Below, in pieces: positions 1-64,000 of a DNA stretch of 64,000 nucleotides (the stretch's first letter is position 1; each line of letters starts with the position of its first letter). Origin of the DNA: Halomonas elongata DSM 2581 (GTDB lineage Bacteria; Pseudomonadota; Gammaproteobacteria; Pseudomonadales; Halomonadaceae); assembly GCF_000196875.2 (NCBI RefSeq), contig NC_014532.2:1054001-1118000 (forward strand), read 5' to 3'. The position numbers and the translations under genes were made by a program. The notes under the pieces were generated by a model that had not been told where the DNA came from, made no database searches, and was given only the letters and a program-made list of their open reading frames with translations.

Positions 1-995
1 GCGTTCGAAGTACTCGGCCATGGCGCGGCTCGCCGAGAGCACGCCGGCGTCGTAGGCCGACAGCCCGAACTCGTTCTCGAAGCGGGTGCGCTTGTCGGCC
101 GGCAGTTCCGGCAGATTGTCGCGCAGGTGGTCGACGTAGGCCTGGTCGAGCACCACCGGCAGCAGGTCGGGGCAGGGGAAGTAACGATAGTCGTTGGCTT
201 CCTCCTTGGTGCGCATGCTGCGGGTCTCGTCGGCCTCGGGATCGTACAGGCGTGTCTCCTGGACCACTTCGCCGCCGTCCTCGATCAGTTCGATCTGGCG
301 CTCGACCTCGAACTCGATGGCGCGCTCGACGAAGCGGAAGGAGTTGACGTTCTTGATCTCGGCGCGGGTGCCGAAGGTCTCCTGCCCCTTGGGGCGTACC
401 GAGACGTTGACGTCGCAGCGCATCGAGCCTTCGGCCATGTTGCCGTCCGAGATGCCCAGATAGGTCACGATCGAATGGATGGCCTTGAGGTAGGCGGCGG
501 CTTCCTTGGCCGAGCGCATGTCGGGCTCGGAGACGATCTCCAGCAGCGGCGTGCCGGCGCGGTTGAGGTCGATGCCGGTCATGCCGTGGAAGTCCTCGTG
601 GAGCGACTTGCCGGCATCCTCCTCGAGGTGGGCATGGTGGACCCGGATGCGCTTGGTGGCGCCGTCATCCAGGGTGATCTCCACTTCGCCGGGGCCGACG
701 ATGGGTTGATACATCTGGCTGGTCTGGTAGCCCTTGGGCAGGTCCGGATAGAAGTAGTTCTTGCGGTCGAAGACCGAGACCTCAGGGATCTCGGCATGGA
801 TGCCCAGGCCGAACTGCACGGCCATGGCCACCGCCTGCTCGTTGAGCACCGGCAGTACGCCGGGCAGGCCCAGGTCCACGGCGCAGGCCTGGCTGTTGGG
901 CTCGGCGCCGAAGGCGGTGGAGGCGCCGGAGAAGATCTTCGAACGGGTGGCGAGCTGGACGTGAACCTCCAGGCCGATCACGGTTTCCCATTGCA

Positions 996-996
<1 letters not shown>
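1..996 (-). CDS. gatB: Asp/Glu-tRNA(Asn/Gln) amidotransferase subunit B, 3' end cut by window edge
   Basis: GatB carries out the transamidation step, with GatA and GatC, that converts Glu-tRNA(Gln) or Asp-tRNA(Asn) to the amidated form in the cytoplasm. The 332 residues present begin [15 protein letters not shown] and include the family stretches [34 protein letters not shown] and [14 protein letters not shown], all typical of the GatB kinase-like domain. The C-terminal tRNA-binding tail lies outside the window. The start codon overlaps the gatA stop by one base, showing a gatCAB operon read leftward. The identification is secure; only the 3' end is missing. Confidence 0.96.
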
Positions 997-2456
<1,460 letters not shown>

Positions 2457-2477
2457 GGGCCCTGGGCTCCGTGATGA

Positions 2478-3998
<1,521 letters not shown>

Positions 3999-4000
3999 CC

Positions 4001-4017
4001 GGGGGAGGTTCCCTATC
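4001..4017 (+). promoter_or_regulatory. Strong ribosome-binding site followed by an ATC codon before mreC
   Basis: The purine run GGGGGAGG (4001-4008) is six bases upstream of ATC at 4015-4017, the spacing of an efficient Shine-Dalgarno site. No ATG, GTG or TTG is at this distance. The codons that follow (AAG CCG CTG TTC TCG) give the KPLFS start seen in MreC relatives. I infer initiation at AUC, as known for AUU in infC; a sequence error changing ATG to ATC is the main alternative. Confidence 0.5.
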
Positions 4018-4041
4018 AAGCCGCTGTTCTCGCACGGGTCG

Positions 4042-4947
4042 GTGCCGGGGTATCGCATGCTGGTATGTGCGATCCTCGCCATCGCCTTGATGTTCGTCGA
4101 CTTGCGTTTCACACGCATGGAAACCGTGCGGGCTCAGTTGTCCACGCTGGTCGCGCCGGTACAGTGGGTGGTGAGCCTGCCCAGTGATGTCCTCAACTGG
4201 GGGGCGCTGGTGCTTTCCGAGCAGAGCACCCTGGTGGAAGAGAACCGCCGCCTGCGCGAGCAGATCCTGACGCTGTCACATCGCGTGCAGCGCATGGCCA
4301 GCCTGACCGCCGAGAACGTGCGCCTGCGCGAGTTGCTGTCGGCGAGCCAGGAACACGACATTCCCTTCATCACCGCCGAACTGCTTTCCCTGGATCCGGA
4401 TCCCTTCACGCATCGCATGGTGATCGACCGCGGGCGTCGCGATGGTGTCTTCGTGGGCCAGCCGGTCATGGACGCCGCGGGCCTGGTGGGCCAGGTCACG
4501 GCGGTGTCGGCCTATTCGAGTCGCGTCCTGCTGGTGACGGATGCCAGTCATGCCTTGCCGATCCAGGTCAATCGCAATGGCCTGCGTTTCGTGCTTCAGG
4601 GCGCGGGGCGCGACCAGGGCCTCAATGTCCTGCACGTGCCCGATACCGCCGATATCCGCGAGGGTGATCTGTTGGTGACCTCGGGGCTGGCGGGGCGCTT
4701 CCCGCCGGGGTATCCGGTGGCCCGGGTGAACGAGGTGGTGCATGATCCCGGCGAGCCCTTTGCCCGGGTCGAGGCCGACCCGGTGGCGAAGCTGCAGCGC
4801 TCCCGGCACTTCCTGCTGCTGTTTCCGCCCGAGCCGCGTTCTCCCGAGGGTCGCGGCGGTTGGGTGGCATCGCTCGATCCGGCGGCCGTCGAGATGGCAC
4901 GTCGAGTCGCCGGCGATGCGGTCGCAAGCGCCGAGGGGGAAGAGTAA
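4042..4947 (+). CDS. mreC: Rod-shape-determining protein MreC
   Basis: MreC is the bitopic periplasmic scaffold linking MreB to PBP2-RodA. The protein has one N-terminal membrane helix (MLVCAILAIALMFVDLRF), a coiled coil near residues 65-100 (VEENRRLREQILTLSHRVQ...) and the beta-barrel domain with DAAGLVGQVTAVSAYSSRVLLVTDASHALPIQV. The first standard start codon is GTG at 4042, but it has only a weak ribosome-binding site. Nine codons earlier an ATC at 4015, six bases after GGGGGAGG, begins IKPLFSHGSVPGYR, which lines up with the MKPxFSxGP start of homologues. The true N-terminus may therefore be 4015; the family call is not in doubt. Confidence 0.93.
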   Translation: MPGYRMLVCAILAIALMFVDLRFTRMETVRAQLSTLVAPVQWVVSLPSDVLNWGALVLSEQSTLVEENRRLREQILTLSHRVQRMASLTAENVRLRELLSASQEHDIPFITAELLSLDPDPFTHRMVIDRGRRDGVFVGQPVMDAAGLVGQVTAVSAYSSRVLLVTDASHALPIQVNRNGLRFVLQGAGRDQGLNVLHVPDTADIREGDLLVTSGLAGRFPPGYPVARVNEVVHDPGEPFARVEADPVAKLQRSRHFLLLFPPEPRSPEGRGGWVASLDPAAVEMARRVAGDAVASAEGEE

Positions 4948-5439
4948 ATGGCACGCACTACGACATCCGCCAGCCTGCCGTGGATCTGGTTGACGATGCT
5001 GCTGGCACTCTGCCTGCAGGTGATGCCCCTGGCCGATGGCTGGCAGATCTGGCGCCCTGACTGGCTGGGTCTGATGCTGATCTACTGGTGCATGAAGGCC
5101 CCGGAGCGGGTCGGTGTCTTTCACGGCTTCGTGCTGGGCATCCTGCTCGACCTCATCGAGGGCGTGCCACTCGGCCAGAATGCCTTGCTGCTGTCGCTGC
5201 TGGCATTCCTCTGCGCGCTGGTCTATCCCCGTTTCCGCGCCTATTCGCTGTTGCAGCAGGCGGTATTGATCCTGGTCCTGCTGGGCACGATACAACTGGT
5301 CGAGCAATGGTTGCGCACCCTGCTGGGGCCGTTCTCCATCCATCTTTCGTTCCTGCTGCCCTCGGTGATCGGCGCGATCTTGTGGCCCTGGCTGACCACG
5401 CTTTTCCGGGCCTTTCGCCGACGCACCGCCAAGGGCTGA
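4948..5439 (+). CDS. mreD: Rod-shape-determining protein MreD
   Basis: MreD is the polytopic inner-membrane member of the elongasome. The 163-residue product is almost wholly hydrophobic, with about five membrane segments (for example [44 protein letters not shown]), and carries the family [21 protein letters not shown] motif near residue 60. Its ATG directly follows the mreC stop codon, indicating translational coupling. A basic tail ([10 protein letters not shown]) is cytoplasmic by the positive-inside rule. Confidence 0.94.
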
Positions 5440-5450
5440 TCGGAGGCGCC

Positions 5451-6047
5451 ATGTCCACTTCCTCGCGTCCCTGCATCCGTCTTGCCTCGGCCTCGCCGCG
5501 CCGCCGTGAGCTGCTGGCCGGCATCGAGGTCAGTGTCGAGGTGCGGCCGATGGATATCGACGAGACGCCGCTCGAAGGCGAGTCGCCCGAAGCGTATGTC
5601 ACGCGACTCGCCCGGGAGAAGGCTGCGGCGGGGCACCGCTCGGGCGGGTTGCCGACCCTGGGAGCGGATACGGCGGTGGTACGGGATGGCGAGATTCTCG
5701 GCAAGCCGGCGGATGCCGAGCAGGCCGCCGCCATGCTGGGTTCCCTGGCGGGGCGTACCCATGAGGTGATGACGGCCGTGGCGGTGTGTGGGCCGGCGGG
5801 CATGCTGACGCGCTGTGTGTGCAGCCGGGTGACCCTGCGCGAGATCGATGCAGCGGAGATCGAGGCCTACTGGCGCACCGGCGAGCCCGCCGACAAGGCG
5901 GGCGGATACGCCATCCAGGGGCGCGGCGCGGTGTTCGTGACGCATCTCGAGGGAAGCCACTCGGCAGTGGTGGGGCTGCCGCTTTGCGAGACCGCCGATC
6001 TGTTGTCCCGCCAGGGCGTGCCGCTCTGGAATCGCCCTGTGTCATAA
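5451..6047 (+). CDS. maf: Maf-family nucleoside triphosphate pyrophosphatase (dTTP/UTP type)
   Basis: Maf proteins hydrolyse non-canonical or excess nucleoside triphosphates to monophosphates. The 198-residue product has the Maf signature near the N-terminus ([13 protein letters not shown]), the catalytic GADTAVV segment and the [12 protein letters not shown] motif. Position after mreD matches yhdE in E. coli, the dTTP/UTP-specific subgroup; the subgroup is inferred from context. The ATG at 5451 has CGGAGGCGCC just upstream. rng follows after 73 bp. Confidence 0.93.
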
Positions 6048-6120
6048 TGGCCTGAGCTTTTCTCGGGGTCTTTCGCCAGGGCGTTTCCCCCAGGACTTTT
6101 TTCCAGGACAAGGATTCCGC

Positions 6121-7584
6121 ATGAGCGGTGAAGTACTCATCAACCTGACGCCGATGGAGACCCGCGTTGCCGTAGTGGAAAACGGTGTACTGCAGGAAGC
6201 CTTCATCGAGCGTGCCCGACGTCGCGGTATCGTCGGCAACATCTACAAGGGGCGGGTGGTACGGGTATTGCCCGGCATGCAGGCCGCCTTTGTCGATATC
6301 GGTCTCGATCGCGCTGCCTTCATTCATGCCCACGAGGTAATGCCGCCTGGCACGCCGGCCGACGAGCAGGTCTCGATTTCCCAGTTGCTCCAGGAAGGAC
6401 AGTCGCTGGTGGTGCAGGTGACCAAGGATCCCATCGGCACCAAGGGTGCGCGCCTCACCACGCATCTCTCCGTGCCTTCCCGTTACCTGGTCTACATGCC
6501 GGACTCCCCGCACAACGGCGTTTCCCAGCGCATCGAGGACGATGGCGAGCGCGAGCGCCTGCGGGCCCAGGTCGGGGCGGCCTTGTCGGAGCAGACCCTC
6601 GAGGTTGGTGGAGGCTTCATCGTACGCACCGCCGCCGAGGGAGTGACCGACGAGGAACTCGCCGGCGACATGCATTTCCTGCTGCGCCTGTGGCGCAAGG
6701 TCAGCGAGCGACGCGTCACGGCCTCCGCGCCAAGTGTCATCTACGATGATCTGCCGCTGTTCATGCGGACCCTGCGCGATGTCATGCGCGATGACATCGA
6801 GAAGGTACGCATCGACTCCCGGGAAAATCATGTCAAGCTGCTCGAGTTCGCCGAGGAGTTCATGCCCGACGCCGTCGAGCGCATCGAACACTATGCCGGC
6901 GAACGGCCGATCTTCGACCTGTACAGCGTCGAGGACGAGATCCAGAAGGCGCTGGCCCGCAAGGTGCAGCTCAAGTCGGGGGGCTATCTGGTCATCGATC
7001 CCACCGAGGCGATGACCACCATCGACGTCAACACCGGCGGGTATGTCGGCCACCGCAACCTCGAAGAGACCATCTTCAAGACCAACCTCGAGGCGGCCAC
7101 CGCCATCGCCCGCCAGCTGCGGCTGCGCAACCTGGGCGGCATCATCATCATCGACTTCATCGACATGGAAGACACCGAGCACCAGCGCCAGGTGCTCCGT
7201 GTGCTGGAGAAGGCCCTGGAGAGGGATCACGCCAAGACCAAGTGCACCGGCGTCACCGAGCTCGGCCTGGTGCAGCTGACTCGCAAGCGGACTCGCGAGA
7301 GCCTGGAGCAGACGTTGTGCGAACCCTGTCCCGCCTGCGAAGGGCGGGGCACCCTCAAGACGCCCGAGTCGGTGTGCTACGAGATCTTCCGCGAGATCCT
7401 GCGCGAGGAGCGGGCCTACAGCGCCGAGACCTATACCGTGCTGGCCGCTCAGTCGGTGGTGGACCGGCTGCTCGACGAGGAGTCGGCCGCGGTGGCGGAT
7501 CTCGAAGAGTTCATCGGCAAGACCATTCGCTTCCAGGTGGAATCCCATTACTCCCAGGAGCAGTACGATATCGTACTGATGTAA
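6121..7584 (+). CDS. rng: Ribonuclease G
   Basis: RNase G is a single-strand endoribonuclease that matures the 16S rRNA 5' end and cuts some mRNAs. The 487-residue protein has an S1 domain near residues 35-130 (GNIYKGRVVRVLPGMQAAFVDIG), the DNase I-like catalytic domain with Asp302 (TTIDVNTGGYVG) and Asp345 (IIIIDFIDM) as the likely Mg-binding pair, and the zinc-link CEPCPACEGRG. The length and lack of a long C-terminal scaffold separate it from RNase E. The downstream AsmA-like gene starts three bases after the stop. Confidence 0.96.
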   Translation: MSGEVLINLTPMETRVAVVENGVLQEAFIERARRRGIVGNIYKGRVVRVLPGMQAAFVDIGLDRAAFIHAHEVMPPGTPADEQVSISQLLQEGQSLVVQVTKDPIGTKGARLTTHLSVPSRYLVYMPDSPHNGVSQRIEDDGERERLRAQVGAALSEQTLEVGGGFIVRTAAEGVTDEELAGDMHFLLRLWRKVSERRVTASAPSVIYDDLPLFMRTLRDVMRDDIEKVRIDSRENHVKLLEFAEEFMPDAVERIEHYAGERPIFDLYSVEDEIQKALARKVQLKSGGYLVIDPTEAMTTIDVNTGGYVGHRNLEETIFKTNLEAATAIARQLRLRNLGGIIIIDFIDMEDTEHQRQVLRVLEKALERDHAKTKCTGVTELGLVQLTRKRTRESLEQTLCEPCPACEGRGTLKTPESVCYEIFREILREERAYSAETYTVLAAQSVVDRLLDEESAAVADLEEFIGKTIRFQVESHYSQEQYDIVLM

Positions 7585-7587
7585 GCC

Positions 7588-10500
7588 ATGTCGTCGAGCC
7601 GCCTGGTCATTCGTTGGTCGTTGACGCTACTGGCCCTGGCCCTGACGCTGGTGGCGGTGTTGTTGATCGCCCTGCGGCTGCTGCTGGGGCAGGTCGATCG
7701 CCTGTCGCCCCAGCTTGAGTCGATGCTCGCCTCACGCTTTTCCGCCGAGGTGTCGCTGAACGAAGCGCGGGGCGGTGTGGACGGTCTCGATCCCTGGTTC
7801 GAGATCGCTGACCTGGACTTTCACTCCCGGAAAGGGCTGGGCAACGTGCCGTTGCTGGAGGTCGAGCAGGCGAAGCTGCGCCTGGATACCGCGGCCAGCC
7901 TGCGTCGTGGCATGCCGGTGCTCGAACGGTCGCGGCTCGAAGGCGTCACCCTGCATCTCTATCAGGACGAGGACCTGAGCTGGCAATGGCCGGCTCCGGC
8001 CGATGTGCCGCCGGAGTTGATGCCCCCCGGTGGGTTCGATCTGTCGCGCCTGGACTTCTGGATCGGCGTGCTGCTGCGTCAGCGGGCCTGGGCCGATGAC
8101 ATGCGCGTGGTGTTGCATGGTCGCAAGCGAGTGGCCGTGCTGCATGCGCCGCGCCTGTTGATGACCAGCGACAATGGGCGAGCCCACCTGGAAGGCGAGG
8201 TGCGCTTGCAGGGACAGCCGGGTAGTGCTTTCCAGGCGGTGATGGAATTGCGGCGCGATACCGGCAACGGCTTCGATGCCGACCTGCAGGCGGACATGCA
8301 GCTCGAAAGCCTGATCGGACTCTCGGCGTTGCTTGGCTTCGACGACATTCTGCGTTTCGACGATGCGAGCGGCGAGGCACGCTTGTGGGGCAACTGGCAG
8401 GATGGGCGGCTGGCCGACGTGCGCCTCGACGTGACATCACCGCGGCTGGCGTTGAATCGGGAGGTACCCGCGGGGGACGAGCGAGCCGGCATCATGCTCG
8501 ACGACGTGAGCCTGCGAGGCCAGTGGCTGCGCGATGCCGAGGACGATGGCTGGGAAGCCTGGTTCGCCGGCGATGCGCGTAGCGTCGACTCCCCCTATGA
8601 AAATGCCTCCGGACCGCCGTTGCCACGCTTCTGGCATGCGCGAGGCGAGGGGGAAGACTGGTGGGCCACCGGCAGCGGTTTCGAACTCGGCGCCTTGTCT
8701 GCCTGGCGCGATCGGCTGCCGTTGCCCGAAGGCCTGGTGCGTACCGTGCGGGCGCTGTCGCCCCGTGGCCAGGTCGATGCCCTGGGCCTGGGGCATCGTG
8801 ATGGCCAGTGGCAGGCGCGCGTCAGCGCCACGGATGTTTCGGTGTCGCCCTGGCAGGATGCGCCGGGAGGCGGGCCACTGGATATCTGGCTGGAAGCCGA
8901 TGGCACCGAGGGCAAGGTGCGTTTCGTGGACAGCGGCGGAGCCGAGCTTTCCTTCCCCGACATCTTTGCCGCCCCCATGGCACTCGACAGTGCCAGCGGC
9001 GAGGTGGTGTGGTCCTATGCAGGCGCGCGCAGTTTCGTCAGCGGGCGCGACCTGGCGGTCGAATGGAACGGTGCCAGCGTCGAAGGTGCCTTCGGTTTGA
9101 CCACCGGCGGGAACCAGCCCGGCGGTTTCGGTCTGCAACTGGATTTCCGCGATGTCGACGCCCTGAACCGACCCCTGACCGACTGGCTGCCCATGCCGGT
9201 GCTGCGCGAGGAGGTCGATGCCGAACTCGCCGACTGGCTGGCTGGTGGGTTGGCCGGCAAGGTGCCGAAAGGGGCGCTGAGTCTGCACGTGCCGATCACC
9301 GAGACACCCGAGGGAGCGGCCGGGACGGCGAACGACGAGAGCGACGCGTCGCTGCAGCTCGAGCTCGATATCGAGCAGGGACATCTGCCCTTCGATCCGC
9401 AATGGCCGGCGCTCGAGGACGTGCGCGGGCATCTGAGCGTGACCGAGGAAGCGGTCAGCGCCGAGGTCGAGCATGCCGAGAGCCTGGGCGTCCAGACGCA
9501 GGGGGCCAGCGTGGCGATGAAGGATGACAAGGTGCTGCGGGTGCGAGGGCCGCTTTCCGCCTCGGCGGCGGCGCTGTCACGTTATCTCGCCGCCGTGCCC
9601 GCCGACGGCATGGACATGGTCGCCGACTGGCGTGGCGAGGGCGAGGTGACAGGAAAGCTGGATCTCGCGGTGCCGCTGTCCGGCGCCGGGGCCCTGTCGC
9701 TCGACATCGAAGGGCAGGCATCGTTTGCGACCCTGACCCACGAGCCGACCTCGTTGACCTTCGAATCGCTCTCCGGGCCCCTTGCCTGGCGGCAGCGCGG
9801 TGAGGATGGCGGGCTGGAAGGCCAGTTGTCGGGGCGCCTGCTGGGCGGCCCCTTCGAGGCCGATATCGACACTGCTGGTGAGGGCATCGCCATGTCGGGC
9901 ACTGCCTCCGCCAAGTCGCTGCTCGGCCTCGGCGCGCCCTCGGGAGCGGCGTCGTTGATCAGCGGCGAGACCCCCTGGAGAGGCCGGCTAGGGGTCGATG
10001 GGCCGCATCCGACCCTGACCCTGGACAGCGAGCTGCGCGGCCTGGGCATCGACTTGCCCGACCCGCTCGGCAAGGCGCCGGCCACGTCTCGCCCCCTGCA
10101 TCTGGATATCGCGCTGGCCGACCGGACACGGCTGTCGGGCCGACTGGGCTCGAACCTCGGCCTGCGTTGGCAACAGGGGGCTCCCGGTCGAGGGCAGGTC
10201 TGGATCGGCCGCGATGCGCCGTCCGACTGGCCGGCCGAGCCCGGCTGGTCGGTGCAGGCCTATTTGCCCCGCCTGGCGCCGGCGGCCTGGGGGAGTGCCT
10301 TGTCGCCGCTGATTGACGGTGGCGGGAATGGCACCGCCGCCGATGTCGGCGTGTCGCGGGTGACCCTGGATACCGATTGTCTGAGCGTCGGCGAGCGCTG
10401 CCTGGGCTCGCTGATCGTCGATGGCGGCCCTCAGGCCGACGGCTGGCGGCTGGCCCTGGATGGCAGCCTGCTGTCGGGACGTCTCGAGTACCGGCCTCGC

Positions 10501-11466
10501 CGCCATGTGCCCCTGGACATCCGCCTCGATCGCCTGCGCCTGGATGACCTGGTGCCCGACGACAGTGTCGCCGCGACGTCGCAGGATTCCGGGCAGCTGT
10601 TCCAGGAGCTCGATGTGCCGCCGACCCCGATACCGATGCCGGACGGCATCGGCAAGGTGCCGGCCGGGCAGCTCAGCGTCGAGTCGTTGCACTGGCAGTC
10701 GAGCACTTTCGGGCCGTTCAGTGCCAACTGGCGGACATCCCCCGATCAGTTGGTCCTTGATCCCGTGTCGCTCAGCCTCGGCGAGATCAATGCCCGAGGC
10801 AATCTGACCTGGGAGGCCTCCGGCCCCGAGGCCAGCCTGACACGCTCGCGGCTCTCCCTGGAGGGGGGCGATGTCGGCACGGCACTGCGGGCCCTGGAGC
10901 AGCCGGTGGCAGTGACCAGCGCCGAGACGCAGGTTTCCAGCCAACTGGCCTGGCCCGGGGCTCCCTGGCAATTCGCCCTGTCGCGGTCCCGTGGCAATCT
11001 GGGTATCGAGCTGCGCGATGGGCGCTTCGTCAATCTCGATTCGCCCTCGGCCCGGCTGGTTGGACTGCTGAACGTGGACAACCTCCTGCGCCGCCTGCGG
11101 CTGGACTTCTCCGATGTCACCGGCCGTGGTACTGCCTTCGACCGTGTCAGAGGCAACGCAACCCTGTATGGTGGGGTACTGGAAACGCGCGGCCCGGTGA
11201 CGATCGATGGCGCCGCCACCCATTTCACGCTGGAGGGCAGTGTCGACCTGGTGCGCCGGGAACTCGATCAGCGGCTCGGCGTCACAGTGCCCGTGAGCAA
11301 CAACCTGCCCCTGGCGGCGGTGATCGCCGGCGCCCCGGTGGTAGGTGGTGCGCTATTCGTCGCCGACAAGATCTTCGGCGATGTCATCGACCGCGTGACC
11401 CGAATTCACTATCGCGTGCGGGGCCCATGGACCTCGCCGCACATCTCTCTGGAAAGTGCCGAATGA
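7588..11466 (+). CDS. yhdP: YhdP-family AsmA-like envelope lipid-transport protein
   Basis: YhdP proteins are very long AsmA-like proteins anchored in the inner membrane and bridging the periplasm; the family is implicated with TamB and YdbH in moving phospholipid to the outer membrane. The 1292-residue product has one N-terminal membrane helix ([23 protein letters not shown]), a long beta-rich middle, and the AsmA-type C-terminal repeat region ([33 protein letters not shown] and following, near residues 1140-1170). Its place directly after rng and before tldD is the standard yhdP location. The stop overlaps the tldD start (ATGA). Confidence 0.9.
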
Positions 11467-12917
11467 CATCACAGACGTCTTCCATGCTCGATCAGGCCGG
11501 CGAGATACTGCTCGCGCCCGGTGGTCTCGATCTCGACACCCTGGATGCCGGGCTCGGCCAGGCCATGGGGCCTGGCATCGATTATGCCGATCTCTATTTC
11601 CAGCGCAGCTGGCATGAGGGCTGGTCGCTCGAGGACGGAGAAGTCAAGGAGGCCAGCTATAACATCGACGGTGGCGTCGGCGTGCGTGCCATGGCCGGCG
11701 AGAAGACGGGGTTTGCCTACTCCAACCAGATCACCGCCGATGCCCTGGCCGAGACCGGTCGTACGGCGTCGGGCATCGTCAGAAGCGGCAAGCGTCTGGC
11801 GACGGCGCCACGCATCCAGGTGGATGCCGAGGCGCGTTATGCCGGCGTCGATCCGTTGACCGGCCTGTCCGCCGAGGACAAGATCGCCATGCTCAAGCTG
11901 GCCGATCGCGTGGCCCGTGCGGCCGATCCGGCCGTGGAACAGGTCAGCGCCTCGCTGACCGGCGTTCACGAAGTGGTACTGGTGCGGGCCAGCGATGGCA
12001 CCCAGGCGGTGGATATCCGTCCCCTGGTGCGCTTCAACGTCAGCGTCATCGTGGTGCGCAATGGACGCCGCGAGCGCGGTAGCGCCGGCGGCGGCGGGCG
12101 TTATCCCATGTCCCGGCTGCGCGACGACAATGTCGCCGAACGATTCGCCAAGGAGGCCGTGCGCCAGGCGCTGGTCAACCTGGAGGCGGTCGATGCGCCG
12201 GCCGGACAGATGCCGGTGGTCCTGGGAGCCGGTTGGCCGGGGATCCTGCTCCACGAGGCGGTGGGTCATGGTCTCGAGGGCGATTTCAATCGCAAGGGCA
12301 GCTCCGCCTTTGCCGGCCGCCTGGGCGAGCGCGTGGCCGCCCCCGGCGTTACCGTGGTCGACGACGCGACCCTGGCCGATCGTCGCGGCTCGATGAGCGT
12401 CGACGACGAAGGCACGCCGGGGCAGTGCACGACGCTGATCGAGGATGGCATCCTCACCGGCTACATGCAGGACAAGCTCAATGCGCGCCTGATGGGCATG
12501 GCGCCGACCGGCAACGCGCGTCGCGAGTCCTTCGCCCACCTGCCGATGCCGCGCATGACCAATACCTACATGCAGGCCGGCCAGGACGATCCCGCCGATA
12601 TCATCGGCAGCGTCGATCGCGGGATCTACGCGGTGAGCTTCGGCGGCGGCCAGGTGGACATCACCTCCGGCAAGTTCGTGTTCTCGGCCAGCGAGGCCTA
12701 CCTGATCGAGGGCGGTCGCATCACCGCGCCGGTGAAGGGCGCGACCCTGATCGGCAACGGTCCGGAAGCCATGGGCCGGGTGTCGATGATCGGCCACGAC
12801 ATGGAACTGGATACCGGTATCGGGGTCTGCGGCAAGGAAGGCCAGGGCGTACCGGTCGGGGTGGGCCAGCCCACTCTCAAGCTGGATGAGCTGACCGTCG
12901 GCGGGACGCAATCCTGA
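11463..12917 (+). CDS. tldD: TldD, metalloprotease subunit of the TldD/PmbA pair
   Basis: TldD is the zinc-bearing subunit of the TldD/TldE heterodimer that degrades unfolded peptides, matures microcin B17 in E. coli and affects CcdA stability. The 484-residue protein contains the HExxxH zinc motif HEAVGH at about residues 264-269, followed by [12 protein letters not shown], and the C-terminal [37 protein letters not shown] segment with the third ligand region. The start was chosen as the ATGA overlap with the preceding gene. Its partner pmbA is 0.8 kb downstream, beyond darP. Confidence 0.96.
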
Positions 12918-12920
12918 CCT

Positions 12921-13553
<633 letters not shown>

Positions 13554-13611
13554 GCCGTGTCCTGGGGTTATGAAACTTGGGTTGTCAACGTCGGGGCGTG
13601 CGCATCGGCCC

Positions 13612-13620
13612 AGTATACCA
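13612..13620 (-). promoter_or_regulatory. Candidate extended -10 promoter for darP
   Basis: On the minus strand the spacer between darP and pmbA reads TGGTATACT, an extended -10 (TGn plus TATACT), about 60 bases before the darP start. No good -35 is at 17 bp, as expected for extended -10 promoters. Confidence 0.35.
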
Positions 13621-13698
13621 GCCCGTCGCCGTGGGCTGGACAACCACGCTATTGTGAAGTGCCGGCCCCGAGGGTCGGCCGAGTGAGGAGACAGATCG

Positions 13699-15039
13699 AT
13701 GACACAGGCTTTCGATGCCGCCGATCAGCAGGCCCTGCTGGAAACCCGCGCCGAAGCGGCCCTGGCGTTGGCACGCCGATTGGGGGCCGATGCCTGCGAG
13801 GTGGGCGCCAGCGTCGATCAGGGCATCGGCGTCAGCGTGCGCGAGGGCGATGTGGAAACCGTGGAGCTGTCGCGGGACCAGGGCATCGCGGTGACCGTCT
13901 ACGTGGGCCAGCGCAAGGGGAGTGCCTCGTCCTCCGACGCCAGCGAGGCCTCGGTGCGCGATGTGGTCGAGAAGGCGTTGGCCATTGCGCGCTATACCGG
14001 CGAGGATCCGGCCGCCGGCCTGGCGGATGCCGAGCTGATGGCCACTCGTTTCCCGGATCTCGACGTGCACCACCCCTGGCCGCTGTCCACCGAGGAGGCC
14101 ATCGAGCTGGCCCTGACCTGCGAGAATGCCGGTCGGGGCGTCGAGGGAATCCGCAGTTCCGAGGGCGCCAGCCTGTCCAGCGGCGAGGGCGTTCATGTCT
14201 ACGCCAACAGTCACGGTTTCCTGGGCGGGCAGCGCGGCAGCCGACACTCGCTGTCATGCCTGCTGATTGCCGAGGATGACGCGGGCATGCAGCGCGACTA
14301 CGACTACACCACGGCGCGCGATCCGCGGGCTCTGCGCGATCCCGCCGCCGTGGGGGAAAGCGCGGCTCAGCGTACCCTGCAGCGTCTGGGAGCCGGGCGT
14401 CCGGCCACCGGCCGCATGCCGGTGTTGTTCGATCCTTCGCTGGCCTCAGGGCTGGTCGGACATCTGATGGGCGCCATTGCCGGCGGTGCCTTGTATCGCC
14501 AGTCTTCCTTCCTGTGCGAACGCCTGAACACCATGCTGTTCCCGGAGTGGTTCTCGTTGAGCGAGCGCCCGATGGAAGTCGGTGCCATGGCCAGTAGCCC
14601 TTTCGATGCCGACGGCGTCCAGACGCGTGACAATGTCTTCGTCGACCAGGGGCGCCTGGCCAGCTACCTGCTTTCCGCCTATAGCGCGCGTCGCCTGGGC
14701 ATGTCGACCACCGGCAATGCCGGCGGTGCCCGCAACCTGCGCATCGCAGCACCCCTGGAGTCGCTCGAGACACTGCTGGCGCGGATGGATCGCGGTGTGC
14801 TGGTGACCGAGCTGATGGGGCAGGGCGTCAATGGCGTGACCGGGGATTATTCCCGCGGCGCCGCCGGTTTCTGGGTCGAGGACGGCCGGATCCAGCATCC
14901 CGTGGAAGAGTTCACCATCGCCGGCAATCTCGAGACGATGTTCCAGGGACTGATCGGCGTCGGCGACGACATCGATACCCGAGGCAGCATTCATACCGGC
15001 AGCTGGCTGATCGACGAAATGACCGTCGCGGGGGGATGA
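13699..15039 (+). CDS. pmbA: PmbA/TldE, non-catalytic subunit of the TldD/TldE protease
   Basis: PmbA (TldE) pairs with TldD to form the peptide-degrading complex and lacks its own zinc motif. The 446-residue protein shares the TldD fold: residues 20-60 (ALALARRLGADACEVGASVDQGIGVSVREGDVETVE), LFDPSLASGLVGHLMGAIAGGALYRQSSFL in place of the HExxxH helix, and the C-terminal FTIAGNLETMFQGLIGVGDDIDTRGSIHTGSWLIDEMTVAG. The ATG at 13699 follows GTGAGGAGACAG. It is divergent from darP; the ptsO gene converges on it across the second heptad-repeat element. Confidence 0.95.
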   Translation: MTQAFDAADQQALLETRAEAALALARRLGADACEVGASVDQGIGVSVREGDVETVELSRDQGIAVTVYVGQRKGSASSSDASEASVRDVVEKALAIARYTGEDPAAGLADAELMATRFPDLDVHHPWPLSTEEAIELALTCENAGRGVEGIRSSEGASLSSGEGVHVYANSHGFLGGQRGSRHSLSCLLIAEDDAGMQRDYDYTTARDPRALRDPAAVGESAAQRTLQRLGAGRPATGRMPVLFDPSLASGLVGHLMGAIAGGALYRQSSFLCERLNTMLFPEWFSLSERPMEVGAMASSPFDADGVQTRDNVFVDQGRLASYLLSAYSARRLGMSTTGNAGGARNLRIAAPLESLETLLARMDRGVLVTELMGQGVNGVTGDYSRGAAGFWVEDGRIQHPVEEFTIAGNLETMFQGLIGVGDDIDTRGSIHTGSWLIDEMTVAGG

Positions 15040-15040
15040 A

Positions 15041-15166
15041 GCCCGGCCCGGCTGCGCCGGGAGCTGTAAGCTATAACCGGGCTTCGCCCGGAGCTGTAAG
15101 CTTTAAGCTGTAAGAAAAAACAAAAAACCTTGTTTTCGGGAGTATTTTCTGGACGGCTTACGGCTG
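15041..15166. repeat. Inverted 7-bp-repeat element between convergent pmbA and ptsO (copy 2)
   Basis: This element repeats the parts of copy 1 in a different order: a CCCGGC-type hairpin, two AGCTNTA heptads (15062-15075), a CCGGGC-ttc-GCCCGG hairpin (15077-15091), three more heptads (15092-15112), an A-rich core with CAAAAAACCTTGTT, and a short right arm GGCTTACGGCT (15155-15165). The right arm is truncated compared with copy 1 and runs up to the ptsO stop. Like copy 1 it separates two convergent genes. Confidence 0.7.
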
Positions 15167-15436
15167 TCAGGCTTCTTCGTCGAACCGGGCGTTGAACAGT
15201 GCCTCGAGGGCGTCCAGAACCGCTTCGCTGTCGTCGCCTTCGGCTTCCAGCGTCAGTTCGGTGCCGCAGGGGGCGGCGAGCATCAGCAGTGACATGATGT
15301 TGGTGGCATCGGCCCGCTGGCCGCCGTGGCAGACGGTGACACTGGCGTTGTAGGGCTGGCAGCACTGTACCAGGCGGGTGGCGGCGCGGGCGTGCAGGCC
15401 GCGCTTGTTGATCAGGGTGAGCTTGCGACTCGGCAC
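15167..15436 (-). CDS. ptsO: Nitrogen-PTS phosphocarrier NPr (HPr family)
   Basis: NPr passes phosphate from PtsP (EI-Ntr) to PtsN in the nitrogen-related PTS. The 89-residue product has the HPr active-site motif KRGLHARAATRLVQ with the phosphorylated His at position 15, and SLLMLAAPCGTELTLEAEGDDSEAVLDALEALF typical of the C-terminal half. I chose the GTG at 15436 (VPSRKLTLINKRG), which gives the standard HPr length; the frame is open further upstream but inside rapZ. It starts four bases after the rapZ stop, closing the rpoN-hpf-ptsN-rapZ-ptsO cluster. Confidence 0.93.
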   Translation of the reverse strand: MPSRKLTLINKRGLHARAATRLVQCCQPYNASVTVCHGGQRADATNIMSLLMLAAPCGTELTLEAEGDDSEAVLDALEALFNARFDEEA

Positions 15437-15440
15437 GGAC

Positions 15441-16364
15441 TCAGGATTCCTTTTCGTGGTCGTGGTCGTCTTGTTCGAGGGCCGCTTCCGGGGGGAGGCG
15501 GCTGAGGTGGATGCCGAGTTCTCGGTGGCGCAGCCGAACGCCGGATTGCTGGCTGGCGAGATCGTGGGCAAGACGCTCGGCCAGGTAGACCGAACGATGT
15601 TGGCCGCCGGTACAGCCGACGGCCACGGTCAGATAGCTGCGCTGGCTGGCCTGGTAGCGGGGCAGCCAGCGTTCCACCCAGGCAAGGATGTCCTGACGCA
15701 TCTCCTCGACCATCGGGTAGCTTTCGAGAAAGGCGATGACATTCTCGTCGCGTCCAGTGGCGTCGCGCAGCGAGGGATCCCAGTAGGGATTCGGCAGGCA
15801 GCGCGCGTCGAAGACGATATCGGCGTCGAGGGGCACGCCTCGCTTGAAGCCGAAGGATTCGATGGTCAGGGTCAGGGTTTCCTGGCCACGGTCGGCCAGT
15901 TGGTCGGCGATGCGGCCACGCAGTTCATGTACCGAGAGTCGCGAGGTGTCGATCACCAGGTCGGCGAGGTCGCGAATGTCCGCCAGGGAGGCTTCTTCCT
16001 GCTCGATGGCTTCGGCCAGCGTCATCCGGTTGTTGCGGGTCAGTGGATGACGTCGCCGGGTGGTCGAGTAGCGCTCGATCAGGATACGCGCGTCGGTGGT
16101 CAGGTAGACCACCTGACATTCGATGCCACGGTCGCGCAGCTCATGCAGCAGGGTCGGGAAGCGCTGCAGGGCATGCGGCAGGTTGCGGGCATCGATGCTG
16201 ACGGCGATGCACTTGCGTGCCTGGCCATCACGCAACTCTTCGGCCAGCGAGCCGAGCAGCATGGCCGGAAGGTTGTCGATGGCGTAGAAGCCGAGATCCT
16301 CCAGGGCCTGCAGGGCGATCGACTTGCCCGAGCCTGAACGGCCACTGATGATCACGATCTGCAT
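15441..16364 (-). CDS. rapZ: RNase adapter protein RapZ
   Basis: RapZ binds small RNAs and glucosamine-6-phosphate and, in enterobacteria, delivers GlmZ to RNase E. The 307-residue protein has a P-loop at residues 8-15 (GRSGSGKS), FYAIDNLPAMLL, the RHPL segment, and the C-terminal CTGGQHRSVYLAERLA motif that is the hallmark of the family. It lies 48 bp downstream of ptsN and just upstream of ptsO. Whether GlmY/GlmZ-type RNAs exist in this organism cannot be told from the window. Confidence 0.96.
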   Translation of the reverse strand: MQIVIISGRSGSGKSIALQALEDLGFYAIDNLPAMLLGSLAEELRDGQARKCIAVSIDARNLPHALQRFPTLLHELRDRGIECQVVYLTTDARILIERYSTTRRRHPLTRNNRMTLAEAIEQEEASLADIRDLADLVIDTSRLSVHELRGRIADQLADRGQETLTLTIESFGFKRGVPLDADIVFDARCLPNPYWDPSLRDATGRDENVIAFLESYPMVEEMRQDILAWVERWLPRYQASQRSYLTVAVGCTGGQHRSVYLAERLAHDLASQQSGVRLRHRELGIHLSRLPPEAALEQDDHDHEKES

Positions 16365-16412
16365 GGCGGTCTCCTGGTCGAAGGCTGGCCGGGCGAGGCC
16401 GCTGGGGTTGCG

Positions 16413-16892
16413 TCAGTTGGGCTCGGCCGATGCCTGTCGGCGAATCGCCTCGATGAGCCGTTCGTGCAGGGCCTGTTGGCTGTCTGCGCGACGCAGGGCG
16501 TTGCGCGTGTCGGCGTCGTTCATCACGGCGGCGACCTGGCCGAGCAGCGCCAGGTGGGCGTCGTCGGCCTGTTCGGGAACCAGCAGGACGAACACCAGGT
16601 CGACGGGGTCGCCGTCGACGGCATCGAAGTCGATCGGTTCGGCGAGCTTCAAGAAGCCGGCGATGGGGGCCTTGCAGTGAGGGTTGCGGGAATGGGGAAT
16701 GGCGACCCCGTGCCCGATGCCCGTGCTGCCCAGGCGCTCCCGACCGATCAGACGGCTGAAGACCTCCTGGCTATCCAGGCTGGGTGTGTTCTGGGCGATG
16801 AAGGTGCTGAAGAATTCCAGCACGCGCTTCTTGCTCCCCCCGGGCACATCGAACAGGGTGCGCTCGGGGGGCAGTATGGTTTCCAGAGACAT
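16413..16892 (-). CDS. ptsN: Nitrogen regulatory PTS EIIA component PtsN
   Basis: PtsN (EIIA-Ntr) is the terminal acceptor of the nitrogen PTS and regulates potassium uptake and other targets by its phosphorylation state. The 159-residue protein begins MSLETILPPERTLFDV and carries the active-site motif GIGHGVAIPHSR, with phospho-acceptor His67, followed by the PVDLVFVLLVPEQADDAHLALL core. It is six bases downstream of hpf and upstream of rapZ on the minus strand, within the rpoN cluster. Confidence 0.95.
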   Translation of the reverse strand: MSLETILPPERTLFDVPGGSKKRVLEFFSTFIAQNTPSLDSQEVFSRLIGRERLGSTGIGHGVAIPHSRNPHCKAPIAGFLKLAEPIDFDAVDGDPVDLVFVLLVPEQADDAHLALLGQVAAVMNDADTRNALRRADSQQALHERLIEAIRRQASAEPN

Positions 16893-16898
16893 GACGGG

Positions 16899-17210
16899 TC
16901 AGCGTGCGCCGGCGGCGCCCTGGGCGCGCGCCTGGGATTTTTCCTTGTGTTTCACCAACTGGCGATCGAGCTTGTCGGCGAGGGCGTCGATGGCGGCGTA
17001 CATGTCGCCGTCCATTGCTTCGGCATGCAGGTCGGCACCGGCAGCATGCAGGGTACAGGCAGCTTGTTGGCGTTCCTTCTCCACGGAGAGCGTGACTTGC
17101 ACGGTGGTGATGTTGTCGTAATGACGTTCGAGGCGCGCGAGTTTCTCTTGGACATAGTCACGCAGGGCGTCGGTCAATTCCACATGATGGCCGGTGAGGT
17201 TGACTTGCAT
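16899..17210 (-). CDS. hpf: Ribosome hibernation-promoting factor (short HPF/YhbH)
   Basis: HPF binds the 30S decoding centre in slow growth and promotes formation of inactive 100S ribosomes. The 103-residue protein is the short form: a single domain MQVNLTGHHVELTDALRDYVQEKLARLERHYDNITTVQVTLSVEK followed by AEAMDGDMYAAIDALADKLDRQLVKHKEK, without the long-form C-terminal dimerisation domain. It lies between rpoN (100 bp upstream) and ptsN (6 bp downstream), the conserved place for this gene. Confidence 0.95.
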   Translation of the reverse strand: MQVNLTGHHVELTDALRDYVQEKLARLERHYDNITTVQVTLSVEKERQQAACTLHAAGADLHAEAMDGDMYAAIDALADKLDRQLVKHKEKSQARAQGAAGAR

Positions 17211-17310
17211 GACACGCTCCTTGCTCCTGGGATTGTGCCTCGATTGTAACCCTTTTTGGAGTCGAGCAAACCCCCTGTGTAAAGCGCCTTTCGCGCCCCG
17301 GTTCGGGAGG

Positions 17311-18732
17311 TCAGCGAAGGCGCTTGCGTTGGCTCGAGGACGGGATGTTCATCGCTTCGCGATACTTGGCCACGGTGCGTCGCGCCACTTCGATGCCTTC
17401 CTCGGCGAGCAGGGTGACGAGCTTGTTGTCGGAGAGCGGTTTGCGGGCCGGTTCCTCCTGGATGAGCTTGCGGATCCGGGCGCGGATGGCGGTGCTGGAA
17501 TGGGCGTCGTCGCCACCGCCGACATGACTGGAGAAGAAGTACTTGAGCTCGAACACGCCGCGCGGCGTGTGGATGTATTTCTGGGTGGTCACCCGCGAGA
17601 TGGTCGATTCGTGCATTTCCACGGCCTGGGCGATATCGGCCAGGATCAGCGGCTTCATGGCCTCCTCGCCGTGTTCCAGGAAATCCAGCTGGCGGACCAT
17701 GATCTCGTGGCCGACCCGCAGCAGGGTGTCGTTGCGGCTGGACAGGCTCTTGAGCAACCAGCGCGCTTCCTGCAGGTGATCCTTGAGAAACTGGTTGTCC
17801 TGGCTCTTGTCGGCGCGCCGGATCAGGGCGGCGTAGTCGGGCTGAATGCGCAGTCTCGGCATGGCCTCGGGGTTGAGCTCGACCTGCCAGCCCTGTTCGT
17901 CGCGCCGGGCGATGAGATCGGGGATGACATAGTCGTCGCTGCCGCTGGCGAAGGTGCTGCCCGGGCGTGGATCGAGTCCTCTGATCAGGGAGATCACTTC
18001 GTCGAGGGCTTCGTCGTCCAGGCCGAGGCGCCGTTTCAGCAGGCGTCGGTCATCACCGGCCAGGGCCTCGAGAAACTGGCGGGCCAGGCGCCGGGCCTGT
18101 GGAAGCCAGGGGGTGTCCTGGGGCAGGGCGGCGAGTTGCAGCATCAGGCATTCCCGCAGGTCGCGAGCGAAGACGCCGGTGGGTTCGAATTGCTGTACGC
18201 GCAGCAGTACGGCTTCGACCTCGCGGCTGGACGGTCCCTCCAGCCCTTGGTCGCGCAGGCCCTCGCGGATGTCGTCCAGGGGCTGGTCCAGGTAGCCGTC
18301 GTCGTTCACCGCATCGATCAGGCTTTCGGCGATACGCGAGGCACGTTCCTCGAGGCCGCTCATGGCCAACTGCCAGGCCAGGTGACCCTGCAGGCTCTGG
18401 CCGGCTGCCTGGCGTTCGAAATCGGGGGCCTCGCCGCTGCCCGAGCCGCTCAGGCTTCCCAGGCCGGCGTCCTGATAGGTGTCGGACCAGTCGCTGTCGA
18501 CGGTCAGTTCATCGGGAATCTCGCTGGCCCAGTCGTCCTCGGCCGTCTCGCCGACCGCCAGCTCGCCGAAGTCCTCGTCGAGCTCCAGCATGGGGTTGGA
18601 TTCCAGGGCCTGCTGGACTTCCTGGCGCAGGTCGAGGGTGGAAAGCTGCAGCAGGGCAATGGCCTGCTGCAGCTGAGGTGTCATAGTGAGCTGGGTGCCG
18701 AGCCGCAGTTGCAGGGAAGCCTTCATGGCCAT
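17311..18732 (-). CDS. rpoN: RNA polymerase sigma-54 factor
   Basis: Sigma-54 directs RNA polymerase to -24/-12 promoters and needs enhancer-binding ATPases for open-complex formation. The 473-residue protein has the glutamine-rich activator-interacting region I (residues 5-50, LQLRLGTQLTMTPQLQQAIALLQLSTLDLRQEVQ), an acidic region II, the core-binding middle, a helix-turn-helix (DIAQAVEMHESTISRVTTQKYIHTPRGVFELKYFF) and the RpoN box ARRTVAKYRE near the C-terminus. Two close ATGs exist (18732 and 18726); the first gives MAMKASLQ. A -24/-12 sequence lies upstream (18827-18843). Confidence 0.96.
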   Translation of the reverse strand: MAMKASLQLRLGTQLTMTPQLQQAIALLQLSTLDLRQEVQQALESNPMLELDEDFGELAVGETAEDDWASEIPDELTVDSDWSDTYQDAGLGSLSGSGSGEAPDFERQAAGQSLQGHLAWQLAMSGLEERASRIAESLIDAVNDDGYLDQPLDDIREGLRDQGLEGPSSREVEAVLLRVQQFEPTGVFARDLRECLMLQLAALPQDTPWLPQARRLARQFLEALAGDDRRLLKRRLGLDDEALDEVISLIRGLDPRPGSTFASGSDDYVIPDLIARRDEQGWQVELNPEAMPRLRIQPDYAALIRRADKSQDNQFLKDHLQEARWLLKSLSSRNDTLLRVGHEIMVRQLDFLEHGEEAMKPLILADIAQAVEMHESTISRVTTQKYIHTPRGVFELKYFFSSHVGGGDDAHSSTAIRARIRKLIQEEPARKPLSDNKLVTLLAEEGIEVARRTVAKYREAMNIPSSSQRKRLR

Positions 18733-18826
18733 AGGAAAAGAGATCCGCTCAACGTGCGAGAAAACCCCACCCTAGTCCGCTGTCGCGGCGCATGCAAGCC
18801 CTTGTTCAAGCAATTATCATGCCATT

Positions 18827-18843
18827 GGCAATTTTCGTGCCTT
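18827..18843 (-). promoter_or_regulatory. Near-consensus sigma-54 (-24/-12) promoter upstream of rpoN
   Basis: Read on the minus strand the sequence is AGGCACGAAAATTGCC. The GG (18841-18840) and GC (18829-18828) are exactly 12 bases apart, and all of GGCACG-N4-TTGC matches the sigma-54 consensus. It lies in the 205-bp spacer between lptB and rpoN and points toward rpoN, placing the start of transcription near 18816. This would make rpoN autoregulated; no activator site was identified. Confidence 0.6.
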
Positions 18844-18911
18844 GGCGATAAAGCATTCCTTATATCAGCTTGTTGTGATCAGACAGACTGGGGAAAGATG
18901 GGTGAGGGGCG

Positions 18912-18936
18912 CCATGCCGGACAGTGACCGGCATGG
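18912..18936 (-). terminator. Hairpin just after lptB
   Basis: CCATGCCGG and CCGGCATGG form a perfect 9-bp stem with a 7-base loop one base beyond the lptB stop codon. No strong U-run follows on the minus strand, so it may be a weak terminator or an mRNA 3'-end stabiliser. Confidence 0.45.
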
Positions 18937-18937
18937 A

Positions 18938-19663
18938 TCAGAGTCGGAAGTCCTGTCCCAGATAGACATCGCGCACCTGCTGGTTGGCGAGGATCGCCTC
19001 GGCGTTGCCCTCGGCGATGATCTGGCCGTCGCCGACGATGTAGGCGCCGTCGCAGATATCGAGGGTCTCGCGGACGTTGTGGTCGGTGATCAGCACGCCG
19101 ATGCCGCGGGCCTTGAGCTGGCGGATGATACCCTTGATTTCGCCGACGGAAATGGGATCCACGCCCGCGAAGGGTTCGTCCAGGAGAATGAAGTCGGGTT
19201 CGGTGGCCAGGGCGCGGGCGATTTCCACTCGACGACGTTCGCCACCGGACAGGCTCATGCCGGCGTTGTTGCGGATGTGAGTGATGTGGAAGTCTTCCAG
19301 CAGCGATTCCAGTTGGGCGCGACGGCCGGCTCGATCGAGATCCTTGCGGGTCTCGAGGATGGCCATGATGTTGTCGGCCACGCTGAGCTTGCGAAAGATC
19401 GAGGCTTCCTGAGGCAGGTAGCCGATGCCGGCGCGGGCGCGCTCGTGCATGGCGGCGCCGGACAGGTCCCGGTCACCGATGGCGACTTGCCCGGCATCGG
19501 CACGAACCAGCCCCACGATCATGTAGAAGGACGTGGTCTTGCCGGCCCCGTTGGGGCCGAGCAGGCCGATGATGCGGCCCTGATCGATCTCCAGGCTGAT
19601 GTCGTGGACCACGCGGCGGCCCTTGTAGCTCTTTGCCAGGTGGCGTGCATGGAGTGTCTTCAT
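18938..19663 (-). CDS. lptB: LPS export ABC transporter ATP-binding protein LptB
   Basis: LptB is the cytoplasmic ATPase of LptB2FGC, which extracts LPS from the inner membrane and pushes it along the LptA bridge. The 241-residue protein has Walker A GPNGAGKT (residues 36-43), the Q-loop [16 protein letters not shown], the signature LSGGERRR, Walker B FILLDEPF and the switch histidine in LITDHNV. Its start overlaps the lptA stop by four bases. Unlike many enterobacteria, rpoN does not follow immediately but after 205 bp with its own promoter. Confidence 0.97.
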
Positions 19664-20190
19664 TGAGAATCCTGCTTCTCGGGCTCCAGGGTCATGCGTA
19701 CTCGCTGGTTGCCTTCGACGCCCTCGGCGGCAGAGCGTGCCTGGACGACGCGGCGGTCGAGGAAGTATTCCAGATAGCCACCGTTGAAGGTGTCGCCGCC
19801 CCGGTGCAGTTCGGCCTGGTCGATGAGCTCCATGCGGCGCTCGGCGACGTGGTAGACGATGCGCTGCCCCCAGCCGCGTACCACGGATTCGTCGGGAGCG
19901 GGTTGCTGTTCGATGTAGGCGCGCTGGCCGGTGGCAATGGCCTGGGACAGCTGGCCGGCGTCGTTGCGGCGGATTTCCACCCGTGCGCCGGTCAGCAGCA
20001 TGCTGCCCTGCTGAATGCGCACGTTGCCCTGGTAGACGGCGGTGCCGGCCCGGTCGTCGAGGTCCAGGCGATCGGCCTCGACCTGGATCGGCGCGCTGGC
20101 GTCGCCCTCGAGTGCCTGTGCCTGGGAGGTGACGAGCGTCAGCATGGCCAGTGTCAGGCCCAGTAGGGCGGCGAGAGTCGGTCGCGTCAT
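19660..20190 (-). CDS. lptA: LPS transport periplasmic protein LptA
   Basis: LptA forms the periplasmic filament that carries LPS from LptC to LptD. The 176-residue product has a signal peptide ending near residue 26 ([14 protein letters not shown]), then the OstA-type beta-jellyroll: [40 protein letters not shown]. The C-terminal tail is charged (LEPEKQDSQ). It overlaps both neighbours, lptC upstream and lptB downstream, by four bases. Confidence 0.95.
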
Positions 20191-20771
20191 GGCTCGGGGT
20201 CCTCGTCGGTTGCCGGCGGATGGTGGCCGCGGACATTGTCGGTCAGTCGGGCGCGATTGTCATGAAGCCAGGCGTCGAAACGCTCGCCCTGCATCGACTG
20301 GGGCGGCTGACTCAGCGTGGCCGGCGTTTCGCTCCAGGCGTGGCCGGTGTCGGCATCGTAGTGCAGCTCCTGGGTGGTCAGTTGCCAGTGTTCTTCGGGC
20401 GCTTCGAGCCGCACGTCGCCGCTGAGTATCAGGGGATTGCCGCCCGTTTCCAGGCGCCCCCGCTCGGCGCGGGCGGTCCAGTGCCGGCCTCCGTCGTCGC
20501 GCAGCTTCACGTTCGGGCTTTCCAGGCGCGTGACGTCGTCGATGGGGGTGTGCACCAGGCGTGGGGTGATGAGCCGTTGGTGCGGATAGCCTTCGGCATC
20601 GAAGCGCGTCGCCTCGACGTCTTCCAGGTAATAGTCCGGCTCGCCAGCGGCATCCTGGGGCACCGGGCCCGGGGTGCCGTCGTTGCGCGAGTCGAGCAGG
20701 GCCAGGCCGCCGCCGAGAACCAGCAGCAGCAAAAAGAGCCAGGTACGAAAACCGGGGCGCGGCAGTTGCAT
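20187..20771 (-). CDS. lptC: LPS export protein LptC
   Basis: LptC is anchored in the inner membrane by one helix and hands LPS from LptFG to LptA. The 194-residue protein has the membrane anchor near residues 10-28 ([18 protein letters not shown]), then the periplasmic jellyroll with [30 protein letters not shown] and ITLSGDV-like [15 protein letters not shown]. Its location between kdsC and lptA, four bases after kdsC, is the conserved order. Sequence conservation in this family is low, so context supports the call. Confidence 0.93.
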
Positions 20772-20775
20772 GGGG

Positions 20776-21333
20776 TCAGGCCCGATCGTTCAAGTAGCTA
20801 TCGAGTATGGCATCCCATTGCCCCTGGGCCTGCAGCAGGGCATCGCAGATCTCGCGCACGGCGCCGTGCCCGCCGGGGCGTTCGGTGACCCAGTCGGCGT
20901 GTTGGCGGATATAACTCGGCGCACCGGGCACGCTGATGCCGACGCCGGACTGATGGATGGCGGCGAGGTCGGGCATGTCGTCGCCGCAATAGGCGACCTG
21001 GTCGAGCTCGATGCCGAGCCGTTCGCAGAGCTGGCGCAGTACGGGAAGCTTGTGCGAGATGCCCTGGTGCAGATGGGCAATGCCGAGTGCACTGGCGCGC
21101 CGGCTGACCATCGGCGAGTCGCGTCCCGTGATCAATGCCACTTCGATGCCGGCAGCCTGCACCAGCTTGATGCCGTGACCGTCCAGGGTATGGAAGGCCT
21201 TGATTTCGTCGCCGTCGGTCTGGAAATAGAGCCGTCCGTCGCTGAGCACGCCGTCCACATCCAGTGCCAGCAGGCGCACCTGCCGCAAGCGATCGATCAG
21301 GTGAGGGGCGGGTGAGGGGGCATCGTGACGCAT
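20776..21333 (-). CDS. kdsC: 3-deoxy-manno-octulosonate-8-phosphatase KdsC
   Basis: KdsC dephosphorylates Kdo-8-phosphate to Kdo, the inner-core sugar of LPS. The 185-residue HAD-superfamily protein has the nucleophile motif LLALDVDGVLSDGRLYF near residue 20, the motif II region ALITGRDS, and motif IV YCGDDMPDLAAI. A cap domain is absent, as expected for this subclass, which assembles as a tetramer. It starts 15 bp after kdsD, and together they supply two of the steps from ribulose-5-phosphate to Kdo. Confidence 0.95.
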   Translation of the reverse strand: MRHDAPSPAPHLIDRLRQVRLLALDVDGVLSDGRLYFQTDGDEIKAFHTLDGHGIKLVQAAGIEVALITGRDSPMVSRRASALGIAHLHQGISHKLPVLRQLCERLGIELDQVAYCGDDMPDLAAIHQSGVGISVPGAPSYIRQHADWVTERPGGHGAVREICDALLQAQGQWDAILDSYLNDRA

Positions 21334-21348
21334 GGCAACTCCTTGGAT

Positions 21349-22335
21349 TCAGATCACGCCGCTGGCCAGCAGGTCGTGCATGTGCAGGGCGCCGACCGGG
21401 TGGCCTTCATCGTCCACCACGGCCAGTGCGGTGATGCGGTTGTCTTCCATGATGCGCACGGCTTCGGCGGCCAGGGTGTCGGGCGAGATGCGCTTGCCCG
21501 GTGCGGTCATGACGTCATCGACCTTGAGCCCGCTCAGGTCGGCATGCTGATCGAGGGTGCGCCGCAGGTCGCCATCGGTGTAGACGCCGACCAGGCGGTC
21601 ATCGGGATCGACGACACAGGTGAAACCGAGTCCCTGGCGGGTGATCTCCAGCAGGGCATCGCGCAGTGGGCTGCCGGATGCCACCCTGGGCAGGCGATCG
21701 CCCTGATGCATGAGATCCGAGACGCGCAGCAGCAACCGCTTGCCCAGGCTGCCGCCGGGGTGGGAGAGGGCGAAGTCCTCGGCGGTGAAGCCCCGTGACT
21801 CGAGCAGGGCCACGGCCAGGGCGTCGCCGAGCGCCAGGGCGGCGGTGGTCGATGACGTGGGCGCCAGGTCGAGCGGGCAGGCCTCGCGCTCGACACCGGC
21901 GTAGAGATGGGCGTCGGCGTGGCGCCCCAGGGTGGAGGCGGGGCGTCCGGTCATGCTGATCAACGGCGTGCCCAGGCGCTTGAGCAGCGGCAACAGGGCA
22001 GTGACCTCGGCGGTTTCGCCCGAGTGCGACAGCGCCAGGACCACATCGCCCGGCGTGATCATGCCGAGATCGCCGTGGCTGGCCTCGCCGGGATGCACGA
22101 AGAAGGCCGGCGTGCCGGTGCTGGCCAGGGTGGCGGCGATCTTGCCGCCGATGTGGCCGGACTTGCCCATGCCGGTGACCACGACCCGGCCCGAGCAGGC
22201 CAGGATGAGTTCGCAGGCGCGCTCGAAGCCTTCGTCGATATGCTCGATCAAGGCGCCGATGGCCTGCTGTTCCAGCGTCAGGGTGCGGATGGCACTGGCA
22301 CGCAGCTGGCTGGAAGAAGAGGTAGCGTCAGTCAT
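21349..22335 (-). CDS. kdsD: Arabinose-5-phosphate isomerase KdsD
   Basis: KdsD interconverts ribulose-5-phosphate and arabinose-5-phosphate, the first committed step towards Kdo. The 328-residue protein has an N-terminal SIS sugar-isomerase domain (RVVVTGMGKSGHIGGKIAATLASTGTPAFFVHPGEASHGDLGMI) and two C-terminal CBS domains (LRVSDLMHQGDRLP... and LKVDDVMTAPGKRISPDTLAAEAVRIM). It lies between the antiporter gene yrbG and kdsC, the standard order of this cluster. Confidence 0.95.
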   Translation of the reverse strand: MTDATSSSSQLRASAIRTLTLEQQAIGALIEHIDEGFERACELILACSGRVVVTGMGKSGHIGGKIAATLASTGTPAFFVHPGEASHGDLGMITPGDVVLALSHSGETAEVTALLPLLKRLGTPLISMTGRPASTLGRHADAHLYAGVEREACPLDLAPTSSTTAALALGDALAVALLESRGFTAEDFALSHPGGSLGKRLLLRVSDLMHQGDRLPRVASGSPLRDALLEITRQGLGFTCVVDPDDRLVGVYTDGDLRRTLDQHADLSGLKVDDVMTAPGKRISPDTLAAEAVRIMEDNRITALAVVDDEGHPVGALHMHDLLASGVI

Positions 22336-22373
22336 AGGGGGATTGTTGCCCGTCGTGGGGTTTCACTCAAGGA

Positions 22374-23327
22374 TCAGGTGCCGGCGGTGGCCTGGCCGCT
22401 GCCGAGCCAGACCAGGTAGGCGAGGTAGGAAAGCGTCAGCAAGGCACCCGGCAGGCGTTTGATCTTTCCGTGGCGTTGCCATAGCAGCAGCATGCCCAGT
22501 GCCAGGGTCATCAGCAGCATCACCGGGTAGTCGCGTTCGGCCGCGGCCGGGTCGGTGGCGGCCGGGCGTATCAGCGCCGGTATGGGAAGCACGGCGAGCA
22601 TGTTGAACAGGTTCGAGCCAATGACGTTGCCGATGGCCAGGTCATGGTGGCGCTTCAGGGCGCTGGCCACACAGGCGGCGAGCTCGGGCAGGCTGGTGCC
22701 GATGGCGACGATGGTCAGGCCGATCACCAGCTCGCTGATGCCGAAGGCGCGGGCCAGTTCGCTGGCCCCCCAGACCAGGGCTCGGGAGCTGGCCACCATC
22801 ACGATCAGGGTCAGCGTGAGCCAGGCCAGGGCGCGCAGCAGGGACATGTCGGGAATCTCGGCGTCGGCATCCGCCACCCCGGGCGTATCGGCGCGAAACA
22901 GCCACCAGAGGCTGAAGATCAGCAGAAGAATCAGCAGCAGGCCGTCGGGGCGATCGAGCTGGCTGTTGGCCAGGGCGTAACCGGCCAGCCCCGTGGCGCC
23001 GAGCAGCAGCGGCAGTTCCTTGCGCACGATGGAAAAGCGCACGGGGATCGGCACGACCATGGCGGTCACGCCCAGTACCAAACCGATGTTGGCGATGTTC
23101 GAGCCCAGGGCATTGCCGGTGGCGAGATTGGGAGCGCCATCCAGTGAAGCCATGAGCGAGACGACGATTTCGGGAGCCGAGGTGCCGATGGAGACGATGG
23201 TCATGCCGACCAGCATGGTACTCATGCCGGCGCGACAGGCCGTGGCAGCGGCGGCACCGACGAAGCGGTCGGCGCTCCATAGCAGGCCGACGAGACCGAG
23301 CAGCACGAGAAGAATGGGAATCAGCAT
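22374..23327 (-). CDS. yrbG: Calcium/sodium antiporter, YrbG family
   Basis: YrbG belongs to the Ca2+:cation antiporter family, with two inverted halves of about five membrane helices each. The 317-residue product shows both alpha-repeat motifs: VSIGTSAPEIVVSL...GNALGSNIANIGLVLG in the first half and VAIGTSLPELAACV...GNVIGSNLFNMLAVL in the second. I started it at the ATG at 23327 (MLIPILLVLLGLVGLLWSADRF); the frame is open further upstream but that part is antisense to mlaF. Its physiological ion is not proven for this position. Confidence 0.94.
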   Translation of the reverse strand: MLIPILLVLLGLVGLLWSADRFVGAAAATACRAGMSTMLVGMTIVSIGTSAPEIVVSLMASLDGAPNLATGNALGSNIANIGLVLGVTAMVVPIPVRFSIVRKELPLLLGATGLAGYALANSQLDRPDGLLLILLLIFSLWWLFRADTPGVADADAEIPDMSLLRALAWLTLTLIVMVASSRALVWGASELARAFGISELVIGLTIVAIGTSLPELAACVASALKRHHDLAIGNVIGSNLFNMLAVLPIPALIRPAATDPAAAERDYPVMLLMTLALGMLLLWQRHGKIKRLPGALLTLSYLAYLVWLGSGQATAGT

Positions 23328-23468
23328 GGCAAGCGAGCAATCCGTGGCACAAAAGGGGCCTATTGAACATGCTGGACCATAGCGGTGCAAGCCGAGGGTC
23401 ACTGTGCTGGCGTGGCGCGACCTGGTTAGGATACGATGTTCGATAATTATTCTTGGGAAAGCGAACGG

Positions 23469-24281
23469 ATGAGCGACTCCCCCTTTGTTGAAGTGGAGGG
23501 CCTGCATTACTCCCGCGGCGAGACGTCGATTTTCCGTGGCGTCGACATGGCGATACCGCGCGGGAAGATCACCGCCATCATGGGCCCTAGCGGTACCGGC
23601 AAGACGACCCTGCTCAAGTTGATCGGGGGACAGCTCGTGCCGGATGCCGGGCATGTGCGTATCGCCGGAGAGGACGTGCATGCGCTGTCGCGCAAGGCGC
23701 TGTTCAGGCTGCGTCGGCGCATGGGCATGCTGTTCCAGAGCGGCGCGCTGTTCTCGGATCTCGATGTGTACGAGAACGTGGCTTTCCCGCTGCGCGTGCA
23801 TACCGATCTCCCCGAGTCGATGATCCGCGACCTGGTGCTGCTGAAGCTGCAGGCGGTCGGACTGCGCGGCGCCCGCAAGCTGACGCCTGCCGAGCTGTCC
23901 GGTGGTATGGCACGTCGGGTTGCCCTGGCGCGCGCCATTGCCCTGGACCCGGAGCTGATCCTCTATGATGAGCCCTTCGTCGGCCAGGACCCGATTTCCA
24001 TGGGGGTGCTGGTGCAGTTGATCCGCCGGCTCAACGATGCCCTCGGGCTGACCGCCGTGGTGGTCTCCCATGACATCAAGGAGACACTGTCCATCGCCGA
24101 CTATGTCTATGTGATCTCCGATGGCCAGGTCATGGCCCGCGGGGCGCCGTCCGAACTCGATGTGGACCGTGACCCTCGGGTGCGGCAGTTTATCCACGGC
24201 GAAGCCGATGGGCCGGTGCCGTTCCATTACCCGGCCCGCGACTTCCATGCCGACCTGCTGGGTGAGGGAGGACCACGATGA
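23469..24281 (+). CDS. mlaF: Phospholipid-transport ATP-binding protein MlaF
   Basis: MlaF is the ATPase of the MlaFEDB complex that moves phospholipid between the membranes and keeps the outer leaflet free of it. The 270-residue protein has Walker A GPSGTGKT near residue 40, the Q-loop [25 protein letters not shown] characteristic of Mla-type ATPases, signature LSGGMARR and Walker [14 protein letters not shown]. The ATG at 23469 starts [17 protein letters not shown]; an upstream in-frame ATG at 23436 is less family-like. It begins the mlaFEDCB operon. Confidence 0.96.
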
Positions 24282-25060
24282 TCGAGCGCATTGCGCGACT
24301 GGGGCGCTGGGGATGCAACACTCTGGAGAGCCTCGGGGACGCCGGCATCTTCCTGGTCCAGTCGATGTTCGGCAAACCCTCGGCGGAGGGCATGCGGCTG
24401 TGGCTGCGCCAGATGCACTTCGTCGGTGTGATGTCGCTGGCCATCGTGCTGGTGTCGGGACTGTTCATCGGCATGGTGCTGGCGCTGCAGGGCTATACCA
24501 TCCTGGTCGATTTCGGTGCCGAGGATGCCCTGGGGCAGATGGTGGCCCTGTCGTTGCTGCGCGAGCTGGCGCCGGTGGTCGCGGCCCTGCTGTTCGCCGG
24601 TCGCGCGGGCTCGGCGTTGACCGCCGAGATCGGCCTGATGAAGGCCACCGAGCAGCTCACCAGCATGGAGATGATCGGCGTCGACCCCTTGCGTCGCGTG
24701 GTGGCGCCGCGCCTCTGGGCCGGGTTCGTGGCATTGCCGCTGTTGACCATCGGCTTTGGCGTGGTCGGCGTCTGGGGTGGCCAGCTGGTGGGTGTACAGT
24801 GGCTCGGCGTCTTCGAGGGATCCTATTGGGGCAACATGCAGGCAAGCGTCGACTTCATCGCCGATGTCGGCAACGGCCTGATCAAGAGTCTGGTATTCGC
24901 CCTGGTGGTGACCTGGATCGCGGTGTATCAGGGGTATGCCCTGGTGCCGACCTCGGAAGGAATCTCCCGGGCCACGACACGTACGGTGGTCTATGCGTCC
25001 CTGGCGGTGCTGGGGCTGGATTTCATTCTGACCGCGGTAATGTTCGGAGGCCTATCCTGA
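24278..25060 (+). CDS. mlaE: Phospholipid-transport permease MlaE
   Basis: MlaE is the inner-membrane permease of the Mla ABC transporter. The 260-residue product has about five membrane segments and the family motifs [53 protein letters not shown] (the coupling-helix EQL region) and the C-terminal [22 protein letters not shown]-like segment. The start overlaps the mlaF stop by four bases (ATGA). Confidence 0.96.
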
Positions 25061-25076
25061 TGTTCGGAGACACGCA

Positions 25077-25541
25077 ATGAAGCGTAGCAAGATGATGGAG
25101 CTGGGGGTCGGGCTGTTCATGCTGGCCGGCATCCTCGGGCTGGTATTTCTCGGCCTGAGGGTCAGCGGTCTCAGCCTCGAGCGCCCCACAAGCAGTTTCG
25201 AGCTGGAAGCCAACTTCGCCAACATCGGTGGCCTGAAGCCGCGGGCTCGAGTCACCATGGCCGGTGTCACCGTGGGTCGCGTGCGGAGCATCGAACTGGA
25301 TACCGACTGGTACGATGCGCATGTGGTCATGGAACTCGATGGCAGTCTCGAGGGTACTCTTCCCGAGGACAGCACTGCCGCGATCCTGACTTCCGGGCTT
25401 CTGGGAGAGCAATACATCGGGCTCTCGGTGGGAGGTGCCCCCGAGACCCTGGGCGACGGTGACCGCATTCGCGACACCCAGTCCGCCCTGGTGCTGGAGG
25501 AGCTCATCCAGCAGTTCGTGTCCAACATGGCCAAGGAGTGA
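25077..25541 (+). CDS. mlaD: Phospholipid-binding MCE-domain protein MlaD
   Basis: MlaD forms the hexameric periplasmic ring on top of MlaFEB that passes lipid to MlaC. The 154-residue product has a single N-terminal membrane helix (ELGVGLFMLAGILGLVFLGL) followed by one MCE domain with FELEANFANIGGLKPRARVTMAGVTVGRVRSIELD and the AAILTSGLLGEQYIGLSVGG pore-loop region. It lies 16 bp after mlaE; mlaC starts immediately after, sharing its AAGGAG ribosome-binding site with the end of mlaD. Confidence 0.95.
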   Translation: MKRSKMMELGVGLFMLAGILGLVFLGLRVSGLSLERPTSSFELEANFANIGGLKPRARVTMAGVTVGRVRSIELDTDWYDAHVVMELDGSLEGTLPEDSTAAILTSGLLGEQYIGLSVGGAPETLGDGDRIRDTQSALVLEELIQQFVSNMAKE

Positions 25542-25543
25542 CG

Positions 25544-26200
25544 ATGATGAAATCGATTTCCCCGTTGGTTCGGCTGAATGCCGGCCTGCTGCTCCTCATT
25601 CTGCTGACGGCGGCCCTGCCGGCCCAGGCGCAGGATGTCGAGCATCCCGAGGCGTTGATACGCGATAGCGTCGAGGCGCTGATGTCGCAGATCGAAGGGC
25701 GCAGGGACTATTTCGCCCAGAATCCCGACGAGCTCGAGGCGGTCGTCGAGGACAATCTGGCCGACGTAGCCGATTTTCGCTATATCGGTGCCAGCGTGAT
25801 GGGGCGCTATTTCGGCAATGCGACGCCCCAGCAGCGTTCGCGCTTCGTCAAGGTCTTCCGTCAGTCCTTGATCGACACCTATGCCAAGGGGCTGGTCACC
25901 TTCGACTATCGCGAGATCCGTGTGCCGGAGACGCAAAAGGCATCGCGCTACGATGACCAGGCCAGTGTGGCCATGGAGGTCGTCGGGGTCGATGGCACCA
26001 TCTATCCGGTCAGCTACACGATGCGACTCGACGATGGTCAGTGGAAGGTCGTCAACGTGATCGTCAATGGCATCAATCTCGGCCTGACGTTCCGCAATCA
26101 GTTCGACGAGGCCATGCGCCAGCACAATCGCGACTATGACGCAGTGATCGATGGCTGGTCGCCACAGCTCGACGTGGAAGAGCTGGAGGAAGGCGAGTGA
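25544..26200 (+). CDS. mlaC: Periplasmic phospholipid-shuttle protein MlaC
   Basis: MlaC carries phospholipid across the periplasm between MlaD and the outer-membrane MlaA-porin complex. The 218-residue protein has a signal peptide (NAGLLLLILLTAALPAQAQ) and the MlaC/Ttg2 domain with DFRYIGASVMGRYF, FRQSLIDTYAKGLVTFDYREI and DGTIYPVSYTMRLDDGQWKVVNVIVNGINLGLTFRNQF. ATG at 25544 is five bases after AAGGAG and a second ATG at 25547 is eight bases; a GTG at 25538 is unlikely. Confidence 0.95.
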   Translation: MMKSISPLVRLNAGLLLLILLTAALPAQAQDVEHPEALIRDSVEALMSQIEGRRDYFAQNPDELEAVVEDNLADVADFRYIGASVMGRYFGNATPQQRSRFVKVFRQSLIDTYAKGLVTFDYREIRVPETQKASRYDDQASVAMEVVGVDGTIYPVSYTMRLDDGQWKVVNVIVNGINLGLTFRNQFDEAMRQHNRDYDAVIDGWSPQLDVEELEEGE

Positions 26201-26541
26201 GCGTCCTGCTCGAGGATGGCGCCAATCGCCTGGAGGCTGCCGACGACACCCTGACGGTGGTCGGCAGCGCCGATTTCGAAGGGGCCTCCGCCCTGGCCGA
26301 GGCCGGTCGTCGCTGGCTCGAGGGGCGTGGCCGGGGCGAGCGGGTGACCTTCGACATGAGCGGCGTCGATCGCGTCAGCAGCGCCGCCGTCAGCGTGCTG
26401 CTCGAGTGGTTGCGTCAGGCTCGCCGCACGGGGCTGGAGGTCGCCGAGGTGCGCCTCTCGGCCCCTCTGGCACGCCTGACCGATGTCGCCGATCTGGACA
26501 GCCTGCTGCCTGTCGTCGCGCCGGCCGAGGCCGGTGCCTGA
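26197..26541 (+). CDS. mlaB: STAS-domain protein MlaB
   Basis: MlaB is the small cytoplasmic STAS-domain subunit needed for assembly and activity of the Mla transporter. The 114-residue product shows the STAS fold signature VTFDMSGVDRVSSAAVSVLLEWLRQARRTG at about residues 48-77, with a serine at the position equivalent to the anti-sigma-antagonist phosphorylation site. The GTG start at 26197 overlaps the mlaC stop by four bases (GTGA). It ends the mla operon; ibaG follows after 127 bp. Confidence 0.92.
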   Translation: MSVLLEDGANRLEAADDTLTVVGSADFEGASALAEAGRRWLEGRGRGERVTFDMSGVDRVSSAAVSVLLEWLRQARRTGLEVAEVRLSAPLARLTDVADLDSLLPVVAPAEAGA

Positions 26542-26668
26542 CGCTTTCCCCGCCTGCCATCGCCAAGCGCCGCGCTTTTCTTTACCATGTCGAATCTGCC
26601 TTTTGCTGATCATCAAGGTGTTCAGTGCGAACCCCATGATGCCGAACTAACAGACAAGCGAGGATTCG

Positions 26669-28200
<1,532 letters not shown>

Positions 28201-28219
28201 GCCGACAACGGGCAATACC

Positions 28220-28873
28220 ATGAGCAAGCAATTGATTCTGGCCCTCTCCAAGGGCCGCATTCTCGACGAGACCCTGCCGCTGCTGGCCGATGCCGGCATC
28301 ACGCCGGCCGAGGATCTGTCGGCCAGCCGCAAGCTGCTGTTCGACACCAATCTTCCGGACGTCAAGATTGTGGTGATACGCGCCACCGACGTGCCGACCT
28401 ATGTGCAGCTCGGCGCCGCCGATGTCGGCGTGGCCGGCAAGGACGTGCTGCTGGAGCATGGTGCCGAGGGGCTCTATGAGCCGCTGGACCTGGAAATTGC
28501 CCGCTGCAAGTTGATGACGGCCGGCGTCACCGGCGCCGAGCCGGCGCGTGCCCGGCGTCGGGTGGCGACCAAGTTCGTCGAGGTGGCGCGCCGCTATTAC
28601 GCGGAACAGGGCATCCAGGCTGAAGTGATCAAGCTGTACGGTGCCATGGAGCTGGCTCCACTGATGGATCTGGCCGACGAGATCGTCGATATCGTCGATA
28701 CCGGCAACACCCTGCGCGCCAATGGCATGGAGCCGCGTGAATTGATCGCGCCGATCAGCACGCGCCTGGTGGTCAACAAGGCGGCCATGACCATGAAGCA
28801 TGACAGGCTCAAGCCGCTGATACAGCGTTTGCACGAGGCGGTCGCGGTTCGTCGCGAACAGACATCCGCCTGA
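28220..28873 (+). CDS. hisG: ATP phosphoribosyltransferase, short form
   Basis: HisG condenses ATP and PRPP in the first step of histidine synthesis. The 217-residue protein is the short form lacking the C-terminal regulatory domain, which works as a hetero-octamer with HisZ; hisZ is not in this window. Motifs include [21 protein letters not shown] at the N-terminus, [17 protein letters not shown], and the PRPP-binding [18 protein letters not shown]. It sits 19 bp after murA and 38 bp before hisD. Confidence 0.96.
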
Positions 28874-28911
28874 GCCCCATCTTTCAACCGTTGCGAGAGG
28901 ACGGAACCGTC

Positions 28912-30234
28912 ATGAGCGAATCACCTGCCGATGGCCTGGACATTGCCCGCCTGGCCACCACGGATGCCGATTTCGAGGCGCGCCTCGACGACCTGCTGGC
29001 CTGGGAGGGTGTCTCCGATGCCGAGGTTCAGCAGCGCGTCGACGAGATCCTGGCGGCGGTGAAGCAGCATGGCGACGCCGCCCTGGTGGATTACAGCAAT
29101 CGCCTCGATCGCCTGTCCGTCGAGAGCATGGCGGAATTGACCCTGGGCCCTGATCGGCTGCGCCAGGCCTACGACAGCCTGCCGGCAATACAGCGCCAGG
29201 CGCTGGCCGATGCCGCTGAGCGAATTCGGCGCTACCATGAGCATCAGAAGCCGCAGTCCTGGCAGTACACCGAGGAGGACGGTACCGTGCTGGGGCAGCA
29301 GGTGACCCCGCTGGACCGGGCCGGCATCTACGTGCCCGGCGGCAAGGCGGCTTACCCTTCATCGGTGCTGATGAACGCCCTGCCGGCGCATGTCGCCGGC
29401 GTCGGCGAGATCGTCATGGTAGTGCCGACGCCGGACGGCGTGCTCAACGACCTGGTGCTGGCCGCCGCCCACCTGGCCGGCGTCGATCATGTGTTCACCA
29501 TCGGCGGCGCCCAGGCGGTGGCGGCCCTGGCCTACGGCACCGAGAGCGTGCCGCGGGTGGACAAGATCGTCGGGCCCGGCAACATCTATGTGGCTACCGC
29601 CAAGCGGGCGGTGTTCGGCCGGGTCGGCATCGACATGATCGCCGGTCCGTCGGAGATCCTGGTCGTCTCCGACGGTCAGACCGATCCTGACTGGCTGGCC
29701 ATGGATCTCTTCTCCCAGGCCGAGCACGACGAGGATGCCCAGGCCATCCTGGTGAGCTGGGACGCGTCGCATCTGGACGCGGTGGCCGAGTCCATGGCTC
29801 GTCAGTTGCCGACCCTGGAGCGTGAGGAGATCGTGCGGGCCTCGCTGGCGGCTCGTGGCGCCTTGATCCAGTGCCGCGACCGGGACGAGGCGCTGGCCCT
29901 GATCAATCGCATTGCCCCGGAGCACCTGGAGCTTTCGGTGGCGGAGCCCGAGTCCTGGGTGTCCGGGGTTCGGCATGCCGGCGCCATCTTCATGGGCCGG
30001 TATACGGCCGAGGCGCTGGGGGATTATTGCGCCGGGCCGAACCATGTCCTGCCCACCTCCGGTACGGCACGCTTCTCGTCGCCACTGGGGGTCTACGACT
30101 TCCAGAAGCGCTCGTCCCTGATTCAGTGCTCGGCAAAGGGCGCGTCCAGCCTGGGGCCGACCGCCTCGGTGCTGGCGCGGGGCGAGTCGTTGACCGCCCA
30201 TGCGCGCAGTGCCGAGTACCGGATTCGCGACTGA
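28912..30234 (+). CDS. hisD: Histidinol dehydrogenase
   Basis: HisD oxidises L-histidinol to histidine in two NAD-dependent steps. The 440-residue product carries the family motifs [72 protein letters not shown], the zinc-ligand region [14 protein letters not shown] and [32 protein letters not shown] at 28912 (MSESPADG) has a GAGAGGACGG purine stretch upstream. It ends in a strong terminator; no hisC follows. Confidence 0.97.
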
Positions 30235-30293
30235 GAGGAAGTGGGGTAGCTGGCTCCGGCAGCATTTTCTCTACCCGATTTTCTCTACCCTTG

Positions 30294-30317
30294 ACGCCCC
30301 GCACTGCGGGGCGTTTT

Positions 30318-30318
<1 letters not shown>
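30294..30318 (+). terminator. Rho-independent terminator after hisD
   Basis: CGCCCCGC-act-GCGGGGCG forms a GC-rich stem directly followed by TTTTT at 30314-30318. It ends the murA-hisG-hisD transcript. The last T is the first base of the convergent degS-like stop codon, so the stem lies only just outside that gene. Confidence 0.85.
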
Positions 30319-31571
<1,253 letters not shown>

Positions 31572-31615
31572 GCGGCGAGTTTCCTTCTGCGTGGTCGCGG
31601 GGGGAATGAGTGCTG

Positions 31616-31637
31616 GTTACAATGCGGCGATTGTAAC
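31616..31637. promoter_or_regulatory. Perfect inverted repeat in the degS-like/nif3 divergent spacer
   Basis: GTTACAAT and ATTGTAAC are separated by six bases (GCGGCG) in the 96-bp spacer between divergent genes. Each half contains TACAAT, a -10-like hexamer on its own strand, so the repeat could be an operator, a pair of back-to-back -10 elements, or both. No regulator is identified. Confidence 0.45.
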
Positions 31638-31667
31638 ATTTCATCCCGCACCACGCCCGGAGGGTTC

Positions 31668-32429
31668 ATGACGACATGCGATGATCTGGTGGCAGCCTGC
31701 GAGCAGGAGCTGGCCTCTGCACGTTTCAAGGATTACACCGTCAACGGCCTTCAGGTGAGCGGGCGCGAGCGCATCGGCCGGGTGATGAGCGGTGTCACTG
31801 CCTGCCAGGCACTGCTCGACGAGGCCGTCGCCTGGCAGGCCGATCTGGTGCTGGTGCATCACGGCTATTTCTGGAAGAACGAGCCGGTCAATATCATCGG
31901 CATGAAGCGGCGGCGACTGGCGACCCTGATGAGCCACGATATCAATCTGCTCGCCTATCATCTGCCTCTGGATGCCCATGCCACCCTGGGCAACAACGCG
32001 ACCCTGGCCGGGCGCCTGGGATTTCGTGTCGAGGGCTGCGTCGATGGTGAGCTCGGTGAAGGGCTGATCTGGCATGGCACGCCGGCCGAGCCCATGACGC
32101 CGCAGCGTCTGGCCGAGCATGTCGGCGAACGCCTGTCGCGGACACCGCTGCTGGTCGAGTCGCCGGAAGCGGGGGAGGTGCGGCGCGTCGCCTGGTGTAC
32201 CGGCGGGGCTCAGGACATGATCATCCAGGCTGCCGAGGCCGGTGCCGATGCCTTCATCTCCGGCGAAATCTCCGAGCGCACGACGCATCTGGCCCGGGAG
32301 ATGGGCATCCACTACCTGGCGGCGGGGCATCATGCCACCGAGCGTTACGGCGTCCAGGCGCTCGGCGAATGGCTGGTCGAGCGTTTCGGCGTCGAGCACC
32401 GCTTCGTGGATATCGACAATCCGGCCTGA
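31668..32429 (+). CDS. Nif3-family dinuclear metal-centre protein
   Basis: Nif3/YbgI proteins form hexameric toroids with a di-metal site; some are proposed GTP cyclohydrolase-I-like or DNA-repair proteins but the role is not settled. The 253-residue product has NGLQVSGRERIGRVMSGVTACQALLDEAV, the metal-ligand segment LVLVHHGYFW, LLAYHLPLDAH, and the C-terminal ADAFISGEISERTTHLAREMGIHYLAAGHHATERYGVQAL. The ATG at 31668 follows GGAGGGTTC. It is divergent from the degS-like gene, a pairing also seen in pseudomonads. Confidence 0.9.
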   Translation: MTTCDDLVAACEQELASARFKDYTVNGLQVSGRERIGRVMSGVTACQALLDEAVAWQADLVLVHHGYFWKNEPVNIIGMKRRRLATLMSHDINLLAYHLPLDAHATLGNNATLAGRLGFRVEGCVDGELGEGLIWHGTPAEPMTPQRLAEHVGERLSRTPLLVESPEAGEVRRVAWCTGGAQDMIIQAAEAGADAFISGEISERTTHLAREMGIHYLAAGHHATERYGVQALGEWLVERFGVEHRFVDIDNPA

Positions 32430-32474
32430 TGCGACGCCCGGACCCGCCCCGGCCGGGGCGGGTCCATCGACACC

Positions 32475-32906
32475 TCAGTAACGTGGCGGCTGGGCGGGAG
32501 CCTCGTCGCCCTTGGACTTCAGGCCGAAGTCCTCGGAGAGCGTGCCGCGGTTGCCATCGGCATAATCGCGGGGCGCGTTGACGTCGTCACTCGTCTCGTC
32601 GGCCTGCTGGAAGTCGGGCTTGCGCGGCTTCGATGAGCCGAACCGGACGGCACTGTCATGCATTTCCTGCTGCAGGCTCTGCCCGTTGGCGAGGAGAGCG
32701 TCGAGCAGCCCTTCGGCACGTTCGAAGTGCTCGCCGAGTCCGGTACGCAGCTCGCTGAGCTCGCGGTCGCGTTCGGCGAGCCGTTGGCGCAGCTTCTGCG
32801 CGGTCCTGGCACCGCCGTTGAGCAGGTGATAGCCCAGGGCGCCGATGCCCACGCCGGCCAGCAAGCAAGCGATGGCCAGCACCCAATTGATATTGCCTTG
32901 TTCCAC
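32475..32906 (-). CDS. zapG: Cell-division/envelope protein ZapG (YhcB, DUF1043)
   Basis: ZapG (YhcB) is an inner-membrane protein connecting the divisome, elongasome and envelope synthesis. The 143-residue product has one N-terminal membrane helix (INWVLAIACLLAGVGIGALGYHLL) and a coiled coil near residues 30-80 (AQKLRQRLAERDRELSELRTGLGEHFERAEGLL), ending in a disordered Pro/Lys/Asp-rich tail. The start is GTG at 32906 with GGGAG six bases upstream. It is divergent from zapE. Confidence 0.88.
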   Translation of the reverse strand: MEQGNINWVLAIACLLAGVGIGALGYHLLNGGARTAQKLRQRLAERDRELSELRTGLGEHFERAEGLLDALLANGQSLQQEMHDSAVRFGSSKPRKPDFQQADETSDDVNAPRDYADGNRGTLSEDFGLKSKGDEAPAQPPRY

Positions 32907-32970
32907 GTCCGTCTCCCTGAGCTGTCCTGCGATGACGGCGACCTCTTCAGACGAAGCCGCACGGCGTCCC

Positions 32971-33001
32971 ATTATAGAGCCTGGGCCAGAGCCGGGGTCA
33001 A
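32971..33001 (-). promoter_or_regulatory. Candidate promoter for zapG
   Basis: On the minus strand TTGACC (33001-32996) is followed after 19 bp by a perfect TATAAT (32976-32971), about 65 bases before the zapG GTG. The spacer is longer than ideal. Confidence 0.4.
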
Positions 33002-33016
33002 CGGCCCTCGGCGACG

Positions 33017-33046
33017 GTGCCAAAGCACGTCCGCGACGCGTATAAT
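33017..33046 (+). promoter_or_regulatory. Candidate promoter for zapE
   Basis: A perfect TATAAT lies at 33041-33046, 39 bases before the zapE start, with a weak -35 (GTGCCA, 33017-33022) 18 bp upstream. It points rightward, opposite to the zapG promoter in the same 179-bp spacer. Confidence 0.45.
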
Positions 33047-33085
33047 GCTCGTCTTTCGATGTCATGCCAGGATGGATCGCAAGGA

Positions 33086-34270
33086 ATGTCCACGAGCGAT
33101 AGCGACAGGACTCTCGACGCGCCGCGAGCGGGCTCACCGCTGGCGCGCTACCGTGCCGACCTCGAACGGGATGGCTTCCAGTACGACCCGGCCCAGGAGC
33201 GGGCCGTCGAACACCTGCAGCGCCTCTTCGATGAGCTGCTGGCGACGCCGCGAACGCGCCCCAGCGCGCCGGCATCCGCCGCCAAGGGACTGAAGGCGCG
33301 CGTGTCGAACTGGTTCGGCAAGCGCGAGACGCCGGAAGAGCCTGTAATGCCGCCGATTTCCGGCCTCTATTTTTGGGGCGGCGTGGGCCGTGGCAAGACC
33401 TATCTGGTGGACGCCTTCTTCGAGGCCCTGCCCTTTCCCGAGAAGATCCGCACCCATTTCCATCGCTTCATGCAGCGGGTGCACAACGAGCTCGAGCACT
33501 ACAAGGGGCAGAGCAACCCGCTGACGCTGGTCGCCGAAAAGTTCGCCGACGAGGCAAGGGTGATCTGCTTCGATGAGTTCTTCGTCAAGGACATCACCGA
33601 TGCCATGATCCTGGCCAACCTGCTCGAGGCGTTGTTCGCCCGGGGCGTGGTGCTGGTGGCGACCTCCAACATCGAGCCCGCCGATCTCTACAAGGATGGC
33701 CTGCAGCGCGCCCGCTTCCTGCCGGCCATCGATCTGCTCGAGCGTCACTGTGTGGTCGTCAACGTGGACTCGGGCATCGACTATCGGCTGCGTGCCCTGG
33801 AGCAGGCCGAGATCTTCCATTCGCCGCTGGACGAGGATGCCGAGGCCGAACTGGAGCGCAGCTTCCGCTCATTGGCCGGTGGCGAGGGCGAGCGGGATGT
33901 CGCGGTCGAGGTCAACCATCGCATGCTGCAGGCGCGTCGGCTGCACGAGGACGTGGTGTGGTTCGAGTTCGCCGAGCTGTGCGACGGCCCGCGGAGCCAG
34001 AACGATTACATCGAACTGGCGCGCGAGTACCACAGCGTGCTGGTCTCCAACGTTACCTGCATGGACGGCGCCACCGATGACCTGGCGCGGCGTTTCATCA
34101 ACATGGTCGACGAATTCTACGACCGTGGCGTCAAGCTGCTGATGTCCGCCGAAGCGCCGGCGGAACGGCTGTATCACAACGGCAAGCTGGAATTCGAGTT
34201 CCAGCGGACCCTGTCGCGGCTCCAGGAAATGCAGTCCCACGACTACCTCGCGCTGCCGCACAAGCCCTGA
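33086..34270 (+). CDS. zapE: Cell-division ATPase ZapE (AFG1-like)
   Basis: ZapE is an AFG1-family ATPase that associates with the Z ring and destabilises FtsZ polymers under stress. The 394-residue protein has Walker A GGVGRGKTYLVD near residue 95, Walker B VICFDEFFVKDITDAMIL, sensor VLVATSNIEPADLYKDGLQRARFLPAI, and the C-terminal LVSNVTCMDGATDDLARRFINMVDEFYDRGVKLLMSAEAP. ATG at 33086 (MSTSDSDRT) has AAGGA directly upstream; earlier in-frame starts lack support. Confidence 0.94.
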   Translation: MSTSDSDRTLDAPRAGSPLARYRADLERDGFQYDPAQERAVEHLQRLFDELLATPRTRPSAPASAAKGLKARVSNWFGKRETPEEPVMPPISGLYFWGGVGRGKTYLVDAFFEALPFPEKIRTHFHRFMQRVHNELEHYKGQSNPLTLVAEKFADEARVICFDEFFVKDITDAMILANLLEALFARGVVLVATSNIEPADLYKDGLQRARFLPAIDLLERHCVVVNVDSGIDYRLRALEQAEIFHSPLDEDAEAELERSFRSLAGGEGERDVAVEVNHRMLQARRLHEDVVWFEFAELCDGPRSQNDYIELAREYHSVLVSNVTCMDGATDDLARRFINMVDEFYDRGVKLLMSAEAPAERLYHNGKLEFEFQRTLSRLQEMQSHDYLALPHKP

Positions 34271-34335
34271 CCCGGCTGCATACGGCGGGAGCGCGGCGTA
34301 GCCGCTAGAAGGGAGAAGAACGGCGCTGCACGCCT

Positions 34336-34396
34336 GGAAGAGGAAAGAGGCCCCTTGGAGCCCTGGTCCCGGGGACTGGCCTGTCTTTCCTCTTCC
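34336..34396 (+). terminator. Long hairpin downstream of zapE
   Basis: GGAAGAGGAAAGAGGCC (34336-34352) is complementary to 34378-34396 with a two-base bulge, giving about 17 paired bases around a 25-base loop. A pyrimidine stretch ending CTCTTTTTCTT follows. It probably ends zapE transcription ahead of the ribosomal-protein promoter. Confidence 0.6.
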
Positions 34397-34418
34397 TCCT
34401 TCCCTCTTTTTCTTGTGA

Positions 34419-34448
34419 TTGCCATGCCTGTTGCGTGTCGTGTAGAAT
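34419..34448 (+). promoter_or_regulatory. rplM-rpsI promoter
   Basis: TTGCCA (34419-34424) and TAGAAT (34443-34448) are separated by 18 bp, a good sigma-70 promoter. Transcription would start near 34455, leaving about 115 bases of leader before rplM. Confidence 0.65.
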
Positions 34449-34569
34449 GCGCGCTCGCTCGAAAGTTGTCGTTCGGCTCGGTGAGTCGGGGCGGCAACCA
34501 AGAAAAATAGGGATGGTCCTTTACCGGCATGCCGGTCTGGGCCCAACGCATCAACTTGGTGATTCACCC

Positions 34570-34998
34570 ATGAAGACGTTCACTGCCAAACCGCAGTCCG
34601 TCCAGCGCGACTGGTACGTCGTCGACGCTGCGGACAAGACGCTTGGTCGCCTGGCCACTGAAATCGCTCGTCGCCTGCGCGGCAAGCACAAGCCGGAATA
34701 CACCCCGCATGTCGATACCGGCGATTACATCGTCGTGATCAATGCCGAGAAGGTGAAGATCACCGGCAACAAGGCCACCGCCAAGAACTATTATCGCCAC
34801 ACCGGCTATCCGGGTGGTCTGCGTTCCATGAATTTCGAGCAGATGATCGATTACGCTCCGGAGCGGGTCATCGAGTTCGCGGTCAAGGGCATGCTCCCGA
34901 AGGGCCCGCTGGGTCGTGCCATGCATTCCAAGCTCAAGGTCTATGCCGGCACCGAGCACCCCCACGCCGCCCAGCAGCCGCAAGAATTGAACATCTGA
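34570..34998 (+). CDS. rplM: 50S ribosomal protein L13
   Basis: L13 is an early assembly protein of the large subunit. The 142-residue product is the standard length and begins [59 protein letters not shown], with the family [12 protein letters not shown] and [20 protein letters not shown] motifs. It lies 13 bp before rpsI in the usual rplM-rpsI operon. In E. coli, L13 represses its own operon through the leader; the structured 115-base leader here is compatible with that, by inference. Confidence 0.98.
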
Positions 34999-35011
34999 GG
35001 GAGTCTTCGCC

Positions 35012-35401
35012 ATGACACAGCAGTATTACGGTACCGGTCGCCGCAAGACCTCCACCGCCCGCGTGTTCCTGAAAGCGGGCACCGGCAAGATCACCGTCAA
35101 CAATCGTGAGCTGAACGATTATTTCGGCCGCGTCACCGGTCATATGGTGGTTCGTCAGCCCCTCGAACTGACCGAGACCCTCGACCAGTTCGACGTCTAC
35201 GTTACCGTCAAGGGCGGCGGTGGTTCGGCCCAGGCCGGCGCCATCCGCCACGGCATCACCCGTGCCCTGATGGAGTACAACGAGGACTTCCGCAAGCCGC
35301 TGCGCGACGCTGGCTACGTGACGCGTGACGCCCGCGAGGTCGAGCGTAAGAAGATCGGTCTGCGCAAGGCGCGTCGTCGCCCGCAGTTCTCCAAGCGTTA
35401 A
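35012..35401 (+). CDS. rpsI: 30S ribosomal protein S9
   Basis: S9 binds the head of the small subunit and its C-terminal tail contacts P-site tRNA. The 129-residue product has [51 protein letters not shown], and ends in the invariant basic tail [19 protein letters not shown] ribosome-binding site precedes the ATG. It is followed by a strong terminator. Confidence 0.98.
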
Positions 35402-35716
35402 ACTTCGACGCTTGCCGATATCAACGCCCGGGTCATGCGACCCGGGCGTTTTTTTATGGGCATGATTTGTCGCCGCGTGGAAAGCATTATCGTGCGAGGT
35501 GGTCGTTTTTCTTGCTATGTTAGCTTTAGCTATCTGCGAGATCCGTGATTGCGTGGCGCCCAGGCGCGACGAATGACAACAACAAGGAGACGCTGAGCAT
35601 TTCGGCGTGCGGCATCGTTCAAGGCGCATGAAAGCGTAGTGCGCAGGCTCGGGAGCCAGTCATGTCGTTGTTCGCCAGCGTTCTCCGAACGGACAGGCCG
35701 ACGGAGAGACCAGCAC
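35402..35716 (+). other. Spacer between rpsI and petA
   Basis: The 315-bp gap holds the rpsI terminator and then about 260 bases with no convincing gene. It is locally AT-richer around 35505-35535 (CTTGCTATGTTAGCTTTAGC), probably the petA promoter region, but no pair of hexamers at good spacing could be fixed. The petA leader would be long, about 170-200 bases. Confidence 0.5.
35424..35456 (+). terminator. Rho-independent terminator after rpsI
   Basis: ACGCCCGGGT-catgcg-ACCCGGGCGT forms a 10-bp stem followed by a run of seven T residues. It ends the rplM-rpsI transcript. Confidence 0.9.
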
Positions 35717-36322
35717 ATGGCAGACGATGGCGTGAACAAGGGACGACGCCGTTTCCTCGTGGCAGCGACGACCGTCATCGGGGCAGTGGGGGCGGTCGGC
35801 GTGGCGGTTCCCTTCCTGTCTTCCTGGCAACCCAGCGCCAGGGCAAGGGCGGCGGGAGCGCCCGTCAAGGCGGATATTTCCAAGCTCGAACCCGGCCAGC
35901 GCATGGTCGTCGAATGGCGTGGCCGACCGGTCTGGATTCTCGATCGTTCCGCGGAAATGATCCAGCGTACCGAAGAGCTGGGCGGCGACCGCCTGGCCGA
36001 TCCCGATTCCAGCGAGCCGCAGCAACCGGACTACGTTCAGGGGCCGCTGCGATCCATCAGGCCCGAGATCGGTGTCTTCATCGGCATCTGTACCCATCTG
36101 GGCTGCTCGCCGCTTTTCAAGCCGGAACCCAATGCCGAAGGTGTCGGCGTCGATGACTGGCCGGGCGGTTTCTTCTGCCCGTGCCATGGTTCGCGTTTCG
36201 ATCTGGCGGGGCGGGTGTTCCGTAACGTGCCCGCACCGCTCAACCTCGAGGTTCCCCCTTATCATTTCGAGAGTGACGCGGTGATCGTCGTCGGTCTCGG
36301 TGAAGACGAGGAGGCTGCCTGA
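35717..36322 (+). CDS. petA: Ubiquinol-cytochrome c reductase iron-sulfur (Rieske) subunit
   Basis: The Rieske protein takes one electron from quinol at the Qo site and delivers it to cytochrome c1. The 201-residue protein has a twin-arginine signal-anchor (KGRRRFLVAATTVIGAVGAVGVAVPFL) and both cluster-binding loops, CTHLGCSPLF and CPCHGSRFDLAGRVFRNVPAP, which hold the two Cys-His pairs of the 2Fe-2S centre. ATG at 35717 gives a compact Tat n-region. Its stop overlaps the petB start. Confidence 0.97.
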   Translation: MADDGVNKGRRRFLVAATTVIGAVGAVGVAVPFLSSWQPSARARAAGAPVKADISKLEPGQRMVVEWRGRPVWILDRSAEMIQRTEELGGDRLADPDSSEPQQPDYVQGPLRSIRPEIGVFIGICTHLGCSPLFKPEPNAEGVGVDDWPGGFFCPCHGSRFDLAGRVFRNVPAPLNLEVPPYHFESDAVIVVGLGEDEEAA

Positions 36323-37581
36323 TGGGAAATCCCAACAAGCCCAAGGCGCAGCGCGGCCTGATGCGCTGGGTCGATGAGCGCTTCCCGGCCACGCAGTTGT
36401 GGCAGGATCACCTGTCCCGTTATTACGCGCCGAGAAACTTCAACTTCTGGTACTTCTTCGGCTCGCTGGCCCTGTTGGTGCTGGTCAATCAGATCATTAC
36501 CGGCATCTGGTTGACCATGAGCTTCACGCCGACGGCAGAGGGGGCCTTCGACTCCGTCGAGTACATCATGCGCGATGTGGAGTGGGGCTGGTTGATCCGC
36601 TATCTCCACACCACCGGGGCGTCGGCGTTCTTCGTGGTGATCTATCTGCACATGTTCCGCGGCCTGCTGTACGGCTCCTACAAGGCGCCCCGGGAGCTGG
36701 TCTGGGTCTTCGGCATGGCCATCTACCTGGCGCTCATGGCCGAGGCCTTCATGGGCTATCTGCTGCCCTGGGGGCAGATGTCCTACTGGGGAGCCCAGGT
36801 GATCACCTCGCTGTTCTCGGCCATTCCGGCCATCGGGCCGGGGCTGGCCGAGTGGATTCGTGGCGACTATCTGGTCACGGGGATCACCCTGAACCGCTTC
36901 TTTGCCCTGCATGTGGTGGCCCTGCCGATCGTCATCCTGGCGCTGGTGGTGCTGCATATCGTGGCGCTGCACGAGGTCGGTTCCAACAATCCCGATGGCA
37001 TCGAGATCAAGGACAAGACCGACGGCAATGGCAAGCCACTGGATGGCATTCCCTTCCATCCCTATTACACGGTCAAGGATCTGGTCGGCGTGGCCGTGTT
37101 CCTGTTCGTGTTCTGCGTGGTGGTCTTCTATTTCCCCGAAGGGGGCGGCTATTTCATCGAGAAGCCCAATTTCGAGCCGGCCGATCCCCTGCAGACGCCG
37201 GATCATATCGCGCCGGTATGGTACTTCACGCCCTTCTACGCGATTCTGCGTGGCGTCACCTTCTCGGTGTTCGGCCTGGAGGCCAAGTTCCTCGGCGTCG
37301 TCTGCATGGGGCTGGCGATCGGCCTGTTGTTCGTGTTGCCCTGGCTGGATCGCAGTCCGGTACGCTCGATGCGCTACAAGGGGTGGATCTCCCGAGTGAT
37401 GCTGGGGCTGTTCGTGGTCTGTTTCAGCGTGCTTGGTGTGCTCGGCGTGCTGCCGTCCACGGAAACGCGCACGACGATCGCTCAGGTATGCACGCTGGGT
37501 TATTTCGCCTACTTCCTGCTGATGCCGTTCTACACCCGTCTGGAAAAGACCAGGCCCGTGCCGGAAAGGGTGACCGACTGA
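36322..37581 (+). CDS. petB: Cytochrome b subunit of the bc1 complex
   Basis: Cytochrome b houses the two b haems and both quinone sites of complex III. The 419-residue polytopic protein has about eight to nine membrane segments. Haem-ligand histidines lie in HTTGASAFFVVIYLHMFRG and in FFALHVVALPIVILALVVLHIVALHEVG. The Qo-site motif is PVWY (residues 298-301) instead of the common PEWY. The C-terminal extra helices (VMLGLFVVCFSVLGVLGVL) fit the long bacterial form. It overlaps petA and petC by one base each. Confidence 0.97.
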   Translation: MGNPNKPKAQRGLMRWVDERFPATQLWQDHLSRYYAPRNFNFWYFFGSLALLVLVNQIITGIWLTMSFTPTAEGAFDSVEYIMRDVEWGWLIRYLHTTGASAFFVVIYLHMFRGLLYGSYKAPRELVWVFGMAIYLALMAEAFMGYLLPWGQMSYWGAQVITSLFSAIPAIGPGLAEWIRGDYLVTGITLNRFFALHVVALPIVILALVVLHIVALHEVGSNNPDGIEIKDKTDGNGKPLDGIPFHPYYTVKDLVGVAVFLFVFCVVVFYFPEGGGYFIEKPNFEPADPLQTPDHIAPVWYFTPFYAILRGVTFSVFGLEAKFLGVVCMGLAIGLLFVLPWLDRSPVRSMRYKGWISRVMLGLFVVCFSVLGVLGVLPSTETRTTIAQVCTLGYFAYFLLMPFYTRLEKTRPVPERVTD

Positions 37582-38327
37582 TGAGAAAATCACTGTTTGC
37601 ACTGTGCATCGTCTTGCTGCCGGTAACCGGTCTCGCCGCCAGTGGCGGTGGCGCCGATCTACGGGACATGACGCCGGATCTGCACGACAAGGCCTCGCTG
37701 CAGAATGGCATGAAGCTCTTCGTCAACTACTGCATGGGCTGTCATTCTCTGAAACATCAGCGCTTCTCGCGGGCCGCCGAGGATCTTGAGATTCCCCGGG
37801 AACTGGTCGAGGACAACCTGATATTCGCCGATGCCCATGCCTTCAATGACCAGATGAGCAATGCCATGGAAGGTGAGCAGGGCGAAGCCTGGTTCGGTGC
37901 CGCACCGCCTGACCTGACCCTGGTGACCCGGCTGCGCGGCGTCGACTGGGTCTATTCCTATCTGCTCGGGTTCTATCGTGACCCGGAGCGACCCACGGGC
38001 GTGAACAATACGGTTTTCCCGCTGGTGGCCATGCCCAATGTGCTGGAGCCGCTCCAGGGCGTGCAGCAGCAGGTGTGTGGCGATGCGCAAGAGGCGGGGC
38101 ATGAGGAAGACGGCTCGGCCTGCCATCTCGAGCTCGTTCGCGAGGGCTCGATGTCGCCCGATGAGTTCGAGCGCGCGATGTTCGATCTGACCAATTTCCT
38201 GGCTTATGCCAGTGAGCCATCCAGGCTGAAGGCCGAGGCCCTGGCACCCAAGGTTCTGATCTTTCTCTTCGTCTTCGCCGTCGTGGCCTACCTGCTCAAG
38301 CGCGAGTACTGGCGCGACGTTCACTGA
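37581..38327 (+). CDS. petC: Cytochrome c1 subunit of the bc1 complex
   Basis: Cytochrome c1 accepts electrons from the Rieske centre and passes them to soluble cytochrome c. The 248-residue protein has a signal peptide (LFALCIVLLPVTGLAA), the haem c motif CMGCH at about residues 51-55, the axial-Met segment PLVAMPNVLEPL, and a C-terminal membrane anchor (VLIFLFVFAVVAYLLKREYW). The start ATG overlaps the petB stop (TGATG). The same frame is open back through petB, but that part is not protein-like. Confidence 0.96.
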   Translation: MRKSLFALCIVLLPVTGLAASGGGADLRDMTPDLHDKASLQNGMKLFVNYCMGCHSLKHQRFSRAAEDLEIPRELVEDNLIFADAHAFNDQMSNAMEGEQGEAWFGAAPPDLTLVTRLRGVDWVYSYLLGFYRDPERPTGVNNTVFPLVAMPNVLEPLQGVQQQVCGDAQEAGHEEDGSACHLELVREGSMSPDEFERAMFDLTNFLAYASEPSRLKAEALAPKVLIFLFVFAVVAYLLKREYWRDVH

Positions 38328-38355
38328 ATCGTTCCGATTCGTCGATGCGACATTT

Positions 38356-38392
38356 CACGACGCCCCCCGTCCGGGGTGCGTCGTGTTATCAT
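38356..38392 (+). terminator. Hairpin after petC, merging into a candidate sspA promoter
   Basis: CACGACGCCCC (from 38356) pairs with GGGGTGCGTCGTG (to 38385) with one bulged base, giving a stable stem followed by TTATCATT. The bases TGTTATCAT (38384-38392) also form an extended -10 (TGn-TATCAT) about 30 bases before sspA, so termination and restart may be back-to-back. Confidence 0.6.
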
Positions 38393-38422
38393 TCCGGCAC
38401 GAACTGATGCGAGGATTGTTTC

Positions 38423-39049
38423 ATGGGTGTAGTGGCCAAGCGGTCATCGATGATCTTCTATTCCGGGGGCGATGATCATTACAGTCATCGTGTACGTATT
38501 GTGCTCGCCGAGAAGGGCGTGGCCGTGGACATCGTCGAGGTCACCGAGGATAACCATCCCGAGGAGCTCGCCGATCTCAATCCGTACAACAGTGTCCCCA
38601 CGCTGCTCGACCGCGATCTGGTGCTCTACGAGTCCAAGGTGATGATGGAGTATCTGGACGAGCGTTTCCCGCATCCGCCGCTGTTGCCGGTCTATCCGGT
38701 GGCCCGTGCCCAGAGTCGGCTGTGGATGCACCGCATCGAACGCGAGTGGTGCCCGCTGGTCGAACAGGTCCGCAATGGGTCGAAGAAGGAAGCCGACAAG
38801 GCGCGCAAGGAGCTGCGCGAGAGTCTGGTCGGGATTTCACCGATCTTCGAGGACATGCCGTTCTTCATGAGCGATGAATTTACCCTGGTGGATTGCTGCC
38901 TGGCACCGATCCTGTGGCGCTTGCCGTCACTGGGCATCGAGTTGCCCGAAAAGCAGGTCCAGCCGTTGATGGGCTATATGGAGCGGGTCTTCGAGCGCGA
39001 GGGCTTCAAGGCTGCGCTGAGCGAGGCCGAGCGCGAGATGCGTCCCTGA
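38423..39049 (+). CDS. sspA: Stringent starvation protein A
   Basis: SspA is a glutathione-transferase-fold protein that binds RNA polymerase holoenzyme and supports stress and acid tolerance. The 208-residue protein has the thioredoxin-like N-terminal domain [31 protein letters not shown] and the conserved [37 protein letters not shown], followed by the helical C-terminal domain with [23 protein letters not shown]. It lacks the GST catalytic residue, as usual. sspB follows after 43 bp. Confidence 0.96.
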
Positions 39050-39092
39050 ATTTTCACCCCGTTCGAGGTACAGACCCCAGGAGGGCCGAACG

Positions 39093-39572
39093 ATGCATTC
39101 AAGCCGTCCCTATATTGCCCGGGCCCTTTATCAGTGGTTGCTGGACAACGAGTTGACGCCTTATATCGTGGTCGATGCCGAGCAGGAAGGCGTCGAGGTT
39201 CCCAGGCAATTTGTCCAGAATGGCCAGATCGTGCTCAACATGGGCGTATCGGCCATTCGCGATCTGTCCATGGAGAATGAGGCGATCTCTTTCTCGGCGC
39301 GTTTCGGCGGCAAGCCGACGCAGCTCATGGTGCCCATGGAGGCGCTGATTGCCATCTACGCACGCGAGAATGGCGTCGGCATGGTCTTCGGTCATGAGCC
39401 GGTGATGCCCGATGTCGGCCACGACGAAAGCGAGGCCGAAACAGGACAGGATGAGGCGAAAGGACCGACGCTGGCCAGTGTCGACGAGACCGAAGAGAGC
39501 GAGGCGTCGTCCTCCGAGCGGGAAGGCGAGACGCCCAGGAAAGGGCGCCCCTCTCTGCGGGTCGTCAAGTGA
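39093..39572 (+). CDS. sspB: ClpXP protease specificity-enhancing factor SspB
   Basis: SspB binds ssrA-tagged peptides and delivers them to ClpXP. The 159-residue protein has the compact binding domain at residues 1-110 (RPYIARALYQWLLDNELTPYIVVDA... LNMGVSAIRDLSMENEAISFSARFGGKP), a long acidic flexible linker rich in Glu, Ser and Asp, and the ClpX-docking tail GRPSLRVVK. The ATG follows CAGGAGGGCC. It forms the sspA-sspB operon and is convergent with dolP. Confidence 0.96.
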   Translation: MHSSRPYIARALYQWLLDNELTPYIVVDAEQEGVEVPRQFVQNGQIVLNMGVSAIRDLSMENEAISFSARFGGKPTQLMVPMEALIAIYARENGVGMVFGHEPVMPDVGHDESEAETGQDEAKGPTLASVDETEESEASSSEREGETPRKGRPSLRVVK

Positions 39573-39623
39573 GTCGGTGAATCGCGCCGGCCGGTGCTTC
39601 GGTGCCGGCAGGCGAAGAAACGC

Positions 39624-39650
39624 AAACGGCAGGCCTTTGGCCTGCCGTTT
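39624..39650. terminator. Bidirectional terminator between sspB and dolP
   Basis: AAACGGCAGGCC-ttt-GGCCTGCCGTTT is a perfect 12-bp stem with a three-base loop, flanked by A and T stretches at the stem ends, so it can terminate both convergent transcripts. Confidence 0.85.
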
Positions 39651-39674
39651 GTGTATGCAATGGCGATCGGTCGA

Positions 39675-40235
39675 TCAGTCGAGGTAGTCGAAGACCTTGA
39701 TGATGCGCTGCATGCCACCGGCATTCGAGACCACCGAGACGATGCGATCGGCCTCGGCCCGGCTGACGATGCCCATCAGGTAGACAGTGGCATTCTCGGT
39801 GACGACCAGCAGTCGGCTTGAGTCGATGGACTCGTTGGCGGCCAGGGCGGTGCGCACCTTGGTGGTGATCCAGGTGTCGGTGAGTCGCTGGCTGCTGGGC
39901 AGGTTGGCGGCAATGGTGAGCTCGTCGTGCACCTTGCGTACATTGCGGACCTGCTCGGCCACCTGTACGGCCATGTCCTTGAGCTCCTGGCTGGGGACCT
40001 GGCCGGTGAGCAGGACCACGCCATTGAAGGCGTTGACGTTGATGCGGGCGTCGCCGAGTCGGGCATCGTTGGCCTTGAGGTTATGGGAGATCTTGTCCTC
40101 GATGTTCGAGTCCTCGACCTTGGTGCCTTCGGTGCGCTGGCCGTAATGTTCGCTGATGGGGGCCGAAGAGGCGCAGCCGGTCAGGACGAGCAGGCAGATG
40201 AGGGTCAGGGCGGTACACAGGGATTTATAGGACAT
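39675..40235 (-). CDS. dolP: BON-domain outer-membrane lipoprotein DolP (YraP-like)
   Basis: DolP is an outer-membrane lipoprotein with two BON domains that localises to anionic lipid at division sites and helps outer-membrane integrity. The 186-residue protein has a lipobox LLVLTGCAS (Cys near residue 21), then two BON domains: IEDKISHNLKANDARLGDARINVNAFNGVVLLTGQVPSQELKDMA and WITTKVRTALAANESIDSSRLLVVTENATVYLMGIVSRAEAD. I chose the ATG at 40235; a GTG at 40244 overlapping the gmhA stop is an alternative. Confidence 0.93.
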   Translation of the reverse strand: MSYKSLCTALTLICLLVLTGCASSAPISEHYGQRTEGTKVEDSNIEDKISHNLKANDARLGDARINVNAFNGVVLLTGQVPSQELKDMAVQVAEQVRNVRKVHDELTIAANLPSSQRLTDTWITTKVRTALAANESIDSSRLLVVTENATVYLMGIVSRAEADRIVSVVSNAGGMQRIIKVFDYLD

Positions 40236-40240
40236 GGGGG

Positions 40241-40855
<615 letters not shown>

Positions 40856-41221
40856 TCAGAACGCTTCGAAGGCCCCCGCCACCCATTCGAACTCGAGCTC
40901 GGGGGGTGTACCGGTCGCAGCCAGTACATCGAAGCGGCAAGCACATGATAGCCGGTTGCGCTGGAGATAAAAACGCGCCGCCTTGATCAGGCGACGACGT
41001 TTGGTGGCAGTGACGGTCTCCAGTGGGTGGCCATGGCGGATGTCGGCGCGATGCCGGACCTCCACGAACACCAGGGTGTCGCCGTCACGCATGATCAGGT
41101 CGATCTCGCCACCCTTGGCGTGCTGGTTGGTGGCGACGAGGACGAGGCCCCGTGCCACCAGCCAGTCGGCGGCGAGCCGTTCGACCCTGGCGCCCCGGGC
41201 GCGGGCGTCAGGGCAGGGCAT
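40856..41221 (-). CDS. yraN: YraN-family endonuclease-fold protein (UPF0102)
   Basis: YraN proteins have the restriction-endonuclease-like fold; the cellular role is not established. The 121-residue product has RVERLAADWLVARGLVLVATNQHAKGGEIDLIMRDGDTLVFVEVRHRADIRHG, which contains the GEIDLI-x-VEVR catalytic-type Asp and Glu/Lys pattern; note Arg replaces the usual second Lys (VEVR rather than VEVK, a common variant in this family). It overlaps the end of lpoA by 14 bp, implying coupled translation. Confidence 0.92.
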   Translation of the reverse strand: MPCPDARARGARVERLAADWLVARGLVLVATNQHAKGGEIDLIMRDGDTLVFVEVRHRADIRHGHPLETVTATKRRRLIKAARFYLQRNRLSCACRFDVLAATGTPPELEFEWVAGAFEAF

Positions 41222-42965
41222 CGCCGATGCTTCCCGGTGACAGCACCGGCTGGGGAACGCCGTTGCTGAAAAGGGCCCAGGGCAGCTGACGCTGGATGCG
41301 GCCGTCCTCGGCCACGCTCAGGGTGCCGGTGGCGCCGAACAGTTCGCTGCCGGGAATGGCCTGGAACTGCGGCAGGCGCCGTGTCAGCTCATAGGCATCC
41401 ACGCCCATGGCCATCAGCCGGAACATCGAGGGATCGGACTCCTGACGGAGCTGGTGATAGCTGTCGAGGAAGGGCAGGGCGTCCTCGCCTCCCACGGCGG
41501 CATCCGGAATCTGCCAGGGAATGTCGATGAAGCGGACGCCATCGAGATCCTTGTCCAGCCGTGGCTGGGGTTGCCCCTCATAGAGATGGGAGGTGGCGTA
41601 GACCGGCAGATCAGAGGCGGAATAATAATCGAGGGTGGGCGGTACCTGGCGAGCGTACTCCGGCAACGCCAGCAAAAAGAGCATGTCGGGCCTGGGGGAG
41701 CTGACGGCCTGCCGGGTGCTCTCGGTGGCCGGTTGCCCGGGGTTGTAGCGTTCGGTGCGGGTGATCTCGCCGCCGTTGGCGAGCCAGGTGTCCCGGAAGG
41801 CTTCGCTGACCCGGCGTCCCCAGTCGTTGCCGGGAACCATCACGGCGGCGCGGCGCAGGCCGTCCATCCGCCCCCGGCGGGCCACTTGCCGTGCCTCGTT
41901 CTCGGCGGACAGTCCGTACTGGAAGAGGTTTTCGGCCTGATTGCGCTCGGCCGTCCCGTAGTTGAGCGCCAGGGTCGGCAGGGGAACCTGATCGCGCTGT
42001 TCGAGGCGGCTGACCAGATCCTTGTCCAGCGGGCCGATCACGGCCTGGGCACCACGGTTGCGGGCTTCGCGGTAGAGCGCATCGAGATCGCCTCCGGAAG
42101 AGTCGATGAAGCTCAGCCGGGCACCGCTGGCGCCGTCGTTGACCTCGTTGAGGTGGTGAGTGCGCATGCCTTGCTCGATGGCCTCGGCCACATTGGCGAG
42201 CGGTCCGCTCTCGGGCAGGAAGACGGCGATGTGGCGGATCTCGCGGCCACGCAGGTCGCGCAGTGCCAGGATCTTGGACGGCAGCCGGCGCGCGGCGGGA
42301 TGGTCCGGGTGCTGGGCGCGCCAGTCGTCGATCTGCTGGAAGAGGCGCTCGATGTCGCCGCTGCCGTCGCGAACCAGGTCGGTCAGGGCCAGCCAGGCCC
42401 GGGTGTCGGCTTCCTGACTGCCACGCAACTTGCTCAGGGAGCCGGCGGGAAGACGGGACAGCTGCGCCCAGATCGGATCGTTGAGGTCTTCGCTGTCGTT
42501 GGCGGCCTGGAGGCGCAGCAAGGCCGCAGCGGCGGGCAAGGGCTTGTCGAGCTCGCCGAGGGCGCGGCCGAGCCGCTCCAGCAGCAGATTGGCCTGCTCG
42601 CGGGGCGGGGTGTCGCTCTTGAGCAGCTGACCGGCCTGGACCACGGCATGCGGGTCGTTCTGGGACTCGCCCAGTTCGGAGAGCAGCAGGGCCCAGCGGC
42701 GGCGCTGTTCGGCCGACAGTTGCCCATCGTCGATATTCTTGGCGATCTCCAGTGCCTGGGGAGCGCGTCCCTGGCGTGCTAGGATGTCGGCGGCTTCCAG
42801 CCGGGAGCGTGCGGCCGCTGCCGGTGCTTGCTGGTTGGCTTCTTGCAGCAGTTGATCCGGGTCATCCGCCGGTTGGCGTTGGGTCATGCTCGGTTGCATG
42901 CCGCAGCCGGCCAGGAGTAGCGCCAGAAGCGCGGCGGCCAGGGGGCCGCGAGACGAAATCTTCAT
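41208..42965 (-). CDS. lpoA: Penicillin-binding protein activator LpoA
   Basis: LpoA is an outer-membrane lipoprotein that reaches through the wall to activate PBP1A. The 585-residue protein has a lipoprotein signal (ALLALLLAGCGM, Cys near residue 21), a helical TPR-like N-terminal domain (residues 30-250), and a periplasmic-binding-protein-like C-terminal domain beginning IRHIAVFLPESGPLANVAEAIEQGMRTHHL and including AQAVIGPLDKDLVSRLEQRDQVPLPTLALNY. It is divergent from rsmI with only 48 bp between start codons. Confidence 0.92.
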   Translation of the reverse strand: MKISSRGPLAAALLALLLAGCGMQPSMTQRQPADDPDQLLQEANQQAPAAAARSRLEAADILARQGRAPQALEIAKNIDDGQLSAEQRRRWALLLSELGESQNDPHAVVQAGQLLKSDTPPREQANLLLERLGRALGELDKPLPAAAALLRLQAANDSEDLNDPIWAQLSRLPAGSLSKLRGSQEADTRAWLALTDLVRDGSGDIERLFQQIDDWRAQHPDHPAARRLPSKILALRDLRGREIRHIAVFLPESGPLANVAEAIEQGMRTHHLNEVNDGASGARLSFIDSSGGDLDALYREARNRGAQAVIGPLDKDLVSRLEQRDQVPLPTLALNYGTAERNQAENLFQYGLSAENEARQVARRGRMDGLRRAAVMVPGNDWGRRVSEAFRDTWLANGGEITRTERYNPGQPATESTRQAVSSPRPDMLFLLALPEYARQVPPTLDYYSASDLPVYATSHLYEGQPQPRLDKDLDGVRFIDIPWQIPDAAVGGEDALPFLDSYHQLRQESDPSMFRLMAMGVDAYELTRRLPQFQAIPGSELFGATGTLSVAEDGRIQRQLPWALFSNGVPQPVLSPGSIGDALP

Positions 42966-43013
42966 CGATCCTTCCTTGTCCCATTGTTCCGGAATGCATC
43001 CCAGGGGGCCGAA

Positions 43014-43871
43014 ATGTCAGACGCGAGTACAGGTTCATTGTACGTGGTTGCCACGCCGATTGGGAATCTGGAGGACCTGAGCCCGCGAGCCGCCCGGGTG
43101 CTGGGCGAGGTGGCGCTGGTGGCCGCCGAGGATACCCGGCATACGTCACGCTTGTTGCGGCATCTGGGCATTGCGCCGGCCGTTGTGTCCTTGCACGAGC
43201 ATAACGAAGCCGGGCGGGTCGAGCAGATCGACGCGCGCCTGGCGGCCGGCGAGGACGTGGCCCTGGTCAGCGATGCTGGCACGCCACTGATCAGTGATCC
43301 GGGGTTCGTGCTGGTGCGCGAGTTGCGGGCCCGGGGGCGTCGCGTGACACCGGTGCCGGGGGCGTGCGCCCTGGTGGCGGCGCTCTCGGCGGCCGGCCTG
43401 GCCACCGACCGTTTCCTGTTCAACGGTTTTCTGCCGGCCAAGGGAGGCGCCCGGCGTGCCCGACTGGAGGCGCTGGTCGAGCGTGAGGAGAGCCTGGTGT
43501 TCTACGAGTCGCCGCATCGCATCGAAGCCACGCTCGCCGATCTATCGACGGTTTTCGGCGAACGGAGACTGGTCCTGGCGAGGGAACTGACCAAGACCTT
43601 CGAGACGTTCCTCGACGGCAGTGCCGATGAGCTGATCGCCCGCCTGGAAGCGGATCCCGACCAGGCGCGTGGCGAATTCGTGGTGATGGTGGAGGGCGCC
43701 GCGCCACGGGAGGTCGGCGAGACCGCCACGCTCGAGGCCGATGCCCTGCTGGCGTCGCTGCTGGCCGAAGGGGTCGGCGTCAAGCAGGCGGCCGGTGCCG
43801 CGGCGCGCTTGCTGGGTGGTGCCAAGAAAACCTGGTATGCCCGGGCACAGCAGCTCAAGGACGGGGATTGA
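43014..43871 (+). CDS. rsmI: 16S rRNA (cytidine-1402-2'-O)-methyltransferase RsmI
   Basis: RsmI 2'-O-methylates C1402 of 16S rRNA in the P site, together with RsmH (N4), whose gene is nearby. The 285-residue protein has the tetrapyrrole-methylase fold motifs LYVVATPIGNLEDLSPRA, VALVAAEDTRHTSRLLRHLGI, VALVSDAGTPLISDPGFVLVRELR and FNGFLPAKGGARRARLEAL. ATG at 43014 was chosen by homology. Its stop codon lies inside the -35 box of rnpB. Confidence 0.96.
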   Translation: MSDASTGSLYVVATPIGNLEDLSPRAARVLGEVALVAAEDTRHTSRLLRHLGIAPAVVSLHEHNEAGRVEQIDARLAAGEDVALVSDAGTPLISDPGFVLVRELRARGRRVTPVPGACALVAALSAAGLATDRFLFNGFLPAKGGARRARLEALVEREESLVFYESPHRIEATLADLSTVFGERRLVLARELTKTFETFLDGSADELIARLEADPDQARGEFVVMVEGAAPREVGETATLEADALLASLLAEGVGVKQAAGAAARLLGGAKKTWYARAQQLKDGD

Positions 43872-43896
43872 GGGGGTGTCGCGGCACTGGTATGCT
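43868..43896 (+). promoter_or_regulatory. rnpB promoter overlapping the rsmI stop
   Basis: TTGAGG (43868-43873) and TATGCT (43891-43896) are exactly 17 bp apart, and the predicted start, seven bases after the -10, coincides with the first base of the RNase P RNA stem at 43904. The rsmI TGA (43869-43871) is part of the -35 hexamer. Confidence 0.7.
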
Positions 43897-43903
43897 TGCC
43901 TCC

Positions 43904-44264
<361 letters not shown>

Positions 44265-44333
44265 TCCGAATTCCGCTATCGTTCATGATGATGCCGTCAC
44301 GCACGGTCCCTCCCTGTCCGCCACGAGAACCGC

Positions 44334-45290
44334 ATGTCGTCACCCGCTTCCGAACAACCCTCCCGCGGATTTCGCCATGCCAGCGTATTGCTCGATGGCG
44401 CGGTCGAGACCCTGGTTCATGATCCGTCGGGCCGTTATCTGGACGGCACCTTCGGGCGTGGCGGGCACTCCCGCGCCATTCTGGAGCGTCTTTCGCCCCA
44501 GGGGCGTCTGCTGGCCATCGATCGCGATCCGCAGGCCATCCAGGAAGCGGCCGCCATCGAGGACGCGCGGTTTGCCTTCGAGCGCGGGGATTTCGCGCGC
44601 CTCGGCGACTTCGCCCGGGCGCATGATCTGCATGGCAAGCTCGACGGTATCCTGCTCGATGTCGGGGTCTCCTCGCCGCAGCTCGATGATCCCGAACGGG
44701 GCTTCAGCTTCCTGCGCGATGGCCCGCTGGACATGCGCATGGATCCGGAGCACGGCGAGAGCGCGGCGGCCTGGATCGCCCGTGCTGACGAAGGCGAGAT
44801 TGCCCGCGTCTTCAAGACCTACGGCGAGGAGCGTTTCGCACGGCGCCTGGCGCGTGCCATCGTGGCGCGGCGCGGTGAGCGAGCCTTCACTCGCACCGCG
44901 GATCTCGCCGAGGTGATCAAGGCCGCGCATCCCGCCTGGGAAAAGGGAAAGCATCCGGCGACCCGGGCCTTCCAGGCGTTGCGCATCCAGGTCAACGGCG
45001 AACTCGAGCAACTCGATCTCGCTCTCGAGGCAGCTCTCGAGGCGTTGGCGCCGGGCGGCCATCTGGTGGTGATCAGCTTCCATTCGCTGGAGGACCGTCG
45101 CGTCAAGCGCTTCATTCGCGATCACGTCCGGGGAGATACTCATCTACCACGCGGGATACCGCTGCGTGATGACCAGATCCAGCGTCGTCTCGAGGCGCTG
45201 GGCAAGGCGCGCCGCCCCACCAGCGAAGAAGTCGAGGACAATCCCCGTGCCCGCAGTGCCGTGATGCGTGCGGCGCGTAAACGCTATTGA
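44334..45290 (+). CDS. rsmH: 16S rRNA (cytosine-1402-N4)-methyltransferase RsmH
   Basis: RsmH (MraW) N4-methylates C1402 of 16S rRNA. The 318-residue protein begins [41 protein letters not shown], containing the SAM-binding motif, and has [32 protein letters not shown] and the C-terminal [19 protein letters not shown]. It is the first gene of the division/cell-wall cluster here; mraZ, which usually precedes it, is missing. Confidence 0.96.
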
Positions 45291-45300
45291 AGGGAGTGAC

Positions 45301-45633
45301 ATGGCTCAGGGACGCAATGCCTCCACGACATCGGGCTTCGGCTGGCCGGTCGAGCGGCCACGGCCGACCCTCATGCTGCTGCTCAACGGCGTGTTGCTGG
45401 CGCTGTGCCTGGTCTCGTCGCTGGCGGTGATCGCCACCAGCCATGAGATCCGCGAGCGCTATGCGCGCCTCCAGCAGCTCGAGAACGAGCAGCAGCAGTT
45501 GCAGACCGAATGGGGGCAGCTGTTGCTGGAAGAGAGTGCCTGGTCGTCGCCGTCGCGAATCGAGCGACTGGCCTCGCAGCGCCTGGAAATGCGCCTGCCC
45601 GATGTCGACGAGGTGGAGGTGATCCAGCCATGA
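45301..45633 (+). CDS. ftsL: Cell-division protein FtsL
   Basis: FtsL is a small bitopic divisome protein that forms a coiled-coil trimer with FtsB and FtsQ and signals to FtsWI. The 110-residue product has one membrane helix near residues 25-45 (LMLLLNGVLLALCLVSSLAVIA) followed by a periplasmic leucine-zipper-like segment (RERYARLQQLENEQQQLQTEWGQLLLEESAW). Its stop overlaps the ftsI start by four bases. Sequence conservation is low; position and topology make the call. Confidence 0.92.
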   Translation: MAQGRNASTTSGFGWPVERPRPTLMLLLNGVLLALCLVSSLAVIATSHEIRERYARLQQLENEQQQLQTEWGQLLLEESAWSSPSRIERLASQRLEMRLPDVDEVEVIQP

Positions 45634-47351
45634 GCCGAGATGCACCGAACGGCGTCACGCCGCGCCGTCCTCCGCCCATGGCCCCGATGGGGCGTGCACG
45701 CTATATCGTGATCATGACGCTGGTGCTCGTCGGCCTGGGACTGCTGGTGGGACGCATCGTCGATCTGCATGTCTTCGATCATTCCTTCCTGCAGGGCCAG
45801 GGCGATGCCCGCACCCTGCGCGTCGACGAGATCCCCGCCCACCGTGGCATGATCACCGACCGTCATGGCGATCCGCTGGCCATCTCGACGCCCGTGGTGA
45901 CCCTGTGGGCCAATCCCCAGGATCTGCCCGACGATGGTATTCAGCGCCTGCGACTGGCCCAGGCGCTCGGCCAGGACCTCGATGCGCTCGATGCACGCAT
46001 CGAACGTTACGCCGATCGCGAATTCATGTACCTGCAGCGTCGCATGACGCCGGCCGAGGCCCAGGAGGTTCTCGATCTCCACGTGCCCGGCGTGCATGCG
46101 CGCCGGGAATACAAGCGCTATTACCCGGCCGGGGAAGTGACCGCCCAACTGCTTGGCGTGACCAACATCGACGATCAGGGCCAGGAGGGGCTCGAACTGG
46201 CCTACCAGCCCTACCTCGCCGGGGTGCCGGGCAAGCGTCGGGTGCTCAAGGATCGTCGTGGGCGCCTGGTGCGCGACCTCGAGGTGCTCGAGGATGCCCA
46301 GCCCGGCGGCGATTTGACGCTGTCCATCGACCAGAGCCTGCAATACATGGCCTATCGCGAGCTCAAGAAGGCGGTCGATGAGAACGAGGCCGATGGCGGC
46401 ACCCTGGTGATGCTCGACGCCGATACCGGCGAAGTCCTGGCGATGGCCAACCAGCCATCCTACAACCCCAACAATCGTGCCGGCCTCGACCCGGAGGGGT
46501 TGCGCAATCAGGCCATCGTCGATGTCTTCGAGCCGGGGTCGGTGATGAAGCCACTGGCCATGTCGGCGTTGCTGGAAACCGGCAAGTTTCCGCCCGATAC
46601 CGTCGTCGATACCTCGCCGGGCTGGATGGTGATCGACGGTTATACCATTCGGGATGTCTCCAACAACGGCAAGCTGTCCCTGGCCGGTATCCTGCGCAAG
46701 TCATCCAACATCGGCATGTCCAAGCTGACGCTTCAGCTCGACGAGCCCAGGGTGCCCCAGCGTTATCGGGCGCTTGGCTTCGACCGTGCTCCGGGCACCG
46801 GTTTTCCCGGTGAGGCCACGGGCAGCGTTCCTTCGCCGCAGGTCTGGTCCAGCAGCCAATGGGCGGCACTTTCCTATGGATATGGTCTGTCGGTGTCGGC
46901 GTTGCAATTGGCCAGCGCCTATACGGCCATCGCCAATCATGGGCGACGCTTGCCCCCGTCGTTGCTGCGCTTGTCCAAGACGCCCAAGGGCGAACCGGTC
47001 ATCGAGCCCGCGGTTGCCGATCGCGTGCTCGGCATGATGGACGAAGTCGTGGCGCCCGGTACCGGAGCGCGCCGTGGCATGGTGCCGGGCTATAGTGTGG
47101 CGGGCAAGACGGGCACGGTGCGCAAGACCGGCAGCGGCGGCTACCAGGAACGTACCTATCGCGCCCTGTTCGTCGGCATCGCGCCCGTCTCCGATCCGCG
47201 TATCATCGCCGTGGTGATGATCGACCATCCCCGTGGTGACGCCTATTATGGCGGGGCCATCGCCGCGCCGGTCTTTTCCCGCGTGGCCGGTAATGCCCTG
47301 CGTCTGCTGGATGTTCCACCCGACCGACCGAGCCAGGACGACGATGCTTGA
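45630..47351 (+). CDS. ftsI: Septal peptidoglycan transpeptidase FtsI (PBP3)
   Basis: FtsI is the class B PBP that crosslinks septal peptidoglycan with FtsW. The 573-residue protein has an N-terminal membrane helix (YIVIMTLVLVGLGLLVGRIVDLHVF), the pedestal region with RGMITDRHGDPLAIS, and the transpeptidase domain with SVMK (Ser304), SSN (KSSNIGMSK) and KTGT (Lys493, GKTGTVRKTG). The start overlaps ftsL (ATGA). murE follows after 30 bp. Confidence 0.97.
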   Translation: MSRDAPNGVTPRRPPPMAPMGRARYIVIMTLVLVGLGLLVGRIVDLHVFDHSFLQGQGDARTLRVDEIPAHRGMITDRHGDPLAISTPVVTLWANPQDLPDDGIQRLRLAQALGQDLDALDARIERYADREFMYLQRRMTPAEAQEVLDLHVPGVHARREYKRYYPAGEVTAQLLGVTNIDDQGQEGLELAYQPYLAGVPGKRRVLKDRRGRLVRDLEVLEDAQPGGDLTLSIDQSLQYMAYRELKKAVDENEADGGTLVMLDADTGEVLAMANQPSYNPNNRAGLDPEGLRNQAIVDVFEPGSVMKPLAMSALLETGKFPPDTVVDTSPGWMVIDGYTIRDVSNNGKLSLAGILRKSSNIGMSKLTLQLDEPRVPQRYRALGFDRAPGTGFPGEATGSVPSPQVWSSSQWAALSYGYGLSVSALQLASAYTAIANHGRRLPPSLLRLSKTPKGEPVIEPAVADRVLGMMDEVVAPGTGARRGMVPGYSVAGKTGTVRKTGSGGYQERTYRALFVGIAPVSDPRIIAVVMIDHPRGDAYYGGAIAAPVFSRVAGNALRLLDVPPDRPSQDDDA

Positions 47352-47381
47352 TTCTTCCACTCCGACCGATGCGAGGCCGGC

Positions 47382-48893
47382 ATGCACGTGAACTCATCGC
47401 GACTGATGGCGGCACTGGCGAGCCAGTGGCCGGAGCACTCCGCCGCGCTGGAAGCGCTCGGGCTCACCGGCGACGTCGCCCTCCATCTGGATAGCCGGGA
47501 ACTGGCCGAGGGCGATGTCTTCCTGGCGGTGCCCGGCGTGAGCGTCGATGGGCGCGACTTCATCGACCAGGCCCTGGAGGCCGGTGTCGCCGCGGTGCTG
47601 GCGCATGCCGAGCCGGGCGGGTCCGCCTCTGCCGATGCCAGGGTGATCCATCTCGAGGGATTGGCCGGGCAACTCGGCGAGCTCGGGCGGTCGTTGTTCG
47701 AGGTACCGGCATCGCTGGAGCTGATCGGCGTCACCGGGACCAATGGCAAGAGTTCGGTGACGCACTATATCGCCGCGCTGAGTCGTCTCCTGGGGCGCGA
47801 TGCCGGCATGGTCGGCACCCTGGGACATGGGCGTCCCGGCGCGCTGCGCGAGGGCCGCTTGACCACGCCGGGGCCGCTGGCGCTGCAGTCGGCCCTGGGC
47901 GAGCTGGCCGCCGAAGGCGTCGAACGCGTGGCTCTGGAGGCCTCGTCCCATGCCCTGGAGCAGGAGCGGCTCGCGGGATGCCGGCTGACGACCGCCGTCT
48001 TCACCAACCTGAGCCGCGATCACCTCGACTACCACGGCAGCATGGCCGCCTATGCGGCCGCCAAGGCCAGGCTGTTCCGGCGCCCCGAGCTGCGCCTGGC
48101 GGTGGTCAATGGCGACGATCCCCTGGCGCGCCTGATGCTGGCCGGTCTGCCTGCCGGCGTGCGCGTGCTGGCGGTCGGCGATGACGAGGCGGTCACGCTG
48201 CGTGTAGTGGGCGTCGAACCCCTGCCGCAGGGGCAGCGCGCTGTCATCGCCACGCCGGAAGGGGAGCGGGTGCTGGAAATCGCTCTCATGGGCGGATTCA
48301 ACCTGACCAATGTACTGCTGGCCATCGCGACCCTCCATGGCCTGGGCGAGGACCTCGAAGCGCTGTTCGCCGCCGCTGCCGAATTGGCGCCGGTGCCGGG
48401 CCGCATGCAGGTGCTGGGCGATGCCAGGGGACCGACGGTGGTGATCGACTATGCCCATACGCCGGATGCCCTGGAGAATGCCCTGCAGGCACTGAGGGCG
48501 CACCTGCCGGATCAGGGCCGCCTGTGGTGCCTGTTCGGCTGTGGCGGTGATCGGGATGCGGGCAAGCGTCCCCTGATGGCCGCTGCCGCCGAAAGATACT
48601 CGGACGTGCCGGTGATCACCGACGACAATCCGCGCAGCGAGGCGGCGGCGGCGATCCGCGAGCAGATTCTGGCCGGCCTGAGCGAGAGCGCGCGTCGCTC
48701 GGCCCGGGTCCTGGGCGGTCGGGCCGCAGCCATCCGCGAGACCATCGCCGAGGTCGATGCCGAGGATGTGATCCTGATCGCCGGCAAGGGCCACGAGACC
48801 TATCAGGAGATCGAGGGCGTGCGCCATCCGTTTTCCGATCTCGATGAGGCGCAGGCCGCACTGGCCGAGCGACACGGGGAGGCGCCGCGATGA
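47382..48893 (+). CDS. murE: UDP-MurNAc-L-Ala-D-Glu: meso-diaminopimelate ligase
   Basis: MurE adds the third residue of the peptidoglycan stem peptide. The 503-residue Mur ligase has the ATP loop GVTGTNGKSSVTHY (residues 117-130), the carbamoyl-lysine region, HTPDALENALQAL, and the DNPR motif (VITDDNPRSEAAAAIR), which specifies meso-diaminopimelate over lysine. The stop overlaps the murF start by four bases. Confidence 0.96.
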   Translation: MHVNSSRLMAALASQWPEHSAALEALGLTGDVALHLDSRELAEGDVFLAVPGVSVDGRDFIDQALEAGVAAVLAHAEPGGSASADARVIHLEGLAGQLGELGRSLFEVPASLELIGVTGTNGKSSVTHYIAALSRLLGRDAGMVGTLGHGRPGALREGRLTTPGPLALQSALGELAAEGVERVALEASSHALEQERLAGCRLTTAVFTNLSRDHLDYHGSMAAYAAAKARLFRRPELRLAVVNGDDPLARLMLAGLPAGVRVLAVGDDEAVTLRVVGVEPLPQGQRAVIATPEGERVLEIALMGGFNLTNVLLAIATLHGLGEDLEALFAAAAELAPVPGRMQVLGDARGPTVVIDYAHTPDALENALQALRAHLPDQGRLWCLFGCGGDRDAGKRPLMAAAAERYSDVPVITDDNPRSEAAAAIREQILAGLSESARRSARVLGGRAAAIRETIAEVDAEDVILIAGKGHETYQEIEGVRHPFSDLDEAQAALAERHGEAPR

Positions 48894-50257
48894 GCGCTGT
48901 TGGTCTAGATTCCCTCGGGGCGGTGGCCCGGGCGCTGGGTGAGTCGCCGCCGGATACCGAAGTGGCCTTGACATCGATCACCACCGATACGCGCCGTCTG
49001 GGTCCGGGGGCGCTGTTCGTGGCGCTCGTCGGCGAGCGCTTTGATGCCCACGACTTCATTGCCCAGGCGCGGGAGGCCGGGGCGGCGGCAGCGCTGGTCG
49101 AGCGACGCCAGGACGATCCCTTGCCGCAACTGGAAGTCGCCGATACCCGGCTGGCGCTCGGGTTGCTGGGGCGGGCTCGGCGCCTGGCCTGGGGCGGTCC
49201 GCTGGTGGCCGTGACCGGCAACAGCGGCAAGACGACCGTCAAGCAGATGCTGGCGACCATTCTGTCGCGATCCGGCGCGACCCTGGCCACCCGGGGCAAT
49301 CTCAACAACGATTTCGGCGCGCCCATGACGCTGCTCGAACTGGACGGCGAGCACCGCCGGGCGGTGGTGGAGCTGGGTGCCAATCATCTGGGCGAGATCG
49401 CCTGGACGGCCTCGCTGGCCATGCCCGACGTGGCGGTGATCACCAATGTGACCGGTGCCCATGTCGGCGAGTTCGGCGGCATGGGGCGGATTGCCCAGGC
49501 CAAGGGCGAGATCCTGGGCGGGCTGTCCCGCGATGGCGTGGCGGTTCTCAACCGCGACGACCGCTACTTCAGGTTCTGGGCGAGCCAGGCGGGATCCCGG
49601 GAAGTGCTCGACTTCGGTCTGGAGGACGAGGGGCGTCTGCGCGCCGAGACACTGGTCTGCGATGAGTTCGGGCGCTATGCTTTCACGCTGTCTTTCGATG
49701 GTCGCGAGCTGGGGCGTGTGCAATTGGCGCTGATGGGGCGGCACAATGTCGCCAATGCCCTGGCCGCGGCGGCGGCGGCCCTGGCCCTGCGAGCCGACCC
49801 GGCGGACGTGCTGGCCGGGCTGGAAGAGGTCGAACCGGTGGCCGGCCGGCTTGGCGTGTTTGCCGGACGCAATGGCGCGCGCCTGCTGGACGACACCTAC
49901 AATGCCAATCCCGGTGCCGTGAAGGCGGCGCTGGAGACCCTGGCAACGTTGCCGGCGCCCCGCTGGTGCCTGTTGGGGGCCATGGGGGAGCTTGGCGAGG
50001 CGTCCGCGCACTGGCATGCCGAAGTCGGGCATCACGCGCGGACGCTGGGAATCGATTTTCTCGGTACTCTCGGCGAGGCGGCGCGGCCGGCCAGCCGTGC
50101 CTTCGGTGAAGGAGGGTACCATTTCGACGATAGAGAGGCGCTGACGCGCCATGTTCTCCACCATCTGCCGCCGGGGGCCAGCGTGCTGGTCAAGGGGTCG
50201 CGCAGTGCCGGAATGGAACACGTGGTGACCGCGCTGCGCTCGGATGCATCAAGGTAA
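48890..50257 (+). CDS. murF: UDP-MurNAc-tripeptide D-Ala-D-Ala ligase
   Basis: MurF attaches D-Ala-D-Ala to complete the UDP-MurNAc-pentapeptide. The 455-residue protein has the P-loop [33 protein letters not shown], the ATP-binding [18 protein letters not shown] region and [19 protein letters not shown] near residue 330. ATG at 48890 overlaps murE. mraY follows after 8 bp. Confidence 0.96.
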
Positions 50258-50265
50258 CGCATTAC

Positions 50266-51348
50266 ATGCTGCTTTTTCTGGCTGACTTCCTGGCGCAATT
50301 CCAGAGCGCCTTCAACGTATTCAATTATCTGACCCTGCGGATGATCCTGGGGACCCTGACGGCCCTGATCCTGTGCCTCTGGCTGGGACCGGTGGTGATC
50401 CGGCGCCTGGTGGAGCGCCAGATCGGCCAGGCCGTGCGCGACGATGGTCCGCAGTCGCACCTGTCCAAGGCCGGCACGCCGACCATGGGCGGCGCGATGA
50501 TCCTCATGGCCATCGCCGTCAGTACCCTGCTGTGGGGGGATCTCGCCAATCACTATGTGTGGATCGTGCTGGCGGTGACACTGGGCTTCGGCGCCATCGG
50601 CTGGGTCGACGACTACCGCAAGGTGGTGGAGAAGAATCCGCGCGGCCTGCCGGCCCGCTGGAAGTACTTCTGGCAGTCGGCGATCGGCCTGGCGGCAGCG
50701 GTCATTCTCTACGTCACCGCCGCCTCGCCGGTGGAAACGAGCCTGATCGTGCCGCTGTTCAAGGACTTCGTGCTGCCCCTGGGCGTCTTCTACGTCCTGC
50801 TCAGCTATCTGGTGATCGTCGGCAGCTCCAACGCGGTGAACCTCACCGACGGCCTCGACGGTCTGGCCATCATGCCCACCGTGCTGGTGGCCATGGGGCT
50901 TGCCGTGTTCGCCTACGCCAGCGGCAATGCGGTGTTCGCCGAATACCTCCAGATTCCGATGATTCCCGGCGCCGGCGAACTGGCGGTGTTCTGCGCCACC
51001 ATCGCCGGGGCGGGGCTGGGCTTTCTGTGGTTCAACACCTATCCGGCCCAGGTCTTCATGGGCGATGTGGGCGCCCTGGCCCTGGGGGCGGCGCTCGGCG
51101 TCGTGGCGGTCATCGTGCGCCAGGAGATCGTGCTGTTCATCATGGGCGGCATCTTCGTCATGGAAACCGTGTCGGTGATCCTGCAGGTGGGCTCCTACAA
51201 GCTGACCGGCCGGCGGATCTTCCGCATGGCACCGTTGCATCACCACTTCGAGCTCAAGGGGTGGCCGGAGCCGAGGGTCATCGTGCGGTTCTGGATCATC
51301 ACGGTCGTACTGGTGCTGCTGGGGCTGGCCACGCTGAAGATTCGTTGA
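50266..51348 (+). CDS. mraY: Phospho-N-acetylmuramoyl-pentapeptide transferase MraY
   Basis: MraY moves phospho-MurNAc-pentapeptide onto undecaprenyl phosphate to make lipid I at the inner membrane. The 360-residue polytopic protein (about ten helices) has [17 protein letters not shown], the catalytic [29 protein letters not shown] and the C-terminal [22 protein letters not shown]. It sits between murF and murD as in nearly all such clusters. Confidence 0.97.
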
Positions 51349-51395
51349 GGTTCCCGCGCGGAGCCGGAAGTCGTCGTTCACGCGAGGAGCCGTTC

Positions 51396-52784
51396 ATGGT
51401 CAAGGTGCCCAAGGGAGTCACGCTGGTGGTCGGGCTCGGCGTCTCGGGACGAGCCATCTGCCGCCACCTGGAACGCCTGGGCCGGCGTTTCATGGTGGCC
51501 GATACCCGAGAGGCACCGCCGGGGCTCGATGCCTTCCGGGATGCCCATCCGGGGGTCGAGGTCCACTGCGGCTCGCTGGCCGGTATCGACATGCAGGAGG
51601 CGTACGAGGTGGTGCTCAGCCCGGGTGTGGATCCGCACCTGCCCGAGCTGGCCGCGCTGGAAGGGCGTGTCGGCGAGTCCGGCGATCCGCTGGTGGTGGG
51701 CGAGATGGCCCTGTTCAGGCGGGCCTGTCGAGCGCCCATCGCCGCCATCACCGGCGCCAATGCCAAGTCCACGGTGACCACCCTGCTGGGCGAGATGGCA
51801 GCCGAGGCGGGCTGGCGCGTGGCGGTGGGCGGCAATCTGGGAACCGCCGCCCTGGACCTGCTGGCCGACGCGCCCGACGCCGAACTCTATGTGCTGGAGG
51901 TCTCGAGCTTCCAGCTCGAGACCACGCCGCGGCTCGGTGCCACCACGGCGGCCTTTCTCAACCTCTCCGAGGATCATCTGGATCGTCACGGCGACATGGC
52001 CGGCTATCGTGCCGCCAAGCTTGGTATCTTCCGTGGCGCCGAGCATGGCGTGGTCAATGCCGAGGATCCCCAGACCTGGCCGGCATCGCCGTTGCCGGCA
52101 CTCGAGCGTTTTTCCACCCGGCCGCCCGAGCCGGGCGAATGGGGGATCGCCCCCCACGACGATGGCAACGGGCAGCGCGCCTGGCTGATGCACGGCAACA
52201 GCCCCTTGATGCCTGCCGAGTCCCTGCGCCTGCAGGGCTTGCATCATCAGGCCAATGCGCTGGCCGCTCTGGCCATGGGCCACCGACTGGGCTTGCCGTT
52301 GTCCGCCATGACGCGGGTACTGGAGCGTTTCGGTGGGTTGCCGCATCGCTGCGAATGGATCGCCGATCTCGACGGCGTGCGCTGGATCAACGACTCCAAG
52401 GGCACCAATGTGGGGGCGACCCTGGCGGCCATCGCCGGTATCGGGCCGACCCTGGAAGGACGCGTGATCCTGCTGGCGGGGGGCGTCGGCAAGGGGGCGG
52501 ATTTCACGCCGCTGGCCGCGCCGCTGCAGCGGTATGGCCGAGCGGCGATTCTGTTCGGGCGCGACGCGGACAAGCTCGAGAGCGCGCTCGAGGATGCCTT
52601 GCCCCGGCATCGGGTCGAGGATCTGTCGGCGGCCATGGAACGGGCCGCCGAGATCGCGGTGCCCGGTGACTGCGTGCTGCTGTCGCCGGCCTGTGCCAGC
52701 CTCGATCAATTTCCGAATTATCAAGCGCGTGGCGAGGCCTTTCGGCGGGCCGTCGAACGACGTGCGAGTCAGGAGGCTCCATGA
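51396..52784 (+). CDS. murD: UDP-N-acetylmuramoylalanine: D-glutamate ligase
   Basis: MurD adds D-glutamate to UDP-MurNAc-L-Ala. The 462-residue protein has a Rossmann-type UDP-binding N-terminus (VTLVVGLGVSGRAICRHL), the ATP loop ITGANAKSTVTTLLG with Ala-Lys-Ser in place of the common Gly-Lys-Ser/Thr, AFLNLSEDHLDRHG, and INDSKGTNVGATLAAI. The A-K-S variant is conservative and seen in other pseudomonad-type MurD proteins. ATG at 51396 follows CGAGGAGC. The end overlaps ftsW by four bases. Confidence 0.96.
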   Translation: MVKVPKGVTLVVGLGVSGRAICRHLERLGRRFMVADTREAPPGLDAFRDAHPGVEVHCGSLAGIDMQEAYEVVLSPGVDPHLPELAALEGRVGESGDPLVVGEMALFRRACRAPIAAITGANAKSTVTTLLGEMAAEAGWRVAVGGNLGTAALDLLADAPDAELYVLEVSSFQLETTPRLGATTAAFLNLSEDHLDRHGDMAGYRAAKLGIFRGAEHGVVNAEDPQTWPASPLPALERFSTRPPEPGEWGIAPHDDGNGQRAWLMHGNSPLMPAESLRLQGLHHQANALAALAMGHRLGLPLSAMTRVLERFGGLPHRCEWIADLDGVRWINDSKGTNVGATLAAIAGIGPTLEGRVILLAGGVGKGADFTPLAAPLQRYGRAAILFGRDADKLESALEDALPRHRVEDLSAAMERAAEIAVPGDCVLLSPACASLDQFPNYQARGEAFRRAVERRASQEAP

Positions 52785-53971
52785 GCCGCTTAGCCCGTTT
52801 GCGTGAACAACTGTCGACCCGGGATCACTTCTGCGATGGCTGGCTGCTGGTGGCCACGCTATCCCTGATGCTGATCGGCTGGGTCATGGTCACCTCCGCC
52901 TCCACGGAAGTCGCCACCAGTCTTACCGGCAACCCTTGGTACTTCAGCGTGCGTCATGGCGTCTTCGTGCTGTGTTCCATGGTGGTCGCCCTGCTGGTCT
53001 TGCGCATACCGATGGCCTGGTGGAAGGCCAACGGCCCCTTGCTGCTGCTCGTCGGCCTGGCCCTGCTGGCCCTGGTGCTGGTGGCGGGGCGCGAGGTCAA
53101 TGGAAGCCGGCGTTGGCTGTCGGTCCCCGGCATTCCCTTGAATCTGCAGGCGTCGGAGATCGCCAAGCTGTGCCTGATCGTCTATCTGGCGGGCTATCTG
53201 GAGCGTTTCCTCCCCCAGGTGCGTCGTCACTGGGGCGCCTTTCTCCGCCCGCTGATGGTCATGGCGGTCATGGGCGTCCTGCTGATCTTCGAGCCGGATT
53301 ATGGCGCGGTGGTGGTCATGACGGGATGCGTCATGGGCATGCTGCTGATGGCGGGGGCGCCCTGGGGACGCTTCTTGCTGTTGATGGGACTGGTGGCAGC
53401 GCTGGGTGCCGCGCTGGCCATCGCCGAACCCTATCGGATGGCGCGTCTGACCAGCTTCGTCGACCCCTGGGCCGATCAGTTCGCCAGCGGCTATCAGTTG
53501 ACCCAGGCGTTGATCGCCTTCGGGCGCGGGGAATGGTTCGGTACCGGGCTCGGCAACAGCGTTCAGAAGCTGTTCTACCTGCCCGAGGCCCATACCGACT
53601 TCGTGTTCGCCGTGCTGGCCGAGGAACTGGGCATGATCGGCGCCGTCGCCGTGATCGGACTGTTTGCCTTGCTGGTCTGGCGCGCCATGGCGGTGGGCCG
53701 GCGCGCTGAACTGGCCAAGCGGCCCTTTGCGGCCTATCTCTGTTATGGCATCGCCCTGGTGATCGGAGCCCAGGCGTTCATCAACATCGCGGTGAGTACC
53801 GGGATGTTGCCGACCAAGGGGTTGACGTTGCCGCTGCTCAGTTACGGCGGCTCGAGCCTGGTGATAAGTGCCGTGATGGTCGGCATGCTGCTGAGGGTCG
53901 ACATCGAGACGAGGCAGGCCAGGCGACGCGAACAACCCGCTGCGCCAAGGACAGGAGAGGCCCGATCATGA
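52781..53971 (+). CDS. ftsW: Septal peptidoglycan glycosyltransferase FtsW
   Basis: FtsW is the SEDS-family polymerase of septal glycan strands, working with FtsI. The 396-residue protein has about ten membrane helices and SEDS motifs: NGSRRWLSVPGIPLNLQASEIAKL near residue 110, a loop with GYQLTQALIAFGRGEWFGTGLGNSVQKLFYLPEAHTDFVFAVLAEELG, and TKGLTLPLLSYGGSSLVI. The call FtsW rather than RodA follows from its place between murD and murG. Confidence 0.96.
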   Translation: MSRLARLREQLSTRDHFCDGWLLVATLSLMLIGWVMVTSASTEVATSLTGNPWYFSVRHGVFVLCSMVVALLVLRIPMAWWKANGPLLLLVGLALLALVLVAGREVNGSRRWLSVPGIPLNLQASEIAKLCLIVYLAGYLERFLPQVRRHWGAFLRPLMVMAVMGVLLIFEPDYGAVVVMTGCVMGMLLMAGAPWGRFLLLMGLVAALGAALAIAEPYRMARLTSFVDPWADQFASGYQLTQALIAFGRGEWFGTGLGNSVQKLFYLPEAHTDFVFAVLAEELGMIGAVAVIGLFALLVWRAMAVGRRAELAKRPFAAYLCYGIALVIGAQAFINIAVSTGMLPTKGLTLPLLSYGGSSLVISAVMVGMLLRVDIETRQARRREQPAAPRTGEARS

Positions 53972-55053
53972 AGGATGACGAGACACGCCGGGTGTTGATC
54001 ATGGCCGGAGGCACCGGTGGGCATGTGATTCCCGCCCTGTCGCTGGCCGCCGCGCTCGCCGAACGCGGCGTCGAGGTGCAGTGGCTGGGCAGTCCGCGAG
54101 GTATCGAGAATCGTCTGGTGCCGGAGGCCGGCATCCCGTTGCATCGCATCGCGGTGAGCGGACTGCGCGGCAAGGGCGTGACCGGTTGGCTGGCGGCGCC
54201 CTGGCGACTGGTGCGGGCGATTCTCCAGGCGCGCCGGGTGGTGCGCGATTTCGATCCGCAGCTGGTGGTGGGACTCGGGGGCTTCGCCAGTGGTCCCGGC
54301 GGGCTGGCCGCCTGGCTTGCTCGCCGCCCCCTGGTGATCCATGAGCAGAATGCCGTGGCCGGCCTGACGAACCGCGTATTGTCGCGACTGGCCAAGCGTA
54401 CCTTTGCGGCCTTCCCCCAGGCATTTCCGGGGCGCGGCGAGGTGGTCGGCAACCCGGTGCGTGCCGAGATCGCCGCGCTCGGCGATCATCCCCGCGAGGC
54501 GGCGACGATGCGCGAGCGACCCCTGCGCCTGCTGGTGGTCGGCGGATCGCTGGGCGCCCAGGCCCTGAACGAACGACTTCCCGAGGCGCTGGCGACGCTT
54601 TCGGTCGAGCGCCGCCCCGAGGTATGTCACCAGGCAGGCCGTGACAAGGACGAAGCGACCCGGGCACGCTATGACGAACACGCCGTACAGGCACGGGTCC
54701 CGGCCTTCATCGACGATATGGCCGAGGCCTATGACTGGGCCGACCTGGTGGTGTGCCGTGCCGGTGCCCTGACGGTGGCGGAACTGGCGGCGGCCGCCAA
54801 GCCGGCGCTGTTCGTGCCGTTTCCGCACGCGGTGGACGACCACCAGACCGCCAATGCCGCGGCGCTGGTCGAGGAGGGCGCCGCTTCGCTGATGCCCCAG
54901 GATGAGATGAGCGTGGCGGCGCTGGCCGAACGCCTGGCGACGCTGCTGGATCCCGATACATTGGCCGCCATGGCCTCGCAGGCCCGGCGCTGCGCGCGCC
55001 TCGATGCCATGGAACGCCTGGCGGCCGGCTGCATGGAGACAGGTTTTGAGTGA
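53968..55053 (+). CDS. murG: UDP-GlcNAc: lipid I N-acetylglucosaminyltransferase MurG
   Basis: MurG adds GlcNAc to lipid I to form lipid II on the cytoplasmic face. The 361-residue GT-B protein has [86 protein letters not shown], and [22 protein letters not shown] in the donor-binding half. It overlaps ftsW by four bases and murC by eight if murC starts at TTG 55046. Confidence 0.96.
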
Positions 55054-56527
55054 TGACAGACTAGGACCGGTCCCCGGTCAGGCGAATCCGCCGCGCCATG
55101 GGCGTGGTCTGGGAATGCGTCGTATCCGGCGCATTCATTTCGTCGGCATCGGCGGTGCCGGCATGTGCGGCATCGCCGAGGTGCTGGCCAATCAGGGGTA
55201 TGCGGTCAGCGGCAGTGACCTCAAGCCTTCGCCGGTGGTGACGCGTCTGCGCGAGTGCGGTATCACGGTCGCCATCGGGCATGCCGAGGAGAACGCCCGG
55301 GATGCCGATGTCGTGGTGGTTTCGACCGCCGTCGACGAGACCAATCCCGAGATCCGCTGGGCCCAGCAGCATCGCATACCGGTAGTGCGCCGGGCCGAGA
55401 TGCTCGCCGAACTGATGCGTTTCCGTCACGGCATTGCCGTGGCCGGCACCCATGGCAAGACGACCACGACCAGCCTGACGGCGACGCTGCTCGGCGAAGG
55501 AGGGCTCGACCCGACCTTCGTGATCGGCGGTCGGCTGACCAGTGCCGGTGTCAACGCGCGTCTGGGGGAGGGCGACTATCTGGTGGCAGAGGCCGACGAG
55601 TCCGATGCCTCCTTCCTGCACCTGCAGCCCATGGTGGCCATCGTCACCAACATCGATGCCGATCACATGGCGACCTATGGCGGCGACTTCGAACGGCTCA
55701 AGGGCACCTTCATCGAGTTCCTGCACAACCTGCCGTTCTACGGTCTGGCGGTGCTGTGCATCGATGACGCCAATGTGCGCGGGCTGATCGAGAGGGTCAA
55801 TCGCCAGTTCGTTACCTACGGGTTCAGCGAGGATGCCGATTATCGTCTCGAGAACTTCGTGCAGCATGGCGGCGAGGTAAGCTTCATCGCGCGTCGCCCC
55901 GATGGGCTGGCCCCGCTCGAAGTGCGGTTGGCCATGCCGGGCGAGCACAATGCCTTGAATGCCATGGCCGCCATCGCGGTGGCCAGCGACGCGGGGGTCG
56001 AGGATGCGGCCATCCTGCGTGGCCTGGCGAGCTTTGCCGGGGTCGGCCGTCGCTTCCAGGTGCACGGCCACTTCGCCTCACCGCAAGGCGAGGGCGAGGT
56101 CATGCTGGTGGATGATTACGGCCATCATCCCCGGGAAGTGGAAATGGTCATCAAGGCGGTCCGGGAAGGGTGGCCCGAGCGGCGTCTGGTGATGCTCTAC
56201 CAACCGCATCGCTATTCGCGCACTCGCGATCTGTTCGAGGATTTCGTGCGGGTGCTGGCGGGTGTCGATACGCTGCTGCTGCTGGATGTCTACAGTGCCG
56301 GCGAGTCGCCGCTGCCAGGTGCCGACGGCCGTACCCTGGCGGGCTCCATTCGTCAGCGTGGCGAAGTCGACCCCATCTTCGTGCAGGACAAGAGCGAGCT
56401 GCCGGAGTTGCTGGCCAAGGTGCTGCGCCCCGGTGATATCCTGATCACGCAAGGGGCGGGTGATGTGGGCGGTATTTCCCAGAAGTTGTCCGATGCCCGG
56501 CTGGTGCTTGACGAGGTGACGCTATGA
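55046..56527 (+). CDS. murC: UDP-N-acetylmuramate: L-alanine ligase
   Basis: MurC adds the first stem-peptide residue, L-Ala, to UDP-MurNAc. Motifs: [35 protein letters not shown], the P-loop [48 protein letters not shown], and [21 protein letters not shown] chose TTG at 55046: GGAG lies seven bases upstream, it overlaps the murG stop as neighbours do, and it gives 493 residues, near the E. coli length, with the short leader other MurC proteins have before [12 protein letters not shown] at 55115 is the first standard start but has a poor ribosome-binding site. Confidence 0.93.
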
Positions 56528-57441
56528 CGATCGACCATGGACGGGTAGTGGTGCTTTACGGCGGGGATTCCGCCGAACGTGAAGTGTCGCTGAAAAGCGG
56601 CGAGGCAATATTGGCGGCGCTCCAGCGTGGCGGTGTGGCGCCGATCGCCTTCGATCCGGCAGAAGGCGGGTTGGCAGGGCTCGAGGCCCTGGCGCCGGAT
56701 CGGGTGTTCATCGCCTTGCATGGCCGGGGCGGAGAGGACGGGACCCTGCAGGGTGCCCTGGACTTGCTGGGCATTCCCTACACCGGCAGTGGCGTGCTGG
56801 CCTCGGCGCTGGGCATGGACAAGCAGCGCACCAAGCTGGTCTGGCAGGCCCTTGGGCTGCCGACGCCCGAGTGCGTGATGCTGAATGCCGAATCCGACTG
56901 GAACGCGGTGGTCGAGCGGCTCGGCTTGCCGCTGATCGTCAAGCCGGTCCACGAGGGCTCGACCCTGGGAATCACCATCGTCGATAGTGCCGAAACCCTG
57001 GCGGCGGCCTACCGGGATGCGGCGCGCTATGATGCGCGGGTCATGGCCGAGCGTTTCATTCAAGGCGAGGAATATACGGTGTCGCTGCTCGGCGACGAGG
57101 CGCTGCCGGCGATCCGCGTGGAAGTGCCGAGCGGTTTCTATGATTACGAAGCCAAGTACCTGTCCGACGAGACGCTTTACCACCTGCCATGCGGTCTGTC
57201 GGAAACGGATGAGAAGGCCTTGGCCGAGTTGTGTCGCGAGGCTTTCGAGGCCGTCGGTTGCCGTGGCTGGGGCCGCGTGGATGTCATGCGCGATGACCAG
57301 GGCCGTTTCTGGCTGCTCGAGGTCAATACCGTGCCGGGCATGACCGATCACAGTCTGGTGCCCCAGGCCGCGGCGCATGCCGGTATCGATTTCGATACCC
57401 TGGTGCTGCGCATTCTCGACACCGCCGGGCGGTGCGACTGA
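56524..57441 (+). CDS. ddl: D-alanine: D-alanine ligase
   Basis: Ddl makes the D-Ala-D-Ala dipeptide used by MurF. The 305-residue ATP-grasp protein has [75 protein letters not shown], and the metal-binding [21 protein letters not shown]. It is the DdlB form found in division clusters. ATG overlaps the murC stop (ATGA), and ftsQ starts one base after its stop. Confidence 0.96.
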
Positions 57442-57442
57442 C

Positions 57443-58168
57443 ATGGCGCGTCGTTCCTCCCTCATCGGTCTGCTGCTGCTGGCGCTCTTGCTCGGCGCCG
57501 GTGGCCGCGCCCTGTGGTTGTGGCTGGATCGTCCCATCGAACGGGTGTCGATCAGGGGCGAACTGCACCATGTCAGCGCCGATTATCTGCGCAACAAGCT
57601 GGCACCGCTCGTCCAGGGTCAGACCTGGTTGTCGGTGGATATCGATGCCATGCGCGAGCAGGCTCGGGAGATCGGCTGGTTGCGCGAGGTGAGGTTGCAT
57701 CGTGAGTGGCCCAATGCCCTGCGCTTCGAACTGGAGGAGCAGGTGCCGGTGGCGCGCTGGAACGATGACCGGCTGCTCAATGCCGAGGGTGAACCCTTTG
57801 ACTTCACTCCCGTGACCCCGCCGGAGGGGCTTCCGGACTTGTCCGGCCCCGAAGGCAGTGGTGCCGAGGTGCTGGCTTATCACGATCAATTGGTGTCGCG
57901 TTTTGCCGACCAGCATCTCGATGTACGCCAGTTGCGGCTCGAACCCAGGGGGGCCTGGCGTTTCCAACTGGACGATGGTGTCTGGGTGATGCTGGGCCGG
58001 AATCACCGGGCAGGGCGCCTGGAACGATTCGAGGCCGCCTGGCGTCGAGAGCTTGGTGAATGGGCGTCGCACATTCGCTACATCGATCTTCGTTATCCCA
58101 ATGGTGTTGCCGTTGCCTGGCATGGTGAAACCGAACCCGTCGAAGGCGATTCCGAAGTCGAAGGTTGA
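57443..58168 (+). CDS. ftsQ: Cell-division protein FtsQ
   Basis: FtsQ is the bitopic divisome protein that recruits FtsLB and later components. The 241-residue protein has one membrane helix (LIGLLLLALLLGAGGRALWLWL), a POTRA domain (PIERVSIRGELHHVSADYLRNKLAPLVQGQTWLSVDIDAMREQAREIGWLREVRLHREWPNALRFELEEQVPVARW) and the beta domain ending IRYIDLRYPNGVAVAW. A charged acidic tail follows. ftsA is unusually far away, 198 bp downstream. Confidence 0.95.
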   Translation: MARRSSLIGLLLLALLLGAGGRALWLWLDRPIERVSIRGELHHVSADYLRNKLAPLVQGQTWLSVDIDAMREQAREIGWLREVRLHREWPNALRFELEEQVPVARWNDDRLLNAEGEPFDFTPVTPPEGLPDLSGPEGSGAEVLAYHDQLVSRFADQHLDVRQLRLEPRGAWRFQLDDGVWVMLGRNHRAGRLERFEAAWRRELGEWASHIRYIDLRYPNGVAVAWHGETEPVEGDSEVEG

Positions 58169-58290
58169 AGGCTCGGGGGTACGAATCGTCCGCCCGACGT
58201 GGCCTGGGGGTATTCCTTTAATGCGAAAATAGCCGTATCGTTGAGGGCCGTTTTTCGGTTATGGGCTGGTGGAACGGCGCGAATTGTTCC

Positions 58291-58296
58291 TATAAT
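58291..58296 (+). promoter_or_regulatory. Candidate ftsA-ftsZ promoter (perfect TATAAT)
   Basis: A perfect TATAAT sits about 70 bases before the ftsA start in the 198-bp ftsQ-ftsA gap. No convincing -35 is seen at 17 bp (GGTGGA). A separate promoter would let ftsA and ftsZ be expressed independently of the upstream cluster. Confidence 0.45.
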
Positions 58297-58366
58297 TAGT
58301 CCAGCTTTTTTCGTGACAAACATGCATTTCCCCTAGCGGGTCTGGCTCGAGGAGAATTCCCGGCTC

Positions 58367-59656
58367 ATGGCAGGTCCATCCAATGTGTCCAATATGGTAG
58401 TCGGGCTGGATATCGGAACATCCAAGGTCGTGGCGATCGTGGGGCAACCCACTGACGATGGCGGAATCGAAATTGCCGGTATCGGCTCCCATCCCTCTCG
58501 AGGAATGAAGAAGGGGGTGGTGATCAATATCGAGTCCACGGTGCAGTCGATCCAGCGCGCCGTGGAAGAAGCCGAACTCATGGCCGGTTGCGATATTCAT
58601 TCCGTGTACGTGGGAATCGCCGGGAGCCATATCAGCTCGATGAATTCCGACGGTGTGGTGGCGATCAAGGAACGCGAGGTCGCCCCCTCCGATATCGATC
58701 GCGTCATCGATTCGGCCCGTGCGCGGGCCATTTCCGAGGGCCAGCGCGTCCTGCATGTGCTGCCCCAGGAGTTCGCCATCGACACCCAGGGCGGTATCCG
58801 CGAGCCCCTGGGCATGTCCGGCGTGCGCCTCGAGGCACGGGTGCATCTGGTCACCGCGGCGCTGAATGCCGTGCAGAACATCGAGAAGTGCGTGCGTCGC
58901 TGCGGACTCGATGTCGACGCCATCATCCTCGAGCAACTGGCGTCGAGCCATGCCGTGCTCACTGAGGACGAGCGGGAGCTCGGCGTGTGCGTGGTGGACA
59001 TCGGCGGCGGCACGACGGATATCGCGGTGTTTACCGAAGGGGCCATCCGCCATACGGCGGTGATCCCCATCGCCGGGGATCAGGTCACCAACGACATCGC
59101 CATGGCGTTGCGCACGCCGACCCAGCACGCCGAGGAAATCAAGGTCAAGTATGCCTGTGCCCTGACGCAGCTGGCATCCGGCGATGAAATGATCAAGGTG
59201 CCCAGTGTCGGCGACCGGGCGGCTCGCGATCTGTCGCGGCAGTCGCTGGCCGAGGTCGTCGAGCCGCGATACGAGGAACTTTTCACTCTCGTGCGCGACG
59301 AACTGCGGCGCAGCGGCTATGAGGATCTCGTGGCTGCCGGCGTGGTACTGACCGGTGGCACATCACGCATGGAAGGCGTGGTCGAACTGGCTGAAGAGAT
59401 CTTCCACATGCCGGTACGTATCGCCTGCCCGCAGAATGTCCGCGGGCTCGCCGATGTGGTGCGCAATCCGATTTATTCGACGGGGGTCGGTTTGCTACAT
59501 TACGCTCTGAATGAGACCCGTCAGGGGCTCGGCCACCAGGAGCGCGATGGCGGTCTCTCGGCGCAACCGAGACGTGGTGACGTCTCCCGGCGTGGACCAG
59601 AGGAAGGGACTCCGGCGCTGGTAAGGCTCAAGAGCTGGTTCAAAGGAAATTTCTGA
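58367..59656 (+). CDS. ftsA: Cell-division actin homologue FtsA
   Basis: FtsA tethers FtsZ to the membrane and activates the divisome. The 429-residue protein has [23 protein letters not shown] at the N-terminus, the 1C domain ([28 protein letters not shown]), [39 protein letters not shown], and [23 protein letters not shown]. The C-terminal membrane-targeting amphipathic helix ([11 protein letters not shown]) is intact. GAGGAG precedes the ATG. ftsZ follows after 34 bp. Confidence 0.96.
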
Positions 59657-59690
59657 CAGGGCCGCCCGAGCGGTCCAGGAGACGGGGCTA

Positions 59691-60878
59691 ATGTTCGAAT
59701 TAGTGGATAGCGCACCTTCTAGCAGTGCGGTTATCAAGGTGATCGGTGTCGGTGGCGGCGGTGGCAATGCCGTCAACCACATGGTCGAGAGCAGCATCGA
59801 AGGCGTGGAGTTCATCTGTGCCAATACCGATGCCCAGGCGCTGAAGAGCGTGTCGGCCAAGACCGTTCTCCAGCTCGGCAGCGAGATCACCAAGGGCCTG
59901 GGAGCTGGTGCCAGCCCCGAGGTCGGTCGCCAGGCGGCCATGGAGGATCGCGAGCGCATCGCCGAGTTGCTGGGTGGCGCCGACATGGTCTTCATCACTG
60001 CCGGCATGGGCGGTGGCACCGGAACCGGCGGCGCGCCGGTGGTGGCGCAGGTCGCCAAGGAACTCGGCATCCTCACCGTCGCGGTGGTGACTCGTCCCTT
60101 CCCCTTCGAGGGGCCCAAGCGGATGCGTTCCGCCGAGGAGGGCATGAAGGAGCTCTCCGAGCATGTCGACTCGCTGATCACCATCCCCAACGAGAAGCTG
60201 CTGTCGGTGCTGGGCAAGAGCGCGAGCCTGTTGTCGGCCTTCAGCGCCGCCAATGATGTCCTGCTCGGTGCCGTTCAGGGTATCGCCGAGCTGATCACCA
60301 GCCCCGGCATCATCAACGTCGACTTTGCCGACGTGCGTACCGTGATGTCCGAAATGGGCATGGCGATGATGGGCACGGGGGGAGCAACCGGCGAGAATCG
60401 TGCCCGCGAGGCGGCCGAGAAGGCCATTCGCAGCCCCTTGCTCGAGGACATCGATCTGCACGGTGCCCGGGGTATCCTGGTCAACATCACGGCCGGCCCG
60501 GACCTCTCCATCGGGGAGTTCAACGATGTGGGTGCCACGGTCCAGGAGTTCGCTTCCCAGGATGCGACCATCGTCGTCGGTACTTCCATCGACATGGAGA
60601 TGAGCGACGAGCTGCGTGTCACCGTGGTGGCTGCCGGTCTGGATGGTCAGCGTCAGGCGCCTTCAGCCAGCCGCGAGACGGCAACCCGTCGCAGCGATGC
60701 GGCCGCGGTGCGTCAGCAGGCAGCCGCCAGTCGCGCCCAGCAGAATCGCTCTGCCGCCGCGTCCAAGCCCGAGCCGCAGGACTCGCCGCGTTCGCAGCCG
60801 CAGCCGGAAGCGCGCAAGTCCCAGGAGCTGGATGACTATCTGGATATTCCGGCCTTCCTGCGCCGTCAGGCCGATTGA
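59691..60878 (+). CDS. ftsZ: Cell-division tubulin homologue FtsZ
   Basis: FtsZ polymerises into the Z ring at midcell. The 395-residue protein has the tubulin signature GGGTGTG (residues 107-113, in [16 protein letters not shown]), [18 protein letters not shown], the T7-loop [20 protein letters not shown] with catalytic Asp, a Gln/Arg/Ser-rich linker of about 55 residues, and the conserved C-terminal peptide [15 protein letters not shown] that binds FtsA, ZipA and others. lpxC follows after 113 bp with its own promoter. Confidence 0.98.
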
Positions 60879-60922
60879 CGCGGGCTATCGTTCGCATAGG
60901 CAGTGGTCGATGATGTTATTTT

Positions 60923-60951
60923 TTGTTGAAACGTGCGTTCGGTGTTATAGT
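60923..60951 (+). promoter_or_regulatory. Candidate lpxC promoter
   Basis: TTGTTG (60923-60928) and TATAGT (60946-60951) are 17 bp apart in the AT-rich ftsZ-lpxC spacer, placing transcription start about 34 bases before lpxC. No terminator stem is obvious after ftsZ, so read-through is also likely. Confidence 0.5.
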
Positions 60952-60991
60952 GAACGGTGTTTGATAATCAACGACTGCCTGGCGAACGCCC

Positions 60992-61903
60992 ATGATTAGA
61001 CAACGCACGCTCAAGAACGTCATTCGCGCCACTGGCGTCGGCCTGCATTCGGGCAAGAAGGTCTACCTGACCCTGCGCCCTGCACCCGTCGACACTGGCA
61101 TTGTCTTCGTGCGCACCGACCTGGAGCCCGAAGTTCAAATTCCGGCCCGTGCCGAGAACGTCACCGACACGACCCTGTGTACGGCCCTGTCCCAGGACGG
61201 TGTCAAGGTGGCGACCGTCGAGCACCTGATGTCCGCCCTGGCCGGACTCGGCATCGACAATGCCTATGTCGATGTCAGCGCGCCCGAGGTGCCGATCATG
61301 GACGGCAGCGCCGGGCCCTTCGTGTTTCTCATCCAGTCGGCGGGCATCGCCGAGCAGGATGCGCCGAAGCAATTCATCCGCATCAAGCGCGAAGTGGTGG
61401 TGCGCGACGGCGACAAGGAAGCGATGTTCCTGCCTTATCAGGGCTTCAAGGTTTCCTTCGCCATCGACTTCGATCATCCGGTGTTCGAAGAGCAGAAGCA
61501 GACCGCCACGGTCGATTTCTCCACGACGTCTTTCGTCAAGGAAGTGTCGCGAGCCCGTACGTTCGGCTTCATGCGCGATCTCGAGCACCTTCGCTCGAAC
61601 AATCTGGCGCTTGGCGGCAGCCTCGACAACGCCATCGTGGTCGACGACTACCGCATCGTGAACGAAGGTGGGCTGCGCTACGACGACGAGTTCGTCAAGC
61701 ACAAGGTGCTGGATGCCATCGGTGATCTCTACCAGCTGGGCCACAGCCTGATCGGCGAGTTCCGCGGCGTGAAGTCCGGCCATGCGCTCAACAACCAGTT
61801 GTGTCGCGCCCTGATCGCCAATCCCCAGGCCTGGGAAATCGTCACTTTCGAGGATGAAACCCAGAAGGCTCCGATCTCCTACGCGGCGCCCGCCATGGCC
61901 TGA
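60992..61903 (+). CDS. lpxC: UDP-3-O-acyl-N-acetylglucosamine deacetylase
   Basis: LpxC catalyses the first committed step of lipid A synthesis. The 303-residue protein begins [32 protein letters not shown]; zinc-binding residues lie in [21 protein letters not shown] and in the [15 protein letters not shown] motif (HKxxD), and [11 protein letters not shown] contains the catalytic His. The C-terminus is APAMA; the enterobacterial FtsH-degradation tail cannot be judged from sequence alone. It is followed by a strong bidirectional hairpin. Confidence 0.97.
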
Positions 61904-61939
61904 TGCCACGCCAGGTGTTTCGTTGCAGTGCAGTCCTTG

Positions 61940-61967
61940 ACCGCCGCCCTTGATGGGCGGCGGTTTC
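61940..61967. terminator. Terminator hairpin between lpxC and dciA
   Basis: ACCGCCGCCC-ttgat-GGGCGGCGGT is a perfect 10-bp stem followed by TTC, between convergent lpxC and dciA. The U-run is short, so efficiency may be moderate. Confidence 0.75.
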
Positions 61968-61990
61968 GCATGGGCGCGTGGTGGGGCGGT

Positions 61991-62446
61991 TCAGGATTCG
62001 GCGTGCGAGGCGAGACGTTCCAGGGCGCGTTTCAGGCGTGGGTTATCGACGTCGGCGGCACAGCTGGACAGTTCGTCGGCAGCGCGGGAGGGGAGATGGC
62101 GCGTCTGGCGCATCGGTGTCTTGGGCGGGCGGACGGGTCTGACCTTGAGGTCGAAGCCGCTGACCGCCTCGAAGCCGGCGAGTTCGTGCAGTCGCTTGAG
62201 CAGGCGCGGCTGTTCGTAACGGAGCCTCGTCAGCCAGGTGGCACGGTCGGTGATCAGGGTCAGCCGCCCCTCCCGGAAGCCACCGACGTAAAGGTGCTCG
62301 CCGAGTTCGGCGGGAAGCTGGGCCCGCAGATGAGCCTGGGCACGCTCGATCAGGCGTGCCATTCGCATCAATGATCCCAGTTCGCCCTGGCCCTCCAGGA
62401 GCCTCGACATGGGCTGGGCTCGGAACCGCTTAACCTTTATACTCAT
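61991..62446 (-). CDS. dciA: DciA-like helicase loader (DUF721)
   Basis: DciA is the ancestral bacterial loader of the replicative helicase DnaB, used where DnaC/DnaI is absent. The 151-residue product has the DUF721 core: MSRLLEGQGELGSLMRMARLIERAQAHLRAQLPAELGEHLYVGGFREGRLTLITDRATWLTRLRYEQPRLLKRLHEL, then a basic linker. I chose the ATG at 62446 (MSIKVKRFRAQ); an ATG at 62485 would add 13 residues and is less likely. A DUF721 gene between lpxC and secA is also the pseudomonad arrangement. Confidence 0.87.
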   Translation of the reverse strand: MSIKVKRFRAQPMSRLLEGQGELGSLMRMARLIERAQAHLRAQLPAELGEHLYVGGFREGRLTLITDRATWLTRLRYEQPRLLKRLHELAGFEAVSGFDLKVRPVRPPKTPMRQTRHLPSRAADELSSCAADVDNPRLKRALERLASHAES

Positions 62447-62555
62447 CAGCTTGATTCTCGGGGGCATCCCCCTGACACGATGCATGGTCGTCGCGCCGGA
62501 CGTCGGCGGCCGTTGAACAGCCAGAGCCTAGCACGCACGGGAGTTTCTCGACAGC

Positions 62556-62921
62556 ATGGCCACCACGCTCACCGCGGACACATGCGCCTCCGGGGCGCCG
62601 ACGCGACGCCCTCGAGGCGCGCCGGCACGTTGGTGGCTGGCGGGGTTGCTGGTGGGTTGCCTGTTGCCGGCCGGACTCTCCCAGGCCGAGTGGCGCCCCA
62701 TCGAGCGCGTCGTGCAGATGTGCATCCTGGCACCGGCGCTGATTCGCGCCAGTTCACAGCTCCAGGCACGGCGCCGGTCGCGCCGCCGCTGGCCCTCCCG
62801 GGTGGCGCCATGTCGCCCGACCGGACAGGCTCGCCCGGTGATTCGTCGCGAGCCGCTGCGGGCCGTTGCTGCCCATGATGTCCTGACTCGCCGTGGCCCG
62901 CCATCCTGCATCCCGGGATGA
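62556..62921 (+). CDS. Putative secretion-monitor leader peptide upstream of secA (SecM-like)
   Basis: No clear homologue is recognised. The 121-residue product has a long basic N-region, a hydrophobic stretch at about residues 27-43 (WWLAGLLVGCLLPAGLSQA) ending in a likely signal-peptidase site, an Arg-rich middle, and the C-terminus VLTRRGPPSCIPG. The R-x-G-P near the end recalls the SecM arrest core IRAGP four residues before its stop; here five residues remain after R-R-G-P-P's last Pro. The E. coli upstream arrest residues (Phe150, Trp155) are not matched. It sits 60 bp before secA, the secM position. GC3 is high, as in a real gene. ATG has GGGAG 12 bases upstream. Confidence 0.55.
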   Translation: MATTLTADTCASGAPTRRPRGAPARWWLAGLLVGCLLPAGLSQAEWRPIERVVQMCILAPALIRASSQLQARRRSRRRWPSRVAPCRPTGQARPVIRREPLRAVAAHDVLTRRGPPSCIPG

Positions 62922-62975
62922 GTGACGAAGCGGCCGTGCCCGAGTGCCGGCCGGATGCCATATGCAGTGACAGGA
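62904..62975 (+). promoter_or_regulatory. Possible anti-Shine-Dalgarno structure controlling secA
   Basis: TCCTG at 62904-62908 (the Ser-Cys codons just after the R-R-G-P-P codons) is complementary to CAGGA at 62971-62975, the secA ribosome-binding site. CTGCAT (62906-62911) can alternatively pair with ATGCAG (62962-62967) beside it, and CGGCCG (62931-62936) with CGGCCG (62948-62953) can close an inner stem. A ribosome paused at the arrest codons would cover the upstream arm and free the site. This is inferred from complementarity only. Confidence 0.4.
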
Positions 62976-62981
62976 CCCTTC

Positions 62982-64000
62982 ATGATCAACAACCTGCTAC
63001 GCAAGGTCGTCGGTTCCAAGAACGACCGTGAAGTCAAGCGCATGAACCGCATGGTGGCGCGTGTCAATGCGCTGGAATCGGAATACGAGGGCCTCGATGA
63101 CGAGACTCTCCAGGCGCGGACCGACGTCTTCCGCGAGCGCCTGAACAAGGGCGAGACGCTGGATGCCCTGCTGCCCGAGGCCTTCGCCACGGTTCGCGAG
63201 GCCAGCAAGCGCGTCATGGGCATGCGCCATTTCGATGTGCAGGTGATCGGCGGTATCACCCTGCACAATGGACGCATCGCCGAGATGAAGACCGGCGAGG
63301 GCAAGACCCTGGTGGCGACCCTGGCGGTCTATCTCAATGCGCTGCCCGCCAAGGGCGTGCACGTGGTGACGGTGAACGATTACCTGGCGTGCCGTGACGC
63401 CGACTGGATGCGTCCCCTGTACGAGAGCCTCGGGCTGACGGTGGGAACCATCTATGCCGGCCAGAGCCCGGAAGAGAAGCGTCGCGCCTATGGCTGCGAC
63501 ATCACCTACGGGACCAACAACGAGTTCGGTTTCGACTATCTGCGCGACAATATGGCCTTCTCCCTCGAGGACAAGGTCCAGCGCGACCTGCACTTCGCCA
63601 TCGTCGACGAGGTGGACTCGATCCTGATCGACGAGGCGCGCACGCCCCTGATCATCTCCGGGGCCGTGGACGAGAACACCGAGCTCTATCGCGTCGTCGA
63701 TCGTCTGGCCACTGGCCTGACGCCGTGCAGCGATGAGGAAGACCCCGAGAGCGGCGATTTCACGCTGGACGAGAAGCAGAAGCAGGTGGAGCTCACCGAA
63801 GGGGGCCATAACAGGGTCGAGGAACTGATGCGTGCCGAGGGCCTGCTCGGTGCCGAGGACTCGCTCTATGCGGCCCAGAACCTCAACCTGCTCCAGCACA
63901 TGCACTCGGCGCTGCGTGCCCGTCACCTGTATCACCGCGATGTCGACTACATCGTCAACGACGGCCAGGTGGTGATCGTCGACGAACACACCGGGCGCAG
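62982..64000 (+). CDS. secA: Preprotein translocase ATPase SecA, 3' end cut by window edge
   Basis: SecA is the motor that drives preproteins through SecYEG. The 339 codons present begin [25 protein letters not shown] and contain Walker [14 protein letters not shown] near residue 105, [38 protein letters not shown], Walker [22 protein letters not shown], and part of the preprotein-crosslinking domain to [23 protein letters not shown] lies six bases before the ATG. The upstream leader gene suggests secretion-responsive translation. Confidence 0.97.

Follow-up and report, generated by a model that had tools for sequence, protein, structure and literature searches.

Gene organization upstream of secA

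The analyzed window is a stretch of 64,000 nucleotides from Halomonas elongata DSM 2581. Close to its downstream end, an ORF of 121 codons precedes secA, which runs off the window (Table 1). The full-length ORF protein is MATTLTADTCASGAPTRRPRGAPARWWLAGLLVGCLLPAGLSQAEWRPIERVVQMCILAPALIRASSQLQARRRSRRRWPSRVAPCRPTGQARPVIRREPLRAVAAHDVLTRRGPPSCIPG; its C-terminus, VLTRRGPPSCIPG, contains the tetrapeptide R113-G114-P115-P116. The gap between the ORF stop codon and the secA ATG at 62982 is 60 nt. The N-terminal segment, basic plus hydrophobic and conserved in 89 aligned sequences, is a candidate localization signal. The divergent neighbor, a dciA/DUF721 gene, lies outside the proposed switch, and the gene at 60992-61903 is presumably lpxC, as judged from gene order. 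A scan of 61880-63020 yielded no sigma-70-like promoter site; co-transcription of the ORF and secA is assumed.

The ORF is a real gene. An earlier, sequence-only reading of the region had described a 121-codon ORF with a signal-like segment 60 bp before secA, and every detail of this description is borne out by the coordinates and the translation.

Table 1. Features of the secA upstream region and their positions in the window.
Feature	Position	Strand	Evidence and remarks
ORF of presumed secretion monitor (uA_RQH_Pseudomonadales-type arrest peptide)	62556..62921	+	ATG at 62556, TGA ending at 62921; 121 aa plus stop; homologs
secA, 5' part (runs off window)	62982..64000	+	Pfam SecA_DEAD 3.3e-110
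dciA/DUF721 gene, divergent neighbor	61991..62485	-	Pfam DciA 3.4e-13
Signal-peptide-like hydrophobic segment RWWLAGLLVGCLLPAGL, residues 25-41	62628..62678	+	Near invariant in 89 sequences; dN/dS 0.030
Conserved post-signal segment, residues 47-79	62694..62792	+	dN/dS 0.146
Drifting Arg/Pro-rich linker, residues 80-104	62793..62867	+	dN/dS 0.708
Putative arrest core AAHDVLTRRGPP, residues 105-116	62868..62903	+	Conservation; dN/dS 0.024; at the predicted stall, P115 (62898-62900) occupies the P site and P116 the A site
5' arm of predicted hairpin, codons H107-G114	62874..62897	+	Folds; synonymous shuffles; V109 codon choice
Inner spacer hairpin, enclosed by both arms	62931..62953	+	Folds
3' arm of predicted hairpin, with secA Shine-Dalgarno AGGAC (62972-62976) and start codon (62982-62984)	62957..62984	+	Folds

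Selection and conservation of the C-terminal core

The comparison is based on 89 distinct loci, which remained from 124 rows after identical rows were dropped; none of them lacks the motif or the secA start. Alignment A1 covers 44 of the 45 loci fetched, and the remaining one (L017), missed by the pattern, was read separately. The dN/dS values come from 807 pairs whose proteins are 60-95% identical and are descriptive, since the pairs share ancestry. The signal and the core A-A-H-D-V-L-T-R-R-G-P-P are under strong purifying selection, whereas the linker drifts. The sequence-only reading had called for exactly this check, a signal and a core that are kept while the middle changes, and the values of 0.030 and 0.024 against 0.708 agree with it.

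Within the core, A105, D108, R113, G114, P115, and P116 are invariant in the 89 distinct sequences, followed by V109 (0.99), L110 (0.91), A106 (0.88), R112 (0.85), H107 (0.84), and T111 (0.83). The same reading had proposed a secretion monitor with R-x-G-P-P as its core. Conservation upholds an export-linked protein with a C-terminal R-G-P-P core, but not R-R-G-P-P as a unit: position 112 is Arg in only 85% of the 89 sequences and Q, P, or C in the others.

All 80 named loci (the best 80 of 170) carry RGPP, a count that is partly circular, as one of the fetch patterns was HDVL[TS]RRGP. The 29 loci fetched by profile from 18 genera are less circular; they include 25 intact ORFs with RGPP near the end, three with RAPP, and one split ORF. 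Five of the 29 (L190, L191-L193, and L194) were missed by the reading pattern and then read individually. The split ORF comes from a poor assembly (G243; at L194 the frame is broken and the assembly is 86% complete). One further genome missed by the profile (G295, genus g45) has DVLSRRGPP before secA.

In genus g27 (loci L199, L200, and L202), RAPP replaces RGPP and the HDVLTR context is lost. This is a natural swap of two known arrest cores inside one homologous family. The context before RGPP also differs in some other genera, with SLNPRGPP, CLCRRGPP, and CFLRRGPP as examples. As judged from these sequences, the widest common denominator of the family is the signal, R-(G/A)-P-P, and secA.

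A separate observation concerns the post-signal segment. Its consensus, ERxVQxCILAPALIRASSRLQARRR, is conserved although this part of the chain would be just outside the tunnel when the ribosome is stalled, and the export machinery may recognize it as a second element.

Distribution in Halomonadaceae and in the order

Matches to the ORF protein (E 0.01 or better) were found in 257 of 275 genomes of the family, including all 37 genomes of the genus, versus none of 21 genomes of other families. These 257 are protein matches; the loci individually read are the aligned and named subsets. The 18 family genomes without a match belong to genera g34 (eight), g36 (six), g40 (one), g43 (one), and g44 (two); both g44 genomes are incomplete, and the secA start is missing there too. 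Named relatives among the best 80 of 170 loci come from Halomonas, Billgrantia, Vreelandella, Onishia, Aidingimonas, and Litchfieldella. We take the Halomonadaceae to belong to Pseudomonadales in GTDB; the NCBI order of these named relatives is Oceanospirillales. In all 89 distinct loci with the start located, secA lies 25-120 nt downstream, and in 24 profile-fetched loci the spacer between the ORF and secA ranges from -4 to 188 nt.

When 390 genomes of the order were searched with a profile, 26 matches were obtained, 18 of them in the same family (E 9e-22 or better) and eight outside it (E 7e-4 to 8e-3). The region before secA contains no such uORF in six of the eight outside genomes (the two left out being G438 and G583, the latter without a secA match). 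A wider spread of the ORF family beyond Halomonadaceae was rejected, the outside matches being weak and the six regions read having no such uORF before secA. Among 40 secA-upstream regions, a uORF with RGPP or RAPP was found in five of 13 from the same family (f1) versus none of 27 from the rest of the order. The scan considered frames of at least 35 aa with a stop between 350 nt before and 20 nt after the secA start; the 13 regions had been chosen as misses or weak matches, and one of the 27 (L170) comprises only 154 nt.

Another gene often occupies the place of the uORF. Directly 5' of secA, 18 of the 27 regions outside the family and seven of the 13 inside it have an M23-peptidase-like frame; loci of this type include L138-L141, L145, L146, L152, and L154-L159, and they also occur in genera g34, g36, and g40 of the family. 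One of these frames was confirmed by Pfam (1.9e-32), and the others were recognized by eye. The gain of the uORF seems to accompany the loss or relocation of the M23-peptidase-like gene before secA. Separately, a second, divergent SecA-like match besides the main secA was observed in two genomes (G181 C1:868345-868872 and G039 C24:124834-125229, with 33% and 42% identity, respectively).

Predicted mRNA hairpin over the secA start

In the minimum-energy fold of 62840-63011, the stretch 62874-62897 pairs with 62957-62984, covering the secA Shine-Dalgarno (SD) sequence and the ATG. The helix 62880-62885/62971-62976 has a probability of 0.98-1.0 in three shorter folding windows and of 0.39 in the longest one (62700-63030). 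Pairing of secA positions -13 to +3 with the upstream coding sequence has a mean of 0.70 in the window versus 0.10 in 30 synonymous shuffles, none of which is as high. Across the 89 loci the corresponding values are 0.32 and 0.135, and in 28 of the 89 at most one of 30 shuffles is as high, with 5.7 such loci expected.

In the model, a stalled ribosome opens the hairpin at the start codon. With a ribosome modelled over 62883-62914, pairing of the start codon falls from 1.00 to 0.14 and that of the SD sequence from 0.99 to 0.64; with a smaller footprint the two values become 0.30 and 0.72. Over three stall footprints the start codon is 0.14-0.30 paired and the SD sequence still 0.64-0.72 paired. 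A control ribosome modelled 60 nt upstream leaves both unchanged.

The predicted pairing was also compared by type of SD sequence. Values of at least 0.3 are reached in 39 of 63 GGAC loci, four of 17 GGAT loci, and three of nine others. The hairpin does not appear to be common to the whole family, because 13 of the 63 GGAC loci have pairing below 0.1 and none of the six named Vreelandella loci has an SD hairpin in the folds (pairing 0.00-0.13). In 25 of the 89 loci, deletion of the 5' part leaves the pairing of the SD region unlowered.

Codon choice at V109 follows a similar division. V109 is encoded by GTC in 52 of the 63 GGAC loci versus 27.5 expected from secA codon usage, in six of 17 GGAT loci (6.1 expected), and in one of nine loci with other SD sequences (3.4 expected); this split could stem partly from shared ancestry. 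At other Val positions of the GGAC genes, GTC occurs in 11 of 63 (V33), eight of 42 (V53), and four of 22 (V104), but in 18 of 33 at V52. For L110 there is no special preference for CTG (45 of 60, with 34-63 of 61-63 at other Leu positions of the GGAC genes). Covariation between V109-L110 and the SD sequence is slight: a mean of 4.375 of six pairs versus 4.283, with 30 of 2000 permutations as high, in a test that pooled 88 loci and ignored kinship. The spacer matches no known RNA family, the best Rfam match being far under the cut-off (E 0.7, 15.3 bits versus 65.3).

Based on these folds, we tentatively propose that in the Halomonas branch the arrest-core codons H107-G114 double as an anti-SD and anti-start arm, so that one 24-nt stretch would be selected twice, once for the stalling peptide and once for the RNA strand held away by the stalled ribosome. 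The arm would lie behind the P site, as a mirror of E. coli secM. There, the partner of the SD region is codons 166-169, which lie at and beyond the A site, with G165 in the P site (as seen in a single fold); in the window the secA SD sequence is predicted to pair with codons 109-110. The wiring of the RNA via arrest-core codons is a prediction of moderate confidence, and we did not find it described for uA_RQH_Pseudomonadales. If true, the device of E. coli secM would here have a wiring that evolved separately.

An arrest might also act on secA otherwise than by SD unmasking, by shielding the mRNA from decay or from Rho termination or through translational coupling. Such a route would accommodate the six named Vreelandella loci, which keep RGPP but lack the SD hairpin in the folds, and the 13 GGAC loci that also lack it, as well as the variable spacer length in the 24 profile-fetched loci. 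We nevertheless consider it rather unlikely, as predicted pairing is at least 0.3 for the window and for 39 of 63 GGAC loci, 28 of 89 loci (5.7 expected) have no more than one of 30 synonymous shuffles as high, and the GTC preference at V109 accompanies the GGAC sequence.

A probable secretion monitor that arrests at RGPP

The ORF very probably encodes an export-monitoring arrest peptide upstream of secA. Its reading as a secretion monitor whose arrest core is RGPP is well supported, because the signal and the core are under purifying selection, the linker drifts, and matches extend over the family. Ribosome stalling by the window ORF is predicted by analogy, and so is the stall position, which follows the toeprints of Fujiwara et al. 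(2024; PMC10987492). In the proposed mechanism, translation of the ORF would expose the signal peptide, and the ribosome would stop at ...HDVLTRR-G-P-P, where P115 occupies the P site and the A site contains the Pro-tRNA for P116. When the Sec machinery is short, the halt would persist, and the parked ribosome would keep apart the hairpin whose 5' arm is the coding sequence of the arrest core. The open hairpin would expose the secA SD sequence and start codon, yielding more SecA. When export is working, the pull on the nascent chain would lift the halt, the ribosome would terminate, and the hairpin would re-form. Export-driven relief and induction of secA in Halomonas elongata are what we infer from this scheme.

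Alternatively, the ORF could encode a small exported protein with its own job outside the cytoplasm that is merely sited before secA, and the conserved residues 47-79 (dN/dS 0.146) could be its functional domain. This is very unlikely: besides the signal, the strongest constraint falls on the core, 12 residues with a stall-prone tetrapeptide at their end, the linker evolves almost neutrally, matches to Pfam and NCBIfam families all stay under the cut-off, and secA follows in all 89 distinct loci examined.

The export-monitoring arrest peptide resembles SecM of E. coli (structure in PMC10951299) in its signal-peptide-like segment, the near-C-terminal arrest core, secA downstream, and a hairpin over the secA SD sequence, which is predicted here. 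The distance from signal to arrest site is also similar, with a median of 71 in short SecM variants versus approximately 74 residues in the window ORF. The two differ in the core, FxxxxWIxxxxGIRAGP in SecM versus RGPP here, and share no detectable sequence homology. The SecM motif is absent from the ORF, whose core is AAHDVLTRRGPP and has no Phe or Trp at comparable places; the remark in the sequence-only reading that Phe150 and Trp155 of E. coli SecM are not conserved thus holds. In searches with the ORF protein, no Pfam family, SecM and SecM_small included, reached an E value of 1, no NCBIfam match was above a cut-off, and the PDB sequence search gave two matches (E 0.7-0.9). As a positive control, E. 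coli SecM matched Pfam SecM PF06558 (4.2e-58) and NCBIfam SecM NF002799 (8.1e-69); its matches to the small-type SecM models stayed under the cut-offs. SecM homology was rejected on this basis and on an hhalign probability of 0.1%, a weak test against a single SecM sequence. A diverged true SecM homolog instead of an independent origin is very unlikely: it would share the gene-order logic (lpxC region, uORF, secA) and the stall position relative to Arg, whereas the profile results just given and the 27 secA-upstream regions elsewhere in the order, all without such a uORF, speak against it. The ORF probably works like SecM, and by sequence it is not a SecM.

Probable membership in the RQH family

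A screen of 30,175 genomes has defined the RQH family of RGPP/RAPP uORFs upstream of sec genes, among them uA_RQH_Pseudomonadales, whose members precede secA in some of the Pseudomonadales (Fujiwara et al., 2024; PMC10987492). The member tested has the motif R109GPP and in vitro stalls ribosomes of both E. coli and B. subtilis (fAP > 0.9), and toeprints place the third motif residue of RQH members in the P site (PMC10987492). Later work reports arrest by RAPP and RGPP in every context tested, generally most robust with RGPP (PMC12992588, 2025).

RQH uORFs, short and of unknown function, are recognized by a place directly upstream of a sec gene, an N-terminal localization signal, a signal-to-arrest distance of >30 residues, and a RAPP-like C-terminal motif common to >2 uORFs of an order. 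The window ORF is a short uORF directly upstream of secA on the same strand, approximately 74 residues separate L41 from P115, and the motif is common to relatives (80 of 80 named loci; 25 plus three of the 29 profile-fetched ones). Like uA_RQH_Pseudomonadales, it is a secA uORF with a C-terminal R-G-P-P and, as a candidate, an N-terminal localization signal, presumably in the same GTDB order. The tested member has R109GPP versus R113GPP in the window protein, and in H. cupida (L072) the motif Arg is residue 109, the same number as in the tested member. Because the uORF was found only in its own family within the sampled order, the window ORF almost surely belongs to uA_RQH_Pseudomonadales. 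ApdA and ApdP, likened here by description, also have a RAPP/RGPP core and stall at its third residue, but they belong to other lineages and precede secDF, versus secA here.

The ORF therefore belongs to a published kind and opens no new arrest-peptide class, contrary to what the sequence-only reading had suggested, since RGPP/RAPP uORFs of sec genes are already described as the RQH family (PMC10987492). In the part covered, that paper gives neither an mRNA switch nor an extended core for uA_RQH_Pseudomonadales; here the core is extended and a switch is predicted. Its main text, as distinct from the supplementary species list, contains no word beginning Halomona, and a word search of PMC7897499 (Sakiyama et al., 2021), in the part covered, returned no Halomona, RGPP, or Pseudomonad. 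Literature searches found no paper joining Halomonas with a SecM arrest peptide, a secretion monitor, or secA translation arrest, and the uA_RQH name in PMC10987492 alone; for the string RRGPP, none of the matches listed was on arrest peptides by title.

Implications

The locus clearly exemplifies, across the Halomonadaceae, a secretion monitor for secA that is built on RGPP. It adds an extended conserved context, AAHDVLTR, before the core and a natural exchange of RGPP and RAPP in one genus. The predicted RNA switch is testable, can be compared with that of E. coli secM, and is a possible clue to how such switches are constructed. Halomonas species serve as production hosts, and for this reason tuning of SecA in Halomonas would be of practical value.
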